Part shown: positions 1 to 64,000 of the stretch, piece by piece
Layout of the letters: every line of letters begins with the position of its first letter
Position numbering within the stretch: position 1 is the stretch's first letter
Assembly (NCBI RefSeq): GCF_001715295.1
Contig: NZ_MDKB01000002.1
Location: 1,572,313-1,636,312 of the forward strand
Direction of reading: 5' to 3'
Length of the DNA stretch: 64,000 nucleotides
Origin: Streptomyces griseus
GTDB lineage: Bacteria > Actinomycetota > Actinomycetes > Streptomycetales > Streptomycetaceae
The notes under the pieces: model-generated
Database searches by the model: none
What the model was told of the DNA's origin: nothing
What the model saw: the letters and a program-made list of their open reading frames with translations, nothing else
Translations under genes and position numbers: made by a program

Positions 1-489
1 TTGTCAATCATGGCCACCCAGATCTTCACCTTGGTCGGCGTCCTGATCGGCGCCTTGACGTCCTACTTCGCAACGACCACGGCTGAACGGGTGAAGTTTC
101 GACGGGAGATGGCCACGCGTTGGGACGAGCGAAAGCTTGATACGTACATCGAGTACCTGTCGTGCATCAAGGAAATCCAGAGGGCTGCCATGGAAGCCGG
201 GCGGGTCCGCGACCAGGGAGCCGACGCGTCCGACCCTTTGAACGAGATGGAGGCCAGCGAGAACAGAAGGTCGATCCTCTTCGAGACCTTCATCCTGCTG
301 AGCAACGAGCAGGCTGCCACCGCTGCTCACACGGTCAACCAGCGGACGTGGGAGCTGCTGCGGATTGCCCGGATCCCCTCAAGTGGGATAGCCGAACTTC
401 GCACGGTTCCGCTGGTGGAGGCCCTCAACGTGCTCCACGAGGCAGCGCGATCCGATCTGACGATATCGAGGAGCGTCCCCGTCCGGTGA
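1..489 (+). CDS. Hypothetical membrane-anchored protein, possibly 5'-truncated
   Basis: I do not recognise this protein. It starts at the window edge with TTG; an in-frame ATG lies at 10, and the true start could be upstream of the window. Residues 4-25 form one hydrophobic segment, followed by a charged, mostly helical cytoplasmic-type region (many Glu and Arg) to residue 162. This looks like a small bitopic membrane protein with a soluble helical tail. It converges on the integrase, with a hairpin between them, so it may be either the chromosomal neighbour of the element or its last gene. Function unknown. Confidence 0.5.
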   Translation: MSIMATQIFTLVGVLIGALTSYFATTTAERVKFRREMATRWDERKLDTYIEYLSCIKEIQRAAMEAGRVRDQGADASDPLNEMEASENRRSILFETFILLSNEQAATAAHTVNQRTWELLRIARIPSSGIAELRTVPLVEALNVLHEAARSDLTISRSVPVR

Positions 490-517
490 AGTCTGCACGC
501 GCCGGGACACGCCGCGA

Positions 518-543
518 CCCCCGACCACGTTCATGGTCAGGGG
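518..543. terminator. Hairpin between convergent genes
   Basis: GACCA (523-527) pairs with TGGTC (534-538) around a 6-nt loop, extended by C-run 518-521 against G-run 540-543 after one mismatch. There is no T-tract, as is common in Streptomyces. It lies between the end of the first gene and the end of int. Its arms resemble the terminator at 18561-18595 beside tRNA-Ser. Confidence 0.5.
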
Positions 544-570
544 CCTGGACCCGGTGGGGGGGCTGCGCCT

Positions 571-1716
571 TCAGTCCGAAGTGGCTTCCACAGCACCGCC
601 GTTCTCGGCGTCCGACCCGCTGAGCCAGAAGTCCGACGCCTTCGCCACCTGGTCGTCGCGACCGGCGACAGGCCGGGCGTAGTGCCGAGTGGTAACGCTC
701 GCGTTCGAGTGCCCGAGCCGGTGCGCGGCGGTCATCACGCCATACCGGTCAGCGACCCACGTCCCGTGTGAGGCGCGGAGATCGTGCGGCGTGACGTCGG
801 TGAGCCCGGCAGCCGCCACGGCGGGATCGAAGTACGCCTTGCGCCACTGGTTGTAGCGCAGAGGCTTGCCGCCGGGCGTGACGAAGAGGAGAGCGTCCTC
901 CGCACCCGACAGCGTCTCCAGGTGCCGGCCGATCCGCGCCGCGAGTGACGGCCCGATCCGCAGGACCCGCTTCTGATGGGACTTGGGAGTGTCGAAGACC
1001 AGGGTGCCGTTCGCTTCGGCCAGGTTCTCATCTACGAGGACCAGGCCACCGGACACATCGATGTCCGCTCGCCGCAACGCGAACGCCTCCCCGACCCGCA
1101 GACCCGCGTAGGCGAGCAAGGAGATCAGCAGGTCATGCGGTTTCGTCGCGCTCCGCACAATCCATGAGGCTTCCAGCGGGGTGAGGATGTGCGGCTCGGT
1201 CTGCGGCATGCGGGGCAGCTTCACGCCCCTGCACGGGGTCTGCCCGATCATCTCGTTGTCGACGGCCGCCCGCATGATCTGCGAGAGCACCCGGTAGGCC
1301 TGCCTGATCCGCGAGGCGCTGAGACCACGGGTCTTCATCGCACCGACCCATTCGACGATGGTGATCGGCCGAAGGCTGGAAAGCTCACGATCACCGAGCG
1401 CCGGAACGATCAGCGAGTTGATCAGGGATCGGTACGAGGCCTGTGTCTTGTGCTTGAGCTGCGGGGAGACCGCGGTGAGCCATCGTGCCGACCAATCGCG
1501 GACGGTGGTCCGTCCCTCGGCGGGGTCGAGCCAGCGGCCCTCCTCCATCTCGATTCGCTTCCGTGCCAGCCAGCGATCGGCGTCCGTCGTTGTCGCGAAT
1601 GTCTGATCAGCGGCACGCAGCACGCCATCAGGCCCCGGATACCGAGCCTGGAACCGGCCGGACGGCAGCTTACGGATCCGCCCGAAGGCGCGTCGGGACT
1701 TACGCTTGGCGGCCAT
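571..1716 (-). CDS. int: Tyrosine site-specific integrase
   Basis: Integrates and excises the element at its chromosomal attachment site. The 381-residue protein has the usual layout: an N-terminal AP2-like arm-binding segment (1-65), a SAM-like core-binding domain (about 70-160) and a catalytic domain (about 175-355). Catalytic residues are visible: Arg207 in AGLRVGE, a Lys near 245, His311 and Arg314 in HDLR, His336 in LGHS and nucleophile Tyr346. The ATG overlaps the xis stop codon by one base (TGATG), so the two are translationally coupled. Length and motifs are intact and the gene looks functional. Placement after xis and rep matches pSAM2. Confidence 0.95.
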   Translation of the reverse strand: MAAKRKSRRAFGRIRKLPSGRFQARYPGPDGVLRAADQTFATTTDADRWLARKRIEMEEGRWLDPAEGRTTVRDWSARWLTAVSPQLKHKTQASYRSLINSLIVPALGDRELSSLRPITIVEWVGAMKTRGLSASRIRQAYRVLSQIMRAAVDNEMIGQTPCRGVKLPRMPQTEPHILTPLEASWIVRSATKPHDLLISLLAYAGLRVGEAFALRRADIDVSGGLVLVDENLAEANGTLVFDTPKSHQKRVLRIGPSLAARIGRHLETLSGAEDALLFVTPGGKPLRYNQWRKAYFDPAVAAAGLTDVTPHDLRASHGTWVADRYGVMTAAHRLGHSNASVTTRHYARPVAGRDDQVAKASDFWLSGSDAENGGAVEATSD

Positions 1717-1946
1717 CAGGCAGCCCTCCGGTACGAGTACGCCGAGGCGGGCCGCAGGACGATCGGCGCCACCGTGTGGGCACTGACGTACTCCTCCACG
1801 GCACTCTCGGGGATGCGGACGTGTCGGCCGACCTTGACGAACGTGATGCGGCGTTCCTCGATGAGCCGGCGAGGGAAGCGGAGACCGGTGCCGAGGCGTT
1901 CGGCGACCTGGTGCACGGTGAGCAGTCGGTCTGCCACGGTCACCAC
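1716..1946 (-). CDS. xis: Excisionase (Xis), MerR-like winged HTH
   Basis: A 76-residue DNA-binding protein. Residues 6-60 form the helix-turn-helix/excisionase fold: a TVHQVAERLG helix, then a basic segment and VGRHVRIPESAVEEYV, the wing and last helix typical of excisionases. It would bind near the attachment site and direct Int towards excision. It starts 6 bases inside the end of rep and its stop overlaps the int start, so rep, xis and int form one coupled unit as in pSAM2. Basic residues near 24-35 (LRFPRRLIEERR) fit DNA contact. Confidence 0.88.
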   Translation of the reverse strand: MVTVADRLLTVHQVAERLGTGLRFPRRLIEERRITFVKVGRHVRIPESAVEEYVSAHTVAPIVLRPASAYSYRRAA

Positions 1947-3355
1947 TCCCCCTCGTCGGTAGTGCGCTCCTTCAGTGCGTCGCGGGCGGTCTCGCGGTTG
2001 GTCTGGAGGTCACGGGCGATGGTGGCGGCGAGAGCGCCTTCGCCGGGGGTGTGCCCGTGGCCGACGTACTGCCAGTCCGTCAGGACGAGGACAGTGTCAG
2101 GTTCACGGTCGGCCAGGCCGAGGACGGTCGCTTCCTGTGAAGCGCGGTAGTCGGCGCGTTCCTGGCGGAGGGCACCGAGGGTGGTCGAGTACGTGCGGGA
2201 CTTGGACGAGAAGTGGCCGCGAAAGCCGAGCATGTGCGCCCAGGCCCAGAGGCGCCGGTCCGGATAGAGGCTGTCGAGCTCACGGCATACGGTGATGAGT
2301 CGGCGGGTGTGAACGGGAACGCGGTGGCGGTCAAGTTCGGCGAGTTCACCGATACGGCGGTCCAGGGTGCCGGTGTTCTCGGCGGCTTTGGTGGCGTACT
2401 TGGCCACGTACGAGGCGACAGCCTGTTCGGTGACATCTGAACCGTCGCCGAAAGCCTTGACCGGGCGGACGTCGAGCTGTCGGCCCCACCGGAAGGTCCG
2501 GGCCGGCTGTTCACCGGCAGCCGGGACGGAGACCGACGTGTACGAGTGCGCGGCTGCGGCGCGTATCGCGTCGGTGAGGAGATCAACGGTGGCCCAAGAG
2601 GGCGGCGGCGTACGAGGTCCCTCGGGGCCGTCGAGACGTACGACAGCGTGGAAGTGGAGGGCTCCGCGCTTCTGGAATTCGGCGACCTTGCCGAAGGAGA
2701 CGCGGAGATGGTCGCCCAGCTCACGGCGTGGGATGCCCGTGTGGATGGCGAGTTCGCGGCGGAGTCGGGTGGTGAAACGCTGCCAGAGCTCCCCGGCGTG
2801 GTTGTTGAAGAGCACGGCGCCCGCGTAGTCGTAGGTCTCCGGATCAAGGGCGGAGCCCAGGTCCCCGGAGTCCGAGGCGTGCGCGATGCCGCAACGGCAG
2901 GTGCCCCGGTCGGGTCGGTTGTGGACAGGGCCGAACGAGGGTGCGGTGAGGGTGGCGAAGACGCGCGGGTGGTCGCGTACGGCGGCGGTGATGTCGCGGC
3001 GGTCGTCTCCGGCGAGGCCAGCGCGGATCAGGTGGTAGGTGTCGCCCGCGTAGGTCCAGGCGCAGGAAGGACAGCGGGAGGCGCGGCGGTTGCCACAGGC
3101 GATACGAAGGCGTCCGCCCGGCTCGTACGCGGTCGAGTAGCGGTGCAGGGTCTCGCCGGTGGTCTTGTCCTTGTGGGTTACCCAGCCGCTCAGATGGACG
3201 GGGTCGGCACAGCCGCCGGTGCGGCGGATCTGGTCCTCCCAGCGGGTGTAGTCGGAGGCCGAGGCCACCCGGAGGACGTCCCCGAGGACGGTCGGGTCGA
3301 GCTGTGGGGCGGGCATGGACCGCTTCTCTTTCGAGGGTGAGGGCCGGTGGGCCAT
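1940..3355 (-). CDS. repSA: RepSA-type rolling-circle replication initiator
   Basis: Nicks the double-strand origin to start rolling-circle replication of the excised element. The 471-residue protein carries the hallmarks of the actinobacterial RepSA group: an N-terminal cysteine cluster (C87, C95, C98, then C153, C155), motif FATLTAPSFG near 133-142, the metal-binding HUH motif HFHAVV (H234, H236), and the catalytic tyrosine motif YVAKYATK (Tyr316/Tyr320). The ATG at 3355 is preceded by GGAAGGA. A second ATG at 3316 is possible but has a weaker ribosome site. Xis begins inside its 3' end. Confidence 0.92.
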   Translation of the reverse strand: MAHRPSPSKEKRSMPAPQLDPTVLGDVLRVASASDYTRWEDQIRRTGGCADPVHLSGWVTHKDKTTGETLHRYSTAYEPGGRLRIACGNRRASRCPSCAWTYAGDTYHLIRAGLAGDDRRDITAAVRDHPRVFATLTAPSFGPVHNRPDRGTCRCGIAHASDSGDLGSALDPETYDYAGAVLFNNHAGELWQRFTTRLRRELAIHTGIPRRELGDHLRVSFGKVAEFQKRGALHFHAVVRLDGPEGPRTPPPSWATVDLLTDAIRAAAAHSYTSVSVPAAGEQPARTFRWGRQLDVRPVKAFGDGSDVTEQAVASYVAKYATKAAENTGTLDRRIGELAELDRHRVPVHTRRLITVCRELDSLYPDRRLWAWAHMLGFRGHFSSKSRTYSTTLGALRQERADYRASQEATVLGLADREPDTVLVLTDWQYVGHGHTPGEGALAATIARDLQTNRETARDALKERTTDEGEW

Positions 3356-3446
3356 GCTGGGGGTTCCTTCCGGTTGCGAGATCGATCGGTGGGCACGGCT
3401 CCCGGGCGGCGGATGCTTGGCGGTATCGAGGCCGCCCGGGGGCCGG

Positions 3447-3761
3447 TCAGCGGCGTTTGGCGTCGGACGCGATCAGGGATCGCAGGACGACCGTGCAGAC
3501 CGCGACCGAGGCACTGGTGACGGCGACCGCCAGGAGCAGCGAGACCAGGACGGTGCCGACGACCAGGACGACGGCAGTGCCGGCACCGACGAGCGCGACC
3601 GCGGTGCCTGGGGTGAGCTGTACGACCGGACGGGACGGCTCAGGGGCGGCGGCGGGTGCCGGGGCAGGCGTGCCCGGCGTGATGGTGGTCGGCTGGACGA
3701 CGGCGGGCGGGGTGACCAGGCCCGAGGGCTGCGGCATGGTCGGGATCTTGGGCTGGAACAT
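3447..3761 (-). CDS. SpdD-like spread protein, Pro-rich with membrane segments
   Basis: A 104-residue protein with a Pro/Ala/Thr-rich N-terminal half (1-48) and a long hydrophobic region (52-90, probably two membrane passes), ending in a short basic tail. Small hydrophobic Spd proteins help AICEs spread from the entry point through the recipient mycelium. Position between rep and the tra gene, size and composition match SpdD of pSAM2-like elements; assignment rests on context and composition more than on a catalytic motif. Confidence 0.75.
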   Translation of the reverse strand: MFQPKIPTMPQPSGLVTPPAVVQPTTITPGTPAPAPAAAPEPSRPVVQLTPGTAVALVGAGTAVVLVVGTVLVSLLLAVAVTSASVAVCTVVLRSLIASDAKRR

Positions 3762-3788
3762 GGGTGGTTCTCCTCTCCCGGGCGCGGG

Positions 3789-3944
3789 CTACTTGACGGC
3801 GGTGTCGATGACGGAGGCGAAGAGGCTGTCGGCGAGGAGGTAGCCGCCGAGGAGGAGCACGCAGATCAGCCACGCCGGCGGACGGAAGAGCTTGATGCCG
3901 AGGTAGCCGACGACCAGCAGGGCGATCCAGAGGGGGACGTCCAT
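3789..3944 (-). CDS. Small integral membrane protein (spread locus)
   Basis: A 51-codon reading frame starting ATG at 3944, with GGAG about 9 bases upstream. The product is almost entirely hydrophobic: one membrane segment at residues 5-19, a short RPP turn, then a second at 24-38. It lies between the SpdD-like gene and the mobile-element transfer gene, with gaps of 27 and 12 bases, so it belongs to the same spread operon. It is probably the third Spd-type component; no family assignment is possible from sequence alone. Confidence 0.75.
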   Translation of the reverse strand: MDVPLWIALLVVGYLGIKLFRPPAWLICVLLLGGYLLADSLFASVIDTAVK

Positions 3945-3956
3945 GGACGCTGTCTC

Positions 3957-4148
3957 CTAACGGACGGTGCAGCGATGGGTACGGGCGGCGAGTTGGGCGG
4001 CGGTCCGGCTGGAGTAGTCGGCGGACCAGCCGCAGCGGTCGGCCGTGCAGACGGCGGCGTGGGCGGTGCGGCCGGTGCGGTCGCGGTGGGTGCCGATCTG
4101 CACGGGGCCGATTCGCATCACGGAGTGGAAGCTGTCGCGGGCGGGCAT
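3957..4148 (-). CDS. Small mobile-element transfer protein
   Basis: A 63-residue basic protein with two cysteines spaced CTADRCGW and a third Cys near the C-terminus, which could form a small metal or disulfide knuckle. Proteins of this size and pattern recur in Streptomyces AICEs between spd genes and are generally annotated as mobile element transfer proteins; the mechanism is not known to me. The gaps to the genes before and after are 5 and 12 bases, consistent with operon membership. Confidence 0.75.
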   Translation of the reverse strand: MPARDSFHSVMRIGPVQIGTHRDRTGRTAHAAVCTADRCGWSADYSSRTAAQLAARTHRCTVR

Positions 4149-4153
4149 GCCGG

Positions 4154-4339
4154 TCAGCCCCTGTCGGTCGTCGGGTCGGTGTACTGGGTGCGGATGCTGC
4201 GGGCGGTGGCCGGGTCGTCGACGCGCCGTGCGGCTTCCTCGGCGAGCAGGTGGGCGGGGTACGGACGTCCGGCTGCGGCCATCTCACGCGCTCCGTCGAG
4301 GTAGTCGGCCACGGTCAGGCCGGCGGGATCGTGGGTCAT
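4154..4339 (-). CDS. Small hypothetical protein of the spread operon
   Basis: A 61-residue acidic-basic soluble protein (MTHDPAGLTVADYLDG...), probably two helices, no membrane segment. A GAGGAG ribosome site precedes the ATG closely. It sits between the DUF2637 gene and the transfer protein with short gaps. Unrecognised; I infer a role in transfer or its control only from location. Confidence 0.65.
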   Translation of the reverse strand: MTHDPAGLTVADYLDGAREMAAAGRPYPAHLLAEEAARRVDDPATARSIRTQYTDPTTDRG

Positions 4340-4357
4340 CTCAGTTCTCCTCTGCGG

Positions 4358-5023
4358 TCAGCTGAGGCGGGCAGCGATGGCATCGGCGAGGTGGGGCGGA
4401 ACGCCGAGGCGGGAGCGGAGGGTGTCGGTGTCGATCGGTGATCCGGTACGGGTGCGGTACTCGTCGGCGACCTTGCGGGCGTGGTCGATCAGCACGGCGG
4501 GAACTGGCGTATCCGGGGACGGGGCCGGTGGCGAGGACAGGGCCGTTGTCGCAGGGAGTTCATCGGCCGGGGATGAGGTCGGGGCGGCGTCAGGCACACG
4601 CGTCGGCCCGACGTCCTTTGCCTCCGTGACGGCGGCTGGAGGAACCGGCTCCGGCTTCCCCGACGAGTGGGCGAGGAGAGTGCCACCGAGGAAGGCGAGT
4701 GCGGGCCATCCGGCGATGCCGAGCCGGAGCAGGGCCGGCGGGTCGGCCAGGTCGAGGAACCCGGCGGTGGCGACGTTGGCGCCGAGCGACGCGAACAGGG
4801 CGATCAGGAACCAGCACCAGGCCAATCGGGACGGGCCCTCACTGCGCAGCCGACGCCAGGAGGCGACAAGGAGCAGGTCGACGCTGACCGGGTAGGCCCA
4901 TGCCTTCCAGCCGTCCTGTCCGGCCGCGGCCGCGAGGTCGTGCAGGTGGGCGAAGGACAGAGCTCCGGCGATGACCGCCTGGATCAACACCGCGTCGATC
5001 CGGAGACCGTGCCGGGCGCCCAT
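4358..5023 (-). CDS. spdB: DUF2637 (SpdB-like) membrane protein
   Basis: A 221-residue protein with four hydrophobic segments (about 11-30, 42-55, 66-85 and 100-118) and a soluble C-terminal tail that is Pro/Ala/Thr-rich (120-185) before a final helical stretch. The N-terminal pattern, ending in PALAFLGGTLLAHS, is that of DUF2637/SpdB proteins, which accompany TraB/TraSA in actinomycete conjugation. SpdB-type proteins bind DNA or peptidoglycan in studied plasmids and support spreading. The ATG overlaps the stop of the upstream gene by one base (TGATG). Confidence 0.85.
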   Translation of the reverse strand: MGARHGLRIDAVLIQAVIAGALSFAHLHDLAAAAGQDGWKAWAYPVSVDLLLVASWRRLRSEGPSRLAWCWFLIALFASLGANVATAGFLDLADPPALLRLGIAGWPALAFLGGTLLAHSSGKPEPVPPAAVTEAKDVGPTRVPDAAPTSSPADELPATTALSSPPAPSPDTPVPAVLIDHARKVADEYRTRTGSPIDTDTLRSRLGVPPHLADAIAARLS

Positions 5024-5205
5024 CAGGAGTCCTCAGCGGGGTCGGAGCCGTCCGGGAACGTGCCCGGCGGCTCCGGCAGCGACACGGCGAGGGCCTGGCT
5101 GACGACGTCCACGAAGTCGAGGTCGGCGCCGGCCATGTCGGCGTACAGAGCGAGTTGGCCGAGCAGAAGCACGGTCCGGGCGAAGTCCTCGCAGTCGGGG
5201 CACAT
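5023..5205 (-). CDS. Small hypothetical protein with CPDC motif
   Basis: A 60-residue protein beginning MCPDC. I chose the ATG at 5205, not the in-frame one at 5229, because GAAGGGAG stands 7-8 bases ahead of it. Apart from the N-terminal CxxC it is an amphipathic helical protein (AGADLDFVDVVSQALAVSL). It is translationally coupled to the DUF2637 gene. Function unknown; the operon position suggests a conjugation accessory protein. Confidence 0.7.
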   Translation of the reverse strand: MCPDCEDFARTVLLLGQLALYADMAGADLDFVDVVSQALAVSLPEPPGTFPDGSDPAEDS

Positions 5206-5284
5206 GGCGGTTCTCCCTTCTTTGGGCATGGCGGTGGTAGGGACTCGGCGCGAAGACGGTCACGCCTACCGGTGGGGGGAGAGA

Positions 5285-6637
5285 TCAGGCGGTGGCCGGA
5301 GAGGCCTTCGCTGATGGCACAAGGTCGGTGGCGGTGCCGGTGGTGGGCCGGAAAGGGGCCAGCTCTGGCAGGTCCGGTGCCCTGTCGGCGTACCGGTTGC
5401 AGAGGTTCACGGCCTGGCGGAGCGAGGTGTGCGGAGCGCGAATGCGGTGCCAACCGCCGGACGCGTCTCCCGCGATGGCGAGGCCTCGCAGTTCGGCGGG
5501 AATCTGGATGGCGGCGAGGACCGCGTCCGGGGAGATGTCGCCGAAGGCCATGTTGGCAGAGGTCTCGTCGTTGAGACGGTGGGCGGTGCGGCCGGTGAGT
5601 TGGGCGCGAAGCATGGTGATGCCCTTGCCGAGTTCGGAGCCGAAGCGCTGTCCGCAGATTTCGAGGTAGATACCGGCGGCGCGGCCGAGCTGCGCGAGAC
5701 GGACCAGGGCGGTGATGATGCGGTCCCGTCGCCTCTCCTCCTCCTTCGTTGCGTACAGGGCGAGTTCGGCCACCTCGTCGACCAGGACGACGACGGGGGT
5801 CGGGCGGAGCTCATCAGGCAGGTCCCAGATGTCGGCGGCGATCTCCGCGTCCGGCACATCGACGGTGATGCGCTGCTGGGTACGGATGAGGCGGTAGACG
5901 TCCGCCATCCGCGCCACGAGTGCATCGAGGAGTTCGGCGGCGGTGTCCGGGCTGTCGGCCAGCGCTGAGAACCGGCGGGCCAGCGGGAAGAGCTCGACCC
6001 CTTGCTTGCAGTCGATGCCGACGAGGGCGACGTCCAGAGGTGCAAGGCCGGCGACCAGGTTGCGTTGGTAGACCGACTTGCCGGACTCCGTGGCGCCGAG
6101 GGTGAGGGCGTGAGGTATCGCGCGGTAGTCGCGGTAGTGCACCGCCCCGTCCTCCCGAAGGGCGACCGGTACCCGCATCGCCCGGGTCTCCGTCTCAGCA
6201 GGCATCTGCACCCGCTTGAGCACGTCGTATCCGGTCATTCGCACCTCGACGACCCCAGACCGCACCTCACGCGAGGTCACGCCGAACATCGAGAACGAGT
6301 GCCGAAGCCGGTCCGAGGCCGCAGCGATGTCGAAGATGTCCTGGCCGGGACGGAGCTTGAGTCGGAGGACCAGGCCGGTGCGAGTCGGCCGCAGTCGCCG
6401 GATACGCGGTGGGCGGGGCTCAGGTATCGGCCGGTTGGTGGCCCGAGCCAGAGATAACCGCCATCGCGCCGGCGGAACGGTCAACCCGCACGCGTCCATG
6501 ACCGAGCGGTACCGGACCAAGACCCGCAGTGCGGCCAGGGTGGCCCCGAAGGCCAGCCAGTACCAGGCGGGCAGCCGCCACCGCAGGAGACCCGCAGCGG
6601 CGACGACCAGCACCAGAGCGACCGTGAAGGCGGTCAT
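5285..6637 (-). CDS. traSA: TraSA, FtsK/SpoIIIE-type conjugal DNA translocase
   Basis: The motor that moves double-stranded element DNA between hyphae. The 450-residue protein (ATG 6637; the longer frame to 6745 overlaps the upstream gene) has two membrane segments at 4-18 and 24-43. After these come a linker and an FtsK-like AAA+ ATPase with Walker A GATESGKS (181-188), Walker B VVVLVDEVAE (281-290) and GRAAGIYLEICGQR, where the family has the Q-R sensor. It starts two bases after the 119-codon gene, so they are coupled. Streptomyces transfer needs only this protein plus a cis-acting locus. Confidence 0.93.
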   Translation of the reverse strand: MTAFTVALVLVVAAAGLLRWRLPAWYWLAFGATLAALRVLVRYRSVMDACGLTVPPARWRLSLARATNRPIPEPRPPRIRRLRPTRTGLVLRLKLRPGQDIFDIAAASDRLRHSFSMFGVTSREVRSGVVEVRMTGYDVLKRVQMPAETETRAMRVPVALREDGAVHYRDYRAIPHALTLGATESGKSVYQRNLVAGLAPLDVALVGIDCKQGVELFPLARRFSALADSPDTAAELLDALVARMADVYRLIRTQQRITVDVPDAEIAADIWDLPDELRPTPVVVLVDEVAELALYATKEEERRRDRIITALVRLAQLGRAAGIYLEICGQRFGSELGKGITMLRAQLTGRTAHRLNDETSANMAFGDISPDAVLAAIQIPAELRGLAIAGDASGGWHRIRAPHTSLRQAVNLCNRYADRAPDLPELAPFRPTTGTATDLVPSAKASPATA

Positions 6638-6639
6638 GA

Positions 6640-6999
6640 TCAGGCCGCCTTCGACCCTGCGGTGGCGACGTCGGCGAGCGAGGTGACCGCGACCGCGCGG
6701 AACGCGATGCCATGCCGCCGCTGACCGTTGAAGTCGTTCTCCCACGGACGGGCGACCAGGCCGGTGAGCGCGACCGGCGTGCCCATGGACAGCTCACCGG
6801 TGATCCCGGGCTCCGGAACGGTGACGGACAGGATCTCCACCTCCTCGTTCGCCGCGAACATCACGTCCACGGTCATGAGCTGAGCACCGGTCTCCGTGTC
6901 GGTGGCGACCTCACCGGTGCGGCGGTCACGGACCTTGACCTGCGGAGTCTTGGCGACCATCACGACAGCGCTGGAGGTGTCGACGGGAATCTGACGCAC
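6640..6999 (-). CDS. Conserved AICE hypothetical upstream of tra, beta-rich
   Basis: A 119-residue protein starting GTG at 6999 with GAGGAG 8 bases upstream. It is rich in beta-strand patterns (VVMVAKTPQVKVRDRRTGE, VEILSVTVPEPGI, GTPVALTGLVARPWE, GIAFRAVAV), which resembles a small OB-fold, so single-strand DNA binding is a possible but unproven role. It is the first gene of the leftward tra-spd-rep-int transcript, and two KorSA-type operators lie directly upstream. Confidence 0.8.
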   Translation of the reverse strand: MRQIPVDTSSAVVMVAKTPQVKVRDRRTGEVATDTETGAQLMTVDVMFAANEEVEILSVTVPEPGITGELSMGTPVALTGLVARPWENDFNGQRRHGIAFRAVAVTSLADVATAGSKAA

Positions 7000-7032
7000 A
7001 GCAGATCACTCCTCTATAGATGCTGAACTCCG

Positions 7033-7052
7033 TCACTCATGTATATGAGTGA
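7033..7052. promoter_or_regulatory. KorSA operator O1
   Basis: Inverted repeat TCACTCATGTATATGAGTGA: 8-bp arms TCACTCAT/ATGAGTGA around GTAT. It lies 34 bases upstream of the GTG at 6999, overlapping the likely promoter of the tra operon. The same pattern recurs at 7069 and 7937. Confidence 0.75.
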
Positions 7053-7068
7053 CATGAAGAAGAGTGCA

Positions 7069-7088
7069 TGACTCCTGTACATGAGTCA
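7069..7088. promoter_or_regulatory. KorSA operator O2
   Basis: TGACTCCTGTACATGAGTCA, an imperfect palindrome sharing the TGACTC...GAGTCA arms and TGTACA core with O1 and O3. Its centre is 36 bp from the centre of O1. It lies between the repressor stop codon and O1. Confidence 0.75.
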
Positions 7089-7138
7089 ACCCGCCGCGAA
7101 GAAGAACTCGCGACGGGTTGCGGGGAGTTGAGCGGCCG

Positions 7139-7918
7139 TCAGTCGTCGGCAGGGATCCGGTACTCGAAAACGAACTGGTCAGCGGCCATGAGCGTGTCGC
7201 ACACCTCGACCACCCGACCCGCGGTCGTACGGGCCTCCCGGATCAGGTGGACCACGGGCGCACCGGGGCTGAGCGCCAGTTCCGACGCCTCCGACTTCGA
7301 GGCCGGGCGCGCTTGCAGCGTCTCGACGAACTCCGCGAACTCATGCCCGTGATCTTCGAGTCGGGCATAGATGCCACCGCCCCCGGGGTTCTCGGCGAAC
7401 AGCTCGGGGATCTCCTTCACCACGTCCCAGGGCAGGTACGACGAGGCGGTTTCCACCGGGGTGCCGTTGCGGAAGTAGAGGCGCCGGCGGGCCAACACCT
7501 GCGTACCGGCGGGAACGCCGAGGCGCTCGGCGGCGTCCTCGGGCGCGTCCATGGGACCGATGTAGAGGACGCTGACTTTGGCAGTGGCGCCGGACTGTGC
7601 GGACTCCGCGAGGTAGGCGGCCTGGCCCCCTTGCCGGAGCGAGCGCCGGAACCGGTCGGAGGAGCGGTGCCGTACGGGGGGCCGGTTCTTCACGATCGAG
7701 CCCTTGCCGTGCCTGGTCTCGACGAGCCCACTCGCCCGTACCTCGACCATGGCCTTACGGATCGTCCCGCCGGAGACGCCGTAGCGGTCCACCAGCTCGG
7801 ATTCGCTCGGCACCATGTCGCCGGCTTTGAGAACCCCCGCCCGGATCTGCTGCACGAGGTCATCAGCGATCTGCACATATCGAGGACCGGAACCGGCCCC
7901 TCCCGCCGCAGTTCCCAT
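7139..7918 (-). CDS. korSA: KorSA-like GntR/HutC repressor of the element
   Basis: Transcriptional repressor that keeps transfer and excision genes silent. I chose ATG 7918 (259 residues) because GGAAGGA lies just ahead of it; the longer ATG at 7957 would put the start inside an operator. The N-terminal winged HTH (about 13-75) shows YVQIADDLVQQIRAGVL and GVSGGTIRKAMVEV, followed by the UTRA ligand-binding domain (about 90-255), typical of the HutC branch. KorSA of pSAM2 represses its own gene and the pra activator gene. Three matching 20-bp palindromes flank this gene, supporting the same circuit. Confidence 0.87.
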   Translation of the reverse strand: MGTAAGGAGSGPRYVQIADDLVQQIRAGVLKAGDMVPSESELVDRYGVSGGTIRKAMVEVRASGLVETRHGKGSIVKNRPPVRHRSSDRFRRSLRQGGQAAYLAESAQSGATAKVSVLYIGPMDAPEDAAERLGVPAGTQVLARRRLYFRNGTPVETASSYLPWDVVKEIPELFAENPGGGGIYARLEDHGHEFAEFVETLQARPASKSEASELALSPGAPVVHLIREARTTAGRVVEVCDTLMAADQFVFEYRIPADD

Positions 7919-7936
7919 AGTCCTTCCCTGCCTCCT

Positions 7937-7956
7937 ATGCTCCTCTACATGAGTCA
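7937..7956. promoter_or_regulatory. KorSA operator O3 in the divergent promoter
   Basis: ATGCTCCTCTACATGAGTCA matches O2 at 16 of 20 positions. It sits upstream of korSA and overlaps the start codon (7949) of the divergent NUDIX gene, so one bound dimer would cover both promoters. Confidence 0.65.
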
Positions 7957-8401
7957 ATCACAGGAAGCGGCACCCACTCCCCTGCACTCCGTGTCCGTCG
8001 CCGGAGTAGTGGTGCGCGAGGACGGCCGTCTCCTGGCGATCCGCCGAGCCGACAACGGCACCTGGGAGCTCCCCGGCGGCATCCTCGAACTCAACGAGAC
8101 ACCCGAGGCCGGCGTTGCACGCGAGGTCTGGGAAGAGACAGGCATCCACGTCGAGGTGGACCAGCTCACCGGCGTCTACAAGAACACGACCCGAGGCATC
8201 GTCGCCCTGGTCTTCCGCTGCAAGCCCTCCGGCGGCACCGAGCGCACATCAAGCGAGTCGACAGCCGTCTCCTGGCTCACACCCGACGAAGTCAGCGAGC
8301 GCATGGCCGAGGTCTACGCGGTCCGTCTCCTGGACGCCCTGGACGGCAACGGCCCTCACGTGCGGAGCCACGACGGCAAGCAGCTCATCACAGCGGGATA
8401 A
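7949..8401 (+). CDS. pif: NUDIX hydrolase, Pif-like transfer-immunity candidate
   Basis: A 150-residue protein with a complete NUDIX box at about 39-61: G-x5-E-x7-REVWEETGI. The ATG at 7949 is used because the family fold begins about 12 residues later; an in-frame ATG at 7937 is an alternative. No clear Shine-Dalgarno is seen, so it may be leaderless. In pSAM2 the immunity factor Pif, which blocks transfer into cells already carrying the element, contains a NUDIX motif and lies in the same regulatory area. Equating the two here is inference from motif plus location. Confidence 0.8.
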   Translation: MSQSQEAAPTPLHSVSVAGVVVREDGRLLAIRRADNGTWELPGGILELNETPEAGVAREVWEETGIHVEVDQLTGVYKNTTRGIVALVFRCKPSGGTERTSSESTAVSWLTPDEVSERMAEVYAVRLLDALDGNGPHVRSHDGKQLITAG

Positions 8402-8442
8402 GACTTTCTCTACTTCATCAAGGCCCGCGCACGGCGCGGGCG

Positions 8443-8462
8443 CGCGCCGCCTCTGCGGCGCG
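8443..8462. terminator. GC-rich hairpin after the NUDIX gene
   Basis: CGCGCCGC (8443-8450) and GCGGCGCG (8455-8462) form an 8-bp stem with a CTCT loop, 41 bases past the stop codon. Confidence 0.5.
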
Positions 8463-8583
8463 GCCTGCCTCCTGTCTCCGCCCCGGCTGGCCGCGCCCGG
8501 CGGCGCGCTCGACGGCTGCGGGCATGAAGTGGGGAGACACCCTCTTTGGCTGGGGCGGTCGGCTCCACGGCTTTAGCCACCTC

Positions 8584-8708
8584 CCCGGTTCGGGTCCCGC
8601 GTCGAGCAAGACCAGGGGGCCACTCGTTCAAATTCCGGGCAGGATCACAGCCTGCCCGAGTTGCCGGCCAGCGTACGGCCCCCTGATCATGCTCGACCCC
8701 AAACCGGG
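8584..8708. repeat. Nested four-arm inverted repeat (cruciform)
   Basis: Four pairs of arms are nested around one centre: CCCGGTT 8584-8590 / AACCGGG 8702-8708; GTCGAGCA 8601-8608 / TGCTCGAC 8690-8697; CAGGGGGCC 8613-8621 / GGCCCCCTG 8677-8685; CGGGCAGG 8636-8643 / CCTGCCCG 8651-8658. It lies in the 455-bp gene-free stretch 8402-8856. Single-strand origins of rolling-circle elements, transfer origins and structured RNAs all look like this; which one applies cannot be told by reading. Confidence 0.7.
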
Positions 8709-8856
8709 CAGGACACCGGCCAAACCCGCTCCGCCGACCTCAACAGGGCTACCACGGCCATGCGGGGAACTGGACACCCATGGCCCCCTCCGGCATCGGT
8801 GAGAAGCTATACCAAAGGCCTGGAAGTGAACGCTGCGTAAGCTACCATCTCCCCAT

Positions 8857-10173
8857 GTGCGCCCTCTTGATCCACTGCCCCCAATCGAGCGCGGAGCTTC
8901 CCCGCTGGGCGGCCTTCCTGCCGCAAGGTCAGTGACCGCGCGCGATAGACGCTGGACAGTTGTTGACTTGTTCAGCGGCGCTGGGGGAATGAGCTGTGGG
9001 TTCCATGCTCATCCGGCATTTCGCATCGCAGCGGCGGTGGATGCCCAGAAAAGCAAGCCGAGCCGAAGCACGCTTGATTGCAATGATACTTACGAACGCA
9101 ATATTGGCATCAAGCCCCTCGCGTACGATCTTCAGGAAATAGGCGCTTCAGAGCTGCTTAAAGCAGTTCGCCGTGAGGGCAAATTTCGCAGCCCCACAAT
9201 TCTGCTTGCCTGCCCTCCCTGCACTGGATTCACTCGAACGCTGCCCAAAAATCATCTCGAGGACGACCCTCGCAATAGCCTAGTAGGTCGCGTAGCTGAG
9301 TTTGCGGCGATCCTGAAACCCAAAATTATAGTTCTCGAGAACGCTAGAGAGTTGATTCGAGGTTCTTTTAGGTCACATTCAGAGAATCTTACTTCGCAGC
9401 TCGAGAAGTTGGGCTACTCAGTCCACTCGCAAATTTACCGATTTGACCGGATGGGGCTGCCACAGCGCCGCGAGCGCGCCATCATTATTGCAGTGGCCCC
9501 CGATATGCCACTCCGCACCCTTGACGACCTTTGGGCGGGATGGGAGGTCGACCCAAAGGCGACCACGGTCCGGCATGCGATTTACGACCTACCCGAAGTC
9601 AGTGCCGGCGAAGCGCACCCGGCGGATCGATCGCATGTGAGCAGCAATGTGACAGATGTAGTTCTGCGCCGAATTCAGGCAATTCCGACAGACGGCGGAT
9701 CCTGGATTAGCCTCTTCGAAAAGCCTGAGACAGTCGAACTGGCTACGCCAGCGATGCGAAGGTCGGTGGAAGCTGCTCGCACGAACCACTTCAGCGATGT
9801 GTACGGTCGAATGGCATGGGATGCACCCGCACCAGTCGTTAAGCGCGAATGTAGTCACGTAGGAAACGGCCGCTACACACATCCGCGGCAGGATCGTCTT
9901 TGTACCGTGCGAGAGCTTGCGCTGCTACAAGGATTTCCGACCACCTACGATTTCGAAGGAACCAGCCGACAGAACGCTTACCGTCACGTAGGCGACGCCG
10001 TTCCCCCTCTGATTAGCCATCAACTAGCTTGGGTATGCAGTTGGATGTTGGGCGGAAAGAGGCCAAATCCAGACCAGTTCGTGCTGCCGGGTACGACACT
10101 TCACGCACGCGACATACTTGAATCCAAGGCGCCACACGTCAAACAGCTCAAGATTTCTACAGAACAAGCCTAG
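8857..10173 (+). CDS. DNA (cytosine-5) methyltransferase
   Basis: Methylates cytosine at C5 in a specific DNA site. The 438-residue protein shows the ordered motifs of the family: I VDLFSGAGGMSCGFH (36-50, AdoMet binding), IV ACPPCTGF with catalytic Cys122, VI VLENARE (Glu161; usual form ENV), VIII QRRERA (203-208), then the target-recognition region, and X YRHVGDAVPP. Start GTG 8857; homology begins near residue 30, so a later start is possible. No endonuclease gene is adjacent. It is followed 39 bases on by a GHKL ATPase gene. Base composition is clearly lower in GC than the flanks (codons AAT, ATT and AAA are frequent). Confidence 0.93.
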   Translation: MRPLDPLPPIERGASPLGGLPAARSVTARDRRWTVVDLFSGAGGMSCGFHAHPAFRIAAAVDAQKSKPSRSTLDCNDTYERNIGIKPLAYDLQEIGASELLKAVRREGKFRSPTILLACPPCTGFTRTLPKNHLEDDPRNSLVGRVAEFAAILKPKIIVLENARELIRGSFRSHSENLTSQLEKLGYSVHSQIYRFDRMGLPQRRERAIIIAVAPDMPLRTLDDLWAGWEVDPKATTVRHAIYDLPEVSAGEAHPADRSHVSSNVTDVVLRRIQAIPTDGGSWISLFEKPETVELATPAMRRSVEAARTNHFSDVYGRMAWDAPAPVVKRECSHVGNGRYTHPRQDRLCTVRELALLQGFPTTYDFEGTSRQNAYRHVGDAVPPLISHQLAWVCSWMLGGKRPNPDQFVLPGTTLHARDILESKAPHVKQLKISTEQA

Positions 10174-10212
10174 TGGCTCGAGGGGAAACCACAAACCGGA
10201 GGTCTGCACAGA

Positions 10213-13212
10213 ATGGCTAATTTTAAAGCCCGTGCCCGTGCAGTCGACATGCTCGGGCGCCAACAGATCGCCGGCATCCCTACGGCAATCAATGAGCTCT
10301 TCAAGAACGCACACGACGCCTACGCTGAGAACGTCATCGGGGATTACTTCCGCGAGGAGAATGTTCTAGTAATTCGTGACGACGGTGTCGGCATGACCCA
10401 GCGTGATTTTCTTGAAAAATGGCTTGTTGTTGGAACAGAGAGCAAGGTCAACGCAGCCTCCTCTCCCGATGTTCCGGACGGGACGCGGCGCCCCATCCTT
10501 GGGGAGAAGGGCATCGGACGTCTGGCTGTGGCTGCGGTTGGCCCTCAGGTCATGGTTCTGACCCGCAGCACTAAGGATCGCTTCCTGACCTTGTCCCTCG
10601 TTAATTGGACCCTATTCACAGCACCTGGGATTGACCTTGAAGAGGTTGAAATCCCCGTCCGCCAGATCCCAGTCGGACGACTTCCCGACCAGAATGACGT
10701 CCGCCAACTCGTACAGGCAATTCGAGATAATCTCAGCCTGCTCGACGGAAGAATCGCCGAGAATATCTCTCAGACGGTCCATCATGAGATCTCATTGCTG
10801 GAGAATCTGGACCCTGTCGTTATTTCTCAGCGCATGTCTGGTCCGAGTCTTCGAGAGGCATCAGGGACCCAGTTCTGGATCACTCCGACTGACGAGATGC
10901 TCGCATTCGACGTAAGCGGAGATCCCAGAGGTGAGCAAGAAGCCTCACCTCTCTTTAGGACGCTGATCGGCTTCAGCGATACTATGGTCCCCGGCAATCC
11001 GCCGCCACCCATGGTCGCTCACTTCTATGATCATCGCTCGCGTGAAGTATCTCTGGACGTGATCGGCGACGGCGAGTTTTTCACGCCTCAGGATTTCCAA
11101 CTCGCAGATCACCAAATTTCGGGCCGCTTCGATGAGCATGGCCAATTTACGGGTCAAGTGTCCGTATACGGCAGAGAACCTGTTTCTCACGTAGTTCCGT
11201 GGCCAGGATCCCGAGGGAATAGAACTCTTTGTGGTGAGTTTGAGCTAAACCTCGCATATGTGCAAGGGAATAAGAGTCAATCCCGTTTGGGAGACGAAGA
11301 CTTCAACAGGCTGGCGCGTAAGCTCGCCCGCGTCGGAGGCCTGTACGTCTATCGAGACAGGGTCCGTATGCTTCCATACGGACGCAGTGATTTCGACTGG
11401 CTCGACATTGAACGCGAGCGCAGCAAAAGCGCTTCTGATTACTTCTGGTCCTACCGGCGCATGTTTGGCGTCGTTGGGATCAACAGTAGGGAAAACTTTC
11501 GCCTGCAGGAAAAGGCGGGACGCGAGGGTTTCCGAGCAAACGCGGCATATCGCGAGTTTAGAGATCTGCTTCAAAACTTCCTCGTACAAACAGCTCGAGA
11601 CTTCTTCCGTAATGACAGCTCGGACGATTCCTGGAGAATCACTCGCAGCGAACTGGAACGCGAATCGGAAGCACGGCAGAGACACGATAAGCAATCTCGA
11701 GTACGGAAGGCAGATTTTCGGCGTGAACTACAGCTCGCGGAACAGCGCCTGAATAGTGGAACACCAGAACAGGAGGTAGGGGTCCTTCTTCGAGAACTTG
11801 AGATAAACCTTGCTGATGCCACCTCCGACACAAACCAAGCGAGGGCATCTGAGAAGGTCGTGATGGCTGAGACGCGAGCGCTTCGAGCCATTATCGAGAT
11901 CCGGACCAGATATAGGGTTTCCAAGCCTAGAGGAGTGGCGCTACCAAAGAGTGTCGCCCAGGACTGGGACGACTATCAGCGAGAATTTGAGGTCATGGAA
12001 CACGGCCTACTAGATGAAATTAGAAAGGAAGTTGAGAGGCGGAGCTCCGCAGCAGCTGAGCGGTTGGGCTCTTCTCTTGATAGGCGCCGGCGTCTAGAGT
12101 CGGGAATCAAGGGTCGAATTTCCGACGCGCAAGGAACCCTGGGACGGACGCACCGACAGACTACTGAAGTCGTAGAGGTGATGCGCGAATCGCTAACGCG
12201 TCAAGCAAGCGACAGCCGGAAGGCCTTCGAAGACGATTGCCGACTTGTCCTTCTTGAACTTGCAGGCATGGACACCGACAGGCTTAACGATCAGGAAATC
12301 GCAGACATCCGTCGTCGTTTTGAGGACAGGATCGATGGAGCCCTGTCACGAGACCTTTCGAAACTGAACCAGCTCGTTGATCGTGTAAATATGTCGCTCG
12401 GAAGTGAAACTGATTCTTCCAATGGAGATTTTGTCGATGTAATCGGCTCCCTCGAGCAAGAAGTAGTCTCACTGCGAGACCGAGCCGATGAAGATCTAGA
12501 ACTTGCCCAACTCGGCTTGGCACTTCAGGTCATTAATCACGAATTTTCCTCTAGCATTCGAGCAGTTCGAAATAACCTACGCAGGTTGAAGTCCTGGGCA
12601 GACGCTAACAAGGGCCTGCGCCCCGTATATTCTGATCTTCGAGCCAGCTTCGAGCACTTGGATGCGTACCTTCGACTCTTCACGCCTCTAAACCGTCGCC
12701 TCTATAGGCGGGACACAATCATGAAGGGGGCCGAGGTTGAGCGATTTCTTGTCGACCTGTTTCAAGAGCGAATTTCGCAAGAAAGTATTCAACTCGAAGC
12801 AACCGCGGAATTTCGCTCTGCAAAAGTACGAGCTTACCCATCGACACTCTATCCAGTCTTCGTCAACTTGGTTGACAATGCCATTTACTGGCTAAGTACG
12901 CGCGGCAACCCGCGTGTACTTCGCCTAGACCATAAAGAAGGGGAATGGATCGTCGAGGACAATGGCCCTGGCGTTCCCACAGTAGACCAGGCTCGAATCT
13001 TTGAGCTCGGATTCTCTCGTAAGCCAAGTGGCCGCGGAATGGGTCTGCATATTAGTCGAGACGTTCTTAAGAAAGAGTCGTGGTCCTTGTCTCTATCGAC
13101 GTCGCCCCTCGGCGGAGCAAGATTCACTCTCGGCGAGCCTGATGATGACTCCGCATCTCCATCGAAGGAGCAGGATATTGCGGACACGCTAGCCCTGGAG
13201 TTCGATGACTAA
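10213..13212 (+). CDS. Dual GHKL ATPase: MutL/MORC-like N-domain plus kinase-like C-domain
   Basis: A 999-residue protein with two ATP-binding GHKL modules. N-terminal: INELFKNAHDAY (Glu28, Asn32), IRDDGVGM (54-61) and GEKGIGRLA (97-105), the pattern of Hsp90/MutL/MORC ATPases. A middle region of about 450-740 is rich in charged helices, likely coiled coil. C-terminal: an LQVINHEF segment with His776 resembling a DHp phospho-acceptor helix, then a histidine-kinase-type ATPase with N box VNLVDNAIYW (884-893), DNGPGVP (916-922) and RGMGLHIS (about 941-948). GHKL proteins beside DNA methylases occur in known restriction-like islands. Here I infer a sensor/ATPase signalling to the receiver protein downstream. 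Lower GC than the flanks. Confidence 0.85.
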   Translation: MANFKARARAVDMLGRQQIAGIPTAINELFKNAHDAYAENVIGDYFREENVLVIRDDGVGMTQRDFLEKWLVVGTESKVNAASSPDVPDGTRRPILGEKGIGRLAVAAVGPQVMVLTRSTKDRFLTLSLVNWTLFTAPGIDLEEVEIPVRQIPVGRLPDQNDVRQLVQAIRDNLSLLDGRIAENISQTVHHEISLLENLDPVVISQRMSGPSLREASGTQFWITPTDEMLAFDVSGDPRGEQEASPLFRTLIGFSDTMVPGNPPPPMVAHFYDHRSREVSLDVIGDGEFFTPQDFQLADHQISGRFDEHGQFTGQVSVYGREPVSHVVPWPGSRGNRTLCGEFELNLAYVQGNKSQSRLGDEDFNRLARKLARVGGLYVYRDRVRMLPYGRSDFDWLDIERERSKSASDYFWSYRRMFGVVGINSRENFRLQEKAGREGFRANAAYREFRDLLQNFLVQTARDFFRNDSSDDSWRITRSELERESEARQRHDKQSRVRKADFRRELQLAEQRLNSGTPEQEVGVLLRELEINLADATSDTNQARASEKVVMAETRALRAIIEIRTRYRVSKPRGVALPKSVAQDWDDYQREFEVMEHGLLDEIRKEVERRSSAAAERLGSSLDRRRRLESGIKGRISDAQGTLGRTHRQTTEVVEVMRESLTRQASDSRKAFEDDCRLVLLELAGMDTDRLNDQEIADIRRRFEDRIDGALSRDLSKLNQLVDRVNMSLGSETDSSNGDFVDVIGSLEQEVVSLRDRADEDLELAQLGLALQVINHEFSSSIRAVRNNLRRLKSWADANKGLRPVYSDLRASFEHLDAYLRLFTPLNRRLYRRDTIMKGAEVERFLVDLFQERISQESIQLEATAEFRSAKVRAYPSTLYPVFVNLVDNAIYWLSTRGNPRVLRLDHKEGEWIVEDNGPGVPTVDQARIFELGFSRKPSGRGMGLHISRDVLKKESWSLSLSTSPLGGARFTLGEPDDDSASPSKEQDIADTLALEFDD

Positions 13213-13289
13213 GGGCTGATCTTTGGTACCGCTTCATCCATTGCACTACCCTGACTCATAGCGAAATAGATCGACAGGAGACCGCACAG

Positions 13290-14990
13290 ATGGCAGCGAC
13301 TAAAATGTCGTCTTCTTTGCATCCGGTAGATTCAGCTCTGAATTACCAGGATCTTTGCATACGTGCGGCCCAGGAGTTTATCCACACGATTGTGGTTGTC
13401 GATGATCGCGCTACTTATGGGGAGCAGGAGAAGGTAACAGGGCTTATCGATCCTAACTCAGGCACCGCCTTTTCGGAGTCCTTCGATGACTCGACTGATT
13501 TTGAGCTTGGTGGGGCATCTCTCGATGTTTCGGTACTCACTGATGCCAGCGCAGATATCGGTCTGACCTGCGCGGTCCTTCGTCCGTCTCAGGATGAGCA
13601 GGACGATGGGACCCTCAATAGGCGGCTCGTAAAAGCAGCACGCCGCGCAGATGTTTTGGTCCTGGACTGGCAGCTAAACGACGCTGTCGACGGCCAAGCG
13701 GCCCTAAAGCTGCTGTCTGAGGTGGCAGCAGAGGACCAACTGGGTCAAGGTCGACTCAGATTGGTGTGCTTCTATACTAGTCATCCAGATTTGGAGAGCG
13801 TTTTTCAATCAATCGCAGGCCATCTCGACACCGCAGTTCTTTCTTCATCTGGACCAAACGATTCGTCGCGTTGGCTTGACTGCGGCTGCATGCGAGTTGT
13901 GGTGCTTGCAAAAGCTGGCGGCCTGACAATAGATTCAGTGCACTCAAATCTCCAGGTAGAAGAAAATGATTTGCCTCAGAAGTTGGTGGAGGAGTTTGCC
14001 GTACTCACTGCCGGCTTGGTGAGCAACGTTGCCGTGGCCTCACTTGCTGCCGTTAGGGCTGATGCACACAGGCTGCTCACCCGATTCGGGGTCAACCTCG
14101 ACACACCATTCCTGTCGCATCGATTCTACGAGGGCGGCCCTGAGAGTGAGGAGCTGCTTGTTCGTTTGGTCTCTGATGAGATTAAGACCCTTTTGGACAG
14201 CGCAGACGTTCGTCGCTGGTTGGAGCCCAAGGCCATCGCGCTTTGGGCTGAGCAGCATATAGCCGATCAAGTCGAGTTGACAGTCAAGAAGAAGACTGCC
14301 TTGATATCTAAAGATGAGCTAGTCCAGGCCATTTCCGGCGACAGGCACCGAGGTCAATTCGAGGTGACCAATCAGGCCATGGCTGGCCATAAATTTAACC
14401 TGGGCCGAGAGTACAAAGAAACCATTACTAGCGTACTCTCTCCCGATGGATCTGCCGAGAGCTTGGATTATGATTTCGCTCGCCTGACATGCCTAGCCCG
14501 AAATGATCCCTCTCCTTTCCCGGGAGATCGGACACCTATTTTGACAGAAGGCACCGTGGTGAGAGGGCGGTATGGTCAGGAAAAGATATACCTTCTTTGC
14601 TCCATGCCTCTGTGTGACACCGTCCGCGTAGGCAGCGAACGTTCATTTCCCTTCGTTCCTCTTAAATCTGTCGGCCCCGCAGACCGATACGACCTCGTTG
14701 CCTTGAGCCCGGAAGGGCAGCGCCTTTATCTCGCTTTCTCGACCGGAAAGCACTATGACACTGTCCGTCACACTTTCGCTGGCGATGAGAGTGGCGTCGT
14801 TCGCTCGAGAAAAAAGTCTGGTCAACTGGCGCAGTTCGTCTTCTACGATTCAAGCAGGAAGCCGTGGGTCTGGGTAGCAGAACTTCGGTTCCAACATGCC
14901 CATCGCAAACTGAATGACCTCGGTGCCGCTGCCAGTCGAGTAGGACTTGATGAGGCTTCCATACTGCGTTCCGCAAGCCAGAGGAAATAG
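13290..14990 (+). CDS. Receiver-domain protein with large unknown C-terminal region
   Basis: A 566-residue protein. Residues 33-212 read as a response-regulator receiver with an inserted loop: acidic pair DD (38-39), phosphoacceptor Asp126 in DVLVLDWQL, Thr163/Ser164 after a beta-strand (VCFYTS) and Lys208 in VVVLAKAGG. About 80 residues separate the DD pair from Asp126, far more than in ordinary receivers. The C-terminal 350 residues have no motif I recognise and no DNA-binding helix-turn-helix, so they may be an effector or a partner-binding region. GGAG precedes the ATG. It lies 77 bases after the GHKL gene, same strand, probably one operon. Confidence 0.8.
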   Translation: MAATKMSSSLHPVDSALNYQDLCIRAAQEFIHTIVVVDDRATYGEQEKVTGLIDPNSGTAFSESFDDSTDFELGGASLDVSVLTDASADIGLTCAVLRPSQDEQDDGTLNRRLVKAARRADVLVLDWQLNDAVDGQAALKLLSEVAAEDQLGQGRLRLVCFYTSHPDLESVFQSIAGHLDTAVLSSSGPNDSSRWLDCGCMRVVVLAKAGGLTIDSVHSNLQVEENDLPQKLVEEFAVLTAGLVSNVAVASLAAVRADAHRLLTRFGVNLDTPFLSHRFYEGGPESEELLVRLVSDEIKTLLDSADVRRWLEPKAIALWAEQHIADQVELTVKKKTALISKDELVQAISGDRHRGQFEVTNQAMAGHKFNLGREYKETITSVLSPDGSAESLDYDFARLTCLARNDPSPFPGDRTPILTEGTVVRGRYGQEKIYLLCSMPLCDTVRVGSERSFPFVPLKSVGPADRYDLVALSPEGQRLYLAFSTGKHYDTVRHTFAGDESGVVRSRKKSGQLAQFVFYDSSRKPWVWVAELRFQHAHRKLNDLGAAASRVGLDEASILRSASQRK

Positions 14991-15530
14991 TGGGACGAAA
15001 GCCTCTCACCCCACCCGAAAGCCGTTGGCCGGGTCTGGGACCGAGTACCCGTCGAACGCGGCATAGCCGCCCAGCGATCAACATCCTGAGCGCCCGGGCG
15101 CCTCTGCGGCGGCACCGACGCTACGGTATGAACGCACAGGTTGCGACCTAGTCGACCGAGCAGGTGCCATAGCGCTTTGCCGGTCTTGTTGCACAATCTG
15201 GCTACGGCGCACACCCACCAGATCATCCGGAGTTATGACGAAGATGACGCCCCGGTCCTAGCCGGCCGGGCACGTGAGCTCCCGGGCTCCTCGGTTGCCA
15301 CCAGTCGCAGGCAGCCGCTCGGCTGACGGCTGTCCCACCACACTGTGCTCCTTACGCCAGGTGAGAGCCAGGTCAGCCCAAGGCAGCGTTCTTACCAGGT
15401 TGCTGGGGGGCGCAGCAGTCCTCAGGCCGTCCAAGATCAGCGGAAGTCAGTCGGCAAAGCCAGACGCCCACGGCATCTGATCTGGTCAGAGCCGTGGGCC
15501 TCTTTTGCTGTGCTGTTCGGCGTGGGTAGA
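14991..15530. other. Gene-free stretch at the end of the island
   Basis: No convincing gene was seen in these 540 bases in either strand. GC rises back towards the Streptomyces norm here, marking the right edge of the low-GC island. The only clear structure is the terminator at 15466-15499. Confidence 0.6.
15466..15499. terminator. Rho-independent-type terminator
   Basis: GCCCACGGC (15466-15474) and GCCGTGGGC (15491-15499) form a perfect 9-bp stem. It is followed on the plus strand by CTCTTTT, an unusually classical T-tract for this genome. It faces the plus-strand island but could also serve the leftward operon ending at 15531. Confidence 0.8.
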
Positions 15531-15839
15531 TCAGTAGGCGGACTCACACGGATCGCTCGTTGCCCGAAGGTGGCCGCGGCTCGTTGCGACGCGGTAGACG
15601 TCCCGTAGAGCCCCGGTCAGCTCTTTGACCAGGCCCCGCATGTCGTCGAGTGACGTCCCCTGGTTGTCGAGAGCCCCTGAGGCTTCTTCCAACAGTTCCT
15701 TCGCCGTGCCGAGTTGGATCGCTTCGATGCCGTCCGCGAGGCGGGACATGTAGCCGTCCGGGTCGTCAGTGCTCAGGTAGCAGGGCTTGTCCCCCGGGCC
15801 TGACCACGGGAGGAGCCGAAGTTCGTTCGGTGTTGTCAT
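15531..15839 (-). CDS. Hypothetical protein, end of small-gene operon
   Basis: A 102-residue acidic soluble protein with a long predicted helix (about 38-85: GIEAIQLGTAKELLEEASG...), no membrane segment and no motif I know. Its ATG overlaps the end of the GntR gene by 4 bases (ATGA), so it is translationally coupled. Such short partners beside GntR regulators are frequent in Streptomyces mobile elements. Function unknown. Confidence 0.75.
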   Translation of the reverse strand: MTTPNELRLLPWSGPGDKPCYLSTDDPDGYMSRLADGIEAIQLGTAKELLEEASGALDNQGTSLDDMRGLVKELTGALRDVYRVATSRGHLRATSDPCESAY

Positions 15840-16579
15840 CCTTGGGTTGGCCTCTCGTTGAGCAGATGGTGGGCGGTGAAGACGGCGTCGACTCGGTCTC
15901 CCGGAAAGGCCAGGAGCGCGGCTTCAACGACGCGGCCGTTGGTGTCGGTGGCAATGCGCGTGATCGCGAGAACCGCCATGTTGTTTCCGATGCGGAGGGC
16001 CGACGCTTCGTCTGGGGTGGGAGAGCGGGCAGAGACCGTCTCTCGGATGGTGGCTGGCGACGGGCCGAGGACGGCGAATCGCGTGGCTGCCTCCTGGCAC
16101 GCGGAGTCGTCGTCGAGGACTCCGGCCGGGGCCAGGTCGCGCGGGATGTAGATGCGGGCCAGGCCGTGCGGCGAGCCTTGTTCGAGGCTGAGACAGGTGT
16201 ACTCCGCGAGGGGGCTGCCCGTTGGCACCTTCAGCAACGTCGTCAGGTGCACGGAGGCCGGAACCGTGGTGCTGCGAACCGTGATGCGCAACGTTGGCTC
16301 AGCGGCGGTCCAGGGGTCCAGCGTGCCCCAGCCTCCGACGTACATGATCTTGCGGCGAGGGTGACGTACGTAGTTGCCCTTGCCGTGAATCTTCTCGACG
16401 AGTCCTTCGCCCTGGAGCAAGGCGAGAGCGCGTCGCGGGGTCACCGTGCTGACCCTGTACCGGGCGGCCAGGCCAGCTTCGGACGGGAGGCGTTCGCCAG
16501 GCTTGATGCTGCCCGTTGCGATCTGGTGGCGTAGGTCGTCGGCGATGTCGTGATGGCGTCGGGGCACGGAGCGAGTCAC
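15836..16579 (-). CDS. GntR/HutC-family transcriptional regulator
   Basis: A 247-residue regulator: N-terminal winged HTH (about 8-72; HDIADDLRHQIATGSIKPGERLPSE and YRVSTVTPRRALALLQGEGLV fragments) followed by a UTRA domain (about 85-240). It belongs to the same subfamily as KorSA but is clearly a different protein. It overlaps the genes on both sides by 4 bases each, so it is embedded within an operon of small unknown genes, not divergent from its target. Confidence 0.88.
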   Translation of the reverse strand: MTRSVPRRHHDIADDLRHQIATGSIKPGERLPSEAGLAARYRVSTVTPRRALALLQGEGLVEKIHGKGNYVRHPRRKIMYVGGWGTLDPWTAAEPTLRITVRSTTVPASVHLTTLLKVPTGSPLAEYTCLSLEQGSPHGLARIYIPRDLAPAGVLDDDSACQEAATRFAVLGPSPATIRETVSARSPTPDEASALRIGNNMAVLAITRIATDTNGRVVEAALLAFPGDRVDAVFTAHHLLNERPTQG

Positions 16580-16800
16580 CGCCTTCTCAGCGGTCGCAGG
16601 GCGGTGAGCCGGGTGCGGGCGTGTATGGCCAGCAGTTCGCCCGACTCGAAGACCAGTTGCTTGGCCCCGCAGGGAAGCTGGAAGAGGTCGCTCACTCGGC
16701 AGGCCTGACCGCCGAGTTGCATGATGTCGCCGCGTTGCACGGTGGCCGGCGTGACCTCGACGGTGGAAACCAGCGCGCCGCCGGGGGCTGGTGCCCTCAT
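16576..16800 (-). CDS. Small hypothetical protein
   Basis: A 74-residue protein (MRAPAPGGALVSTVEV...) with a beta-strand-rich body (VQRGDIMQLGGQACRVSDLFQLPCGAKQLVFESGELLAIH) and a basic C-terminus ending RPLRRR. Its ATG overlaps the previous stop codon (ATGA) and its stop overlaps the GntR start, so it is coupled on both sides. The composition suggests a small barrel-like fold binding nucleic acid or another protein; this is a guess. Confidence 0.7.
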   Translation of the reverse strand: MRAPAPGGALVSTVEVTPATVQRGDIMQLGGQACRVSDLFQLPCGAKQLVFESGELLAIHARTRLTALRPLRRR

Positions 16801-17000
16801 GCCATCACCTTCACGGGCGCGGACGGGCCGGGGGTCGAGTGGCACGGGCAGATGCACACTTCGTAGATCACTGGTACGTCGTCCGTCGTCGCAGGCGGGG
16901 ACGGCTCGATGCAGGAGTGGTGCGTCCCGATCCAGCAGGCGATCGAGCGGTAGGGGACTGAAGTCGTGTCCGTTGGGTGCGGTTGCCGGCGAGGAGGCAT
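16797..17000 (-). CDS. Small Cys/His-rich hypothetical protein
   Basis: A 67-residue protein starting ATG 17000, overlapping the stop of the upstream gene by one base (TGATG). It contains CWIGTHHSC and VCICPCHS, a Cys/His set that could bind zinc. No family recognised. The overlap pattern with both neighbours argues that it is a real gene despite its size. Confidence 0.65.
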   Translation of the reverse strand: MPPRRQPHPTDTTSVPYRSIACWIGTHHSCIEPSPPATTDDVPVIYEVCICPCHSTPGPSAPVKVMA

Positions 17001-17314
17001 CAGTGGGCCCCCGCGAGGGCCGACCAGGCATCGGCCGGCAAGTGCGGGGCGACGAACACTGAGCGCGTCCGTGCACGCTGCTCTTCCCACGCCAGCAGGT
17101 ACGGACGGACAAGCGCGACGTCCTCTCCCCTCAGCGGGTAACGGTGGAGCGGGCCGACGGGAATCCGCCTCAGGGCGACGGTCGAAGCGTCAGCGGGCGC
17201 GGGGCAGGTGAGAGGGGCCAGCGGCCGGGCGGGCATTAACGCGCGGCGGTGCCGACCGTTGGGGAAGCACCGCGCTCTGGTGCGCGAGATGGCTCGGCGG
17301 ATACGGTTGAGCAT
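17000..17314 (-). CDS. Small basic hypothetical protein
   Basis: A 104-residue protein with a strongly basic N-terminal third (RIRRAISRTRARCFPNGRHRR) and a later segment ([24 protein letters not shown]) that looks helical. ATG 17314 has AGGAG 9 bases upstream. Proteins ending in such a VRPYL...WEEQR helix are common in Streptomyces mobile-element regulatory operons; the function is not known to me. Confidence 0.7.
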   Translation of the reverse strand: MLNRIRRAISRTRARCFPNGRHRRALMPARPLAPLTCPAPADASTVALRRIPVGPLHRYPLRGEDVALVRPYLLAWEEQRARTRSVFVAPHLPADAWSALAGAH

Positions 17315-17326
17315 GCTGTTCAGCTC

Positions 17327-17605
17327 CTATCGCTGATAGCCCGGTCCCCCGACGTCGCCTGTCGTGGGGACCGTTTTACGTACGACCGCCCATAAGGTGC
17401 GGCCGTTCAAGCTGGTGGCCACGAGCCCGAATCGATCGGCATCGGCCACCGCGTCCAGGACCTCCCGCCATGAATCGGCGGAGAGCGTGTCCGGTACTTC
17501 TGCCTCGACCGTCGTGAACTGGGTGTCCTCCTCCACACGCGGGCGGAGACCAGCGGCAGACAAGCGGGCGGCGATAGCCGCCGCGGTCACTTCCGAAGCG
17601 GACAC
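17327..17605 (-). CDS. Small hypothetical protein, first gene of the leftward operon
   Basis: A 92-residue protein. I chose GTG 17605 because GGAGGG stands 6 bases ahead; an ATG at 17632 would extend it by nine residues. The sequence is alpha/beta with TVEAEVPDTLSADSWREVLDAVADADRFGLVATSLNGRTLWAVVRK, reminiscent of a small single-domain protein; no motif recognised. It faces the divergent GntR gene across a 78-bp promoter region with two operator palindromes. Confidence 0.7.
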   Translation of the reverse strand: MSASEVTAAAIAARLSAAGLRPRVEEDTQFTTVEAEVPDTLSADSWREVLDAVADADRFGLVATSLNGRTLWAVVRKTVPTTGDVGGPGYQR

Positions 17606-17643
17606 AGCGCACCCTCCGTTGCCAGCGATCACTTTCAGTGAAG

Positions 17644-17674
17644 CTAGTTAACTAGATTAGAGCTAGTGGACTAG
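17644..17674. promoter_or_regulatory. Paired operators CTAGTNNACTAG
   Basis: Two 12-bp palindromes, CTAGTTAACTAG (17644-17655) and CTAGTGGACTAG (17663-17674), start 19 bp apart, about two helical turns. They lie between divergent genes at 17605 and 17684, so they probably control both. The adjacent GntR protein is the likeliest binder. Confidence 0.75.
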
Positions 17675-17683
17675 ATTTTCCAT

Positions 17684-18439
17684 ATGTCTGAGCAACCGCC
17701 GTACCTCCGCATCGCCGACGAACTCCGGCAACGCATCGCGGAGCACGTCTGGGAACCGGGCGACCGCCTCCCATCCCGCGCCCAGATCGGCCAGGAGTGC
17801 GGCGTGGGCGAGAACGTGGTGCGCAGAGCCCAGGAGTTGTTGATCTCCCAAGGCGTGCTGGAAGGCCGGGCCGGATCGGGGACCTACGTCGCCGAGCCCC
17901 GGGAGCGCGTGAGAGTCGTCCGGTCGTCGGCGCGTGAGCAGCCCAGCGGATCCCCGTTCCGCCAGGACATGAAGGCCCTTCGCCTACAGAGCGACTGGGA
18001 GAGCCGGACCGACGCGAAGGTGCCGGCCCCGGCGGAGATCGCGACGCGGCTCGGGATCGCCGAAGGCGAGCCGTGCGTGCGGACGACGTACGAGTTCCTT
18101 GCGGACGGGAAGCCGGTTCAGCTGTCGACGAGTTGGGAGCCGTACGCCGTCACTGGCGGAACCCTCGTCGTTCTTCCCGAGGGAGGGCCCCACGCGGGGG
18201 CCGGGGTCGTGAACCGCATGGCCGAGATCGGAGTCACCATCAGCCACGCGGTGGAGCAGCCCGAACCCAGGCACGCGACCGCCGAGGAAGCATCGCTACT
18301 CGGCATCCAGAAAGCCGCACTCGTGACGCACATCCGGCGGACGTACTACAGCGACGACGGTCGTCCCGTGGAGACAGCGGACATCGTGGTGCCCGCAGCG
18401 CACTGCGAGATCGTCTACGAGATCCCCATCAACCGCTGA
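17684..18439 (+). CDS. GntR/HutC-family regulator, divergent
   Basis: A 251-residue regulator. N-terminal winged HTH at about 6-72 (YLRIADELRQRI, VGENVVRRAQELLISQGVLEG), then a UTRA-type ligand domain (about 95-245) including ERVRVVRS and THIRRTYYSDDGRPVETADIVVPA. ATG 17684. It reads divergently from the small-gene operon, and paired palindromes end 9 bases before its start codon, which fits autorepression plus control of the operon. It is the last gene before tRNA-Ser and the third GntR regulator in the presumed element. Confidence 0.9.
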   Translation: MSEQPPYLRIADELRQRIAEHVWEPGDRLPSRAQIGQECGVGENVVRRAQELLISQGVLEGRAGSGTYVAEPRERVRVVRSSAREQPSGSPFRQDMKALRLQSDWESRTDAKVPAPAEIATRLGIAEGEPCVRTTYEFLADGKPVQLSTSWEPYAVTGGTLVVLPEGGPHAGAGVVNRMAEIGVTISHAVEQPEPRHATAEEASLLGIQKAALVTHIRRTYYSDDGRPVETADIVVPAAHCEIVYEIPINR

Positions 18440-18560
18440 CGAGCTGGCCCCGGCAGCTCCAAAGCCATGGCCCAGCCGTGCCCCCCGCGTGCCCCTTCCG
18501 TGCCCGACAGAGCGGGAAACCGGGGGGAACAGCGGTGCCCGGCGGGGAGCAGGCATGGCA

Positions 18561-18595
18561 GAGGCCCCCGACCATATGTACTGGTCGGGGGCCTC
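18561..18595. terminator. Perfect 14-bp stem terminator
   Basis: GAGGCCCCCGACCA (18561-18574) pairs with TGGTCGGGGGCCTC (18582-18595) around a 7-nt loop. It sits 7 bases beyond the 3' end of tRNA-Ser and so probably ends the leftward tRNA transcript; it may also stop the rightward GntR transcript. Confidence 0.85.
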
Positions 18596-18602
18596 TCGCC
18601 TG

Positions 18603-18689
18603 CGGTGGGTGTGGGATTTGAACCCACGGTGACATCGCTGCCACGACGGTTTTCAAGACCGTTCCCTTAGGCCGCTCGGGCAACCCACC
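18603..18689 (-). tRNA. serT: tRNA-Ser(UGA)
   Basis: An 87-nt class II tRNA: acceptor stem GGTGGGT (18689-18683) with ACCCACC (18610-18604), anticodon TGA (18655-18653), a long variable arm, a T-arm with GTTCAAATC, discriminator G; CCA is not encoded. Its 3' end faces the mobile element, the usual geometry for an AICE attachment site. Confidence 0.97.
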
Positions 18690-18746
18690 CCGCGTCGTCG
18701 GCCCCGGCAGTGGGGTCCGGCTCGACGCGAGGGACAGCCTAGCCGG

Positions 18747-20243
18747 TCAGCTGTCGCCCTCGCGCTCGCCCAGGGTGAGTTCGGCCGTCGCCGTCCTGCC
18801 GTCGCGCTTGTAGGTGAGGGTGACCTTGTCCCCCGGCTTGTGGGTCCAGATCTCGCCGATCAGGGTCGGCCCGCTCTCGACCACCGTGTCGTTGAACCTG
18901 GTGATCACGTCGCCGGCCTTCAACCCCGCCTTGGCCGCGGGGCCTCCGGGGGTGACTGCGGCGGTGCCGCCCGCGCCCTGGTCGGAGATGACGGCGCCGC
19001 CCGTCTTCTCCTCCATGGTCACCGTGGCGCCGATCACCGGGTAGACGGGCCGGCCCGTCTTGATCAGCTGCTCGGCGACGTTCTTCGCCTGGTTGACCGG
19101 GATGGCGAAGCCGAGGCCGATCGAGCCGGCCTGCGACTGGCCGACGCCGCCTCCGCTGGTCGACTGGATGGCCGAGTTGATCCCGATGACCGCGCCGCCC
19201 GCGTCCAGCAGCGGGCCGCCGGAGTTGCCCGGGTTGATCGAGGCGTCCGTCTGCAGGGCGCTCATGTACGAGTTCTTGTTGCTGGAGCCGTCTCCGGAGG
19301 CGACCGGGCGGTTCTTCGCGCTGATGATGCCGGTGGTGACCGTGTTGGAGAGGCCGAACGGGGCGCCGATCGCGATGGTGGAGTCGCCCACCGCGACCTT
19401 GTCCGAGTCACCCAGGGGCAGCGGAGTCAGTCCGTCAGGGGCCTTCTTCAACTTCAGCACGGCCACGTCGTAGCCCTGGGCCCGGCCGATGACCTCGGCG
19501 TCGTACTTCTTGCCGTCCGAGAACGTCGCGGTCAGCTGACCGCTGTCCGCCGCGGAGGCCACCACGTGGTTGTTCGTGAGGATGTGGCCTTCCTTGTCGT
19601 ACACGAAGCCGGTGCCCGTGCCGCCCTCACCGTCACCGGACTGAGCGTCGATGGTGACGACGCTGGGCAGTGCCTGCGCCGCGACGCCCGCGACCGTGCC
19701 CGCGGGGCGCTTGAAGTCCTTGGGGCTGTTCGAGGCGGCGACCGTGGTCGAGCCCGCCGAAGAGCCGCCGTCCCTGCTGTCGGCCGCCCAGAAGCCGAGG
19801 GCGCCACCGATGCCTCCCGCGACGAGTGCGGCCACGGCCACGGCGGCGACGAGGCCGTTGACACGTCGCTTACGGGGTGGTTCGTGGGCCGACGGTGCCG
19901 GGGCACCCCACTCCGCCGTAGCACCGTCCGCGTAGGCCGGAACCGCCGGAGGCGGCGGCGGCCAGCCGGCCGGGCCGGCAGGCGGCTGCGGGGGGGCAGG
20001 CGGCTGGTGGGATGGCTGCTGGTGGCCGTCGAAGGGCGACCCGGCTCCGTGCGGGTGCGCCGCGCCCGGAACCTGCGGAGCCGGTGCCTCCCCGTGCGCC
20101 GTGGGAGTCCCCTCGGCGCCGGACGCCGGCGGGGCCTCCTGCGGGGTGCCCTCAGGAGCGGCAGCCGGCACGGGAGGTACGGACGGAACAGACGGTACGG
20201 GCGGAACCGTGTTGCCCTCGTTGCCCTCGTTCTCGGTGCTCAC
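18747..20243 (-). CDS. HtrA/DegP-type membrane-anchored serine protease with PDZ domain
   Basis: Envelope quality-control protease. The 498-residue protein has a long Pro/Ala-rich cytoplasmic N-terminus (1-125), one membrane anchor (about 130-155), a trypsin-like domain with catalytic His in TNNHVV, Asp in YDVAVLKL and Ser in NPGNSGGPLL, then one C-terminal PDZ domain (about 400-490) containing GGPAAKAGLKAGDVITRFND. Start is GTG 20243. Streptomyces encode several such proteins; this one is the neighbour of tRNA-Ser(UGA) and transcribed towards it. No sign of damage. Confidence 0.93.
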   Translation of the reverse strand: MSTENEGNEGNTVPPVPSVPSVPPVPAAAPEGTPQEAPPASGAEGTPTAHGEAPAPQVPGAAHPHGAGSPFDGHQQPSHQPPAPPQPPAGPAGWPPPPPAVPAYADGATAEWGAPAPSAHEPPRKRRVNGLVAAVAVAALVAGGIGGALGFWAADSRDGGSSAGSTTVAASNSPKDFKRPAGTVAGVAAQALPSVVTIDAQSGDGEGGTGTGFVYDKEGHILTNNHVVASAADSGQLTATFSDGKKYDAEVIGRAQGYDVAVLKLKKAPDGLTPLPLGDSDKVAVGDSTIAIGAPFGLSNTVTTGIISAKNRPVASGDGSSNKNSYMSALQTDASINPGNSGGPLLDAGGAVIGINSAIQSTSGGGVGQSQAGSIGLGFAIPVNQAKNVAEQLIKTGRPVYPVIGATVTMEEKTGGAVISDQGAGGTAAVTPGGPAAKAGLKAGDVITRFNDTVVESGPTLIGEIWTHKPGDKVTLTYKRDGRTATAELTLGEREGDS

Positions 20244-20434
20244 AGCTCTTTACTCCTCGGTTCCACTCGGCATTCGGCAAGAGATCCGCTGTGCACGTGT
20301 CTGCGCCCAGCTTTTCCCACAGCACGTCAGGCCACTGTAAGCAGGACCTGTGCATCCGCACACCAATCTTTACATCAGACAAAACGGTCCGACCTGGCAT
20401 CGCGGCGACCTCCGTCGCGTCACGGTGACACCAT

Positions 20435-21268
20435 GTGGCCGTGACTCACGCACGCCTACCCTCCCCGGGCCGCCCCATCCAGGTCATCGCGCACCGTGGA
20501 GCCTCGGACGACGCCCCCGAGCACACCCTGGCCGCGTACCGGAAGGCGATCGAGGACGGTGCCGACGCCCTGGAGTGCGACGTCCGTCTCACCGCGGACG
20601 GCCATCTCGTCTGCGTGCACGACCGCAGGGTGAACCGCACGTCCAACGGCAGGGGCGCCGTCTCCGCCCTGGAACTCGCCGATCTGGCCGCCCTCGACTT
20701 CGGCTCCTGGAAGGACCGCGAGGAGTCCCCGGACTGGGACCCGGTGCCGGGCGAACTCACCTCCGTACTCACGCTGGAACGGCTCCTCGACCTGTTCACC
20801 GAGGTACGGGCGACCGGGCGGCCGTTGCAGCTCGCCATCGAGACCAAACACCCCACCCGCTGGGCCGGACAGGTAGAGGAGCGGCTGCTCGACCTGCTGA
20901 GGCGTTACGGCCTGGACGCACCGCCGGCCGACGGGCCGTCCCCGGTGCGCGTCATGAGCTTCTCCGCACGGTCCCTGTACCGCGTCAGGTCCGCCGCGCC
21001 CACCCTGCCCACCGTCTACCTGCTGCAGTTCGTCTCACCGCGGCTGCGCGACGGACGGCTGCCCGCCGGCGCGCGCATCGCCGGGCCGGGGATGCGGGTC
21101 GTACGCAATCACCCCGCATACATCGACCGCCTGCACCGCGCGGGCCACCGCGTGCACGTGTGGACCGTGAACGAACCGGAGGACGTGGAGCTCTGCGTGC
21201 GCCTGGGCGTGGAGGCGATCATCACCAACCGGCCCAGACAGGTTCTGTCGCAACTAGGACGCTTTTAG
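20435..21268 (+). CDS. Glycerophosphodiester phosphodiesterase
   Basis: Hydrolyses deacylated phospholipid head groups to glycerol-3-phosphate and an alcohol. The 277-residue GDPD TIM barrel shows IAHRGASDDAPEHTL (catalytic His-Arg), ECDVRLTADG (metal Glu/Asp), HDRRVNRTSNG (second His) and a C-terminal HVWTVNEPED. No signal peptide, so cytoplasmic. Start GTG 20435; GTG 20441 is possible. It is divergent from the protease gene across a 191-bp region. Confidence 0.93.
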   Translation: MAVTHARLPSPGRPIQVIAHRGASDDAPEHTLAAYRKAIEDGADALECDVRLTADGHLVCVHDRRVNRTSNGRGAVSALELADLAALDFGSWKDREESPDWDPVPGELTSVLTLERLLDLFTEVRATGRPLQLAIETKHPTRWAGQVEERLLDLLRRYGLDAPPADGPSPVRVMSFSARSLYRVRSAAPTLPTVYLLQFVSPRLRDGRLPAGARIAGPGMRVVRNHPAYIDRLHRAGHRVHVWTVNEPEDVELCVRLGVEAIITNRPRQVLSQLGRF

Positions 21269-21408
21269 CATCAGTCACCCGTAGTGCACCGGCGCATTCA
21301 CTCCGTATCCGAACGTTGCGAGTGCATCACCGACAAGGCTTTGGCCGGTTTCCGGCGGAGTTCAGGGGGGCATCCCATTCGTGGCGTGGGGCAAAGGAGG
21401 TCTCGGGG

Positions 21409-22026
21409 GTGACGTTTGTGGTGGCACAGGAGGTGCCCGCGTCGTCGAGCATGGCCGTACCCCATGGTCCTGCGGGTGTGGGACAGGCGCGGCACCGCAT
21501 GCGGGAGCAGCTGCGCGGCAACGGGGTATCGGACGCGGTGGTCGACGACGCAGTCCTGATCCTTTCCGAACTTCTCAGCAACGCCTGCCGTCACGGCAGG
21601 CCACTGGGCCGGCACACGGAGGTCGGTGACGGCGACATCCGCGCCGCCTGGCGCGTGGACGGAGCGGGCGACCTGACCGTCGAGGTCACGGACGGCGGCG
21701 GCCCGACCAGACCGGTCCCGTCCACCCCGTCGGTCACCGCGCGGGGCGGACGCGGGCTCACCATCATCGGTGCCCTCGCCCGGGAATGGGGCGTACGGGA
21801 CGGCACCTCGGGCGAGGTCACCGTCTGGGCGCTGGTCTCCGGGCATCACGCGAAGAAGGCCCACGGGTCACACGCCGCACACCTCGGCCGTACGGGCCCC
21901 GGGCGTACGGCCCCCGGCCGGCGGGAGGCGGGCAGGCTGCACGGACAGGCCGGGCACAGTGGGCTCGGCTCCCTGGACGGGCTCGACCTCTCCGACATCC
22001 TCGACGCCCTCGACGACGCGGGCTGA
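21409..22026 (+). CDS. RsbW-like ATP-binding (anti-sigma-type) protein
   Basis: A 205-residue protein with one HATPase_c_2 domain: SELLSNACRHGRPLG (N box), VEVTDGGGPTRP (G1) and GGRGLTIIGALAREWGV (G2). Such proteins in Streptomyces are serine kinases or switch proteins related to RsbW/SpoIIAB, often without a cognate sigma gene next to them. GTG 21409 is chosen for AAGGAGG 8 bases upstream. The C-terminal 60 residues are basic and Gly/His-rich, then acidic (LDLSDILDALDDAG), outside the domain. Confidence 0.88.
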   Translation: MTFVVAQEVPASSSMAVPHGPAGVGQARHRMREQLRGNGVSDAVVDDAVLILSELLSNACRHGRPLGRHTEVGDGDIRAAWRVDGAGDLTVEVTDGGGPTRPVPSTPSVTARGGRGLTIIGALAREWGVRDGTSGEVTVWALVSGHHAKKAHGSHAAHLGRTGPGRTAPGRREAGRLHGQAGHSGLGSLDGLDLSDILDALDDAG

Positions 22027-22089
22027 ACGCGGGACCGGCCGCACCGCTCACGCGGGCGACGGGTACGAAGCCCGGAGACCGTCGGCACC

Positions 22090-22240
22090 GGCACGCCCTG
22101 CCGAACCTGCGTACCGGCACGCGAGGGGCAGGCGCGACGACCGGACGCCGTAGGCACGCCCTGCCGAACCGGCTCGCCCGGGACCCGGCGGGCGGCCGCG
22201 ACGCCCGGACCTCGTAGGCACGCCCTGCCGAACCGGCGTA
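22090..22240. repeat. Three imperfect tandem repeats of 63-64 bp
   Basis: GGCACGCCCTGCCGAACC occurs at 22090, 22153 and 22217, with related sequence between the copies (GCGACG...CGGAC..CGTA before copies 2 and 3). It lies in the 387-bp gene-free stretch 22027-22413. No gene reading frame explains it. Confidence 0.8.
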
Positions 22241-22413
22241 CCGGCACCCGGTTCCGACGGTGCGGCACCTTCGTGCGCCCCACCCGGCGCCGACGGGCGG
22301 GGCGGCACGGTGGTGCCGTCGCGGCCCGGCGTGGAACGAGTGGCCTCGGGTGGGGACGGGGACGGCTAGGCTCGCGGCGAGACCGCACTGTCGCAATCGG
22401 GAGAACGCCCACC

Positions 22414-23379
22414 ATGGCCAAGAAGCGCCCTCAGTCCAAGGCAGGGAAGCCGCAGCTCAAGGACGGTGAGATTCCGGTCGTCGGGGCCCGCGAACCCTGC
22501 CCGTGCGGATCGGGCCGCCGCTACAAGGCCTGTCACGGGCGCGCCGCCGCCCACGCGGTGACCGAGCTGGTCCAGCGCCCGTTCGAGGGACTGGCCGGGG
22601 AGTGCGACTGGGTCGCGCTGCGCGAGCTCGTCCCCGCCGCGACGGTCGAACTGACCCTGAAGGGCGGGCTTCCGGAGGGCGTGCCGTCCGTGTCGCTCGC
22701 GACCGTCCTGCCGATGGCCTGGCCCGCGCTGCGACGTGACGACGGCTCCGTCCTGCTGGCCCTGCAGAACGACACCTCGTCCGGCGACCTCAGCCGCGAC
22801 CTCGCGGACACCCTGCAGCGCGCGCTCGAGGCGGAGCCGGGCTCGCCCGTCGCCGCCCGCCGGGTACCCGTCGACGGCCCGCGCCTGCAGGACCTCCTCG
22901 ACCCCGGCGCCGCCTTCGAGCCGGTCGTGCACCCGGGGTTCGAGTTCTGGGTCCCGGATGCGGAGAACGCCTCCCCCGAGGTGTCCGCCTCCCTCGAGCG
23001 TGCCAACGCGGCGGCCATCCCGACCACGCTGCTCTCCGGTGTGGACGCCGCCTACTGGTGCGAGACCCCGGAGAAGAACCACCTCCGCTGGGTCATGCCA
23101 CACCCCGAGGAGCATCTCCTGGACGCCCTCGCCCGGTTGCACGCGGCCGGCACGTCCTCGCTCGGCGAGGGAACCCGCCTCGTCGGTTCGTTCCGCGCGC
23201 ACGGACTCATGGTCCCGGTCTGGGACCTGCCCAGCGCGATGGGTGCCGAGGAGTGCGAGAAGCCGGCCGCGCAGTTCGCGGAACGCCTCGCCGAGGCGCT
23301 CGCGTCGGACGCCCCGCTCACGGGTGAGGAGCGCCGGGCACGGGGCGGGCTCACCAACCGCCAGGTGACGCTCAGCTGA
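22414..23379 (+). CDS. SEC-C motif protein (DUF5926-type)
   Basis: A 321-residue cytoplasmic protein. Residues 1-48 hold the SEC-C zinc motif CPCGSGRRYKACHG, as at the C-terminus of SecA, preceded by a Lys-rich tail. The remaining 270 residues form a conserved actinobacterial domain of unknown function, rich in Trp/Pro (LPMAWPALRRDDGSVLLAL, PGFEFWVPDAE, KNHLRWVMPHPE). ATG 22414 is chosen because the protein starts MAKKRPQ and the upstream extension overlaps repeats. Possible ribosome or translocon contact by analogy with SEC-C proteins; not established. Confidence 0.88.
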   Translation: MAKKRPQSKAGKPQLKDGEIPVVGAREPCPCGSGRRYKACHGRAAAHAVTELVQRPFEGLAGECDWVALRELVPAATVELTLKGGLPEGVPSVSLATVLPMAWPALRRDDGSVLLALQNDTSSGDLSRDLADTLQRALEAEPGSPVAARRVPVDGPRLQDLLDPGAAFEPVVHPGFEFWVPDAENASPEVSASLERANAAAIPTTLLSGVDAAYWCETPEKNHLRWVMPHPEEHLLDALARLHAAGTSSLGEGTRLVGSFRAHGLMVPVWDLPSAMGAEECEKPAAQFAERLAEALASDAPLTGEERRARGGLTNRQVTLS

Positions 23380-23759
23380 CAGTGACAGGAGCCGGTGCAG
23401 TCCCGTGACTCGCGTCACAACAGCTCGTACTCACCGGTAAATCGCCGCTCTGACAGGCGAGATCGAATTTGCTCAGGGCAGATCTCTTGTTACCGTTCTG
23501 GAAGCCCGGTCGCTGGTGCATCCCCCGTCGCCAGCGATCGGGCGTCCTCGTTCCCGGGCGCAGCAGCCGGGCATACCAGCCGGGCCGGGCCGAACAGGCG
23601 CACGCCGGAGCACCGGCGGTTCGACGCCGTGGCCGCCCGCCCCTCCGGCGCTCCGCCTGACCGGCGTGTACGCCTCCGCCCGGGCCACCGCGTTCCGTAG
23701 GCCGGGCGCCCCCGCGCGCGTCCGGCGCGCGAGGCGGCACCTCACACCCCCGCCGACGC
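23380..23759. other. Intergenic stretch with one hairpin
   Basis: No gene was seen. A 13-bp stem with a single G:T wobble (23504-23516 with 23531-23543, GCCCGGTCGCTGG / CCAGCGATCGGGC) may terminate one or both of the converging genes. Confidence 0.55.
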
Positions 23760-24443
23760 TCAGAACGCGAGTCGACTACCACCGTCGGGTGCGCTGTTGC
23801 TCGCTTCCACGAGCGCGTCCAGCACCGTTCCCACATCCGGAAGCCACGGCGCCTCGGTGTCGGACGAGGGCGGTCGTACCCAGCGCACCTGCCCCGAACC
23901 GATCTCCGAGGGGGGCAGGACCAGATAACCGCCCTCGCCGTGGAACCGCAGCGAGCTGGGCACCCGGTCCTGGGCGTGCAGCAGCTCGCCGAGCCGCTCC
24001 AGTGTGTACGGAGCCACCAGCACCGACCACCGGGTGGGCGTGGCCACCACAGGACCGAGCCGCAGCCCCATGCCGTCGAGCGCGGTCAGCGCCCGGACAC
24101 CCGCCACGGCCGGCAGGCTCAGCGCGCAGGGCGCCCTGCCACCGGTGGCCAGGACGACGGGGGCCTCGGGCCGGCTCGTCCACCACCAGCGCACCATGCG
24201 GATGTCGGTGGTCGCCGCGAGGAGACCGGGGTCGAAGGGGTGCGCGCCGGGCACGGCGCACTCGGGGTCGGGGCAGGCACAACCGCGGCCGCGTTCACCG
24301 CGCACTCCGGACGCCGCAAGCCCCACTCCGGGGAGTAGGGGCCACTTCCAGGCGGTGGCACAGGTGAGCGCCGCGTCGAGCCGGGCGGAACTCTGCTTGC
24401 GCCGGGACCGGCGCCTGCGTCGCCTTCCGAGGATCTCGCGCAT
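23760..24443 (-). CDS. Stand-alone primase/polymerase (Prim-Pol) N-terminal-like protein
   Basis: A 227-residue protein resembling the bifunctional primase/polymerase N-terminal domain: a WKWPLLPG start, a CACPDPECAVPGAHPF cysteine segment, then VRWWWTSRPEAPVVLATG, which corresponds to the W-P-NVGLATG part of the fold. The strand that should carry the catalytic Asp pair reads CALSLPAVAG instead, so it is probably inactive as a polymerase. The N-terminus is very Arg-rich (RRRRRRSRRK). Conserved in Streptomyces core genomes; function unknown. Confidence 0.8.
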   Translation of the reverse strand: MREILGRRRRRRSRRKQSSARLDAALTCATAWKWPLLPGVGLAASGVRGERGRGCACPDPECAVPGAHPFDPGLLAATTDIRMVRWWWTSRPEAPVVLATGGRAPCALSLPAVAGVRALTALDGMGLRLGPVVATPTRWSVLVAPYTLERLGELLHAQDRVPSSLRFHGEGGYLVLPPSEIGSGQVRWVRPPSSDTEAPWLPDVGTVLDALVEASNSAPDGGSRLAF

Positions 24444-24985
24444 GTGCGCTCGTTCCTTTCCGTTGAACGCCGAGGTTCACATCACAGCACGCGACCGTCA
24501 CTCCGCGCGTGTGTCTGTTCACTGTGCGTACGTGCTCATCGGGTCTGCGGTACGGACGGGTCAGTCGGTGCCGAGCGTGAGCCGAGCCGAACAGAGTGGA
24601 ACCGAACTGATGGAGCTGAACCGAGTTGAACTGAGCCGCGCCCAGTCAGGACATCGCGCGGACGGCGTGCGCTTCGCGCGTGCCGCCCTGGTGCAGACCC
24701 CGCCGCTCGTGGACCGGGGTGCGGTCGTCACGGGTGGGGACGTCCGGGCACACTGTCGGGTTCCGGGGCATTGGCAACCGCCCCTGGCCATCAACGCTTA
24801 CGTACCCAGCATGACCGGAATGACGCGCCCCCCGGCACTTCACCCCGGGAGCGCCCCTTGTCGGGCACGCCCAGTCGATCGCAAATAGCCGCGCGGGGGT
24901 GCATTTTCTGGCCAAGTTACCTGACTTATGGACCGCTCGAATACCCCGGGGACAATGCTGGACATCACCTTCCTTGTGCGTGTAG
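24444..24985. other. Long divergent intergenic region
   Basis: 540 bases between divergent genes without a credible gene. At about 24576-24640 there is a run of short degenerate repeats of the type GAACCGA/GAACTGA/GAGCCGA. No recognisable operator was found. Local GC drops around 24885-24930, where promoters probably lie. Confidence 0.5.
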
Positions 24986-26458
24986 ATGTGGGTGCGTGTA
25001 CCTGTGGACGCACTGATAGCGGCGCAGATCGACATGGGGGTTTGCGATGCTACTCACCGAAACGCACCGCTCGGAAAGCCGACTGCCATGAGCGCCCCGC
25101 ATCTGCCGAAAGTGGCTGGAATCGATCCCACAGTTCCCGTTTCGACGCACACTGCCGCACCGCTGAAGGGCGTACCGCCCGCGCCCGCAGCCTTCCTGCA
25201 GGACCGGCTGGCGAGCTGGGTCTCCGACCTCACGACGCTGCACGAACTCACCGAGCGACTGGCCGGCACCCGCACCCTCGACAGCGCCCTGGACGAACTG
25301 CTCGGCGCCGGAGCCGTCCTGGTAGGAGCCCGCCGCGGCCTTCTGGTGCTCGAACCGGCCGACGGGGCCGTGCCGTCCCGGACCGTCGGGCTCGGCCTCG
25401 CCCACGCGGAACTCGGACACATCGAGACGGTCCCGCGCGGCGCCACCGCCTACGGCCGGTTCCTCGAGGGCCTTCCGGACACGGACGGCCCGCTGGCCAC
25501 CCCCGACATCCTCGGCGACACGAGCCTCGACCCCCGCTGCCGCGAGGTCGCCGCACTGCTCGGATACGCCGCCAGTTACACCGTCCCCCTGTCCACCGAG
25601 GCCACCGGCCGGCTCGGCGCCGCCGTATGGCTGTACGACGAGCCTGCCGAACCGCTGGAACGCCAGTGCCATGTGGCCGGGCTGTACACCCGGTACGCCG
25701 CGGCCCACCTGGCCCGTCTGGTGGAACTGGAGCGCGCCAGGGCGGATGCCGCCGTCATCGCCGAGGAACTCCTCCCCAGCAGACTGCCCCGCCTGCCCGG
25801 AGTGCGGCTGGCGGTACGCCGCCGGAACACGCCCCGGGGCGGCGGCGACTGGTACGACGCGCTGCCCCTGCCGGACAACAGCCTCGGCCTGGCCGTCGGC
25901 TCCGTCGGCGGTTCCGGGCCGGCCGCCCTGGCGTCCATGGGCCGGCTCCGCGCCGGTCTGCGGGCCTACGCCGTCATGGAGGGCGAGGACCCCGTCGCCG
26001 TACTGGCCGATCTCGAACTGCTGCTGCGGATGACCGAACCGGCGACCGCCGCCACGGCCCTGTACGCGTACTGCGAACCCGACCGCCGCACGGTCCTGCT
26101 GGCGGGAGCGGGGCACACCCCGCCGCTCGTGACGGGTGACCGGCGGACCGCGTTCGTGGAGACGTCCCTCTCCGCACCGCTCGGCATGCTCTCCTGCTGG
26201 GAAGCGCCGAGCGTCGAGTTCTCCCCGGGACCCGGAGAAACGGTGCTGCTGTACACCGACGGGCTGTTGCGCCGCACCGGGGACTCCATGGACCGCGCGT
26301 TGGAACGGCTGCACGCTGCGGCGGCCGGTGTGCCGAAGGTGCTCCGGCAGGACCCGGGAGCCGTCGCCGACCATGTGCTGCGGACGGTCCTGCCGGACGG
26401 CTTGGACGGGGGCGGCGACGGCGAGGACGTCGTCGTCCTGGCGGCACGCTTCGACTGA
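24986..26458 (+). CDS. GAF-SpoIIE/PP2C-type serine phosphatase
   Basis: A 490-residue cytoplasmic regulator: a GAF-like sensor domain (about 95-250) followed by a SpoIIE/PP2C-type phosphatase (about 275-490) with GGGDWYDALPL (metal Asp), AGAGHTPPL, VLLYTDGLL and the final EDVVVLAARF. It would dephosphorylate an anti-sigma antagonist. The start is uncertain: ATG 24986 gives the full frame, ATG 25034 and ATG 25088 are alternatives, and none has a strong Shine-Dalgarno. RsbW-like proteins at 21409 and 28076 are possible antagonists; this link is inference. Confidence 0.85.
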   Translation: MWVRVPVDALIAAQIDMGVCDATHRNAPLGKPTAMSAPHLPKVAGIDPTVPVSTHTAAPLKGVPPAPAAFLQDRLASWVSDLTTLHELTERLAGTRTLDSALDELLGAGAVLVGARRGLLVLEPADGAVPSRTVGLGLAHAELGHIETVPRGATAYGRFLEGLPDTDGPLATPDILGDTSLDPRCREVAALLGYAASYTVPLSTEATGRLGAAVWLYDEPAEPLERQCHVAGLYTRYAAAHLARLVELERARADAAVIAEELLPSRLPRLPGVRLAVRRRNTPRGGGDWYDALPLPDNSLGLAVGSVGGSGPAALASMGRLRAGLRAYAVMEGEDPVAVLADLELLLRMTEPATAATALYAYCEPDRRTVLLAGAGHTPPLVTGDRRTAFVETSLSAPLGMLSCWEAPSVEFSPGPGETVLLYTDGLLRRTGDSMDRALERLHAAAAGVPKVLRQDPGAVADHVLRTVLPDGLDGGGDGEDVVVLAARFD

Positions 26459-26557
26459 CCGCGGCTCCCGGCAGGTAAGAGGTCCTCCGACCCTGTGCCC
26501 CCTTCCGTACGCCCGTACGATGGACGGGGCCCAGTGTCGTATAAGGAGAGACAAATC

Positions 26558-28036
26558 GTGTCTGAGGAGCTCATCCCGGAGACCCCGGAAGAAGCCGCAG
26601 AAGCAGAGCCGATCAAGCAGCGGAAGAACGGCCTGTACCCGGGCATTTCCGATGAGCTCGCCGAGAACATGAAGTCCGGCTGGGCCGACACCGAACTGCA
26701 CGGTCTGGAGCCGATCCCCCAGGCCGTCCACACCGCCGCGCGCCGCGCGGCGCTCTCCGCCCGCTTCCCCGGCGAGCGGCTCGTCATTCCCGCGGGCAAC
26801 CTGAAGACCCGCTCCAACGACACCGAGTACGCCTTCCGCGCCTCCACCGAGTACGCCTACCTCACCGGCGACCGCACCCAGGACAGCGTCCTGGTGCTCG
26901 AGCCGGCCGGCTCCGGCGACCGGGCCGGCCACGAGGCGACGCTCTACCTGCTGCCCCGCTCCAACCGCGAGAACGGCGAGTTCTGGCTCGACGGGCAGGG
27001 CGAACTCTGGGTCGGCCGCCGCAACTCCCTCGCCGAGGCAGGACAGCTGCTGGGCATCCCGGCGAAGGACGTCCGCGAACTCCCGGCCGCGCTCGCCGAG
27101 GCCACCGGTCCCGTGCGCGTCGTCCGGGGTCACGACGCCGGCGTCGAGGGCGCCCTGACCGACAAGGTCACGGCGGAGCGGGACGAGGAGCTGCGCGTCT
27201 TCCTCTCCGAGGCGCGGCTGGTCAAGGACGCCTTCGAGGTGGCCGAGCTCCAGAAGGCCTGCGACGCCACGGCGCGCGGCTTCGAGGACGTCGTGAGGGT
27301 GCTCGACAAGGCCGAGGCGACGAGCGAGCGCTACATCGAGGGCACGTTCTTCCTGCGCGCCCGCGTCGAGGGCAACGACATCGGTTACGGGTCGATCTGC
27401 GCCGCCGGTCCGCACGCCACCACCCTGCACTGGGTCCGCAACGACGGCGCCGTCCGTCCCGGCGAACTCCTGCTGCTCGACGCGGGCGTGGAGACCGACG
27501 AGCTGTACACCGCGGACGTGACCCGCACGCTGCCGATCAACGGCACCTTCAGCCCGCTGCAGCGCAAGATCTACGACGCCGTGTACGAGGCGCAGGAAGC
27601 GGGTATCGCGGCGGTCAAGCCCGGCGCCGCCTTCCGCGACTTCCACGACGCCGCGCAGCGCGTCCTCGTCGAGAAGCTCGTCGAGTGGGGCCTGCTGGGC
27701 GACCTGTCCGTGGAGAAGGTCCTGGAGCTGGGACTGCAGCGCCGCTGGACCCTGCACGGCACCGGCCACATGCTCGGCATGGACGTCCACGACTGCGCGG
27801 CCGCCCGCACCGAGTCCTACGTCAACGGCATCCTGGAGCCGGGTGTCTGCCTCACGGTCGAGCCCGGACTGTACTTCCAGGCCGACGACCTGACCGTGCC
27901 CGAGGAGTACCGCGGTATCGGGGTCCGGATCGAGGACGACATCCTGGTCACCGAGGACGGCAACCGGAACCTCTCCGACAAGCTGCCGCGCCGGGCCGAG
28001 GACATCGAGGCGTGGATGGCCGGGCTCAAGGGCTGA
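26558..28036 (+). CDS. pepP: Xaa-Pro aminopeptidase (PepP)
   Basis: Removes N-terminal residues preceding proline. The 492-residue protein has an N-terminal creatinase-like domain (about 50-220) and a C-terminal pita-bread metallopeptidase. The five metal ligands can be followed: Asp in LLLDAGVE and Asp in YTADVTRT, His in HGTGHMLGMDVHD, Glu in VEPGLY and Glu in RIEDDILVT. GTG 26558 follows AAGGAGAG by 8 bases. Its end converges on the next gene at a shared hairpin. Confidence 0.95.
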   Translation: MSEELIPETPEEAAEAEPIKQRKNGLYPGISDELAENMKSGWADTELHGLEPIPQAVHTAARRAALSARFPGERLVIPAGNLKTRSNDTEYAFRASTEYAYLTGDRTQDSVLVLEPAGSGDRAGHEATLYLLPRSNRENGEFWLDGQGELWVGRRNSLAEAGQLLGIPAKDVRELPAALAEATGPVRVVRGHDAGVEGALTDKVTAERDEELRVFLSEARLVKDAFEVAELQKACDATARGFEDVVRVLDKAEATSERYIEGTFFLRARVEGNDIGYGSICAAGPHATTLHWVRNDGAVRPGELLLLDAGVETDELYTADVTRTLPINGTFSPLQRKIYDAVYEAQEAGIAAVKPGAAFRDFHDAAQRVLVEKLVEWGLLGDLSVEKVLELGLQRRWTLHGTGHMLGMDVHDCAAARTESYVNGILEPGVCLTVEPGLYFQADDLTVPEEYRGIGVRIEDDILVTEDGNRNLSDKLPRRAEDIEAWMAGLKG

Positions 28037-28064
28037 CGCCCCCGGCGCCGCACGGCTCACCCCG

Positions 28065-28100
28065 GGGCGCGCTGCTCAGGACACCATGAGCAGCGCGCCC
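28065..28100. terminator. Bidirectional terminator overlapping a coding end
   Basis: GGGCGCGCTGCTCA (28065-28078) and TGAGCAGCGCGCCC (28087-28100) form a perfect 14-bp stem with an 8-base loop, 28 bases past the pepP stop. Its right half encodes the last residues of the converging gene. Confidence 0.8.
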
Positions 28101-28666
28101 TCGCGCCACTTCAGGACCTTGTCGAAGCTGACGACCGCACCGTGCCCCGGACGGTTCGCGAAGTGGACGTGATCGGCGAGCTCCTCGATCAGGCAGAGCC
28201 CCCGGCCGCTCTCGGCCATGGCAGGGGGGTGTTCCACCGGCCGGCCGGCGTACCCGCAGGAAGACGGCGGGTGCTCCGCCGGCGGCTGCGGGTCCGGCGG
28301 AAGTCCCGGGGACGGATGTGCTGCGGTGCGAAGCGTGCGCCGGGTCGGGAAACCGGGTCCCGAGTCGGCGACTTCGATACGGCATTTCTCGCCGTCCAGA
28401 TAAGCGGTGACCCGGTACTGCTCGCCGCTGTCCCCGGGCGGCCCGTCGTCCGTGCGGTCGGCGCCGGGGCCTGCGGCGCCGTTCCCGTCCGGGCGGCCGC
28501 CACCGTGTTCCACGGCGTTCGCGCAGGCCTCGCTGAGCGCGACCGACAGGTCGTAGGAGATGTCCGGATCCACTCCCGCGGTCTCCATGGTGCCCAGCAG
28601 GAAACGACGGGCGAGCGGAACGCTCGCAGCTTCGCGCCGCAGATGGAGTGACCACCACATGCTCAT
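28076..28666 (-). CDS. RsbW-like anti-sigma-type ATP-binding protein
   Basis: A 196-residue HATPase_c_2 protein: LSVALSEACANAVEHGGG (N box), CRIEVADSGPGFP (G1) and MAESGRGLCLIEELADHVHF (G2). Two low-complexity inserts (about 56-80 and 115-150, Pro/Gly-rich) interrupt the domain. Probably a serine kinase binding an anti-anti-sigma protein; no partner gene is adjacent. Transcribed towards pepP, sharing its terminator. Confidence 0.88.
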   Translation of the reverse strand: MSMWWSLHLRREAASVPLARRFLLGTMETAGVDPDISYDLSVALSEACANAVEHGGGRPDGNGAAGPGADRTDDGPPGDSGEQYRVTAYLDGEKCRIEVADSGPGFPTRRTLRTAAHPSPGLPPDPQPPAEHPPSSCGYAGRPVEHPPAMAESGRGLCLIEELADHVHFANRPGHGAVVSFDKVLKWREGALLMVS

Positions 28667-28923
28667 GCTCCAGCCTCCTGGCTGCGGCTCGACATACGGT
28701 TACGTATTGCCGCAGGGCACACTCCGTAAGCACGAATCCTCTGTGACAGCGCTCATTCGGCGGATGCGAATGTTCCGTATACCGGTGTATGCCCGGTCCA
28801 GGCGCCCTCACCGAGCCTCCGTGAACAGGTACAACACTCCACGATCGACCCGATGGGGACGGATACCGACCTTCCGGACCTGCCGTACGGGGACGGGGGG
28901 CACAGTGCGATGATGACCTCGCC

Positions 28924-29724
28924 ATGTCTATGCCCGTCGCACGCGCCGGAGCCGGTCTGCGGCTCCTGAGGACCGCGGTGTTCACCGCGGTCTGTGTCGT
29001 GCTGGCCGCGGCCGGACACGGGCTGGCCGCAGGTGCGCCCGTCCCCGGACGGATCCTGCTCGCCGCGTTCCTCGGGGTCTTCGTCGTCACGGCGGCGCTC
29101 GCCGGACGCGAACGGTCCCTCCCCGCGATCGCCGCCGCGCTGGCGACCGGGCAGATCGCCCTGCACACCGCCTTCGGGCTGGGGCGTCACGCACCGCACC
29201 CCGCGATGCCGTCCGCGGACGACTCGCTGATCAGGTTCGCCGCCGGGCTGGTGTGCGGAGCCGGGCCTTCGCAGATCAGTGCCGGGCAGGCCCACCGCAT
29301 CGTCTCGGCCGCGGGCATCGATCCGGCGACCGTGACGGGCGGGCACACGCACCTCGCGGCCGACCCCGGCGTGTCGGGCGCGCTCCTGTCCGGGCTGATG
29401 CCGAGTCTGCCCATGTTCCTCGGGCACCTCGTCGCCGCCCTCGCCACCGGCTGGCTGCTGCGCCGAGGCGAGATCGCGGTGTTCCGGCTGGCGAGGCTCT
29501 CGGTGCACGGCGCCCGGCAGCTCGCGGCCGGGGCCAGGCTGCGGGCGCTGCGTGCCGCCATGGCCCTCGTACGCGCCCTGCGTGCCGGCCTTCCCGGGCT
29601 GCCCGCCAACGGGCCGCTCCGTCCCCGCAGCGCCGCCGACACACCGGCGCCCGCCACCGGGGAGCTCCTTCAGCACATGGTGATCAGGCGGGGCCCACCG
29701 CCCGTGTACGTACGCGCAGCCTGA
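28924..29724 (+). CDS. Integral membrane protein, unknown function
   Basis: A 266-residue protein with four clear hydrophobic segments: about 11-35, 42-60, 64-85 and 158-182 (LPMFLGHLVAALATGWLL). A His-containing loop lies between the third and fourth (GRHAPHPAMP, GGHTHLAADPG). The C-terminal 80 residues are soluble and Arg/Ala-rich. It stands directly upstream of the copper genes, and the His-rich loop could bind metal, which would fit that context; this is inference. Confidence 0.8.
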   Translation: MSMPVARAGAGLRLLRTAVFTAVCVVLAAAGHGLAAGAPVPGRILLAAFLGVFVVTAALAGRERSLPAIAAALATGQIALHTAFGLGRHAPHPAMPSADDSLIRFAAGLVCGAGPSQISAGQAHRIVSAAGIDPATVTGGHTHLAADPGVSGALLSGLMPSLPMFLGHLVAALATGWLLRRGEIAVFRLARLSVHGARQLAAGARLRALRAAMALVRALRAGLPGLPANGPLRPRSAADTPAPATGELLQHMVIRRGPPPVYVRAA

Positions 29725-29826
29725 CGCGGCCCCTCCGCCGGAAACCGGGACGAGGTGGCCGTGACGCCGTCGCGCACCTGCGCGCCGGACCACCCTTCCT
29801 TCGTGCCTTGTGGAGTGACTCCTGCC

Positions 29827-30570
29827 ATGTACGTTTCACGCATCGCCCTCGCGGGCGGCATCGCCGCTTCCACCGTCCTGCTGCTCTCCGGCCCCGCCTT
29901 CGCGCACGTCAGCGTGCAGCCGCAGGGCGAAGCCGCCAAGGGCGGTTACGCCACGATCAACTTCAAGGTCCCCAACGAGCGCGACGACGCCTCGACCGTG
30001 AAGCTCGAGGTGAACTTCCCGGCCGACCACCCGCTGGCCTCCGTCAGCCCGCAGGCGGTCCCCGGCTGGAAGGTCGTCGTCACGAAGAGCAAGCTCGCCG
30101 AGCCCATCGACGTACACGGCAAGAAGATCGGTGAGGCCGTCTCCAAGGTCACCTGGACCGCTGACGGCAACGGCATCCGGCCGGGCTACTTCCAGCAGTT
30201 CCCGCTCTCGGTCGGCCAGCTCCCCGAGAACGCCGACCAGTTGGTCTTCAAGACGCTGCAGACGTACGACAACAAGGAAGTCGTCCGTTGGATCGAGGAG
30301 CCCACCGCAGGCGGTGAGGAGCCCGAGAGCCCCGCGCCCGTCCTGGCGCTGACCGCCGCGTCGGCCGACGCCCACGGCGGTGCCGCGGCCGACAAGGGCG
30401 GCGAGGACGACCGGGCGAAGGAGACGAAGGAGGCGACGGCCTCCTCCGACGAGGCGTCCTCGTCGTCGGCCGACGACACCACCGCCCGGGTCCTGGGCAT
30501 CGTCGGCATCGTCGTCGGGATCGCGGGCGTCGCCTTCGGCGTCCTGGCGGGCCGTCGCCGCTCCGCCTGA
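29827..30570 (+). CDS. ycnI: YcnI/DUF1775 copper-associated membrane protein
   Basis: A 247-residue exported protein. The signal peptide (1-26) ends AFA|HVSVQP, which leaves an N-terminal His, the copper-binding residue of YcnI proteins. The DUF1775 domain spans 27-170 and includes the TWTADGNGIRPGYFQQFPLSVG region. Next comes a Ser/Glu-rich linker (about 175-215) and a C-terminal membrane helix with RRRRSA-like tail. It opens a run of copper-handling genes (Sco1, PCu(A)C, CopCD, DtpA). ATG 29827. Confidence 0.9.
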   Translation: MYVSRIALAGGIAASTVLLLSGPAFAHVSVQPQGEAAKGGYATINFKVPNERDDASTVKLEVNFPADHPLASVSPQAVPGWKVVVTKSKLAEPIDVHGKKIGEAVSKVTWTADGNGIRPGYFQQFPLSVGQLPENADQLVFKTLQTYDNKEVVRWIEEPTAGGEEPESPAPVLALTAASADAHGGAAADKGGEDDRAKETKEATASSDEASSSSADDTTARVLGIVGIVVGIAGVAFGVLAGRRRSA

Positions 30571-30616
30571 CCGCCCGACTCCACCACCCGCACCACAGAC
30601 CAGGAACCAGCTCTCC

Positions 30617-31270
30617 ATGCACAGCAAGAAGAAGGTGCTGGCCGCGGCGTTCGCCGCCGTGGCCGCACTGACCCTGTCCTCGTGCGGCACCGACGCCCCG
30701 AAGGACACATCCGTCGCGGACGTCTCCGGCAGCACGCCGTCGAAGCCGGCGACCGTACTCGACCAGCCCTTCACCAAGCCCGACCTCGTCCTCACCGACA
30801 CCCACGGCAAGACGTACGACCTGCGCGAGCGGACCAAGGGCAAGCCGACGCTCATCTACTTCGGCTACACCAACTGCCCGGACGTCTGCCCGCTGACCAT
30901 GAGCAACATCGCACTCGCCAAGCGGGCCCTGCCCGAGGCCGACCAGGACAAGCTCCAGGTCGTCTTCGTCACGACCGACCCGGAGCGGGACACCCCGGCG
31001 TCCCTGGGCAGCTGGCTCAAGGCCCAGGACCCCGACTTCACCGGCCTCACCGGTGACTTCCCGGCCATCCAGGCGGGCGCCCGGCAGATCGGCATCGGCA
31101 TCGACGCGCCGAAGAAGGAGAAGGACGGCACCATCGTCTCGATGCACGGGGCCCAGGTCATCGCGTTCTCCCCGAAGACCGACCAGGGATACGTGCTCTA
31201 CGGCGAGGACACCACGGCCGAGGACTACACCAAGGACCTCCCCGCGCTCGTCGAGGGGAAGAACCCGTGA
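30617..31270 (+). CDS. sco: Sco1/SenC copper chaperone lipoprotein
   Basis: Delivers copper to cytochrome c oxidase CuA outside the membrane. The 217-residue lipoprotein has a signal peptide with lipobox LTLSSC (Cys23 region) and a thioredoxin fold with the copper motif TNCPDVCP (CxxxC) and a later His in VSMHGAQV. It overlaps the next gene by 4 bases (GTGA). In S. lividans Sco is part of a documented extracellular copper route with ECuC and DtpA, encoded in this arrangement. Confidence 0.95.
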   Translation: MHSKKKVLAAAFAAVAALTLSSCGTDAPKDTSVADVSGSTPSKPATVLDQPFTKPDLVLTDTHGKTYDLRERTKGKPTLIYFGYTNCPDVCPLTMSNIALAKRALPEADQDKLQVVFVTTDPERDTPASLGSWLKAQDPDFTGLTGDFPAIQAGARQIGIGIDAPKKEKDGTIVSMHGAQVIAFSPKTDQGYVLYGEDTTAEDYTKDLPALVEGKNP

Positions 31271-31713
31271 ACCGCGGTACCTCCCTCCTCGGCGCGGCCG
31301 CGCTCACCGCCGGACTGGCACTCACGGGATGCTCCTCGTCCGGCGGCCCCGAGCTCGAGGTGACCGGCGCCTTCATGCCGCAGCCCGTCAGCGACATGGC
31401 GGCCGGGTTCCTCGTCGTGAGGAACAGCGGCGGTGACGCCGACCGGCTCACCTCGGTGACCTCCTCCCTCTCGGAGAACGTCACCATCCACGAGACGAAG
31501 AACCAGGCGATGCGCATGGTCTCCTCGTTCGAGATCCCGGCCGGTGGTGAGCTCGACCTCGAGCGCGGCGGGAACCACATCATGTTCATGGACCTCAAGG
31601 AGCGGCCCAAGCAGGGGGAGACGGTCGCCCTGCAGCTGCACTTCGAGAAAGCCGATCCCATCACGGTCGACGTGCCCGTGAAGGAGACCACCTACAACCC
31701 GAAGAAGCAGTGA
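31267..31713 (+). CDS. ecuC: PCu(A)C copper chaperone lipoprotein (ECuC-like)
   Basis: A 148-residue lipoprotein (lipobox LALTGC) with a PCu(A)C beta-barrel. The copper site H-x-n-M-x-n-H-x-M is visible as IHETKNQAMRM and GGNHIMFMD. It would pass Cu(I) to Sco. The GTG start overlaps the sco stop codon. Length and motif are complete. Confidence 0.93.
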   Translation: MNRGTSLLGAAALTAGLALTGCSSSGGPELEVTGAFMPQPVSDMAAGFLVVRNSGGDADRLTSVTSSLSENVTIHETKNQAMRMVSSFEIPAGGELDLERGGNHIMFMDLKERPKQGETVALQLHFEKADPITVDVPVKETTYNPKKQ

Positions 31714-31727
31714 GGTACTGACATCCC

Positions 31728-33695
31728 ATGACAGTCACCGCCCCGCACCTCGGGCACTCTCCGGCACGACGGCCGCTCGCGGCGGCCGCGCTCCTCGCCA
31801 CGCTGTTCAGCCTGCTGTTCGGCCTGGTGCTGGCCGGCGCGGGCCCCGCGTCCGCGCATGCCGCGCTCACCGGGAGCGATCCGCAGGACGGGGCGGTGAT
31901 CGCCACGGCCCCCGAGGAGGTCACGCTCACCTTCTCGGAACAGGTCGCCATGGGGGACGGCTCGATCCGGGTCCTCGACCCCAGCGGTGAACGGGCCGAC
32001 GACGGGGCCCCCCGCGATCTGACGGGCGGGGGCACCGTCCGGTACGCAGTCGCACTCCACAGCGGTCTGCCCGACGGCACCTACACCGTCGCCTGGCAGG
32101 CCGTCTCCGCGGACTCCCACCCGGTGTCCGGAGCCTTCACCTTCTCCGTCGGCGCCCCCTCGGAAACGACGGTCACGCTGCCCTCGCAGGGGGCCGGCGG
32201 CGGCCTCGTCGGGGTTCTCTACGGCATCGCCCGCTACGCCGCGTACGCGGGGTTCGTCCTGCTGGCCGGCGGGGCGGCCTTCGTACTCGCCTGCTGGCAG
32301 CGCGGGGCGGGCGCACGGGCCCTGCAGCGTCTGGTCGTACGCGGCTGGGTCACGCTCACCGCGGCCACCCTGGCCATGCTGCTCCTGCGCAACCCGTACA
32401 CCGGGTCGGGGGAACTCTCCGACGCCTTCGACCTCGACGGGCTCCAGACCGTCCTGGACACCAAGCCGGGGGCCGCGCTGGTCTCCCGGCTCCTCCTGCT
32501 GGGTGCCTCCGCACTGTTCATCGCCGTTCTCTTCGGGGCGTACGCCCGGCGCGAGGACGAGAAGGCGAAGCAGGACCTCACCTTCGGGCTCGCGGTCGGC
32601 GGCTCGGTCATCGCCATCGGCATCGCCGGTACGTGGGCCCTGGCCGAGCACGCCTCGACCGGCATCCAGCCGGAGATCGCCATGCCGGTCGACATCCTGC
32701 ACCTGCTCGCCGTGGCCACCTGGCTGGGCGGACTGGCCGCGCTGCTGGTCGCCCTGTACCGCACCCCGGGCATCACGACGGGTGCCGTACGGCGTTTCTC
32801 CCGGCTGGCGTTCGGCAGCGTGCTCGTACTCACGGCGACCGGTCTCTACCAGTCCTGGCGGCAGGTCGGTTCCTGGTCCGCCCTGACCGGTACCCGCTAC
32901 GGGCAGCTGCTGATCGTCAAGGTGGCGCTGATCGCCGTGCTCGTCGGCGTCGCGTGGATCTCGCGGCAGTGGACGGCACGGCTGGCGGAGGGCGGGGACG
33001 ATACGGAGCAGGAGGATGCCGGACCGGGTGCGGACACGGCTCCGGCTCCGGCCTCGGAAGTGTCCGTCACCGACACCGGGCGGGCACCGGCGGAGGCCGC
33101 CGACGAGAGCCCTGTGGGCCCCGAGCGTGCTGCACAGCTCGCCCGGCAGCGCGCCGCCCTGACGGCGGCCGAGAAGAAGCGGGCACGCGACGCCGATCCT
33201 GACCGCTCCGGGCTGCGCCGGTCCGTGCTGGTCGAAACGGCCGTCGCCGTCGTGATTCTCGCGGTCACGACGGTCCTGACGTCCACCGAGCCCGGACGTA
33301 CCGAGGAAGAGGCCGCCCGCAGCACGACGGCCGCCGCCGCCCCGGTGGGTGGGGGGCAGGTGAACCTGAGCATGCCGTTCGACACCGGCGGCACGAACGG
33401 CAAGGGCACCGTACGGCTGGACATCACCCCGGGACGTACCGGCTCGAACGAGGTGCACCTCTGGGTGGACGGCGCCGACGACCGCCCGAGGGATGTTCCC
33501 GAAGTGAAAGTGGCCTTCACCCTGGAGGCCAAGGACATCGGCCCGCTGCCGGTCGTCCCCGAGCGTCTCACCGTGGGGCACTGGACGGCGAGCGATGTAC
33601 GGATCCCCATGGCGGGCGAATGGAAGGTCGCGGTGACCGTACGTACCTCGGACATCGACCAGACGACCATCGACAAGAACGTGAAGATCGGCTGA
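31728..33695 (+). CDS. copCD: CopC-CopD fusion with C-terminal YtkA-like domain
   Basis: A 655-residue protein. After the signal peptide comes a CopC domain (about 44-140) beginning HAALTGSDPQDG and containing SADSHPVSG, the periplasmic copper site. A CopD membrane domain follows with about eight hydrophobic segments (about 160-420), including a conserved His in DILHLLAVATWLGG. A charged cytosolic linker (about 425-500), one more membrane helix and a YtkA-like extracellular beta domain (about 545-655) complete it. It lies between ecuC and dtpA in one run of genes, so it is probably involved in copper import. Confidence 0.92.
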   Translation: MTVTAPHLGHSPARRPLAAAALLATLFSLLFGLVLAGAGPASAHAALTGSDPQDGAVIATAPEEVTLTFSEQVAMGDGSIRVLDPSGERADDGAPRDLTGGGTVRYAVALHSGLPDGTYTVAWQAVSADSHPVSGAFTFSVGAPSETTVTLPSQGAGGGLVGVLYGIARYAAYAGFVLLAGGAAFVLACWQRGAGARALQRLVVRGWVTLTAATLAMLLLRNPYTGSGELSDAFDLDGLQTVLDTKPGAALVSRLLLLGASALFIAVLFGAYARREDEKAKQDLTFGLAVGGSVIAIGIAGTWALAEHASTGIQPEIAMPVDILHLLAVATWLGGLAALLVALYRTPGITTGAVRRFSRLAFGSVLVLTATGLYQSWRQVGSWSALTGTRYGQLLIVKVALIAVLVGVAWISRQWTARLAEGGDDTEQEDAGPGADTAPAPASEVSVTDTGRAPAEAADESPVGPERAAQLARQRAALTAAEKKRARDADPDRSGLRRSVLVETAVAVVILAVTTVLTSTEPGRTEEEAARSTTAAAAPVGGGQVNLSMPFDTGGTNGKGTVRLDITPGRTGSNEVHLWVDGADDRPRDVPEVKVAFTLEAKDIGPLPVVPERLTVGHWTASDVRIPMAGEWKVAVTVRTSDIDQTTIDKNVKIG

Positions 33696-33700
33696 GCAGG

Positions 33701-34993
33701 TTGAGCAAGAAGATGGACGACCACAGCGCACGCCCCGCCGACGGGGCCCAGGGGCCGGGCCTCTCCCGACGGCGGCTGATCGGCGGCGCGGGCGCCGCCG
33801 GGGCGGCCGGCCTGGTGCTCGGCGCGGCAGGAGGCGCCGGTGGCTACGCCGTGGCACGCGACGACGCTCCGACCGCGCTGACCGCGATCGGCGCTACCGA
33901 GGCGATGTTTCACGGGAAACATCAACCGGGGATCACCACCCCGCTTCAAGCACGCGGGCACCTGATCGCTTTCGACCTGGCGGCCGGGGCGGGGCGCAGG
34001 GAAGCCGCCGCGCTCATGCGCAGATGGTCGGCCGTGGCGGAACGGCTCATGGCCGGGGAACCGGCGGAGGGTGGCCGGGGACACGACACGGGGGTGGCCC
34101 TCGACGCCGGGCCGTCCTCCCTGACCGTCACCTTCGGATTCGGCCGGACCTTCTTCGACCGTACGGGCCTGACCGCGTACCGGCCGTCCGCTCTGGATCC
34201 GCTGCCGCCGTTCTCCTCCGACCGCCTCGACCCCAAGCGGTCCGACGGCGACCTCTGGATCCAGATCGGTGCCGACGACGCACTCGTCGCCTTCCACGCT
34301 CTGCGCGCCCTGCAGAAGGAGGCCGGCCCGACGGCCCGGGTGCGGTGGCAGATGAACGGCTTCAACCGCACCCCGGGCGCCACGGACCGGCCGAGGACCA
34401 CACGCAACCTGATGGGCCAGGTAGACGGCACCAACAACCCGAAACCGACCGAGGACGACTTCGACGGGCGGATCTTCGTACCGTCCGGGGGCTCCTCGGC
34501 GCACGCCTGGATGGCCGACGGCTCGTACGCCGTCGTCCGGCGGATCCGGATGCTCATGGACGACTGGGAGGCGCTCACGATCGAGCGCCAGGAGAAGGTC
34601 ATCGGACGGCGCAAGGCGGACGGCGCACCGTTGAGCGGCGGCTCCGAGAGCACCCCCATGGACCTGGACAAGGCAGATCCGGACGGGAAACTGCTGATCC
34701 CCGACAACGCCCACGCCCGGGTCGCCTCTCCCGGGAAGAACGGTGGCGCCGCGATGCTGCGCCGCCCCTTCTCGTACCACGACGGCATGTCCGCGGACGG
34801 CACCCCGGACGCGGGTCTGCTGTTCGTCTGCTGGCAGGCCGATCCGTTCAAGGGCTTCATCCCGGTGCAGCGCAAGCTCGACCGCGGGGACGCGCTCTCG
34901 CGGTTCATCCGGCACGAGACGAGCGGTCTCTTCGCAGTTCCGGGCGGTGCCGCGGCCGGGGAGTACGTGGGGCAGCGGCTGCTGGAGGCGTGA
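33701..34993 (+). CDS. dtpA: DyP-type heme peroxidase, Tat-exported (DtpA)
   Basis: A heme peroxidase exported folded. Tat signal LSRRRLIGGAGAAGAAG near residues 19-36. The DyP domain has the catalytic-Asp motif GQVDGTNN and a later His/Arg-containing region. In S. lividans DtpA works in copper trafficking to GlxA together with Sco and ECuC, matching these neighbours. The start is TTG 33701 by frame position after the copCD stop; ATG 33713 (four codons later) is equally possible. A parS-like site lies inside its 5' part. Confidence 0.92.
   Translation: MSKKMDDHSARPADGAQGPGLSRRRLIGGAGAAGAAGLVLGAAGGAGGYAVARDDAPTALTAIGATEAMFHGKHQPGITTPLQARGHLIAFDLAAGAGRREAAALMRRWSAVAERLMAGEPAEGGRGHDTGVALDAGPSSLTVTFGFGRTFFDRTGLTAYRPSALDPLPPFSSDRLDPKRSDGDLWIQIGADDALVAFHALRALQKEAGPTARVRWQMNGFNRTPGATDRPRTTRNLMGQVDGTNNPKPTEDDFDGRIFVPSGGSSAHAWMADGSYAVVRRIRMLMDDWEALTIERQEKVIGRRKADGAPLSGGSESTPMDLDKADPDGKLLIPDNAHARVASPGKNGGAAMLRRPFSYHDGMSADGTPDAGLLFVCWQADPFKGFIPVQRKLDRGDALSRFIRHETSGLFAVPGGAAAGEYVGQRLLEA
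33906..33921. promoter_or_regulatory. parS-like site, one mismatch
   Basis: TGTTTCACGGGAAACA differs from the canonical parS 16-mer TGTTTCACGTGAAACA at one central base; outer bases extend the palindrome to 33904-33923. It is inside dtpA. Confidence 0.65.
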
Positions 34994-35033
34994 GACCGCA
35001 CGGTCGCCTCCGGCAGCCCATTAGGGTGACCGT

Positions 35034-35969
35034 ATGTCAGCCACGCGCTACGCCTACCTCGGACCCGAAGGCACCTTCACCGAGGTCGCCCTCCGTACTC
35101 TCCCGGAAGCCGCCACACGCGAACTCGTGCCCATGCTCTCGGTGCCGGCGGCTCTGGACGCGGTGCGCAACGGGGAGGCGGCGGCAGCGCTCGTCCCGAT
35201 CGAGAACTCCGTCGAGGGCGGGATCACGGCGACGCTGGACGAGCTGGCCACCGGCGCACCGCTGATGATCTACCGCGAGGTGCTGCTCTCCATCACGTTC
35301 GCGCTGCTGGTACGCCCGGGTACGAAGCTGTCGGACGTCAAGACCGTCACCGCGCACCCGGCCGCGCAACCGCAGGTACGCAACTGGATGGCGGCCCATC
35401 TCCCGAACGCGGTGTGGGAGTCCGCCGCGTCGAACGCCGACGGGGCACGGCTGGTGCAGGAGGGGCGGTACGACGCCGCCTTCGCCGGTGAGTTCGCCGC
35501 GGCGACCTACGGGCTCGAGCCCCTGGTGACGGAGATCCACGACGCGGAGAACGCGCAGACCCGCTTCGTACTGGTGGGCCGTCCCGCCAGGCCGTCCGCG
35601 CCGACCGGGGCCGACAAGACGTCCGTGGTCATCTGGCTCGGGGACGACCACCCGGGTGCGCTGCTCGAACTGCTGCAGGAGTTCGCCGTGCGCGGGGTGA
35701 ACCTGATGCTCATCCAGTCGCGGCCCACCGGCGAGGGCATCGGCAACTACTGCTTCGCCGTGGACGCGGAGGGGCACATCGCCGACCGCCGGGTGGGCGA
35801 GGCGCTGATGGGTCTGAAGCGGATCTGCCCGAAGGTGCGGTTCCTGGGGTCCTATCCGCGGGCCGGGGTGTCTCCGGAAGAGGTGAGGGACCTACGGCCC
35901 GGTACGTCGGACCAGGACTTCACGGAGGCGTCCGACTGGCTGGCCCGGAGCCAGGACGGACGGGTCTGA
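35034..35969 (+). CDS. pheA: Prephenate dehydratase
   Basis: Converts prephenate to phenylpyruvate in phenylalanine synthesis. The 311-residue protein has the periplasmic-binding-like catalytic domain (1-190; YLGPEGTFTE, PIENSVEGG) and a C-terminal ACT regulatory domain (about 200-280) with DDHPGALLELL and an ESRP-equivalent reading QSRPTGEGIGNYCF. It is monofunctional, with no chorismate mutase domain. ATG 35034. Confidence 0.95.
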   Translation: MSATRYAYLGPEGTFTEVALRTLPEAATRELVPMLSVPAALDAVRNGEAAAALVPIENSVEGGITATLDELATGAPLMIYREVLLSITFALLVRPGTKLSDVKTVTAHPAAQPQVRNWMAAHLPNAVWESAASNADGARLVQEGRYDAAFAGEFAAATYGLEPLVTEIHDAENAQTRFVLVGRPARPSAPTGADKTSVVIWLGDDHPGALLELLQEFAVRGVNLMLIQSRPTGEGIGNYCFAVDAEGHIADRRVGEALMGLKRICPKVRFLGSYPRAGVSPEEVRDLRPGTSDQDFTEASDWLARSQDGRV

Positions 35970-36009
35970 CGGCCGCGGACGGCTTCGGGGAACGGGAGCC
36001 TCGGGGGTC

Positions 36010-36130
36010 GGCGACGACCTCGGAGTCGGTGGCGGAGTCGGGGCCGGGGTCGGTGACGGCGTCCGGGCCGGAGTCGGGGTCGGTGATGGTGCCGGGGTCG
36101 GGGTGCCGGGCCCGGGGTGCCGGGGTCGGT
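36010..36130. other. G-rich low-complexity tract
   Basis: Runs of GGAGTCGG, GGGGTCGG and CCGGGG recur on the plus strand after pheA. The reverse frame would encode a Pro/Thr repeat, but this looks like slippage-prone sequence with G-quadruplex potential and not a gene. Confidence 0.5.
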
Positions 36131-36313
36131 GAGCCCGTCCGGGCCGGCCGGCAGGGGCGGGATACGGCGCCTGCCGCGGTGGGCCGGACGGGGCCACACC
36201 CGACGGGCGTGATCGCGACGGCGGAGCCGTGCTTCCCGGACGGAGCCGACCGTCCCGTGGGGACTCGGCTGCCCCGACCGGTCGTACCTGCGGATTGTCA
36301 CTCACTCACAGAG

Positions 36314-36608
36314 TTATCCACAGGCGCGTGTCTTCGCCTGGGGACAAGTCGACACCTCCGGGCGGCGGGGCCGGTACATCACCTCGCGACAGCGGCTCGA
36401 CCGAAGGGGTGCGGACCGGCCGGCGCCACTCGAATTCCGCTGATCAACTCCCCAGGGCGCGGAATTCCCACTCGAATGAGTGCATGGGCCAGGTTTGAGT
36501 GGTGAATCGGCGCCTCGAACAGTCCCTTGGGACGATCACTTCCGATGTCCACAGATCTTCCACACAGCCTGTGGATAACCGAATCGACCCAAGGGCCCCT
36601 GTGGACAA
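36314..36608. promoter_or_regulatory. Cluster of five DnaA-box-like sites
   Basis: TTATCCACA (36314-36322), ATGTCCACA (36545-36553), TCTTCCACA (36556-36564), TGTGGATAA (36570-36578, reverse) and TGTGGACAA (36600-36608, reverse; TTGTCCACA is the preferred Streptomyces box). Four lie within 64 bases. The site is the 863-bp gene-free stretch between pheA and serS (35970-36832). Confidence 0.7.
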
Positions 36609-36832
36609 GATGGCCGCCCCCGTGCCCCAACTCCCTTGCCGCGCACCGCTGATGCGTCACCTGGAGGGGCACTTGCCCCCTTTTCGAGGTAATGGGCATC
36701 CTTTATTGACCATCCTCACCCCTTGGCCCGACAGTTTCCCCGCACGATTCCCAATTCCGGCAATTAGGTCAAAGTGCCACGCTCGGCTATATCGGTTCGG
36801 GTGGCGGATCCCCGCACCGGTAGCCTTGAGGG

Positions 36833-38110
36833 GTGATTGACCTTCGCCTGCTCCGTGAGGACCCCGACCGTGTTCGCGCCTCCCAGCGCGCCCGTGGAGA
36901 GGACGTCGCCCTCGTCGACGCCCTGCTCTCCGCCGACGAGCTGCGCAGGTCGTCCGGCGTCCGTTTCGACGAACTCCGATCCGAGCAGAAAGCGCTCGGA
37001 AAGCTGATCCCCAAGGCCGGCCCCGAGGAGCGCACCGAGCTCCTCAGGAAGGCCGATGAGCTGAAGACCGAGGTCAGGGCGGCGGATGCCGCTCAGGACG
37101 CGGCCGACGCCGAGGCCAAGCGGCTGCTCCTGCTCCTCGGCAACGTCGTCCACGAGGACGTGCCGGTCGGCGGCGAGGAGGACTTCGTCGTCCTCGAGAC
37201 GCACGGCACGATCCGCGACTTCGGCGCGGAGGGCTTCGAGCCGAAGGACCACCTGGAGCTCGGCGAGGCGCTCGGCGCCATCGACATGGAACGGGGCGCC
37301 AAGGTCTCAGGATCGCGCTTCTACTACCTGACGGGCGTCGGCGCTCTCCTCGAACTGGCCCTCGTCAACGCGGCGATCGCGCAGGCGACGGAAGCCGGGT
37401 TCGTCCCGATGCTCACCCCGGCCCTGGTACGCCCGCGCGCCATGGAGGGGACGGGCTTCCTCGGCCAGGCCGCGGAGAACGTCTACCACCTGGAGAAGGA
37501 CGACTACTACCTGGTCGGCACGTCCGAGGTCCCGCTCGCGGCGTACCACATGGACGAGATCATCGACGCCGAGAAGCTGCCGTTGCGCTACGCCGGCTTC
37601 TCGCCGTGCTTCCGCCGCGAGGCAGGCACGTACGGCAAGGACACCCGCGGCATCTTCCGCGTCCACCAGTTCGACAAGGTGGAGATGTTCTCGTACGTCG
37701 ACCCTGCCGACGCCGAGGCCGAGCACCGCAGGCTGCTGGACTGGGAGAAGCAGTGGCTCACCGCCCTCGAGCTGCCGTTCCAGGTGATCGATGTCGCCAC
37801 GGGTGACCTCGGTGCGTCCGCCTCCCGCAAGTTCGACTGCGAGGCCTGGATCCCCACCCAGGGCAAGTACCGCGAGCTGACATCCGCGTCGAACTGCGAC
37901 GGCTTCCAGGCCCGCAGGCTCTCCGTGCGCATGCGGGACGGCAAGAAGGTGCAGCCGCTGGCCACGCTGAACGGCACGCTCTGCGCCGTGCCCCGCACCA
38001 TCGTGGCCATCCTGGAGAACCACCAGCTCCCCGACGGCTCCGTACGGGTGCCGGAGGTGTTGCGTCCGTATCTCGGCGGACGCGAGCTCCTGGAGCCGGT
38101 CGCCACGTGA
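36833..38110 (+). CDS. serS: Seryl-tRNA synthetase
   Basis: Charges tRNA-Ser. The 425-residue class II synthetase has the N-terminal coiled-coil arm (about 25-105) that recognises the long variable arm of tRNA-Ser, then the catalytic core with motif 2 ([34 protein letters not shown]) and motif 3 ([18 protein letters not shown]). GTG 36833. Both tRNA-Ser genes of the window lie within 20 kb of it. It overlaps the next gene by 4 bases (GTGA). Confidence 0.97.
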
Positions 38111-38922
38111 CCTTTCCCTACAAGCTCGTCGCGACCGACCTCGACGGCACACTGCTGCGCGACGACCACACGGTTTCCGCACGCACGCGGGAGGCGCTGG
38201 CCGCGGTCACCGCGGCCGGCGCGGCCCACATCGTCGTCACCGGGCGCGCCGTGCCGTGGACCCGGCACATCCTGGACGATCTGGGCTACGACGGCCTCGC
38301 GGTATGCGGCCAGGGCGCGCAGGTCTACCACGCCGGCGAGCACAGGCTGCTGACCTCCCTGACCCTGGACCGGCAGCTCGCGGCCCTTGCCGTGTCCAAG
38401 ATCGAGGCGGAGGTCGGTCCGCTCGCGCTGGCCGCGAGCCGCGACGGGCTGGAGGGCGAGGTGCTCGTCGGGCCCGGCTACCGGGTGCAGGAAGGGCCGC
38501 TGCCCGCGCTCCTGGCCGACGACCCCGCCGAGATGTGGGCCGCTCCCCTGAACAAGGTCTACATCCAGCACCCCGAACTCGGCGACGACGCCCTGGCGGC
38601 GTCCGCTCGGCAGGCCGTCGGCGGACTGGTCGACATCGTGATGGCGGGCCCGGGGGTCGTGGAGATCCTGCCCCTCGGACTGAGCAAGGCGACCGGCCTG
38701 TCCCTGGCCGCCCGCCGTCTCGGGCTGAAGGCGGCGGACACGCTGGCCTTCGGCGACATGCCGAACGACATCCCCATGTTCGGCTGGGCTCAGCACGGCG
38801 TGGCCATGGCCAACGCGCACGACGACCTGAAGGCCGTAGCGCACGAGATCACCGCGTCGAACGAGCACGACGGCATAGCGGTGGTCCTGGAGGAACTGCT
38901 CCGGGCGCCGAGGGGGGCGTAA
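38107..38922 (+). CDS. HAD-superfamily Cof-type phosphatase
   Basis: A 271-residue Cof/type IIB HAD hydrolase: motif [13 protein letters not shown], motif II IVVTGRA, Lys in LGLSKATGL and motif [14 protein letters not shown]. It is probably a sugar-phosphate phosphatase in the cytoplasm. The GTG start overlaps the serS stop, so it is translationally coupled to serS. A paralogue lies at 48124-48969. Confidence 0.92.
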
Positions 38923-39021
38923 GGCCGAGGCACGCGCCGGACTGCTGCCGGCCCCGCGCCGGCGAGCGGGGGACCCGGCGGACGTGGGTTCCACCACGCC
39001 GTACTCCGCGTGCGGGTCGCG

Positions 39022-39189
<168 letters not shown>

Positions 39190-39194
39190 GGGAA

Positions 39195-39227
39195 GTGGCC
39201 TGGCGCGCGAAGCGCGCCGAAGGCCAC
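39195..39227. terminator. Hairpin 5' of tRNA-Ser(GCU)
   Basis: GTGGCC (39195-39200) with GGCCAC (39222-39227) and GGCGCGC (39202-39208) with GCGCGCC (39212-39218) form a two-part stem. It probably blocks read-through from the genes to the right into the tRNA. Confidence 0.55.
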
Positions 39228-39486
39228 CCGGGGTCCTGCTGCGCCCGACTCCGCGTAGCTGATGAAGCTACCGGGGTGCCGGCTGCGGACCACCCTGCAG
39301 GGAACTCGACGGACTCCTACCGGTCATCGCCGCGCTCCTCTCCCGGTCCTGGTGGGCGCCGTGGTCCGGGACGGCTCCTCGTGCCGTCCCCTGCGCCGCT
39401 CCTCACTGTGCCCGAGGACGCCGCCCAGGGACCACCGGATTTCCGGACGGCCCCCGGACAGCATTCCTCCACGTGCGGCCGAACGG

Positions 39487-40185
39487 TCAGCCCTGCTTGC
39501 GCCGACTCAGGTCCTTGAGCCGGCGGGCGAGTTCGTCCATGCGCGTGTCGAGCCGGATGACGTCCTGGGACACGTCGGTGAGCCGGAGGCTGATGGCGCC
39601 GACGATCTGGTGGGTGATCTCCAGCTTCCGGTCGAGGGAGTCGAGCCGATGTGACATCCGGCCGAGCACGGGGCCGAGCTCCCGGAGCGCGCTTCCCACT
39701 CCGGCGAGGCAGCCCTCGATGCGGGTGACCCGTTTGTCGAGTGACACGTAGGAATCCCGGAGGTCCTCCTCGGCGTCGAGCAGGTGGGTCCGGACGCTGC
39801 GCGCGATGTCGCTGTCGCGAAGAAGCATGGCGACGTTGAGCACTGTCCTGCGGGTGTAGAGCCGCAACTGGGTTGCCGCCTGTGGATAACTTGCCGGCAC
39901 CTCCCCTTCCCATAGCGACACCATGTCGCCATGGAAGGACCGCAGCTCAGCGCCTCGCAGCACCCTCATTCCATTACTGATCAGCTCTTGCTGGTGCCGG
40001 TCGGTCAGCCTCCTGACCGAAGCTGTGGATACTTCGAAGTAACGAGCCACATCCCCTGTGCGAAGGTGAATACCATCGGGGAGCAGGACGAGGCTCTTGA
40101 CCTTGTCGAGGGCTTCGACGCGCCCCATCTGCTCGACACGCAGAGCGTGTGATTCGAGCAAGGCGACTTCCGTGGGCATGGGCAT
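39487..40185 (-). CDS. Accessory HTH/coiled-coil protein, unknown function
   Basis: A 232-residue protein. Residues 35-85 look like a DNA-binding helix-turn-helix (LRTGDVARYFEVSTASVRRLTDRHQQELISNG), recalling antirepressor-like phage proteins. Residues 125-225 are a continuous helical, probably coiled-coil, region with heptad spacing (IARSVRTHLLDAEEDLRDSYVSLDKRVTRIEG). GAAAGG precedes the ATG. As I recall the S. coelicolor order, this gene is absent between the HAD and ABC genes, so I regard it as an insertion near tRNA-Ser(GCU). Confidence 0.7.
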   Translation of the reverse strand: MPMPTEVALLESHALRVEQMGRVEALDKVKSLVLLPDGIHLRTGDVARYFEVSTASVRRLTDRHQQELISNGMRVLRGAELRSFHGDMVSLWEGEVPASYPQAATQLRLYTRRTVLNVAMLLRDSDIARSVRTHLLDAEEDLRDSYVSLDKRVTRIEGCLAGVGSALRELGPVLGRMSHRLDSLDRKLEITHQIVGAISLRLTDVSQDVIRLDTRMDELARRLKDLSRRKQG

Positions 40186-40458
40186 GCCTTTCGTGCGCGG
40201 GTACGGAAATGGACGGCCCTGACCCCGAGCTGCAGGGGAGGAGGACGCTCACGGTTGCCACTTGCTCGATGACCGACCCGGCGGGCACTGCCTCACCGCT
40301 GCCGGCATTCCCCGAATTCACGAAAGCTCGACGCCACAGATTCCAGTTGCCTCCACGCATCTCACCCAACGAGCCGACAACCGTACCGTCACGGTTCTCA
40401 TGACCCGCTCACGGAACAGCCCCCACCCGAAGGGCAGGGGCTGCGGGCGGATCCGGTC

Positions 40459-41178
40459 TCACTCCTCGCCGGCGAGCTTCAGCGCCCGTAGCTTCTGGCC
40501 GGCGTACCAGGTGGCCACGACCGTGACGCCGATCAGCAGAGCGGTGGCCAGCGGCAGGCCGACGTCCGAGGTGACCTGGCCTTCCCCGGCGACCTTCTCG
40601 GCGACCGAGAGGGACCACTGCTGCACGCTGAGCGTCCTGGCGCCCGGCACCAGGCTGCCGAACAGCGCTTCCCACACCAGCGCGTAGACCAGGCCGAAGA
40701 CCACGGCGTGCCGGCTGACCGTACCGAGCAGGAGGAACAGCGCGCTGTACGCGATCGAGGCGACCAGCGCCGCGATGGTGTAGGCCACGGCGATCTGGCC
40801 GCCGTTGCCGTTGAGGATCAGTCCCGCGACGAACGTCGGCAGCGCCGAGAAGAGCATCGTCACCGCCACGGCCACGATCAGCTTGGTGAAGATGATCGTG
40901 GGCCGCCTCACCGGCTTGGCCAGCAGATAGACGATGGATCCGTCGTCGATCTCCGGACCGATGGCCCCGGTCCCCGCGATGACGCCGATGAGCGGCACCA
41001 TCGTGGCGATGGCGAATCCGCCGAGCACACCGGAGGCCACTCCGTCATCGGCTCCGGCGAAGGCGCGGACGGCGACGGCGATGGCCACCAGGAGGACGGG
41101 CAGGACGAACAGGATGGCGGCCCGGCGCCGGCCGAGCAGGGCCCGGTAGGTGAGCCGGGCGACTGTGGGGTCGTACAT
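40459..41178 (-). CDS. ABC-2-type transporter permease
   Basis: A 239-residue permease with six hydrophobic segments (about 17-35, 46-65, 100-125, 132-150, 160-175 and 205-225) and the ABC-2 pattern GTGAIGPEIDDGSIVYLLAKPVRRPTIIFTK. It follows its ATPase partner by 30 bases. Last gene of a four-gene leftward operon made of two ATPase-permease pairs. Substrate unknown. Confidence 0.9.
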   Translation of the reverse strand: MYDPTVARLTYRALLGRRRAAILFVLPVLLVAIAVAVRAFAGADDGVASGVLGGFAIATMVPLIGVIAGTGAIGPEIDDGSIVYLLAKPVRRPTIIFTKLIVAVAVTMLFSALPTFVAGLILNGNGGQIAVAYTIAALVASIAYSALFLLLGTVSRHAVVFGLVYALVWEALFGSLVPGARTLSVQQWSLSVAEKVAGEGQVTSDVGLPLATALLIGVTVVATWYAGQKLRALKLAGEE

Positions 41179-41208
41179 GACGCTTCACAGCTCCTTTCAG
41201 GCCACTAC

Positions 41209-42120
41209 TCAGGCCGCTACGAGATAGGAAAAGACCGATTCGAGTGATTCGTCGGAAGGTGAAACGGTCAGCAGCCGGATGCCGTTCTCGCGTGCCACCC
41301 GCGGCAGCAGCGTCGTGAAGCGCCCGAAGTCGACGGCCTGGATGCGCAGGGCCCCCTCGGCCACGTCGACCTCGATCCCCGCGGTCGAGGGGTCCGCGAT
41401 GAGCGCTGCGGCGAGCGCCCGGTCGTCGCTGGACCGTACGAGGTATCGGTGCGGCCGGTCCGTCATCAGCCGACGGATCTTCCGGAAGTCGCCGGACGCG
41501 GCGTGGCGGCCGGCCACGATCACCTCGATGTGCGAGGCGAGCTGCTCGACCTCTTCCAGGATGTGCGAGGAGAAGAGGACCGTGCGGCCTTCCGCGCCCA
41601 TCCGTCGCAGCAGTTCCATCAGCTGCATCCGCTGCCGCGGATCCATGCCGTTGAACGGCTCGTCGAGGAGCAGCACGGAGGGGTCGTGGACCAGGGCGGA
41701 GGCCATCTTCACCCGCTGGCGCATGCCCTTGCTGTAGGTGGAGATCTTGCGGTCCTGCGCGTACTGCATCTCGACGGTGGCCAGCGCCTTGTGGGCGGCC
41801 GCTTCCCCCAGTCCGTGCAGCTCCGCGTTGGCGACGACGAACTCGCGGCCGGTCAGGAAGTCGTACATCCCCTCCCGCTCCGGCACGATCCCGATCGACT
41901 TGTAGACCGCCTCGTTGCGCCAGATCCGGGTGCCGTCGAGCGTGACCTCGCCGGTCGAGGGGGCGAGGAAGCCGGCCATCATGTTGATCAGCGTGGACTT
42001 GCCGGCACCGTTGGGGCCGAGCAGCCCGGTGACTCCCGGGCCCACGGTCATGCTCACGTCGTTGACGGCGACCACGTTGCCGAACCAGCGGGAGGTGTGG
42101 TCGATCTCGATGGTGGTCAC
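41209..42120 (-). CDS. ABC transporter ATP-binding protein
   Basis: A 303-residue ATPase: Walker A GPNGAGKST, signature YSKGMRQRV, Walker B VLLLDEPFNGMD and switch His in LFSSHILEEV. Partner of the permease downstream. It overlaps the previous permease gene by 4 bases (ATGA-type). The usual LSGGQ is replaced by YSKGM, the form seen in CcmA/DrrA-like exporters. Confidence 0.93.
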   Translation of the reverse strand: MTTIEIDHTSRWFGNVVAVNDVSMTVGPGVTGLLGPNGAGKSTLINMMAGFLAPSTGEVTLDGTRIWRNEAVYKSIGIVPEREGMYDFLTGREFVVANAELHGLGEAAAHKALATVEMQYAQDRKISTYSKGMRQRVKMASALVHDPSVLLLDEPFNGMDPRQRMQLMELLRRMGAEGRTVLFSSHILEEVEQLASHIEVIVAGRHAASGDFRKIRRLMTDRPHRYLVRSSDDRALAAALIADPSTAGIEVDVAEGALRIQAVDFGRFTTLLPRVARENGIRLLTVSPSDESLESVFSYLVAA

Positions 42121-43025
42121 AGCCCGACCCTCCGGTAGCGGCGCATCAGGACGGCGTACGAGCCGGCGACGAGCGCGAGTACAACGATCAGATAGGCGAC
42201 ACCGGCGGCGGCTCCGGGGCCCTCGCCCCCGGGGAAGGCGGAGGAGGCGCCGAGGAACGCCGTCTGCACCCCGTCGATCAGCGTGATGGGCGAGAACAGC
42301 CCCAGCCAGGTGATGGCACCGGCGGAGTCCGTCTCCCAGGCGATCGCCTGGACCGTGGAGACCGCACCGTAGGTGATGGTCAGTACGGCGATGACGGCGG
42401 CGACCCCGAAGCCCCGGCGCGGGGTCAGCGCGGCGACGACCAGCCCGAGTCCGGCGAACAGCACGGAGAGCAGCGCCACCGAGACCATCCCCTGCCCGAA
42501 GCCCTTGGTCTGGTCACCGAAGTCGAACTTCGCGAGCAGCGCGCCCACGTAGAGGATGACGAGCGGAAGCCCGGTGAGGATCAGCAGGGCAGACGCCATG
42601 GCGGCGAACTTCGCCAGGACGTAGTCGATCCGCTCGATCGGCCGCGAGAAGTACAGGGGGACACTCTTGAAACGCAGGTCCCGGGAGACGGACTGCGGGG
42701 CCTGGGAGGCGACGAAGAGCCCGATCACGGCCTGCAGGTAGATCGCGAAGTCCGTGTACTTGATGGGGAGTTTCGTCAGGGTGGGCGTGGCCATGGCCAC
42801 CGCGACGAGGATCAGCGCCACCATGCACATCACCCCGCACAGGAGCATCGGCAGCACCTTGGACTTGGCGGAGCGGCCCAGCCCGAAGGAGCCCCGCAGG
42901 GACTGCGAGTACAGCGAGCGGCGGGCGTAGGCCCGGCCCAGGCGTACGCCGTCGTAGGAGCGGTAGCCGATGTTGTGGATCCGGGAGGTGTCGCTCCCGG
43001 TCGCGGTCCCGGTCTCAGTGCTCAT
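42117..43025 (-). CDS. ABC-2-type transporter permease
   Basis: A 302-residue permease with about six membrane segments (about 55-80, 90-108, 140-165, 180-205, 210-235 and 270-292) and a long N-terminal cytoplasmic part with RSYDGVRLGRAYARRSLYSQSLRG, typical of this exporter group. It overlaps both ATPase genes, so the four genes are translationally coupled. Substrate unknown. Confidence 0.9.
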   Translation of the reverse strand: MSTETGTATGSDTSRIHNIGYRSYDGVRLGRAYARRSLYSQSLRGSFGLGRSAKSKVLPMLLCGVMCMVALILVAVAMATPTLTKLPIKYTDFAIYLQAVIGLFVASQAPQSVSRDLRFKSVPLYFSRPIERIDYVLAKFAAMASALLILTGLPLVILYVGALLAKFDFGDQTKGFGQGMVSVALLSVLFAGLGLVVAALTPRRGFGVAAVIAVLTITYGAVSTVQAIAWETDSAGAITWLGLFSPITLIDGVQTAFLGASSAFPGGEGPGAAAGVAYLIVVLALVAGSYAVLMRRYRRVGL

Positions 43026-44061
43026 CCCGACCGCTCCCCTTCTGCTGTCCGGCCCCGGCTGCCACGGTCATGGCCGCCTCTGCTGTCCTCGCGGTGCGGA
43101 AGACCTCGGCGATGTGGTGGCGCCGCTGTTCCATCCGGACGAGACCGAGTCCGAGCTCGGCGACGCTGTCCCGCACCAGGTCGTACGTCTCCTCGCCCGT
43201 CGCCTCCACGAGGAGGATGTGTCCCGCACCGGGCAGGCCCTCGGCGTCGACGCCGTCGTGTCCGACGAGCTTGATGCCGGCGCCGGTGAGGATGCGGCGC
43301 AGCGCGTCCGTGCCGTCCGGGTGGGTGTCGCTGTCGGTGACCTCGACCGCCAGCGTGGTGGTGGTCTGCGTGAAGTCGCGGGTGGAGCTGGACCGCAGCA
43401 GCGTTCCGCCGTCGATGACGACGACGTGGTCGCAGGTCCGCTCCAACTCCCCCAGGAGGTGGGAGGTGACCAGGACCGAGATCCCGAAGTCGGTGTGGAC
43501 GCGGCGGATCAGGCCGAGCATCTCGTCGCGGCCGACCGGGTCGAGGCCGTTGGTCGGCTCGTCCAGCAGGACCAGCTGGGGGTCGTGGACCAGCGCCTGG
43601 GCCAGCTTCACCCGTTGCTTCATGCCGGTCGAGTAGCCGCCGATGGGGCGGTAGCGCTCCTCGTACAGCCCCACGTGGCGCAGGGTGTCGGCGGTGCGCT
43701 CGCGCGCCGCCGTGGGCGGCAGCCCGGACATCCGCGCCATGTGGACGACGAACTCGGTCGCCGACACGTCCGGCGGCAGACAGTCGTGCTCGGGCATGTA
43801 CCCGACCCGCTCCCGGATGGCGGCGCCCTCGGTGGCGACGTCGAGCCCGAGCACCGCGGCCCGGCCCTCGGTGGCGGGGGACAGACCCAGCAGGATCTTG
43901 ATCAAGGTGGACTTGCCGGCCCCGTTGGAACCCACCAGGCCGGTCACGCCCGGTCCGATGTCCAAGGAGAGCCGGTCAAGCGCGGTCACACGGGGGAACC
44001 GCTTGCTCAGGCTTTCGGTCGCGATCACAGTCACGTCGACGACGCTAGTGGCGGGCGCCAC
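43015..44061 (-). CDS. ABC transporter ATP-binding protein
   Basis: A 348-residue ATPase: Walker A GSNGAGKST, signature YSTGMKQRV, Walker B LVLLDEPTNGLD and His-loop VTSHLLGEL. First gene of the operon. The annotated start GTG 44061 is not secure; GTG 44034 and GTG 44028 lie nearer to the conserved IATESLSKRF beginning. Confidence 0.92.
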   Translation of the reverse strand: MAPATSVVDVTVIATESLSKRFPRVTALDRLSLDIGPGVTGLVGSNGAGKSTLIKILLGLSPATEGRAAVLGLDVATEGAAIRERVGYMPEHDCLPPDVSATEFVVHMARMSGLPPTAARERTADTLRHVGLYEERYRPIGGYSTGMKQRVKLAQALVHDPQLVLLDEPTNGLDPVGRDEMLGLIRRVHTDFGISVLVTSHLLGELERTCDHVVVIDGGTLLRSSSTRDFTQTTTTLAVEVTDSDTHPDGTDALRRILTGAGIKLVGHDGVDAEGLPGAGHILLVEATGEETYDLVRDSVAELGLGLVRMEQRRHHIAEVFRTARTAEAAMTVAAGAGQQKGSGRDEH

Positions 44062-44234
44062 AGGAGTCGTCAGACCAGGCGGCTGTATCGGCGTCCGACT
44101 CGAGACGTACGGACCCGTAAGGGGACCGCACGGGGGAGGAGCCGGGGGCGGAGGCGCGACAGGCGCGAGGGGCCCGGCGGCGGATACATGAGCGGTGGTG
44201 TCCGTGAGCGCGTCGCCGCTCCGGCCTCGTCACA

Positions 44235-44262
44235 GGGGCTGTCCACAGGGGGCTGTCCACAG
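44235..44262. repeat. Perfect 14-bp tandem duplication containing DnaA-box-like sequence
   Basis: GGGGCTGTCCACAG occurs twice in direct tandem (44235-44248, 44249-44262) in the 304-bp divergent region 44062-44365. Each copy contains CTGTCCACA, close to a DnaA box. Confidence 0.75.
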
Positions 44263-44365
44263 GTCCCGGTCCGCCCTTGACGCGGGCTCCTTCGGATTGC
44301 CACATTCGTCGGTGTCACGTTACGGGCACGTACCGCGACGGCCGTACATCGGACGAGGAGGCTGC

Positions 44366-45307
44366 GTGAATCTGCGGGGTGCGAGTGAGCGCTGGATCCG
44401 TACGGGCGGGATCGGGCTCTGCGTGGCCGAACTGGGTGATCGGACGCAGCCGACGATCGTGCTGGTGCACGGATACCCGGACAGCAAGGAGGTCTGGTCC
44501 GACGTCGCGCACCGGTTGGCGGAACGCTGGCACGTGGTGCTGTACGACGTGCGGGGACACGGACGATCGACGGCGCCCAGGCCGCTGCGCGGGGGCTTCA
44601 CGCTGGAGAAGCTGACGGACGACTTCCTGGCCGTCGTGGACGCGGTGAGCCCCGACCATCCTGTTCATGTCGTCGGGCACGACTGGGGGTCCGTCCAGTC
44701 CTGGGAGTTCGCCACGGTGGAGAGGGCCAAGGGCCGTATCGCCTCGTTCACCTCGATATCCGGTCCGTCCCTCGACCACTTCGGCCACTGGATCAAGCAG
44801 CGGGTGTCCCGGCCGAGTCCCCGCCGCGTCGGCCAGCTGATCGGCCAGGCCGCAAAGTCCTGGTACATATACGCGTTGCACACGCCCGTGTTGCCCGAGA
44901 TGGCCTGGCGCGGGGTGCTCGGCCGGCAGTGGCCGCGCATCCTGCAGCGGATGGAGAAGGTGTCCTCGGAGGACTATCCGACCGCCTCGCTCCCCCGCGA
45001 CGCCGCACACGGGACATGGCTCTACCGTGACAACGTCAGGGCCCGCATGCGCCGGCCGCGTACGGACGCGTACGCCCATGTGCCGGTCCAGTTGATCACT
45101 CCGACCGGTGATGCCTTCCTGTCACCCACGCTCTACGACGACCTGGATTTCTGGGCCCCTCAGCTGGTCCGGCGATCGCTGCCCGCCACACACTGGGTAC
45201 CGCGCACCAGGCCGGACCAGCTGTCGTCCTGGATAGGCGAGTTCGTCAGCACCGTCGAGGCAGCGGGCGAGGAGGGGCCGAACGTACGGGGCGACACCGC
45301 CACCTGA
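44366..45307 (+). CDS. Alpha/beta hydrolase (epoxide-hydrolase-like), remnant of a two-domain protein
   Basis: A 313-residue hydrolase: HGYPDSKEVW (oxyanion HG-P), nucleophile Asp in GHDWGS and catalytic His in ATHWVPRTRP. The Asp nucleophile points to epoxide hydrolase or dehalogenase relatives. GTG 44366 follows GAGGAGG. From memory, Streptomyces homologues continue after this point into a short-chain dehydrogenase domain. Here a TGA at 45305 ends the protein, and the dehydrogenase sequence persists as a pseudogene downstream. The hydrolase part itself looks intact. Confidence 0.88.
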   Translation: MNLRGASERWIRTGGIGLCVAELGDRTQPTIVLVHGYPDSKEVWSDVAHRLAERWHVVLYDVRGHGRSTAPRPLRGGFTLEKLTDDFLAVVDAVSPDHPVHVVGHDWGSVQSWEFATVERAKGRIASFTSISGPSLDHFGHWIKQRVSRPSPRRVGQLIGQAAKSWYIYALHTPVLPEMAWRGVLGRQWPRILQRMEKVSSEDYPTASLPRDAAHGTWLYRDNVRARMRRPRTDAYAHVPVQLITPTGDAFLSPTLYDDLDFWAPQLVRRSLPATHWVPRTRPDQLSSWIGEFVSTVEAAGEEGPNVRGDTAT

Positions 45308-45480
45308 GCGCATGCGGACCGTTTCGGGGGCCAGTTGGTGGTGGTCACAGGAGCGGCCGAGGCATCGGCCGGGCCACCGCGCCCGCTCTCACCACAGCGG
45401 GCGCCCGGGTGGTGGCCGTGGAGCGGGACAAGGAGGGCGCGGCACGGACGGCCGAAGCAGCTCGGCCGGGGCGCGACCGA
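45308..45480 (+). pseudogene. Decayed short-chain dehydrogenase N-terminus (was fused to the hydrolase)
   Basis: Directly after the TGA the same frame reads AHADRFGGQLVVVTGA. After a one-base loss near 45354 the next frame gives GRGIGRATAPALTTAGARVV and then AVERDKEGAARTAEAARP. Joined, this is the beta1-alpha1-beta2 unit of an SDR with the TGxxxGxG dinucleotide motif. The homology stops near 45470, so the rest of the domain is gone. Three lesions are visible: an in-frame stop, a frameshift and a truncation. Confidence 0.85.
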
Positions 45481-45800
45481 CGTACCAAGCAATGTGTGCG
45501 GCACCCAATTTGGTGTCGTGTGAGGAGTATCGATGCTGCCGCGTTCCGTCGCGGCAAGCATCGCATGAGGTACCAACACTCCGCGATGTCTCTCCGACAC
45601 CCACAGTGAGCAGCGGAGTTGTGCCTGACGAACGTATTAGCTTGCAGGGCACGGTAGTTGCGCAACTACGCTGCTTTTTAACTCAGTTGAAGTCGGAAGT
45701 CGGAACTCCCTTACTCGTGCAGCCATTTGTAACGTGCAGAGTGCAGCATGCGCGCTGAAACAGGGTGCGGACAGATATGCCGTGCAGGCATTCTGTCGGA
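45481..45800. other. Lower-GC gene-free stretch with hairpin and palindrome
   Basis: No gene was found. A strong hairpin lies at 45531-45563 (CGATGCT + GCCGCG paired with CGCGGC + AGCATCG, one bulged A). A perfect 16-bp palindrome GTAGTTGCGCAACTAC at 45654-45669 resembles MarR-type operators. GC is below that of the neighbours. Confidence 0.65.
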
Positions 45801-46343
45801 ATGAACGATCATCGCACCGTGAAGGTGTCCAAGTACCTTTCGAAGCACTTGCGTCACCAACCGGAAAGGATCGGGATCACTCTCGACGCGAACGGCTGGG
45901 TCGCCATCGACGAACTGCTGCTGGCGTGTGCCCGGCACGGTTTCACCGTCGGCCGGGCCGAGATCGATCACGTGGTCGCGTCCAACGACAAGAAGCGCTT
46001 CGCCGTGGCGGACGGACGCATCAGGGCGAGCCAGGGCCACACCGTACCGGTCGATCTCGGCCTGTCACCCGTCGATCCGCCGCCGTACCTCTACCACGGC
46101 ACAGTGGCCCGGGTGCTCGATGTCATCCGCACGGAGGGGCTGCGCCCCATGGCCCGCCACCACGTCCACCTCTCACCCGACCGTGAGACGGCCACCCGCG
46201 TCGGCGCAAGGCGCGGAGCCCCTGTGGTGCTGTCCGTGGACGCCGGTGCCATGCATCGGGCAGGCCACTCGTTCTACGTCAGCGCGAACGGCGTATGGCT
46301 CACCGATTCGGTGCCCCCGCGCTTCCTGCGCCTGCGCGATTGA
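45801..46343 (+). CDS. kptA: RNA 2'-phosphotransferase (KptA/Tpt1 family)
   Basis: Transfers a 2'-phosphate from RNA to NAD. The 180-residue protein shows the Tpt1 signatures: SKYLSKHLRHQPERIGI (conserved Arg-His), LYHGTVARVLDVIRTEGL, HHVHLSPDRETA and a C-terminal FYVSANGVWLTDSVP. In fungi it finishes tRNA splicing; in bacteria lacking that pathway its role is unclear. ATG 45801; in-frame ATG 45777 is possible. Its last 44 bases overlap the converging gene at 46300. Confidence 0.93.
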   Translation: MNDHRTVKVSKYLSKHLRHQPERIGITLDANGWVAIDELLLACARHGFTVGRAEIDHVVASNDKKRFAVADGRIRASQGHTVPVDLGLSPVDPPPYLYHGTVARVLDVIRTEGLRPMARHHVHLSPDRETATRVGARRGAPVVLSVDAGAMHRAGHSFYVSANGVWLTDSVPPRFLRLRD

Positions 46344-46698
46344 CTCCCCGCCCGGCCGAGCCGCCGCAACCGCCGCTGTCCCCCGTGTTCGCCTCAGGCC
46401 ACCACGCGTCCACCGGAGCGGACTCACCGCGGTGGGCGGCGTGGTAGGCGCGGATACGCTCGGCCTTGTCCGACACCTCGGCAGGGCCGACAGGGCCGTG
46501 CTCCGCTTCAACGGCGGCGATGTACTCATCGATGGCCTCGCGCTGGAGCTGCCGCTGTACGGCTTCCTCGATAGAGGAGGAGACGCCTTGCTTGCCGGGG
46601 CGTGCGCGGATCGCTTCCAGGGTCTCGGCGCGCAGGGAGACGCTGGTGACTCGGGTCTTGCCGGGGCGGGGCGTGTCCATAGGGGAAGTGCAGTACAT
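46300..46698 (-). CDS. Orphan ribbon-helix-helix antitoxin-like protein
   Basis: A 132-residue protein with an N-terminal RHH-type segment (about 15-55: TRVTSVSLRAETLEAIRARPGKQGVSSSIEEAVQ, shown in parts) and a helical stretch with AEHGPVGPAEVSDKAERI, as in several type II antitoxins. The C-terminus is Gly/Ala-rich. Start ATG 46698 or 46680. No toxin gene is adjacent on either side. The 3' end overlaps kptA by 44 bases, tail to tail. Confidence 0.65.
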   Translation of the reverse strand: MYCTSPMDTPRPGKTRVTSVSLRAETLEAIRARPGKQGVSSSIEEAVQRQLQREAIDEYIAAVEAEHGPVGPAEVSDKAERIRAYHAAHRGESAPVDAWWPEANTGDSGGCGGSAGRGVNRAGAGSAGAPNR

Positions 46699-46881
46699 GA
46701 CCTATGAGCACTCTCGGCGCTCCGCGGTGCCCACCGGCGCCGGCGGCAAGCTTGGCTCAGCCCTGCCCAGCGTGCCCGCCGACGCCACGGTAGCGGCCGC
46801 CGTCGCGGCGTCGGCCTGGCTTCCCGAATCTGCTCCGTCGGCATATCCGTGACAGCGGGATGCCCGCGTATCGTCGAGGTC

Positions 46882-47778
46882 ATGCGTCTGAGCACGGTGA
46901 TCCTCCCCATCCACCGATGGGCCGAAGGGCAGAAGATCTGGCGGCGGGCCGAAGACCTCGGCTTCCATGCTGCGTACACCTACGACCACCTGGCCTGGCG
47001 GTCGTTCCGGGACGGGCCGTGGTTTGGTGCGATCCCGACGCTGACAGCGGCAGCGTCGGTCACGCGGAGTATGCGGTTGGGTACCCTCGTCACCTCTCCC
47101 AACTTCCGGCACCCGGTGACCCTCGCCAAGGACCTCATCACACTGGACGACGTGTCCGGTGGGCGGATCACGCTCGGCATCGGTGCGGGCGGGAACGGGT
47201 TCGACGCCACGACACTCCGCAGGGCCGGCGAGGAACCGTGGACGCCCCGCGAACGCGCCGACCACTTCGAGGAGTTCGTACCGCTGCTCGACCGGCTGCT
47301 CAGGGAGCCGACGGTCACCTACGAGGGGCAGTTCTACGCGGCGAACGAGGCCCGCAACATCCCCGGCTGCGTCCAGCGCCCGCGGCTGCCCTTCGCCGTG
47401 GCGGCCACCGGACCGCGCGGCCTCAAACTCGCCGCACAGTACGGTCAGGCATGGGTCACCACGGGCGACCCGAAGCTGTACGAAGCCGGGACCCCCGAGC
47501 AGTCCGTAGCAGCGATCCGCAGCCAGATCTCCCGGCTCGGCGTGGCAGGCGAGGCGGTCGGCCGGGACGTTTCGGGGATGGACAGGATTCTGCTCACCGG
47601 CTTCACTCCCGACCGGCCGCTGCAGTCCTTCGACGCCTTCGTGGACTTCGCGGGAACGCACTACGAGCTCGGTTTCACGGAGATCGTCCTCCACTGGCCG
47701 ATACCGGACTCCGATTTCGCCGCGGACATGAAGGTGTTCGAGCGCATCGCCACCGAAGGCCTCGCCCAGCTCGGCTGA
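46882..47778 (+). CDS. Luciferase-like (LLM) flavin- or F420-dependent oxidoreductase
   Basis: A 298-residue TIM-barrel oxidoreductase of the bacterial luciferase superfamily: YTYDHLAWRSF, LGTLVTSPNFRHPVTLAKDLITLDDVSGGRITLGIGAGGN (in two parts) and PFAVAATGPRGLKLAAQYG. The actinobacterial setting makes F420 a plausible cofactor, but sequence alone does not decide. ATG 46882 gives the usual family N-terminus MRLSTVILPIHRW. Confidence 0.9.
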   Translation: MRLSTVILPIHRWAEGQKIWRRAEDLGFHAAYTYDHLAWRSFRDGPWFGAIPTLTAAASVTRSMRLGTLVTSPNFRHPVTLAKDLITLDDVSGGRITLGIGAGGNGFDATTLRRAGEEPWTPRERADHFEEFVPLLDRLLREPTVTYEGQFYAANEARNIPGCVQRPRLPFAVAATGPRGLKLAAQYGQAWVTTGDPKLYEAGTPEQSVAAIRSQISRLGVAGEAVGRDVSGMDRILLTGFTPDRPLQSFDAFVDFAGTHYELGFTEIVLHWPIPDSDFAADMKVFERIATEGLAQLG

Positions 47779-48123
47779 CCATCCCCGTTGCGTGACCGCA
47801 CCGGCCGACACGGCCGATGCTGGCCTCCGGCCCGGTCGGTCACGGCAGCCGGGCCCACCGCAGTCCTGAAGCCCGGACAGACGCCGGCAGCGGCTCAGTC
47901 ACCGGAGGGTGCGGCCGGCCGGTGACAGGGCCGGTCGGGGACGCGGTGCGCGCAGCCCGGCCACGACCGACCCCGAGCCGATGGGCAGCCGAGGGGCGCA
48001 CACCCCGGTCTCGACGCCACGCTCCAGGCATATGCCTTTGGTATGTACGGAGTTCAGCGGCTCGCGCTCTCATATGTGCGCCCCCCTGCACTCCCGTGCG
48101 GGTACGTACGGGAGAATGGCGGG
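47779..48123. other. Intergenic region with a 12-bp palindrome
   Basis: 345 bases without a gene. AGGCATATGCCT at 48026-48037 is a perfect palindrome 87 bases before the HAD start codon. Nothing else stands out. Confidence 0.5.
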
Positions 48124-48969
48124 GTGACCTCAGCGACCGACACGCCTCTGCCTGCCGTTACCCGGCTGATCGCCACCGATCTGGACGGCACCCTGCTGCG
48201 CGACGACAAGACTCTGTCGGACCGTACGATCGCGGCCCTCGCGGCGGCCGAGGAAGCGGGAATCGACGTCTTCTTCGTCACCGGCCGGCCGGCGCGCTGG
48301 ATGGACGTCGTCAGCACCCACGTCCACGGCCACGGCATGGCGATCTGCGCCAACGGCGCGGCTGTCGCCGATCTGCACGCGGACGGCCGGCTGATCGAGG
48401 TCCGGCCCCTGGACCGGGTCGCAGCCCTCGAGGTGGTCGGCCTTCTGCGCGAGGTGGCTCCCGGCACGTCGTTCGCCGTCGAACTCACCACGGGCATCCA
48501 CTACGAACCGGCCTACCCGCCGTTTCACCTGGACCCGGGAGCCACCGTGGCCGTAGCGGAGAAGCTGCTCCACGAGGAGGCGCCCGGCACCGGTGCTCCG
48601 GTGCTCAAAGTCCTCGCCCACCACCCCGAACTGGCTCCGGACACCTTCCTCACCGCTGCCCGCGAGGCCGCGGCGGAGCTGGCCTCGTTCACCCGCTCCA
48701 GCCCCACCGCGCTGTTGGAGATCAGCGGGCACGGTGTCTCGAAGGCCGGCACGCTCGCCGCCTGCTGCGCGGAGCGTGGCATCACCCCGGCCGAGGTGGT
48801 GGCCTTCGGGGACATGCCCAACGATGTGGAGATGCTGAGCTGGGCCGGTGCCTCGTTCGCCATGGGAAACGCCCACCCGGCCGCCATCGCCGCCGCTTCG
48901 GGTGTCACGCTCACCAACAACGAGGACGGCGTGGCGGTCGTCATCGAACGCATACTCGCCACCCGCTGA
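48124..48969 (+). CDS. HAD-superfamily Cof-type phosphatase
   Basis: A 281-residue Cof/type IIB HAD hydrolase: [19 protein letters not shown] (motif I), FFVTGRPARW (motif II), GHGVSKAGTL (Lys) and [12 protein letters not shown] (motif IV). GTG 48124. It is a paralogue of the product of 38107-38922 with the same core motifs, but it stands alone and is not coupled to serS. Confidence 0.92.
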   Translation: MTSATDTPLPAVTRLIATDLDGTLLRDDKTLSDRTIAALAAAEEAGIDVFFVTGRPARWMDVVSTHVHGHGMAICANGAAVADLHADGRLIEVRPLDRVAALEVVGLLREVAPGTSFAVELTTGIHYEPAYPPFHLDPGATVAVAEKLLHEEAPGTGAPVLKVLAHHPELAPDTFLTAAREAAAELASFTRSSPTALLEISGHGVSKAGTLAACCAERGITPAEVVAFGDMPNDVEMLSWAGASFAMGNAHPAAIAAASGVTLTNNEDGVAVVIERILATR

Positions 48970-49228
48970 GCCACGGCCGGACCCATCGATCGGAACGACC
49001 CGCTGAACCACCGGCCGGAGCTCCCGGCCGAACGCCCTGCCGGGACGTCTACGGACGGGCTTCCACGGCGCCTACCGCAAGCGTCAGCCGAGGCGGTACG
49101 CCGGAACCGGGCACACGCGGCCTTCGCGCCGGTCCCGCACGCCCGGCGCCGCCCTCCCGGTCCCCCACGTCCCGGGCCACGCCCTGCCGCGCTCCCCGCC
49201 CGGGGCGGCGCCCCGGAAGCGCGGGGCG

Positions 49229-50929
49229 TCAGAGCGGGACCTGCCAGACCAGCGTCGTACCGCCGCCGTCCTCACCCGCCCCGGGCCCGAACCAGCTGGA
49301 TCCGCCCAACGCCTCGGCACGGCGCGCCAGATTGCGCAGGCCGCTGCGCCTACCGCTGTCCGGGATGCCCACGCCGTCGTCCGCGACCGACAGCCGTACC
49401 GCCTCCCGGCCGTCCGGCAGGATGGCCGTCGCGTCCACGGTCACCTCGACCCGTGAGGCCGCGGCGTGCCGGAAGGTGTTGGACAGCGCCTCGCGCAGCG
49501 CCGCGATGAGGTTCTTGCCCGCGAGCTCCCCCACGAGCGATTCGACGGGGCCGACGAAACGGTGCGTCGGCCGGAAACCCAGAGGGACCGCGGCCAGGTT
49601 GATCTCCCGCAGCACCCGGGTCCGCAGCCCCGGCGGGGCCTCGGTCTGCTCCGGCTGCAAGGCGAAGACGGCCGTGCGGATCTCCTGGATGGTGACGTCC
49701 AGTTCGTCGACGGCCCGGCCGACGCCGGACCGCACCTCGGGGGCCACCGCGAGGCGCTGGGCACGTTCCAGCATCATCCCGGTGGCGAACAGCCGCTGGA
49801 TGACGAGGTCGTGGAGGTCACGGGCGATCCGGTCCCGGTCCTCGAACACGGCGAGCCGCTCCCTGTCCCGCTGGGACTCGGCCATCTTGAGCGCCAGCGC
49901 GGCCTGCGCGGCGAACTGGGTGGCAAGGGTCCGCTCCGTCCCCGTGAACGGCCGGTCGCCCCGCGCGCGAGCCATGGCGAGGGCGCCGAGCACCCGGCCT
50001 CCGCTGCGCAGGGGCAGCAGCATGTGGGGGCCGTACCGGCCGGCCAGTCTGGTGATCACGCGGGTGTCGGTGGCCGCCTCGTCGACGAAGACCGCTTCAC
50101 CCGCGAGGAGCGCCGCAGCCGTGGGACTCTCCGGCGGAATGATCAGTCCCAGGGAGACGGACGGTGTCTCCCCGGCGGCGGCGACGATCTCCAGGCCCCC
50201 GCTCCCCGCGGGCAGCAGCACGATCCCGGTGGCGGCCTCGGCCAGCCGGCGTGCCTGCTCGGCGACGACGGTGAGTGACTCGTCGGCATCCCCGCCGGAC
50301 AGGAGTGCCGTGGTGACGGCCACGGAACCGTCGATCCACCGCTCGCGCTGCCGCGCCGCCTCGTACAGCCGCGCGTGACCGACGGCGATCCCGGCCTCCG
50401 TGGCGAGCACCCGCAGCACGTTCAGGTCGTCGTCACCGAAGGTCCCTCCGCCGCGCTTCTCCGCCACCCGCAGATGGCCGAAGACCTCCCGCTGGACCCG
50501 GATCGGGACCTCGAGGAACGTGCGCGTCTCCGGGTGGTCGGGCAGCAGCCCGTCGCGGCGCGGCCCGGCCGCCGGATCGGCCCGCGGGGCCCGGCCGGGC
50601 TCGTGGGTCGTCGCGCCCGCGAGACCCGTGACGCCGCCGGACCGGCCGGTCGCCCGGGCGTCCTCCTGGGGGAGGCCGTACGTCACGAGATCGGGCGGTC
50701 CCTCACCGGACACGTCGTCCACGGCGACGGCGGCACGACGGGCCCCGGTGAGTTGGGCCGCCGTCTCGCCGATGCGGGCCAGCGTCGAGTGGAGAGCTTC
50801 CGGCCCGGCGCACGTGGTGGCTTCCACCAGTCCCGGCACGCGCGCGGTCAGTCCGGCCGCGGGCCCCCGCAGATCTCCCCGTGCCGCGTTCCGGGCATCG
50901 GCCGAGTCCTTCGCGTCCTGCTCGGGCAT
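49229..50929 (-). CDS. GAF-domain sensor histidine kinase (DevS/DosS-like)
   Basis: A 566-residue soluble kinase with two GAF domains (about 45-195 and 215-360), a HisKA_3 dimerisation helix with phospho-acceptor His in RDRIARDLHDLVIQRLFATG and a C-terminal HATPase (EALSNTFRHAA, VADDGVGIPD, SGLRNLARRAEALGG). This is the NarL/DevS group, which senses oxygen, NO or redox through the GAF pair. No response-regulator gene is adjacent, so it is an orphan. It stands next to the Rex-controlled cyd operon, which fits a redox role; this is inference. Confidence 0.9.
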   Translation of the reverse strand: MPEQDAKDSADARNAARGDLRGPAAGLTARVPGLVEATTCAGPEALHSTLARIGETAAQLTGARRAAVAVDDVSGEGPPDLVTYGLPQEDARATGRSGGVTGLAGATTHEPGRAPRADPAAGPRRDGLLPDHPETRTFLEVPIRVQREVFGHLRVAEKRGGGTFGDDDLNVLRVLATEAGIAVGHARLYEAARQRERWIDGSVAVTTALLSGGDADESLTVVAEQARRLAEAATGIVLLPAGSGGLEIVAAAGETPSVSLGLIIPPESPTAAALLAGEAVFVDEAATDTRVITRLAGRYGPHMLLPLRSGGRVLGALAMARARGDRPFTGTERTLATQFAAQAALALKMAESQRDRERLAVFEDRDRIARDLHDLVIQRLFATGMMLERAQRLAVAPEVRSGVGRAVDELDVTIQEIRTAVFALQPEQTEAPPGLRTRVLREINLAAVPLGFRPTHRFVGPVESLVGELAGKNLIAALREALSNTFRHAAASRVEVTVDATAILPDGREAVRLSVADDGVGIPDSGRRSGLRNLARRAEALGGSSWFGPGAGEDGGGTTLVWQVPL

Positions 50930-50941
50930 ACGTCGAGCCTA

Positions 50942-51083
50942 AGGGGTGTCCCGCGTTCCTGGAGGATCAGTGCCTGGCGTCGGAGGCGGTGCGCCGCCGG
51001 GCGAGGGACCGACCCAGGCCTGGTGTGCATGGCCGTTCCGACGACCCGGCGAGGTGCGGCAGCCGGCGTCGCGCGTCCGCCGG
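50942..51083. mobile_element. Decayed copy of the palindromic MITE-like repeat
   Basis: Diverged second copy of the element at 61516-61677. Shared pieces include TGTCCCGC, GGATCAG, GGCGTCGGA, GGCCGTTCCGAC, GGCGAGGTGC and GTCGCGCG...CCGCCGG in the same order. The right terminal arm is missing. It fills the gap between the kinase start and the cydCD stop codon. Confidence 0.75.
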
Positions 51084-51099
51084 ACCGGACGGCCTTCGT

Positions 51100-54000
51100 T
51101 CACGCATGCTGCCCGGAAGAGGTCGGCCACGCGGCCCTTCGGCCACCCACGAGCACCCCGGGTTCCCGCTCGCGGTCCAGCATCCGCCGCAGGGGCCCGT
51201 CCTGGGCGGCCAGCGCGGCGTAGGCCCCCCGTTGTGCCACCCGGCCCGCGTCCAGCACCAGGACCTCGTCCACGGCCTCCAGTCCGGCCAGCCGGTGCGT
51301 GATCAGTACGGTCGTGCGCCCCCTGGTGGCGTCCAGCAGGTCCGCGGTCAGGGCGTCGGCCGTCGCCAGGTCGAGGTGTTCCGCGGGCTCGTCGAGGACG
51401 AGCACGGGGAAGTCGGCCAGGAGCGCGCGGGCCAGCGCGAGCCGCTGACGCTGCCCGCCGGAGAGCCGGGCGCCGTGTTCGCCCACCAGGGTGTCGAGCC
51501 CGTCCGGCAGGGACCGGACCCAGTCCCCCAGCCTCGCCCCTGCGAGGGCGTCCCACAGTTCCTCGTCCGTCGCCCCGGTGCGGGCCAGGCGCAGGTTCTC
51601 GCGGACGGAGCTGTCGAACACATGGGCGTCCTGGGCGCACAGTCCCAGGAAGCGCCGCACGGTGTCCCCGTCGAGCTCCGACGCCTCGACGCCCCCGAGG
51701 CGGTAACTGCCCTCCCGGGCGTCCAGGAAGCGGAGCAGGACGTGGGCGAGCGTCGTCTTGCCCGAACCTGAGGCCCCGACCACGGCCACCCGCCTGCCGG
51801 GGAGCAGCGTCAGGTCGACGGAGTGCAGGGCGTCGCGCTCCGCACCGTCGTACCGGGCCGACAGCCCCCTCACGACGAGCGGGAACGGTGACGCGGGCAC
51901 GTCGGCCGGTGCCGCGGGCTCCCGGACGGGAACGGGAGCGTCCAGTACCTCGTGGACCCGTTCCGCGCTGCGCCTGACCCGTCGGCGGTACTGGACCGCG
52001 AGCGGCAGGCCCGTCACGGCCTCGAAGGCCGCGAGCGGGGTGAGGACCACGACGGCGAGTTCGACACCCGCCAGCCGCCCGTCGTGCACCGCGGGCAGGG
52101 CGACGACCGCCGCGCCCACCACGGTGAGCCCGCAGATCAGGGCGGAGAGTCCGCCTCCGAGCGCGGTCGCCGTCGCGGCGCGCGAGGCGATCCGGGTCAG
52201 GAGCGCGTCGGCCACTCGTACCCGTTCCCTGCGTGCGGGCAGCGCGCCCGCGACCGTCAGTTCCGCCGTCCCTTCGAGAAGGTCGGCGACCCGGACGGCC
52301 AGCGCGGCCCGGGCGGGGGACAGCCGACGGTCCGCGTGCCGGGCGCAGGCCGCACTCACCAGGGGCACGCAGACGCCCGCGAGAAGCAGCCCGGCGGCGA
52401 GCACGGCACCTGCCTGGGGGAGCAGCCAGCCGGTGAACCCGACAGCCCCCGCCCCGACCAGGACGGCGGTGCCCGCGGGCAGGAGCCAGCGCAGCCAGTA
52501 GTCCTGCAGCGCGTCCACGTCCGAGACGAGCCGGGACAGCAGGTCACCGCGCCGCACCGTCCGCAGGCCGGCGGGCGCGATGCGCTCGAGCCCGCGGTAC
52601 ACGGCGACCCTGAGGTCGGCGAGCATCCTGAGCACCGCGTCATGGGACACCAGGCGCTCCGCGTAGCGGAAGACCGCCCGGCCCATTCCGAAGGCGCGGG
52701 TCGCCGTGACGGCCACCATCAGATAGAGCACCGGCGGCTGTTCGGAGGCCCGGGAGATCAGCCATCCGGAGACGGCCATGAGGCCGACGGACGACCCCAC
52801 GGCCAGGCTTCCCAGCAGCAGCGCCAGGCCGAGCCTCCCCCGCCGGCCACCGGCCGCCCGCCGCACCCGCGCGAACACCCGGCGCCCGGCACCTACAGGG
52901 GCGTCCACGAGCGCCCCGTACTCCCCCGTGCCGGCCGGCTCACCCGGAGCCGGGGCGGGGGCGGTGATCCGGTGCTCGGGCTCGGTCGCCGCCGGCGCGC
53001 CACTCACCGTGGATGCCGGTTCACGGGGCCCCAGCGCCACCACCCGGTCCGCGACCGCCAGCAGTGCCGGACGGTGCACGACCAACAGGACGGTGCGTCC
53101 CGCCGCGAGCCGCCGTACCGCATCGACGATGCCGGCCTCCGTCTCGCCGTCGAGGCCGGCCGTCGGCTCGTCGAGCAGCAGCAACGGCCGGTCGGCGAGG
53201 AAAGCCCTGGCCAGCGCCAGCCGTTGCCGTTGGCCGGCGGAGAGTCCGGCGCCGTCCTCGCCGAGCACCGTTGCCGTCCCGTCGGGGAGGGCGGCCACGA
53301 AGGCGTGGGCGCCCGCCTGCCGGAGAGCTGCCGCGACCGCGTCGTCGTCCGCCTCGGGACGGGCCAGCCGTACGTTCTCGGCGATCGTTCCCGCGAAGAG
53401 GTGGGGGCGTTGCGGCACCCAGGCGATGTGCTCGCGCCAGTGCCCGGGGGAGAGGGCCGAGAGATCGGTTCCCCCGACGCGTACGCGTCCCTCGTCCGGT
53501 ACCGCGAACCCCAGGATCACGTCCAGCAGCGTGGACTTGCCGATGCCGCTGGGGCCGACCAGGGCCACGGTCTCGCCCGGCTCCACCACCAGGGAGGCCG
53601 CGTCCAGCGACGGCGCGGCACGGCCCGGACGCCTGACCGTCACGCCCTCCAGCTCGAGTCGCAGCGAGGCCGGCACCGCCTCGTCGCCGGCCGCCCGGGG
53701 CTGCGTCTCCAGTACGGCGAAGATCTCCTCGGCCGCCGAGAGCCCCTCCGCCGCCGCGTGGTACTGCGCTCCGACCTGGCGGATCGGCAGGTATGCCTCG
53801 GGCGCCAGGATCAGGACGACGAGTCCCGTGTACAGGTCGAGTTCGCCGTGGACGAGCCGCATGCCGATCGTCACGGCGACCAGCGCGACGGAGAGGGTGG
53901 CGAGCAGTTCCAGGGCGAAGGAGGAGAGGAACGCGATCCGGAGGGTCTTCAGGGTCGCCCTGCGGTACTGCGCCGTGATCGTACGGATCGACTCGGCCTG

Positions 54001-54654
54001 TGCCTTGGCCCGGCCGAACACCTTCAGGGTCGGAAGCCCGGCGACGACGTCGAGGAAGTGGCCGGACAACCGCGACAGGAGACGCCACTGGCGGTCCATC
54101 CGGGACTGGGTGGCCCAGCCGATCAGGATCATGAAGAGCGGGATCAGCGGCAGCGTCACCACGATGATCGCTGCCGACACCCAGTCCTCGGTGACGATCC
54201 TGGCCAGAACCGCCACGGGGACCACGACGGCGAGCCCGAGCTGAGGGAGGTAACGGGAGAAGTAGTCGTCGAGGGCGTCGACACCCCGGGTGGCCAGCGC
54301 CACCAGGGACCCGGTGCGCTGCCCGCCCAGCCAGTCGGGTCCGAGCTGCGCGGCCCGCTCGACGAGCCGGCCGCGCAGCTCGGACTTGACCGCGGCACTC
54401 GCACGGTGAGCGGCGAGTTCGGTCAGCCAGGCCACGCAGGCCCGGCCCAGTGCCACCGCGGCGAGCAGCACCAAGGGCGTACGGAGCCCGGCAGTGGTCA
54501 GCCCGTCCTCGAATCCGCCGACCACCACCTCGGCCACGAGCATGGCCTGAGCGATCACCAGCGCCGCTCCGGCCATACCGAGGGCCACCACGGCCGCCAG
54601 GAAGAAGCGGGTGGTGCGCGCGTACCGGAGCAGGCGCGGGTCGATCGGTTTCAC
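51100..54654 (-). CDS. cydCD: CydC-CydD fused ABC exporter for cytochrome bd assembly
   Basis: A 1184-residue fusion of two ABC exporter halves. The first half (CydD-like, about 1-560) has membrane helices followed by Walker A GPSGIGKST and Walker B LLLLDEPTAGLD. The second (CydC-like, about 600-1184) has its own membrane helices, Walker A GASGSGKTT, signature LSGGQ and LVLDEPAEHLD. It exports glutathione/cysteine-type thiols or heme in relatives and is required for cytochrome bd. The GTG start lies inside a parS site. It follows cydB by about 50 bases. Confidence 0.95.
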   Translation of the reverse strand: MKPIDPRLLRYARTTRFFLAAVVALGMAGAALVIAQAMLVAEVVVGGFEDGLTTAGLRTPLVLLAAVALGRACVAWLTELAAHRASAAVKSELRGRLVERAAQLGPDWLGGQRTGSLVALATRGVDALDDYFSRYLPQLGLAVVVPVAVLARIVTEDWVSAAIIVVTLPLIPLFMILIGWATQSRMDRQWRLLSRLSGHFLDVVAGLPTLKVFGRAKAQAESIRTITAQYRRATLKTLRIAFLSSFALELLATLSVALVAVTIGMRLVHGELDLYTGLVVLILAPEAYLPIRQVGAQYHAAAEGLSAAEEIFAVLETQPRAAGDEAVPASLRLELEGVTVRRPGRAAPSLDAASLVVEPGETVALVGPSGIGKSTLLDVILGFAVPDEGRVRVGGTDLSALSPGHWREHIAWVPQRPHLFAGTIAENVRLARPEADDDAVAAALRQAGAHAFVAALPDGTATVLGEDGAGLSAGQRQRLALARAFLADRPLLLLDEPTAGLDGETEAGIVDAVRRLAAGRTVLLVVHRPALLAVADRVVALGPREPASTVSGAPAATEPEHRITAPAPAPGEPAGTGEYGALVDAPVGAGRRVFARVRRAAGGRRGRLGLALLLGSLAVGSSVGLMAVSGWLISRASEQPPVLYLMVAVTATRAFGMGRAVFRYAERLVSHDAVLRMLADLRVAVYRGLERIAPAGLRTVRRGDLLSRLVSDVDALQDYWLRWLLPAGTAVLVGAGAVGFTGWLLPQAGAVLAAGLLLAGVCVPLVSAACARHADRRLSPARAALAVRVADLLEGTAELTVAGALPARRERVRVADALLTRIASRAATATALGGGLSALICGLTVVGAAVVALPAVHDGRLAGVELAVVVLTPLAAFEAVTGLPLAVQYRRRVRRSAERVHEVLDAPVPVREPAAPADVPASPFPLVVRGLSARYDGAERDALHSVDLTLLPGRRVAVVGASGSGKTTLAHVLLRFLDAREGSYRLGGVEASELDGDTVRRFLGLCAQDAHVFDSSVRENLRLARTGATDEELWDALAGARLGDWVRSLPDGLDTLVGEHGARLSGGQRQRLALARALLADFPVLVLDEPAEHLDLATADALTADLLDATRGRTTVLITHRLAGLEAVDEVLVLDAGRVAQRGAYAALAAQDGPLRRMLDREREPGVLVGGRRAAWPTSSGQHA

Positions 54655-54661
54655 GTGAAAC
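54648..54661. promoter_or_regulatory. parS site overlapping the cydCD start
   Basis: GTTTCACGTGAAAC, the exact 14-bp palindromic core of Streptomyces parS, the ParB binding site found clustered around oriC. The cydCD start codon GTG (54654-54652) is the centre of the palindrome. Confidence 0.9.
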
Positions 54662-54702
54662 AGCTCCCCAGGGTGCTCATGGCGTTCGTCCGCCCGGTGC
54701 GT

Positions 54703-55713
54703 TCAGTGGGTGGGGTGGGCATCGGCTATGTGCTGGGTACCGATGCGCTTGCGGAACACCCAGTACGTCCACCCCTGGTAGAGCAGCACCACCGGGGTGG
54801 CGACGCCCGCACACCACGTCATGATCTTGAGGGTGTAGGGGCTGGACGAGGCATTGGTGACCGTGAGGTTCCATGCGTCGTTCAGCGAGGACGGCATGAC
54901 GTTCGGGAAGAGAGTGAGGAAGAGCATCGCGACCGCCGCCGCGATGGTCAGGCCGGACAGGGCGAACGACCACCCCTCGCGGCCCCGTGCGATGGCACCG
55001 ATCGCCGCCACCAGCGACACCGCGGCGACCACCAGGGCCAGCAGGCTCCATCCGTCACCGTGGTCGGCCTGGGTCAGGATCAGGAAGGCCAGCGCGAGCA
55101 CGGCCGTGACGGGCCCGGTCTTCAGGGCCAGCCTGCGCGCCCGCTGCCGGATGTCCCCCACGGTCTTGAGCGCGGCGAAGACCGTGCCGTGGAAGGTGAA
55201 GAGGAACAGCGTGACCAGCCCGCCCAGGAGGGCGTACGGATTGAGCAGGTCCGTCAGGCTGCCGACGTACTCCATGTCGGCGTCGATCTTCACGCCCCGG
55301 ACGATGTTGCCGAAGGCCACTCCCCAGAGCACGGCCGGGATCAGCGAGGTCCAGAAGATCGCGTGCTCCCAGTTGGTCTGCCAGCGCACCTCGGGCCGCT
55401 TGGCGCGGTACTCGAAGGCCACTCCGCGCACGATCAGACAGATCAGGATGACCAGCAGCGGCAGGTAGAAACCGGAGAAGAGCGTGGCGTACCACTCCGG
55501 GAAGGCGGCGAATGTCGCACCGCCGGCGCTGAGGAGCCACACCTCGTTCCCGTCCCAGACCGGGCCGATCGTGTTGATCAGGACCCGTCGCTCCGTGCGG
55601 TCACGGGCGAGCAGTTTGGTGAGGACACCGATGCCGAAGTCGAAACCCTCCAGGAAGAAGTAGCCGGTCCACAGGACGGCGATGAGTACGAACCAGACGT
55701 CGTGGAGTTCCAT
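54703..55713 (-). CDS. cydB: Cytochrome bd oxidase subunit II
   Basis: A 336-residue membrane protein with eight to nine hydrophobic segments. It begins MELHDVWFVLIAVLWTGYFFLEGFDFGIG, the quinol-oxidase subunit II N-terminus, and contains NEVWLLSAGGATFAAFPEWYA (in parts), a signature of CydB. It supports the heme-bearing subunit I. It starts 18 bases after cydA and precedes cydCD: order cydA-cydB-cydCD, all under the Rex site at 57325. Confidence 0.96.
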   Translation of the reverse strand: MELHDVWFVLIAVLWTGYFFLEGFDFGIGVLTKLLARDRTERRVLINTIGPVWDGNEVWLLSAGGATFAAFPEWYATLFSGFYLPLLVILICLIVRGVAFEYRAKRPEVRWQTNWEHAIFWTSLIPAVLWGVAFGNIVRGVKIDADMEYVGSLTDLLNPYALLGGLVTLFLFTFHGTVFAALKTVGDIRQRARRLALKTGPVTAVLALAFLILTQADHGDGWSLLALVVAAVSLVAAIGAIARGREGWSFALSGLTIAAAVAMLFLTLFPNVMPSSLNDAWNLTVTNASSSPYTLKIMTWCAGVATPVVLLYQGWTYWVFRKRIGTQHIADAHPTH

Positions 55714-55731
55714 CTCTCAGCTCCGCTGCTC

Positions 55732-57246
55732 TCAGTAGGAGAAGGCCATCGGCCGGTCGGCGTCCTGGTCGTGACCGCCGATCCTGGTGGGCGGATTCAG
55801 GTCGTCCTCGGTGAGCTCCGGCGGTCCGGCCTTGACGTACTTCAGGAGCAGCCTCACCTCGATCACGGCGAGCACCGCGTACAGGGCGGTGAAGACGATC
55901 ATGGAGGTGATGACCTCACCCTGTGATACGCCGGGGGACACCGCGTCGCGGGTCTGGAAGACGCCGTAGACCACCCAGGGCTGGCGGCCCATCTCCGTGA
56001 AGATCCAGCCCCACGAGTTGGCGATCAGCGGGAAGAGCATGGTCCAGAGGGCAGTGATCCAGTAGAGCTTGGTGAGCTTCGGGCTCAGTACCTTGTTCCC
56101 GAAGAGCACCAGATGCGGCACCTCGTCCTCGCCGGTGCGCAACGCCTGCGGCACCATGAACCTCTTGCGCGTCAGCCACAGGCCCAGCAGGCCGAGCATG
56201 AGGGACGCCATGCCGAACCCGATCATCCAGCGGAAACTCCAGAAGGCCACCGGGATGTTGGGCCGGTAGTCTCCCGGCCCGTACTTCTCCTGCTCCGCCT
56301 TGTTGATGTCGTTGATACCGGGCACGTAGGAGGTGAAACTGTCGTCCGCGAGGAAGGACAGGACTCCCGGGACCGAGATCTCGACGGTGTTGTGTCCCTC
56401 GGCGACGTCACCGACCGCGAAGAGCGAGAAGGGTGCTCCGTGCTCGCCCTCCCACAGGGCTTCGGCCGCCGCCATCTTCATGGGCTGCTGCTTGAACATC
56501 ACCTTGCCGAGCACGTCACCGCTGACGGCGGTGAGCAGGCCGGCGACCACCACGGTGACCAGTCCGAGCCGAAGAGAGGTACGCATCACCGGGATGTGCT
56601 TCTTGCGCGCCAGGTGGAAGGCGGCGATGCCCACCATGAAGGCGCCGCCGACGAGGAAGGCGGCCGTGATCGTGTGGAAGAACTGGGCGAGCGCGGTGTT
56701 CTGGGTGAGCACGTGCCAGAAGTCCGTGAGTTCGGCACGGCCGCGTTCCTCGTTGATGCGGTAGCCGACCGGGTGCTGCATCCAGGAGTTCGCCGCCAGG
56801 ATGAAGAACGTCGACAGGACGGTGCCGAGGGAGACCATCCATATGCAGGCGAGATGGATCTTCTTCGGCAGCTTGTCCCAGCCGAAGATCCACAGCCCGA
56901 CGAAGGTGGACTCGAAGAAGAAGGCGATCAGCGCCTCGAAGGCGAGCGGGGCGCCGAACACGTCACCGACGAACCGCGAGTAGTCGGACCAGTTCATGCC
57001 GAACTGGAACTCCTGCACGATGCCGGTGACCACACCCATGGCGATGTTGATCAGGAACAGCTTGCCCCAGAACTTCGTGGCCCTGAGGTACTTCTCGTTG
57101 TCCGTGCGCACCCAGGCGGTCTGCAGGCCGGCAGTGAGCGCGGCGAGGGAAATCGTCAGAGGGACGAACAGGAAGTGGTAGACGGTGGTGATGCCGAACT
57201 GCCATCGCGCCAGAGTCTCTGGTGCCAGAGCTAGGTTCACGCCCAT
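55732..57246 (-). CDS. cydA: Cytochrome bd oxidase subunit I
   Basis: High-affinity terminal oxidase subunit carrying hemes b558, b595 and d. The 504-residue protein starts ATG 57246 with AAGGAG directly upstream. It has about nine membrane helices; His24 (TTVYHFLFVPL) is the expected heme b595 ligand, and the Q-loop region and KQQPMKMAAAEALWEG are recognisable. The short Q-loop form of Gram-positive bacteria is present. First gene of the cyd operon. Confidence 0.96.
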   Translation of the reverse strand: MGVNLALAPETLARWQFGITTVYHFLFVPLTISLAALTAGLQTAWVRTDNEKYLRATKFWGKLFLINIAMGVVTGIVQEFQFGMNWSDYSRFVGDVFGAPLAFEALIAFFFESTFVGLWIFGWDKLPKKIHLACIWMVSLGTVLSTFFILAANSWMQHPVGYRINEERGRAELTDFWHVLTQNTALAQFFHTITAAFLVGGAFMVGIAAFHLARKKHIPVMRTSLRLGLVTVVVAGLLTAVSGDVLGKVMFKQQPMKMAAAEALWEGEHGAPFSLFAVGDVAEGHNTVEISVPGVLSFLADDSFTSYVPGINDINKAEQEKYGPGDYRPNIPVAFWSFRWMIGFGMASLMLGLLGLWLTRKRFMVPQALRTGEDEVPHLVLFGNKVLSPKLTKLYWITALWTMLFPLIANSWGWIFTEMGRQPWVVYGVFQTRDAVSPGVSQGEVITSMIVFTALYAVLAVIEVRLLLKYVKAGPPELTEDDLNPPTRIGGHDQDADRPMAFSY

Positions 57247-57324
57247 TTCTCCTTGCGTCGCCGCGATCACAGCCGCAGCCCGCCCACCCAGACCCATTGA
57301 TCACGGGAGAAAACGGGACGCGCT

Positions 57325-57340
57325 TGTGAACGCGTTCACA
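57325..57340. promoter_or_regulatory. Rex operator (ROP) of the cyd operon
   Basis: TGTGAACGCGTTCACA is a perfect 16-bp palindrome matching the Streptomyces Rex consensus TGTGAAC-N2-GTTCACA, 79 bases upstream of the cydA ATG. Rex represses cydABCD at low NADH/NAD ratio in S. coelicolor. Confidence 0.93.
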
Positions 57341-57522
57341 TTCACAAGCAATTATGGCGCACGCACTTTCGATCTCTTCGACGGGGGGTGGTTTTCGGCC
57401 GATGACCGCACAATCAGGTCGTCGGCGGGCGGCCGGGGCTCGGCTCCGCGTGCGGGAGGGGCGGACGGGCATCCGCACCGGGGGCCGGAAACCACGTCAC
57501 CAGCACCACGGAACACAAACGC

Positions 57523-57564
57523 CGATGGCCCCCGGACCTCAGTGGTGAGGTCCGGGGGCCATCG
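57523..57564. terminator. 19-bp stem terminator after hisC
   Basis: Perfect inverted repeat 57523-57541 with 57546-57564 (core GGCCCCCGGACCTCA / TGAGGTCCGGGGGCC), loop GTGG, 52 bases past the hisC stop on the minus strand. It also insulates the cyd promoter region. Confidence 0.9.
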
Positions 57565-57615
57565 AAGTGCATACGGGCCGGAGCCTCACGCTCCCCGCCC
57601 GTACCGAGATCGCGC

Positions 57616-58695
57616 CTACAGTCCCTGCCGGTACGACTCCGCCACCTTCAGGAACGCGTCGTTCGCCTCGGACTCCCCGATGGTGACCCGCACGCCCTCC
57701 CCTGCGAACGGCCGGATCACCACCCCAGCGCGTTCGCACACCGCGGCGAAATCGGACGTCCGATCCCCGAGCCGCAGCCAGACGAAGTTGGCCTGGGACT
57801 CGGGAACCGTCCAGCCCTGCCGTACCAGCCCCTCGTGGACCCGGGTGCGCTCGCAGACCAGGGAACCGACCCGGCCCAGCAGTTCGTCCTCGGCGCGCAG
57901 GGAGGCGACCGCGGCGTCCTGGGCGACCTGGCTGACGCCGAAGGGCACCGCCGTCTTGCGCAACGCCGCCGCGACCGGCTCGTGCGCCACCGCGAAACCG
58001 ACCCGCAGACCCGCCAGCCCGTACGCCTTGGAGAAGGTCCGGAGCACCGCCACGTTGGGCCGGTCCCGGTAGATCTCGATGCCGTCCGGCACCTCGGGGT
58101 CGCGGACGAACTCCTTGTACGCCTCGTCGAGCACCACCAGCACGTCCGCCGGCACCCGGTCGAGGAACCGCTCCAGCTCCGCCCTGCGCACCACCGTCCC
58201 CGTCGGGTTGTTGGGGTTGCAGACGAAGATCAGCCGCGTACGGTCGGTGATCGCGTCCGCCATCGCGTCGAGGTCGTGCACGTCTCCGCCGGTCAGGGGC
58301 ACCTTGACCGACGTGGCACCGCTGACCTGGGTGATGATCGGGTACGCCTCGAAGGAGCGCCAGGCGTAGACGACCTCGTCACCGGGGCCGGAGGTGGCCT
58401 GGAGCAGCTGCTGCGCGACCCCGACCGAGCCGGTTCCGGTGGCGAGGTGCGAGACCGGCACACCGAAGCGGTCGGCCAGCTCGTTCATCAGGCCGGTACA
58501 GGCCATGTCCGGGTACCTGTTGAAGTGGGCGGCGGCGGCGAGTGCCGACTCCATCACGCCCGGCAGCGGCGGATACGGGTTCTCGTTGGAGGACAGCTTG
58601 AAGGCGACCGGTCCGTCGGCGGCCGCCGGCTTCCCCGGTACGTACGCAGGGACGCCGTCCAGCTCGGCGCGCAGCTTGGGGCTCGTCTCGCTCAC
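57616..58695 (-). CDS. hisC: Histidinol-phosphate aminotransferase-like PLP enzyme
   Basis: A 359-residue class I/II aminotransferase: [11 protein letters not shown] near the N-terminus, NPNNPTG (substrate loop), DEAYKEFV (Asp/Tyr) and the PLP lysine in [14 protein letters not shown]. It would transaminate imidazole-acetol phosphate in histidine synthesis, or aromatic keto acids. As it lies outside a his operon, it may be the second, aromatic-type HisC of Streptomyces. Confidence 0.9.
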
Positions 58696-59003
58696 CGCAG
58701 GTCCTCCTCGACCGTCTGTTCACATCAATACTGCTCACCTTATGAGGATTGGCCTCCCCTGCGAACGGCCCGGGACGAATCGGCCCGGAGCACCGCCCCG
58801 GGACGGGAGCCGACGGGCGGATCCCGCTCCCCGGGGACGGCCCGGCCCGGGCGAGGAGGGGGGAGCGCCGAGCTTTTCGACGCACGCCGGTGGCTCGCGC
58901 CCTGGCGCGCATCCCTCGAAGAGGTGAGTTGAGACCTCTTCGAGACATGGGCCCTACGGCAGGCACGCACACACCGACACCTGTCTTATCGATGCCAGAT
59001 CCG

Positions 59004-59032
59004 GTAAGTACCTTTTTTCGCAAGGTACTTAC
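59004..59032. promoter_or_regulatory. Inverted-repeat operator without an obvious regulator
   Basis: GTAAGTACC (59004-59012) and GGTACTTAC (59024-59032) form a perfect 9-bp inverted repeat around an 11-base T-rich spacer (TTTTTTCGCAA). It sits in the 425-bp gap 58696-59120, 89 bases upstream of the LacI-family start. The pattern resembles HxlR-family operators. Confidence 0.6.
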
Positions 59033-59120
59033 TCTCTCGCCGCCTTGCAGAAACGTGCCTGCCGACGCATGCCTGTGCGTCCGGCCCGACCCACCGTCTG
59101 AGCCCTACTATCGGCTCGCT

Positions 59121-60230
59121 ATGACAGCAGCAGGAAAGCACCAGGTGAGCCGGACAGAGACGCCCCGGCGCAGTCGGCCGGGGCGGGCGGGGATCCGGGA
59201 CGTAGCCGCGGCGGCCGGGGTCTCCATCACGACCGTGTCCGACGCGCTCAACGGAAAGGGCAGGCTCCCGGACGCCACCCGCCGCCATGTCCGCGAGGTC
59301 GCCGAACGACTGGGCTACCGCCCGTCCGCCGCGGCCAGAACCCTCCGTACCGGCAAGTCGGGGCTCATCGGCCTGACCGTGACCACCTACGGAGATGAAC
59401 CTTTCACCTTCACCGAGTTCGCGTACTTCGCGGAGATGGCGAGAGCCGCCACCTCGGCGGCGCTCGCCCGCGGGTACGCCCTCGTGATCCTGCCCGCCAC
59501 CTCGCGGCACGACGTCTGGTCCAACGTGGCCCTCGACGGCACCGTGGTCATCGACCCCTCGGACCAGGATCCCGTGGTCACCGAGCTCGTGCGCCAGGGC
59601 CTGCCCGTCGTCTCGGACGGCAGGCCGGCCGGAACCCTTCCGGTGACGGCCTGGGTGGACAACGACCACCGGGCTGCCGTGCTCGACCTCCTCGACCATC
59701 TCGCGGCCGCCGGCGCGCGCCGCATCGGCCTGCTCACGGGCACCACCACCGACACGTACACCCGTCTCTCCACCACCGCCTACCTCCACTGGTGCGAGCG
59801 GGTCGGCCAGGATCCGGTGTACGAGTCCTACCCGGCCCACGACCCCTGCGCGGGTGCCGTGGCCGCCGACCGTCTCCTCGCCCGGCCCGACCGCCCCGAC
59901 GCGGTGTACGGCCTCTTCGACCCCAACGGGACCGATCTGCTCGCCGCGGCCCGCCGCTACGGCTTACGGGTCCCCGAGGACCTGCTGCTGGTCTGCTGCA
60001 GCGAGTCCACCGTCTACGCGGCGACGGAGCCGCCCATCACGACGCTCTCGCTCAAGCCCCGCAGGATCGGCACGGCGGTCGTCCAGCTCCTCATCGACGC
60101 CATCGAGGGAGTCGAACACGACGGCACCCTCGAGCAGGTGATACCGACGGAACTCATCGTCCGGACGTCCTCGCAACGGCGTCCGCCCCGCACCACGGTC
60201 AGTGCGCCTCGCTCACCGGCCGGGGATTGA
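59121..60230 (+). CDS. LacI-family transcriptional regulator
   Basis: A 369-residue repressor. The N-terminal LacI HTH (about 24-75) shows GIRDVAAAAGVSITTVSDALNGKG and the hinge helix LGYRPSAAARTLRTGKSG (in parts); the periplasmic-binding-like sugar domain spans about 78-350. ATG 59121. No sugar transporter or catabolic gene is adjacent, so its regulon is not apparent from the neighbours. Confidence 0.92.
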   Translation: MTAAGKHQVSRTETPRRSRPGRAGIRDVAAAAGVSITTVSDALNGKGRLPDATRRHVREVAERLGYRPSAAARTLRTGKSGLIGLTVTTYGDEPFTFTEFAYFAEMARAATSAALARGYALVILPATSRHDVWSNVALDGTVVIDPSDQDPVVTELVRQGLPVVSDGRPAGTLPVTAWVDNDHRAAVLDLLDHLAAAGARRIGLLTGTTTDTYTRLSTTAYLHWCERVGQDPVYESYPAHDPCAGAVAADRLLARPDRPDAVYGLFDPNGTDLLAAARRYGLRVPEDLLLVCCSESTVYAATEPPITTLSLKPRRIGTAVVQLLIDAIEGVEHDGTLEQVIPTELIVRTSSQRRPPRTTVSAPRSPAGD

Positions 60231-60404
60231 TCCCCTTAATCCGGACCAAACGGCCGGTGAACCACGTGTGGGCCCGGATTCACCACCCCTGGTGCGTCAC
60301 ACAGCACGATCCGCGTTCCTATGATGGGCGCACGACACCGCGGACCACCTCTACCAGGCAGGGCCCGTCAGGTGTACGGCGGCGCGACGGTGGTGGAGGG
60401 GTCG

Positions 60405-61463
60405 ATGACTCAGGGGGCCGGTCAGGAACCCGTAGTGCGGACTGCGACGTTGCGTGACTTCCGCGTACCGCCGTATGCGCAGGCGCCGATGCCCCCGCCC
60501 GTGCCGCACCCCGGCAACGTCAGGGCGGGCGGCGAGCCGCCGGAGGGGTACACCCCCACCGAGCGCGACCTTCCCGTCATCAACCGCGGCGACACCGTCC
60601 AGGTGCGGGCCGCGGGCGAGACGCGTCCGGCCGGCGACGAGGGCCGCGGGCCCCTGTACGTCGTCGGGGACGTCCACGGCTACCTCGACGAACTGCTCGC
60701 CGCCCTCGGCGAGCAGGGCCTCGTCGACGCCGACGGCCACTGGGCCGCGGGTAACGCACGTCTCTGGTTCCTCGGGGACTTCACGGACCGTGGACCGGAC
60801 GGCATCGGCGTCATCGACCTCGTGATGCGGCTCTCCGCCGAGGCAGCGGCGGCGGGCGGGTACTGCAAGGCGCTCATGGGCAACCACGAGCTCCTGCTCA
60901 TCGGCGCCAAGAGATTCGGTGACACCCCGGTCAACTCGGGCGCCGGAACCGCCACCTTCCAGGCCGCCTGGCTGCTCAACGGCGGGCAGAAGACCGACAT
61001 GGAGCGGCTCCAGGACGTCCACCTGCAGTGGATGGCGCGCCTCGACGCGGTCGTGGAGGAGGACGGCCACCTGCTCATGCACTCCGACACGACGGCCTAC
61101 CTCGATTACGGATCCACCATCGAGGACGTCAACGACACGGTGCACGCCATCCTGACGCGGCATGACGCCGACGAGTGCTGGGACCTGTTCCGCAAGCTCA
61201 CCAAGAGGTTCGCCTTCCGGGACGAGGGCGGGGCGCAGGCCGTGCGGGACCTGATGTCGACGTACGGCGGCCGGCGGATCGTCCACGGTCACAGCCCCAT
61301 CCCGTACCTGCTCGGCGAGGTGGGGTCGGAGGACGGCGAGGACAGCGAGCGCACCGTGGTCGACGGTCCGCACGTGTACGCGGACGGGCTGGCCATCGCC
61401 ATGGACGGTGGAGTGACCATGGCCGGAAAGCTCCTGGTCGTCCAACTCCCCCTGCCTGACTGA
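60405..61463 (+). CDS. PPP-family metallophosphoesterase
   Basis: A 352-residue metal-dependent phosphatase with the calcineurin-like motifs in order: YVVGDVHGYLDE, FLGDFTDRGPDG, MGNHELLLIG, LMHSD and VHGHSPIP. The two-metal site is complete. The N-terminal 85 residues (Pro-rich, DFRVPPYAQAPMPPPVPHP) are low complexity. ATG 60405 follows GGAGGGG. A MITE-like repeat lies 53 bases past the stop codon. Confidence 0.92.
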   Translation: MTQGAGQEPVVRTATLRDFRVPPYAQAPMPPPVPHPGNVRAGGEPPEGYTPTERDLPVINRGDTVQVRAAGETRPAGDEGRGPLYVVGDVHGYLDELLAALGEQGLVDADGHWAAGNARLWFLGDFTDRGPDGIGVIDLVMRLSAEAAAAGGYCKALMGNHELLLIGAKRFGDTPVNSGAGTATFQAAWLLNGGQKTDMERLQDVHLQWMARLDAVVEEDGHLLMHSDTTAYLDYGSTIEDVNDTVHAILTRHDADECWDLFRKLTKRFAFRDEGGAQAVRDLMSTYGGRRIVHGHSPIPYLLGEVGSEDGEDSERTVVDGPHVYADGLAIAMDGGVTMAGKLLVVQLPLPD

Positions 61464-61515
61464 CGGTCGCCGGGGAAGAGGCATCACGACCTGACTCCGC
61501 GGTCGGCCGGACCTC

Positions 61516-61677
61516 AGGGCTGTCCCGCACTTCCCGGTGGATCAGCGTGCGGCGTCGGATGCGGTGCAGCGCAAGGCGGAGGGACGTCCGCATACTGCAT
61601 GTATGTGGACGTTCCGACAACGCGGCGAGGTGCCGTAGCTGCCGTCGCGCGCCCGCCGGGAAGTGCGGGACAGCCCT
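61516..61677. mobile_element. Intact palindromic MITE-like element
   Basis: 162 bases bounded by perfect 22-bp inverted termini (61516-61537 and 61656-61677; outer part AGGGCTGTCCCGC / GCGGGACAGCCCT). The interior is also partly palindromic, with ACGTCCGCATAC and GTATGTGGACGT around the centre. It encodes nothing. A decayed relative is at 50942-51083, which shows that it is a dispersed repeat. Confidence 0.85.
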
Positions 61678-61808
61678 TATTTCCGGAAACCCCCTGTCAC
61701 GCCGTGCCGTAGTCGCTCTACCATCGGCGTATCCGTAGCAGGCTCTCCTCCGTTCTGCCCGGTCGCCCGGCCCCACGCGGTCGATCAGGCCCTACGGAGC
61801 ATCGGGGG

Positions 61809-62630
61809 ATGCAGATGAACAGCGCTCCGCACCTGCTGGCCGAGGACCGCCCCGAGTACGAGCGGATCCTGGCCGACGCCCTGCGCCATGCCCGCGAACG
61901 CCCGGATCTGGACGGCGTCGGGGACCGGCTCAACGCGGAACAACTACGGACGAGGGCACTCGACGCGACCGCGTTCATCACGTCCGCAGCAGCCACCGAG
62001 TACGAGCACTACGTGAAGGCCCGCGCCGAACTGCGCGCCTCGGCGGCCGGGGCGTCGGAGGAAGCTCCGGGGACGGCCGAGGGTGAAGCGGAGCGCACGG
62101 GCGCCGGGACGGTGGCCGTGATCACCGCGCTGGCCCCCGTGCTCGCCGGAACGGCGGCCCTCATATTCCTGCTGTTCGGCTACCTCCTGAAGGCCGTGAG
62201 CCCCTCCCTGGCCTTCGCCGCCACGATGGTCACCGCCGGATGGGTCTTCGCGTCGGTCGCCGCCGCGGCCATACTGATGGCCGCGATAGGGCTCCTCGTC
62301 ACCGCATTGCGCAACGGCGCCACGGCACTGCCGGCGGTCGACGAGGGGGGCGAACTGCCCGAGGAGGTCGCGCGCGCCCGGGAGGCCTGGCGCCACGCCC
62401 TGCTGGAACGCGGCATCCTGCCCTTCCTGCGGGACTCCCTGGCCGATCCGACGGCGGGACCCGCCGCCCGGATCCCGCACCCGTCCCCCGACCGCATCCC
62501 GAAGATCGGCTACAGCCGGCCCGCCTTCTCCGGCCCGCAGGACGGCCCGTCCGCCGGGCCGCGGCCCACTTTCACCAGCCCCGATTTCACCAGTCCCGAC
62601 TTCGGTGGCCCCGAACACCGGCCTGAGTGA
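61809..62630 (+). CDS. Hypothetical two-helix membrane protein
   Basis: A 273-residue protein: a helical soluble N-terminal part (1-95), two or three hydrophobic segments (about 100-125, 131-150 and 152-170) and a C-terminal tail rich in Pro/Ser/Asp with FTSPDFTSPDFGGPE at its end, a short tandem repeat. No family recognised. ATG 61809 (ATG 61815 possible). It converges on the DUF805 gene at a 24-bp hairpin. Confidence 0.8.
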   Translation: MQMNSAPHLLAEDRPEYERILADALRHARERPDLDGVGDRLNAEQLRTRALDATAFITSAAATEYEHYVKARAELRASAAGASEEAPGTAEGEAERTGAGTVAVITALAPVLAGTAALIFLLFGYLLKAVSPSLAFAATMVTAGWVFASVAAAAILMAAIGLLVTALRNGATALPAVDEGGELPEEVARAREAWRHALLERGILPFLRDSLADPTAGPAARIPHPSPDRIPKIGYSRPAFSGPQDGPSAGPRPTFTSPDFTSPDFGGPEHRPE

Positions 62631-62741
62631 ATACGGCCCGGCGTCCACGATGCCACCTCCCGTACTCACGGTGCGGCCCGTCGCGTACGGGTGGCGGCCC
62701 GCCGCACGACGTATCCGTCCCAGCACCTCGCCCCCTGCTCC

Positions 62742-62794
62742 CGGCACGGCAGAGGCCGGGACGGCTCACTGCCGTCCCGGCCTCTGCCGTGCCG
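62742..62794. terminator. Perfect 24-bp stem bidirectional terminator
   Basis: 62742-62765 pairs perfectly with 62771-62794 (core GGCAGAGGCCGGGACGGC), loop TCACT. It lies between two convergent genes. Confidence 0.93.
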
Positions 62795-62818
62795 CGAAGC
62801 CCCTGCCGGGGCACGCCA

Positions 62819-63175
62819 TCAGACTCCCTGGGGAGCCAGCTTCGGGTCGGCGCCGTACTCGTTCGGCCCGCGCACACCCTCGAGGCACATGAAGACGAGC
62901 AGGATGATGCCGCCCACCAGAGGGACGAACGCGATCAGGAACCACCAGCCGGAGCGGCCGGTGTCGTGCAGCCGGCGGAAGACGACGGCCAGCGTCGGGA
63001 CCAGCACCGCGGCCAGGTAGACGAAGTACGGGATCTGGGTGTCGATGGCCGCGCCTATCGCCACCAGCACCAGGGCAACGATGAAGTTGAAGAGTACGAA
63101 CATCCAGTACTCCTTGCGGCGCGCACGCCCGCTGAAGCCCGCGTAGTTCTTGAGTACGTCCAGGTACCAGTTCAC
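62819..63175 (-). CDS. DUF805 membrane protein
   Basis: A 118-residue protein with the DUF805 pattern: NWYLDVLKNYAGFSGRARRKEYWMF at the N-terminus, then four membrane segments and the RRLHDTGRSGWW signature, which is diagnostic of the family. GTG 63175 is chosen for GGAGGG 7 bases upstream; the longer reading frames upstream lack a site. Function of the family unknown. Confidence 0.92.
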   Translation of the reverse strand: MNWYLDVLKNYAGFSGRARRKEYWMFVLFNFIVALVLVAIGAAIDTQIPYFVYLAAVLVPTLAVVFRRLHDTGRSGWWFLIAFVPLVGGIILLVFMCLEGVRGPNEYGADPKLAPQGV

Positions 63176-63371
63176 TGTGCATCCCTCCCCGGGCGCCCCC
63201 CGTCGGGGCGCACACATTTCGGCCAAGCACAGCGGAACATAAAGCACAGATAAGTGCGCGTCAACAGCCTTCGAGCTGCTGCGAGAACGTACATCTACCT
63301 GCTGCAATACCGTGTCCATACCGTCGCCGAACTGCCGCCGAAGGGCTCGCCGGAGAGCACTTCCCGGCCGA

Positions 63372-63401
63372 GACCGGACGCGACCGGACGCGACCGGACG
63401 C
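63372..63401. repeat. Three perfect 10-bp tandem repeats
   Basis: GACCGGACGC x3 in the 372-bp gene-free stretch 63176-63547. The remainder of that stretch holds only the thiC terminator and the DUF805 promoter. Confidence 0.85.
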
Positions 63402-63438
63402 CCGTCACCGATCCGGCGGGACAGCCGGGAGGAAACGG

Positions 63439-63482
63439 CGGCGGCGCTGCCCGGGGCCGGGTGGCCCCGGGCAGCGCCGCCG
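63439..63482. terminator. 20-bp stem terminator after thiC
   Basis: 63439-63458 pairs perfectly with 63463-63482 (core GCTGCCCGGGGCC / GGCCCCGGGCAGC), loop GGGT, 66 bases past the thiC stop on the minus strand. Confidence 0.92.
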
Positions 63483-63547
63483 GAGGGGAACACGACCACC
63501 GGTCGAACACCGTTCGATGTCCCCCCGGTTGGGCAGTGCGTCCCGGC

Positions 63548-64000
<453 letters not shown>

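Follow-up and report, generated by a model that had tools for sequence, protein, structure and literature searches.

A one-strand hairpin of pSAM2-type AICEs as a putative single-strand origin of rolling-circle replication

A long hairpin of about 183 bases (8557-8739) in the stretch of DNA analyzed here (the window, 64,000 nucleotides of the Streptomyces griseus contig NZ_MDKB01000002.1) is probably the single-strand origin (sso, i.e. the minus origin) of a rolling-circle AICE of the pSAM2 type. This assignment, made on comparative sequence grounds, has four observed pillars, namely a conserved hairpin with compensated base pairs, a fold preference for the rep-sense strand, a fixed orientation to rep, and independence of Rep and Tra. 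The last three of these favor the sso among the options of a previous sequence-only reading, which had proposed a cis-acting site (sso, clt or origin) or a structured RNA; a clt and a Rep-specific origin are disfavored, and the structured RNA is retained as a rival.

The host AICE and the extent of the hairpin

The AICE is delimited by paired attachment repeats, the right one (18590-18664) at a tRNA-Ser gene and its partner, 92% identical over 75 bp, 172-246 bp to the left of the window, which indicates an element of about 18.9 kb. It codes for a tyrosine integrase (571-1716, minus strand; PF00589), the rolling-circle initiator RepSA (1940-3355, minus strand, as the favored fold of the hairpin; PF20199, E = 1.3e-143), an FtsK/SpoIIIE-type transfer protein, Tra (5285-6745, minus strand; PF01580), and a NUDIX-domain protein (7118-8401, plus strand; PF00293), the left neighbor of the hairpin. 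The hairpin is placed between this NUDIX gene and the cargo, and in pSAM2-type AICEs it often occupies the equivalent spot, after a regulator or NUDIX gene and ahead of the cargo. The cargo of the window (8857-14990), which has a low GC3, encodes three notable products: a C5 cytosine methylase, a Response_reg_2 protein, and a protein of 999 aa in which HEF_HK occurs besides two HATPase domains. It looks like an acquired defence-type operon, of which PADLOC clearly names the methylase alone.

The four exact arm pairs of 7, 8, 9 and 8 bp with one shared centre, from which the sequence-only reading started, can be read directly from the sequence at the positions it gave: 8584-8590 (CCCGGTT) with 8702-8708 (AACCGGG), 8601-8608 (GTCGAGCA) with 8690-8697 (TGCTCGAC), 8613-8621 (CAGGGGGCC) with 8677-8685 (GGCCCCCTG), and 8636-8643 (CGGGCAGG) with 8651-8658 (CCTGCCCG). 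The gene-free stretch of 455 bp around them is equally real and spans 8402-8856. Folding of 8570-8720 bears out the view that the nesting exceeds chance, with z of -6.05 (plus strand, RNA parameters), -6.23 (minus strand, RNA) and -4.77 (plus strand, DNA), and in none of these three cases did any of 200 shuffles match the real sequence. The 125-bp span then delineated (8584-8708) is the true core of the element, but it is too short as a description of the whole: the fold of the minus strand, presumably the functional one, runs over 8557-8739, from a GGTCGGC/GCCGACC stem base up to the tip. Its main stem is formed by a left arm at 8601-8621, with a sequence (type A) that is replaced in the type B copies described below, and a right arm at 8677-8697, and it is capped by an apical stem-loop (8636-8658; CGGGCAGG-ATCACAG-CCTGCCCG), in or near which left-truncated copies elsewhere mostly break.

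Over 8557-8739 the minus strand attains a z of about -7.6 with RNA and DNA parameters alike, whereas on the plus strand the outer stem is broken and z is only -3.5 (DNA). Likewise, the covariance model R1, built from 31 sequences of which the window's own hairpin is one, scores 8555-8741 at 218 bits on the minus strand and 55 on the plus strand. An Rfam search of the window recovered two tRNAs as its sole matches above the gathering score, and thus nothing at 8557-8739; 8410-8870 had no match in a phage collection, and no intrinsic terminator (a stem-loop with a T run) was detected in 8350-8950. The hairpin lies outside annotated genes and has extensive intrastrand structure, as an sso would require. 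Directly to its left is a second imperfect palindrome (8405-8540), whose GC-rich core is enclosed by the complementary arms 8407-8418 and 8524-8535. Other plasmids have a portion of this palindrome with 81-95% identity, in one case following a DUF1152 gene in surroundings for which AICE genes are not listed.

Stem replacement, strand preference and relation to Rep and Tra

Comparison of the copies revealed two principal forms, type A (as in the window) and type B (e.g. L040), which have the same edges and apical stem-loop but differ in their main stems, with type B lacking 8-nt blocks on both sides relative to type A. Compensatory changes between related elements, on which the sequence-only reading had staked its proposal, were indeed recovered, and the arms are both conserved and strongly covarying. 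Across 31 aligned copies, drawn from types A and B and from a third group, pairing holds in 97.8% of the cells as against 89.0% in shuffles, a percentage that is favored by the derivation of the structure from the same alignment. Doubly changed cells number 110 versus 28 (sd 3.9) in shuffles, with double changes at 17 pairs; five measures were compared with 500 shuffles, no shuffle coming up to the real alignment in any of them, and sliding the partners by one column lowers pairing to 54-58%. Between copies, to judge from this alignment, the stems get replaced while the pairing stays.

The rep-sense strand (minus in the window) forms the more stable fold in all 58 copies and has the lower z in 54 of the 58. 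Correspondingly, wobble is strand-biased: counting only pairs that occur in the folds of both strands, and with cells representing sequences rather than events, G-T on the minus strand outnumbers G-T on the plus strand by 62 to 8 cells in type A and 16 to 1 in type B. Given this bias in stability and wobble, selection seems to favor folding of just one strand, as would suit either displaced ssDNA or an RNA. For a structured non-coding RNA, transcribed leftward from the minus strand and perhaps regulating transfer, replication or immunity, the covariation and the preference for G-U would look identical. However, conservation ends abruptly on the side of the would-be leftward promoter: in a set of 34 copies, a few bases at the right stem base suffice to bring pairwise identity down from 0.90 to 0.29, and the flank beyond differs from copy to copy without any relatedness, leaving no conserved outside promoter for such an RNA. 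The left edge fades across about 20 bases. A sigma-70-type scan of 8350-8950, not tuned to Streptomyces, also found no promoter, and an RNA would leave the fixed orientation to rep unexplained; we regard it as unlikely.

This orientation emerges from a comparison of loci with rep, tra and the hairpin, 44 of which passed the filters out of 63 tried. In all 44 rep is opposite to the plus strand of the hairpin, at distances of 3.3-12.6 kb. Raw correlations of pairwise identity, computed on related sequences with no tree, are 0.79 for rep with tra, 0.25 for rep with the hairpin and 0.27 for tra with the hairpin. Individual cases display the same decoupling: in L100 Rep and Tra are 96-97% identical to those of the window's AICE, yet its stem is of type B, while 61 of the 182 pairs with hairpins at least 90% identical have Reps below 60% identity and 10 pairs with such hairpins have Tra proteins below 50%. 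Rep and Tra, as far as these identities indicate, evolve together and the hairpin tracks neither. A site bound by one of these proteins should follow it, whereas a site read by the host need not, and it is this consideration that disfavors both a clt and a Rep-specific origin.

A cis-acting transfer locus bound by the FtsK-type Tra is hence the least probable of the readings weighed here, as the identity of the hairpin hardly follows that of Tra and offers no sign of Tra-specificity. The 8-mer GACCCGGA of pSVH1 is absent from the hairpin and occurs at chance level in the window. According to one AICE survey (PMC9513070), a clt motif is yet to be described for pSAM2, though a transfer site should be needed, which would leave room for such a locus; the same survey reports TraB specificity for pJV1, pSVH1 and pIJ101.

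In a sample of 40 Streptomyces regions anchored on RepSA matches, which were chosen irrespective of the hairpin and include five regions shorter than 10 kb, strong hairpin matches were found in 14, all 14 on the strand of rep; a control sample anchored on Prim-Pol yielded one in 20. This suggests that the hairpin is one of perhaps several minus origins rather than a universal one. In five genomes picked for holding the hairpin, 11 of the 12 high-scoring RepSA genes have it on their own strand within about 8 kb. In a further family from the search of the class (f19) all three hairpins, with yet another stem sequence, are located 2.2-6.3 kb from a high-scoring RepSA and on its strand; the two genomes of this family also have four lower-scoring RepSA genes without a hairpin. 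Conversely, among 40 loci selected for the hairpin (L080-L119, 18 kb per locus) a rep match was detected in 32, one of them a fragment, and none in the other eight.

Distribution and truncated copies

The hairpin is single-copy in its own genome and has matches in 270 of 392 Streptomyces genomes, with two candidates scored per genome. In the host's class 23 of 296 genomes match, within 3 of 114 genera, and the covariance model of 31 copies found strong matches in 2 of 20 RepSA regions outside Streptomyces. Among plasmid records, 17 match the wider region, some of them solely in the stretch left of the hairpin, and 19 match a type B copy. One 11.6-kb plasmid (NZ_CP130632.1) combines the hairpin with genes for RepSA, FtsK, GntR and a serine-type recombinase family protein; this record is titled Streptomyces sp. 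NL15-2K yet filed under Kutzneria buriramensis, and its taxon label is doubtful. The hairpin is, by these counts, common to many mobile elements of Streptomyces and its relatives, and it is apparently maintained by selection.

Some copies occur in other settings. Linear plasmids carry hairpins with no AICE genes listed around them, and several of these plasmids have right-half type B copies (L273, H30-H34) close to their termini, at distances of about 0.1-2 kb. A link of the H30-H34 half matches to telomeres was not adopted, as these plasmids come from related strains. Recognizable homologues also constitute the family f15 (L368, L371), with several copies per genome, two of them separated by 1.8 kb; RepSA is scarce or missing in the genomes concerned, and a RepSA search of one such genome holding three copies gave no match. 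The f15 hairpins could have another use or be the remains of another replicon. Hairpins also accumulate at the border of the cargo: L002 has two in the same orientation (8001-8199 and 13707-13897), 5.5 kb apart with cargo between them, and L118 has one each of types A and B (11046-11238 and 11949-12102), 0.7 kb apart.

These paired copies, together with the dispersed copies without rep, the sharp right edge with its unrelated flank and the swapping of stem types between near-identical AICEs, would be expected of a module that itself moves, or acts as a crossover point for cargo exchange, and has no role in replication. Such a module is nevertheless improbable, since strongly compensated pairing that favors one strand, along with a fixed orientation to rep, calls for a role specific to a strand, and no recombinase is regularly linked to the hairpin.

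Copies truncated on the left break preferentially at the tip. Among 22 of them, which were selected as truncated and are not all independent, 17 break in the apical zone that makes up 27 of about 110 nt; the associated binomial P of 3e-7 assumes independent and uniform breaks, neither of which holds. Omitted from this set were L147, from the same species as L065, and L004, L071, L075 and L077, which have no shared anchor, an internal deletion or the left half only. In a sample of 80 loci, out of 89 stretches detected, for which an intact right half was the sole criterion, the left half is present in 75, and the five that are cut are all cut in the apical zone. The sequence abutting the half hairpin is in one case tra (L066) and in another rep (L060), which run into it, while in L068 a frame running into it reads, by eye, like a serine recombinase. 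From 109 right-half and 87 left-half matches, with E no higher than about 1e-14 and with scores for two candidates in each genome, 29 right halves lack the left and seven left halves lack the right; at least 5 of the 29 and 3 of the 7 are listed elsewhere as longer or full copies, artefacts of the two-candidate scoring that make this asymmetry only suggestive. On the evidence of these breaks, the tip is prone to recombination, which would be expected of a hairpin that does form in vivo.

Half copies were rejected as proof of a nick site: their breakpoints are scattered over about 27 nt, L167 is an insertion with the left part about 2 kb away, and L191 is by appearance a deletion between short repeats. 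The concentration of the truncations is also what a nick in the apical loop could cause, were the hairpin the double-strand origin of RepSA; its near-central loop and the frequent proximity of RepSA would be compatible with such an origin. Against this, the identity of the hairpin hardly follows that of Rep and betrays no Rep-specificity, near-identical Reps accompany different stem types, the breaks do not fall on one phosphate, and the hairpin is 3-13 kb away from rep, making a double-strand origin very improbable.

A wider proposal, which we put forward tentatively and as a single chain, is that one hairpin family might be the shared minus origin of many actinobacterial AICEs, with its tip also being their break point. 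Folding of ssDNA at the time of replication would then leave molecules with a fixed end at the tip and a variable end in tra, rep or int; these might reintegrate as satellites consisting of cargo plus integrase, without replication or transfer genes, and in this way the sso would promote the exchange of cargo and give rise to defective AICEs.

Predicted action and comparison with known systems

The preferred reading, an sso, would operate as follows. RepSA would drive rolling-circle replication of the excised circle, displacing what is likely to be the rep-sense strand (minus in the window); as a rule, rep mRNA and the displaced strand are of the same polarity. On this strand 8557-8739 would become single-stranded and collapse into one long hairpin, and a host enzyme, either RNA polymerase or primase, might recognize this structure and, with a primer set close to the apical loop, initiate the complementary strand. 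Weighing against an sso are its presence in only 14 of the 40 RepSA loci, the one strong match in the Prim-Pol control, the copies without rep and the lack of a homologue in pIJ101 (see below). A literature search, mainly outside subscription journals, found no sso of an AICE; surveys of these elements include PMC3218068 and PMC9513070. The exact boundary, the interchangeable stem types and the predicted strand of this covarying candidate make second-strand synthesis of AICEs directly testable, and the covariance model can serve as a marker by which actinobacterial genomes may be screened for elements of this sort and for what is left of them.

As a putative sso the hairpin would be comparable to the sti/sso of pIJ101 from Streptomyces lividans, the minus origin of a rolling-circle conjugative plasmid, which in PMC4170104 is said to recruit host factors. 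A search of pIJ101 with the covariance model recovered no homologue of the hairpin. The best match, at 19.8 bits, was rejected as a proven sso: it is situated around a TCACGTGA palindrome inside an ORF (7970-8377) and not at a known sso. The 135-aa product of this ORF has the length given for that of spdA2, consistent with its being this gene. Homology to pIJ101 is in any case supporting and not strictly defining for an sso, as sso families differ. The staphylococcal ssoA, ssoT, ssoU and ssoW are long imperfect hairpins that are swapped as modules among plasmids with different Reps; they are like the present hairpin in their modular exchange across Reps.

A further parallel is sso1 of ICEBs1 from Bacillus subtilis, which, according to PMC4595007, is about 200 bp long and belongs to a rolling-circle-replicating integrative conjugative element; the same text describes ssos as orientation-specific and active only when single-stranded. 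ICEBs1 has a relaxase and a type IV system, unlike the AICE with its RepSA initiator and FtsK-type protein, and its sso1 has been assayed, whereas the Streptomyces hairpin is a candidate known from sequence. Integron attC sites likewise work as folded single-stranded DNA with a bias towards one of the two strands, and keep their structure despite sequence drift. Unlike them, the hairpin has no integron integrase found beside it, and its orientation is conserved relative to a rolling-circle rep.

Follow-up and report, generated by a model that had tools for sequence, protein, structure and literature searches.

What could a single bacterial polypeptide do with a clamp-type ATPase at one end and a histidine-kinase-type ATPase at the other? 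The question is raised by a locus in a 64,000-nucleotide stretch of Streptomyces griseus DNA (the window), where an initial annotation had read both enzymes from one open reading frame. This reading frame occupies exactly positions 10213–13212 (forward strand, as are all features below unless marked otherwise), opens with an ATG preceded by GGAGG just on its 5' side, and encodes a HEF_HK protein of 999 residues, here called HK-like. The protein was characterised through its Pfam domains, an alignment of 71 homologues, which align with it from residue 1 onward, and an AlphaFold model.

Two ATPases of different GHKL branches in one chain

Three Pfam domains were identified in the HK-like protein: HATPase_c_3 (PF13589, E 6e-14; residues 24–123, positions 10282–10581), the DHp-like HEF_HK domain (PF19191, E 1.5e-28; residues 766–832, positions 12508–12708) and HATPase_c (PF02518, E 8e-17; residues 877–973, positions 12841–13131). 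All three score above their curated cut-offs (99.5 bits for HEF_HK, 52.6 for HATPase_c_3 and 62.2 for HATPase_c) and follow the order of "group 1" of this family, so that the domain set is not the product of chance. The motif ranges that had been given for the two ATPases, residues 26–105 and 884–948, fall within the Pfam domain borders. The idea of a concealed nuclease domain between the two ATPases was rejected, as Pfam gave no match there.

The AlphaFold model (mean pLDDT 80, pTM 0.62) is composed of a GHKL and S5-like head (about residues 1–425), a coiled coil, a pair of DHp-like helices and a CA domain. Within the head, the S5-like transducer region (residues about 215–425, positions 10855–11487) was defined by alignment of the model to the MORC3 ATPase-CW structure. 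The N-terminal half of the model matched MORC3 (5ix2) over residues 4–475 with a Z score of 18.8 (331 residues, 4.2 Å) and SMCHD1 with a Z score of 17.4; MORC2 and Hsp90 were also matched. A profile built from the 71 homologues matched HtpG and MutL weakly in the N-terminal region. As judged by fold comparison of the predicted structure, the head is a MORC/MutL-type GHKL-S5 ATPase, that is, a GHKL domain fused to an S5-like domain.

The head is followed by the long helical middle of the initial annotation, modeled as a coiled coil of about residues 444–760 (positions 11542–12492). The confidence of the model is modest in this segment, with pLDDT ranging from 44 to 94 in ten-residue blocks and reaching its minimum at residues 731–740, and the segment is also the least conserved part of the protein (26% mean identity).

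Over residues 755–984, the homologue profile matched histidine kinases (ThkA, E 9e-16). The C-terminal half of the model aligned with HK853 (4jav) with a Z score of 17.8 (225 residues, 4.9 Å), the DHp part being of modest pLDDT, and the CA domain aligned with that of ThkA with a Z score of 19.1 (147 residues, 2.3 Å); the YF1 kinase was also matched. The DHp-like helix with His776 of the initial annotation lies within this C-terminal match to DHp-CA histidine kinases. The proposal of two ATPases of different GHKL branches and a DHp domain in one chain is thus supported by Pfam and related family models, by the homologue profile and by comparison of folds.

Conservation of the catalytic residues

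The two sets of GHKL motifs proved to be complete. In the N-terminal ATPase, residues E28, N32, D56, G58, G60, G97, K99, G100 and G102 are invariant in the 71 homologues; Glu28 is the catalytic glutamate and the glycines around K99 belong to the lid (residues 97–103). In the C-terminal ATPase, the N, G1, F and G2 boxes of a histidine kinase are all found in the window protein, and N885, N889, G918, G940, G942 and G944 are invariant. The exception among the key residues is position 916 of the kinase G1 box, which is aspartate in 42 and asparagine in 29 of the homologues; the remaining nucleotide-binding residues are kept.

The candidate phospho-acceptor His776 (codon CAC, positions 12538–12540) was conserved in 71 of 71 homologues; a loss of this residue among homologues, which the initial annotation had named as evidence against its reading, was not observed. 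The initial annotation had expressed doubt about kinase activity because the H-E-F context lacks some features of standard DHp boxes, and conservation answers this doubt. The acidic residue after the histidine, on which kinase activity depends, is present throughout (residue 777 is Glu in 70 homologues and Asp in one). For phosphatase activity, HisKA kinases use a Thr or Asn four residues after the histidine; kinase activity does not require it. This feature is not kept here: the corresponding residue 780 is mostly Ser, Ala or Gly, and Asn in 4 of the 71. With the phosphatase position lost, the HK-like protein is probably not a kinase-phosphatase and would switch in one direction only. An invariant histidine alone is no proof of autophosphorylation.

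Methyltransferase and receiver partners

The HK-like gene is the second of three genes with short gaps between them on a common strand. The two neighbours, which were absent from the initial annotation, make sense of the HK-like protein. The upstream gene (positions 8857–10173) encodes a C5 cytosine DNA methyltransferase of 438 residues (PF00145, E 1e-44; dcm model TIGR00675 above cut-off), for which the annotated GTG start may lie too far upstream. The downstream gene (positions 13290–14990) encodes a Response_reg_2 protein of 566 residues, here called RR-like (PF19192, E 2.7e-32; 112.8 bits against a cut-off of 27), for which the model has a pLDDT of 87.8 and a pTM of 0.86.

Residues 30–240 of the RR-like model adopt the receiver fold, with Z scores of up to 11.7 against known receivers (KdpE: Z 11.6, 119 residues, 2.6 Å). 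The receiver domain itself was assigned to residues 30–208 (positions 13377–13913). Across 72 aligned receivers, its active site is conserved at D38 (72), D39 (66), D126 (72), T/S163 (71) and K208 (72), where Asp126 (codon at positions 13665–13667) is the predicted phospho-acceptor.

Beyond the receiver, the RR-like model shows a helical plus beta domain, and Pfam gave no match worth naming for the C-terminal part and no helix-turn-helix or other DNA-binding domain. Residues 404–566 (positions 14499–14987) were delimited as a putative output domain with invariant G421, C437 and C442. The C-terminal consensus reads LGTI...YxLCxQPRCDSVRL and contains a G...CxxxxCD motif, possibly marking a new output domain outside the known families.

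The carrier element

Gene content and att sites identify the carrier of the trio as a pSAM2-type integrative and conjugative element of actinomycetes, about 18.9 kb long. The element carries an integrase (positions 571–1716, reverse strand; PF00589, E 8e-16), a RepSA replication initiator of the pSAM2 type (1940–3355, reverse strand; PF20199, E 1e-143), an FtsK/TraB-type translocase (5285–6745, reverse strand; PF01580, E 3.5e-43), a NUDIX protein (7118–8401; PF00293, E 3e-19) and two GntR/UTRA regulators identified by Pfam (15836–16579, reverse strand, and 17684–18439). Its right-hand att site (18599–18630) lies at the 3' end of a tRNA-Ser(TGA) gene (18602–18689, reverse strand) and is one copy of an exact 32-bp direct repeat. 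No such repeat was found within the window alone; the second copy lies 236 bases ahead of the window's first position (C9:1572077), and the length of the element follows from these two copies.

The trio is the only part of the element with low GC content (0.52–0.60, compared with 0.66–0.75 around it). Among 100 related genomes, HEF_HK was found in the window's own genome only. The nearest relative, from Peterkaempfera, is 75% identical and has parts of the element backbone in common. This rarity, the low GC content and the integrative-element site fit a mobile accessory system.

Spread of the trio

We collected 80 homologous loci, which span many phyla and include three from archaeal assemblies; as these are the best full-length matches, little can be concluded from them on truncated variants. 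The distribution of the trio extends from actinobacteria to methanogens. The receiver gene lies directly downstream of the kinase gene in each of the 74 loci with complete flanks. The methyltransferase gene is upstream in 67 of these 74, further upstream in one more and on the opposite side in four. The archaeal trios (L012, L014 and L065) come from Methanoperedens, Methanosarcinaceae and Methanosarcina assemblies, where contamination of the contigs is possible. A search of phage records gave no match to the kinase, plasmids gave two distant matches, and the receiver had no useful fold match in BFVD.

A conserved fourth gene was considered as a candidate effector and rejected. The genes downstream differ from locus to locus (AAA/ABC-type ATPases, HNH, DUF1016, EcoRII-N, NOV_C) and Vsr alone recurs, in 44 loci; the window has none.

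Pairwise distances between loci correlate with r 0.81 for kinase and receiver, 0.79 for the N- and C-terminal halves of the kinase and 0.64 for kinase and methyltransferase, of which only the ranking is informative, as host relatedness feeds into all three values. By this measure, the receiver has diverged in step with the kinase as closely as the two kinase halves have with each other.

Relation to characterised families

The HEF_HK (PF19191) and Response_reg_2 (PF19192) families were defined by Bellieny-Rabelo et al. 2021 in a study that covered bacteria only (PMC8011034). There, the combination of HATPase_c_3, HEF_HK and HATPase_c ("group 1") accounts for 174 of 222 proteins, 91.6% of HEF_HK proteins are linked to a receiver gene, and C5 methyltransferase genes are often found upstream and Vsr genes downstream (PMC8011034). 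The family has been proposed to descend from paraMORC ATPases (PMC8011034; Iyer et al. 2008, PMC2292703). The window locus shares with group 1 the three domains and their order, the adjoining receiver gene and the upstream C5 methyltransferase; it differs from group 1 in its location on an actinomycete integrative element and in having no Vsr gene, neither being a difference in kind (PMC8011034). The window protein is thus a further member of a family and gene set predicted in 2021, and the combination is not new. Added here are the archaeal members, the invariance of His776 and of the receiver aspartate in a divergent subfamily as well, the loss of the H+4 residue and the co-divergence of kinase and receiver. 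A search of the open-access literature found no experiment on the HEF_HK family (anti-phage, ATPase, DNA-binding or phosphotransfer); in that literature, the two domains are named by one further paper, and the 2021 title is cited by two later ones.

Similar systems resemble the trio in part. The paraMORC and other prokaryotic MORC ATPases share the N-terminal GHKL and S5 domains and the restriction-modification neighbourhood with a C5 methylase and often Vsr, whereas paraMORC1–5 as described have no DHp-CA kinase (PMC2292703). In VcSduA, a Shedu protein with a paraMORC3-type GHKL N-terminus, the ATPase is likewise thought to control the output in anti-phage defence; however, this output is a fused nuclease, in contrast to the kinase and separate receiver of the window (PMC12137116). 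Detocs, compared by its description, is a three-gene defence system described as two-component, but the effector best described for it is a PNP domain that cleaves ATP, and its description includes neither a methyltransferase nor a MORC-type module (PMC11249213).

Proposed function

We consider it somewhat probable that the trio is a mobile, methylation-linked (restriction-like) defence system with a built-in two-component relay, in which an ATP clamp gates phosphotransfer. In such a system, the methyltransferase, to judge by its family, would mark host DNA as self. In an HK-like dimer, the MORC/MutL-type heads would form an ATP clamp that closes on DNA or on a partner bound to it, with foreign or unmarked DNA as the presumed trigger. 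The coiled coil may then relay this closure to the DHp-CA kinase, whose invariant residues are consistent with phosphorylation of His776. From there the phosphoryl group could pass to Asp126 of the RR-like protein, a step suggested by the partner genes, the receiver fold and its active site, and phosphorylation might free the putative C-terminal output domain to act on either the invader or the cell. The initial annotation had already suggested that DNA clamping could be coupled to phosphotransfer, and we infer the same.

This defence reading is supported by the domains, their folds and strict conservation, by the operon, its co-divergence, rarity and low GC content and by the mobile site; precedents are the GHKL-controlled nuclease VcSduA (PMC12137116) and the two-component defence of Detocs (PMC11249213). 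Against it count the absence of a PADLOC model for the kinase or receiver, the replacement of the G1-box Asp by Asn in 29 of 71 homologues, an output domain that has no confident match and the finding that, beside the trio, Vsr is the only nuclease to recur among the homologous loci. A more specific version is possible, if doubtful: the MORC-type clamp would read DNA directly and drive the His-Asp relay, the receiver would carry a new effector domain (CxxxxCD), and phosphotransfer, rather than a site-reading nuclease, would turn on restriction of unmethylated DNA.

The 2021 study speculated on a regulatory role, in which the HK-like/RR-like pair is a two-component system that senses nucleotides or the state of DNA and tunes the expression or activity of the methyltransferase and of restriction-modification genes at other sites, without itself being an effector system (PMC8011034). 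Linkage to such genes well above chance across 628 genomes (PMC8011034), a trio that has no conserved nuclease and the usual role of receiver proteins in transcription control all speak for this. We nevertheless regard it as rather unlikely, because Pfam finds no HTH or DNA-binding domain in the RR-like C-terminus, modeled as helical plus beta, because the pair is fixed with the methyltransferase across phyla and has no constant R gene, and because a MORC-type clamp would be an odd sensor for gene regulation. It is improbable that the trio is instead a type II-like restriction-modification system with the HK-like protein as a BbrUII/HgiDII-like restriction subunit whose activity is all that the relay controls. 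The NCBIfam model NF050001 (BbrUII/HgiDII restriction enzyme) does match residues 10–123 (E 4.8e-17), as does the PADLOC REase_II model (E 1.5e-4) the protein; yet the NF050001 match covers the GHKL domain only, at 61.7 bits against a cut-off of 550, and searches of the middle and C-terminal parts of the HK-like protein revealed no nuclease domain.

A further proposal, to which we give little credence, concerns the output: the phosphorylated RR-like protein would attack RNA or the cell through a MazF-like barrel, causing abortive infection. It derives from Foldseek, which returned several MazF toxins for the RR-like model with probabilities of 0.97–0.99, albeit with E values of 0.02–0.05 and the aligned range not shown. 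Comparison by hhalign with 29 PemK/MazF proteins from related genomes gave a probability of 0.2%, Pfam found no PemK match, a sequence search of the PDB offered no support, VIA-align listed receiver folds only, and the MazF catalytic residues are not among the invariant RR-like positions. On these grounds a MazF-like effector was rejected.

If the relay of the defence reading is real, two-component phosphotransfer would trigger DNA-directed immunity, and its sensor would be a bacterial protein related to the MORC/SMCHD1 silencing ATPases of eukaryotes. The value of the finding lies in this mechanistic proposal and in the residues that conservation names for mutation: E28, N32, H776 and N889 in the kinase and D126, C437 and C442 in the RR-like protein. 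As a small trio on a mobile element, the system is easily transferred to a laboratory strain, where it can be assayed with phage or by plasmid transformation.

Divergent trios in another class

Among 369 genomes of another class, we identified two divergent trios, L129 (495–6445) and L130 (2529–8918), and no degenerate pair in which kinase and receiver were separated. Their kinases score about 500 bits, compared with about 1300 in the main set. They keep His776, E777, both Asn residues, D38, D39, D126, T163 and the CxxxxCD motif, and neighbouring conserved residues differ. Their receivers score weakly against PF19192, and the DHp motif reads G-H-E-I instead of N-H-E-F. In L130, the Vsr gene is followed by a gene for a NOV_C (NO VEIN C-terminal) protein (8897–9748); a scan of 47 downstream genes from the main set gave one further NOV_C match.
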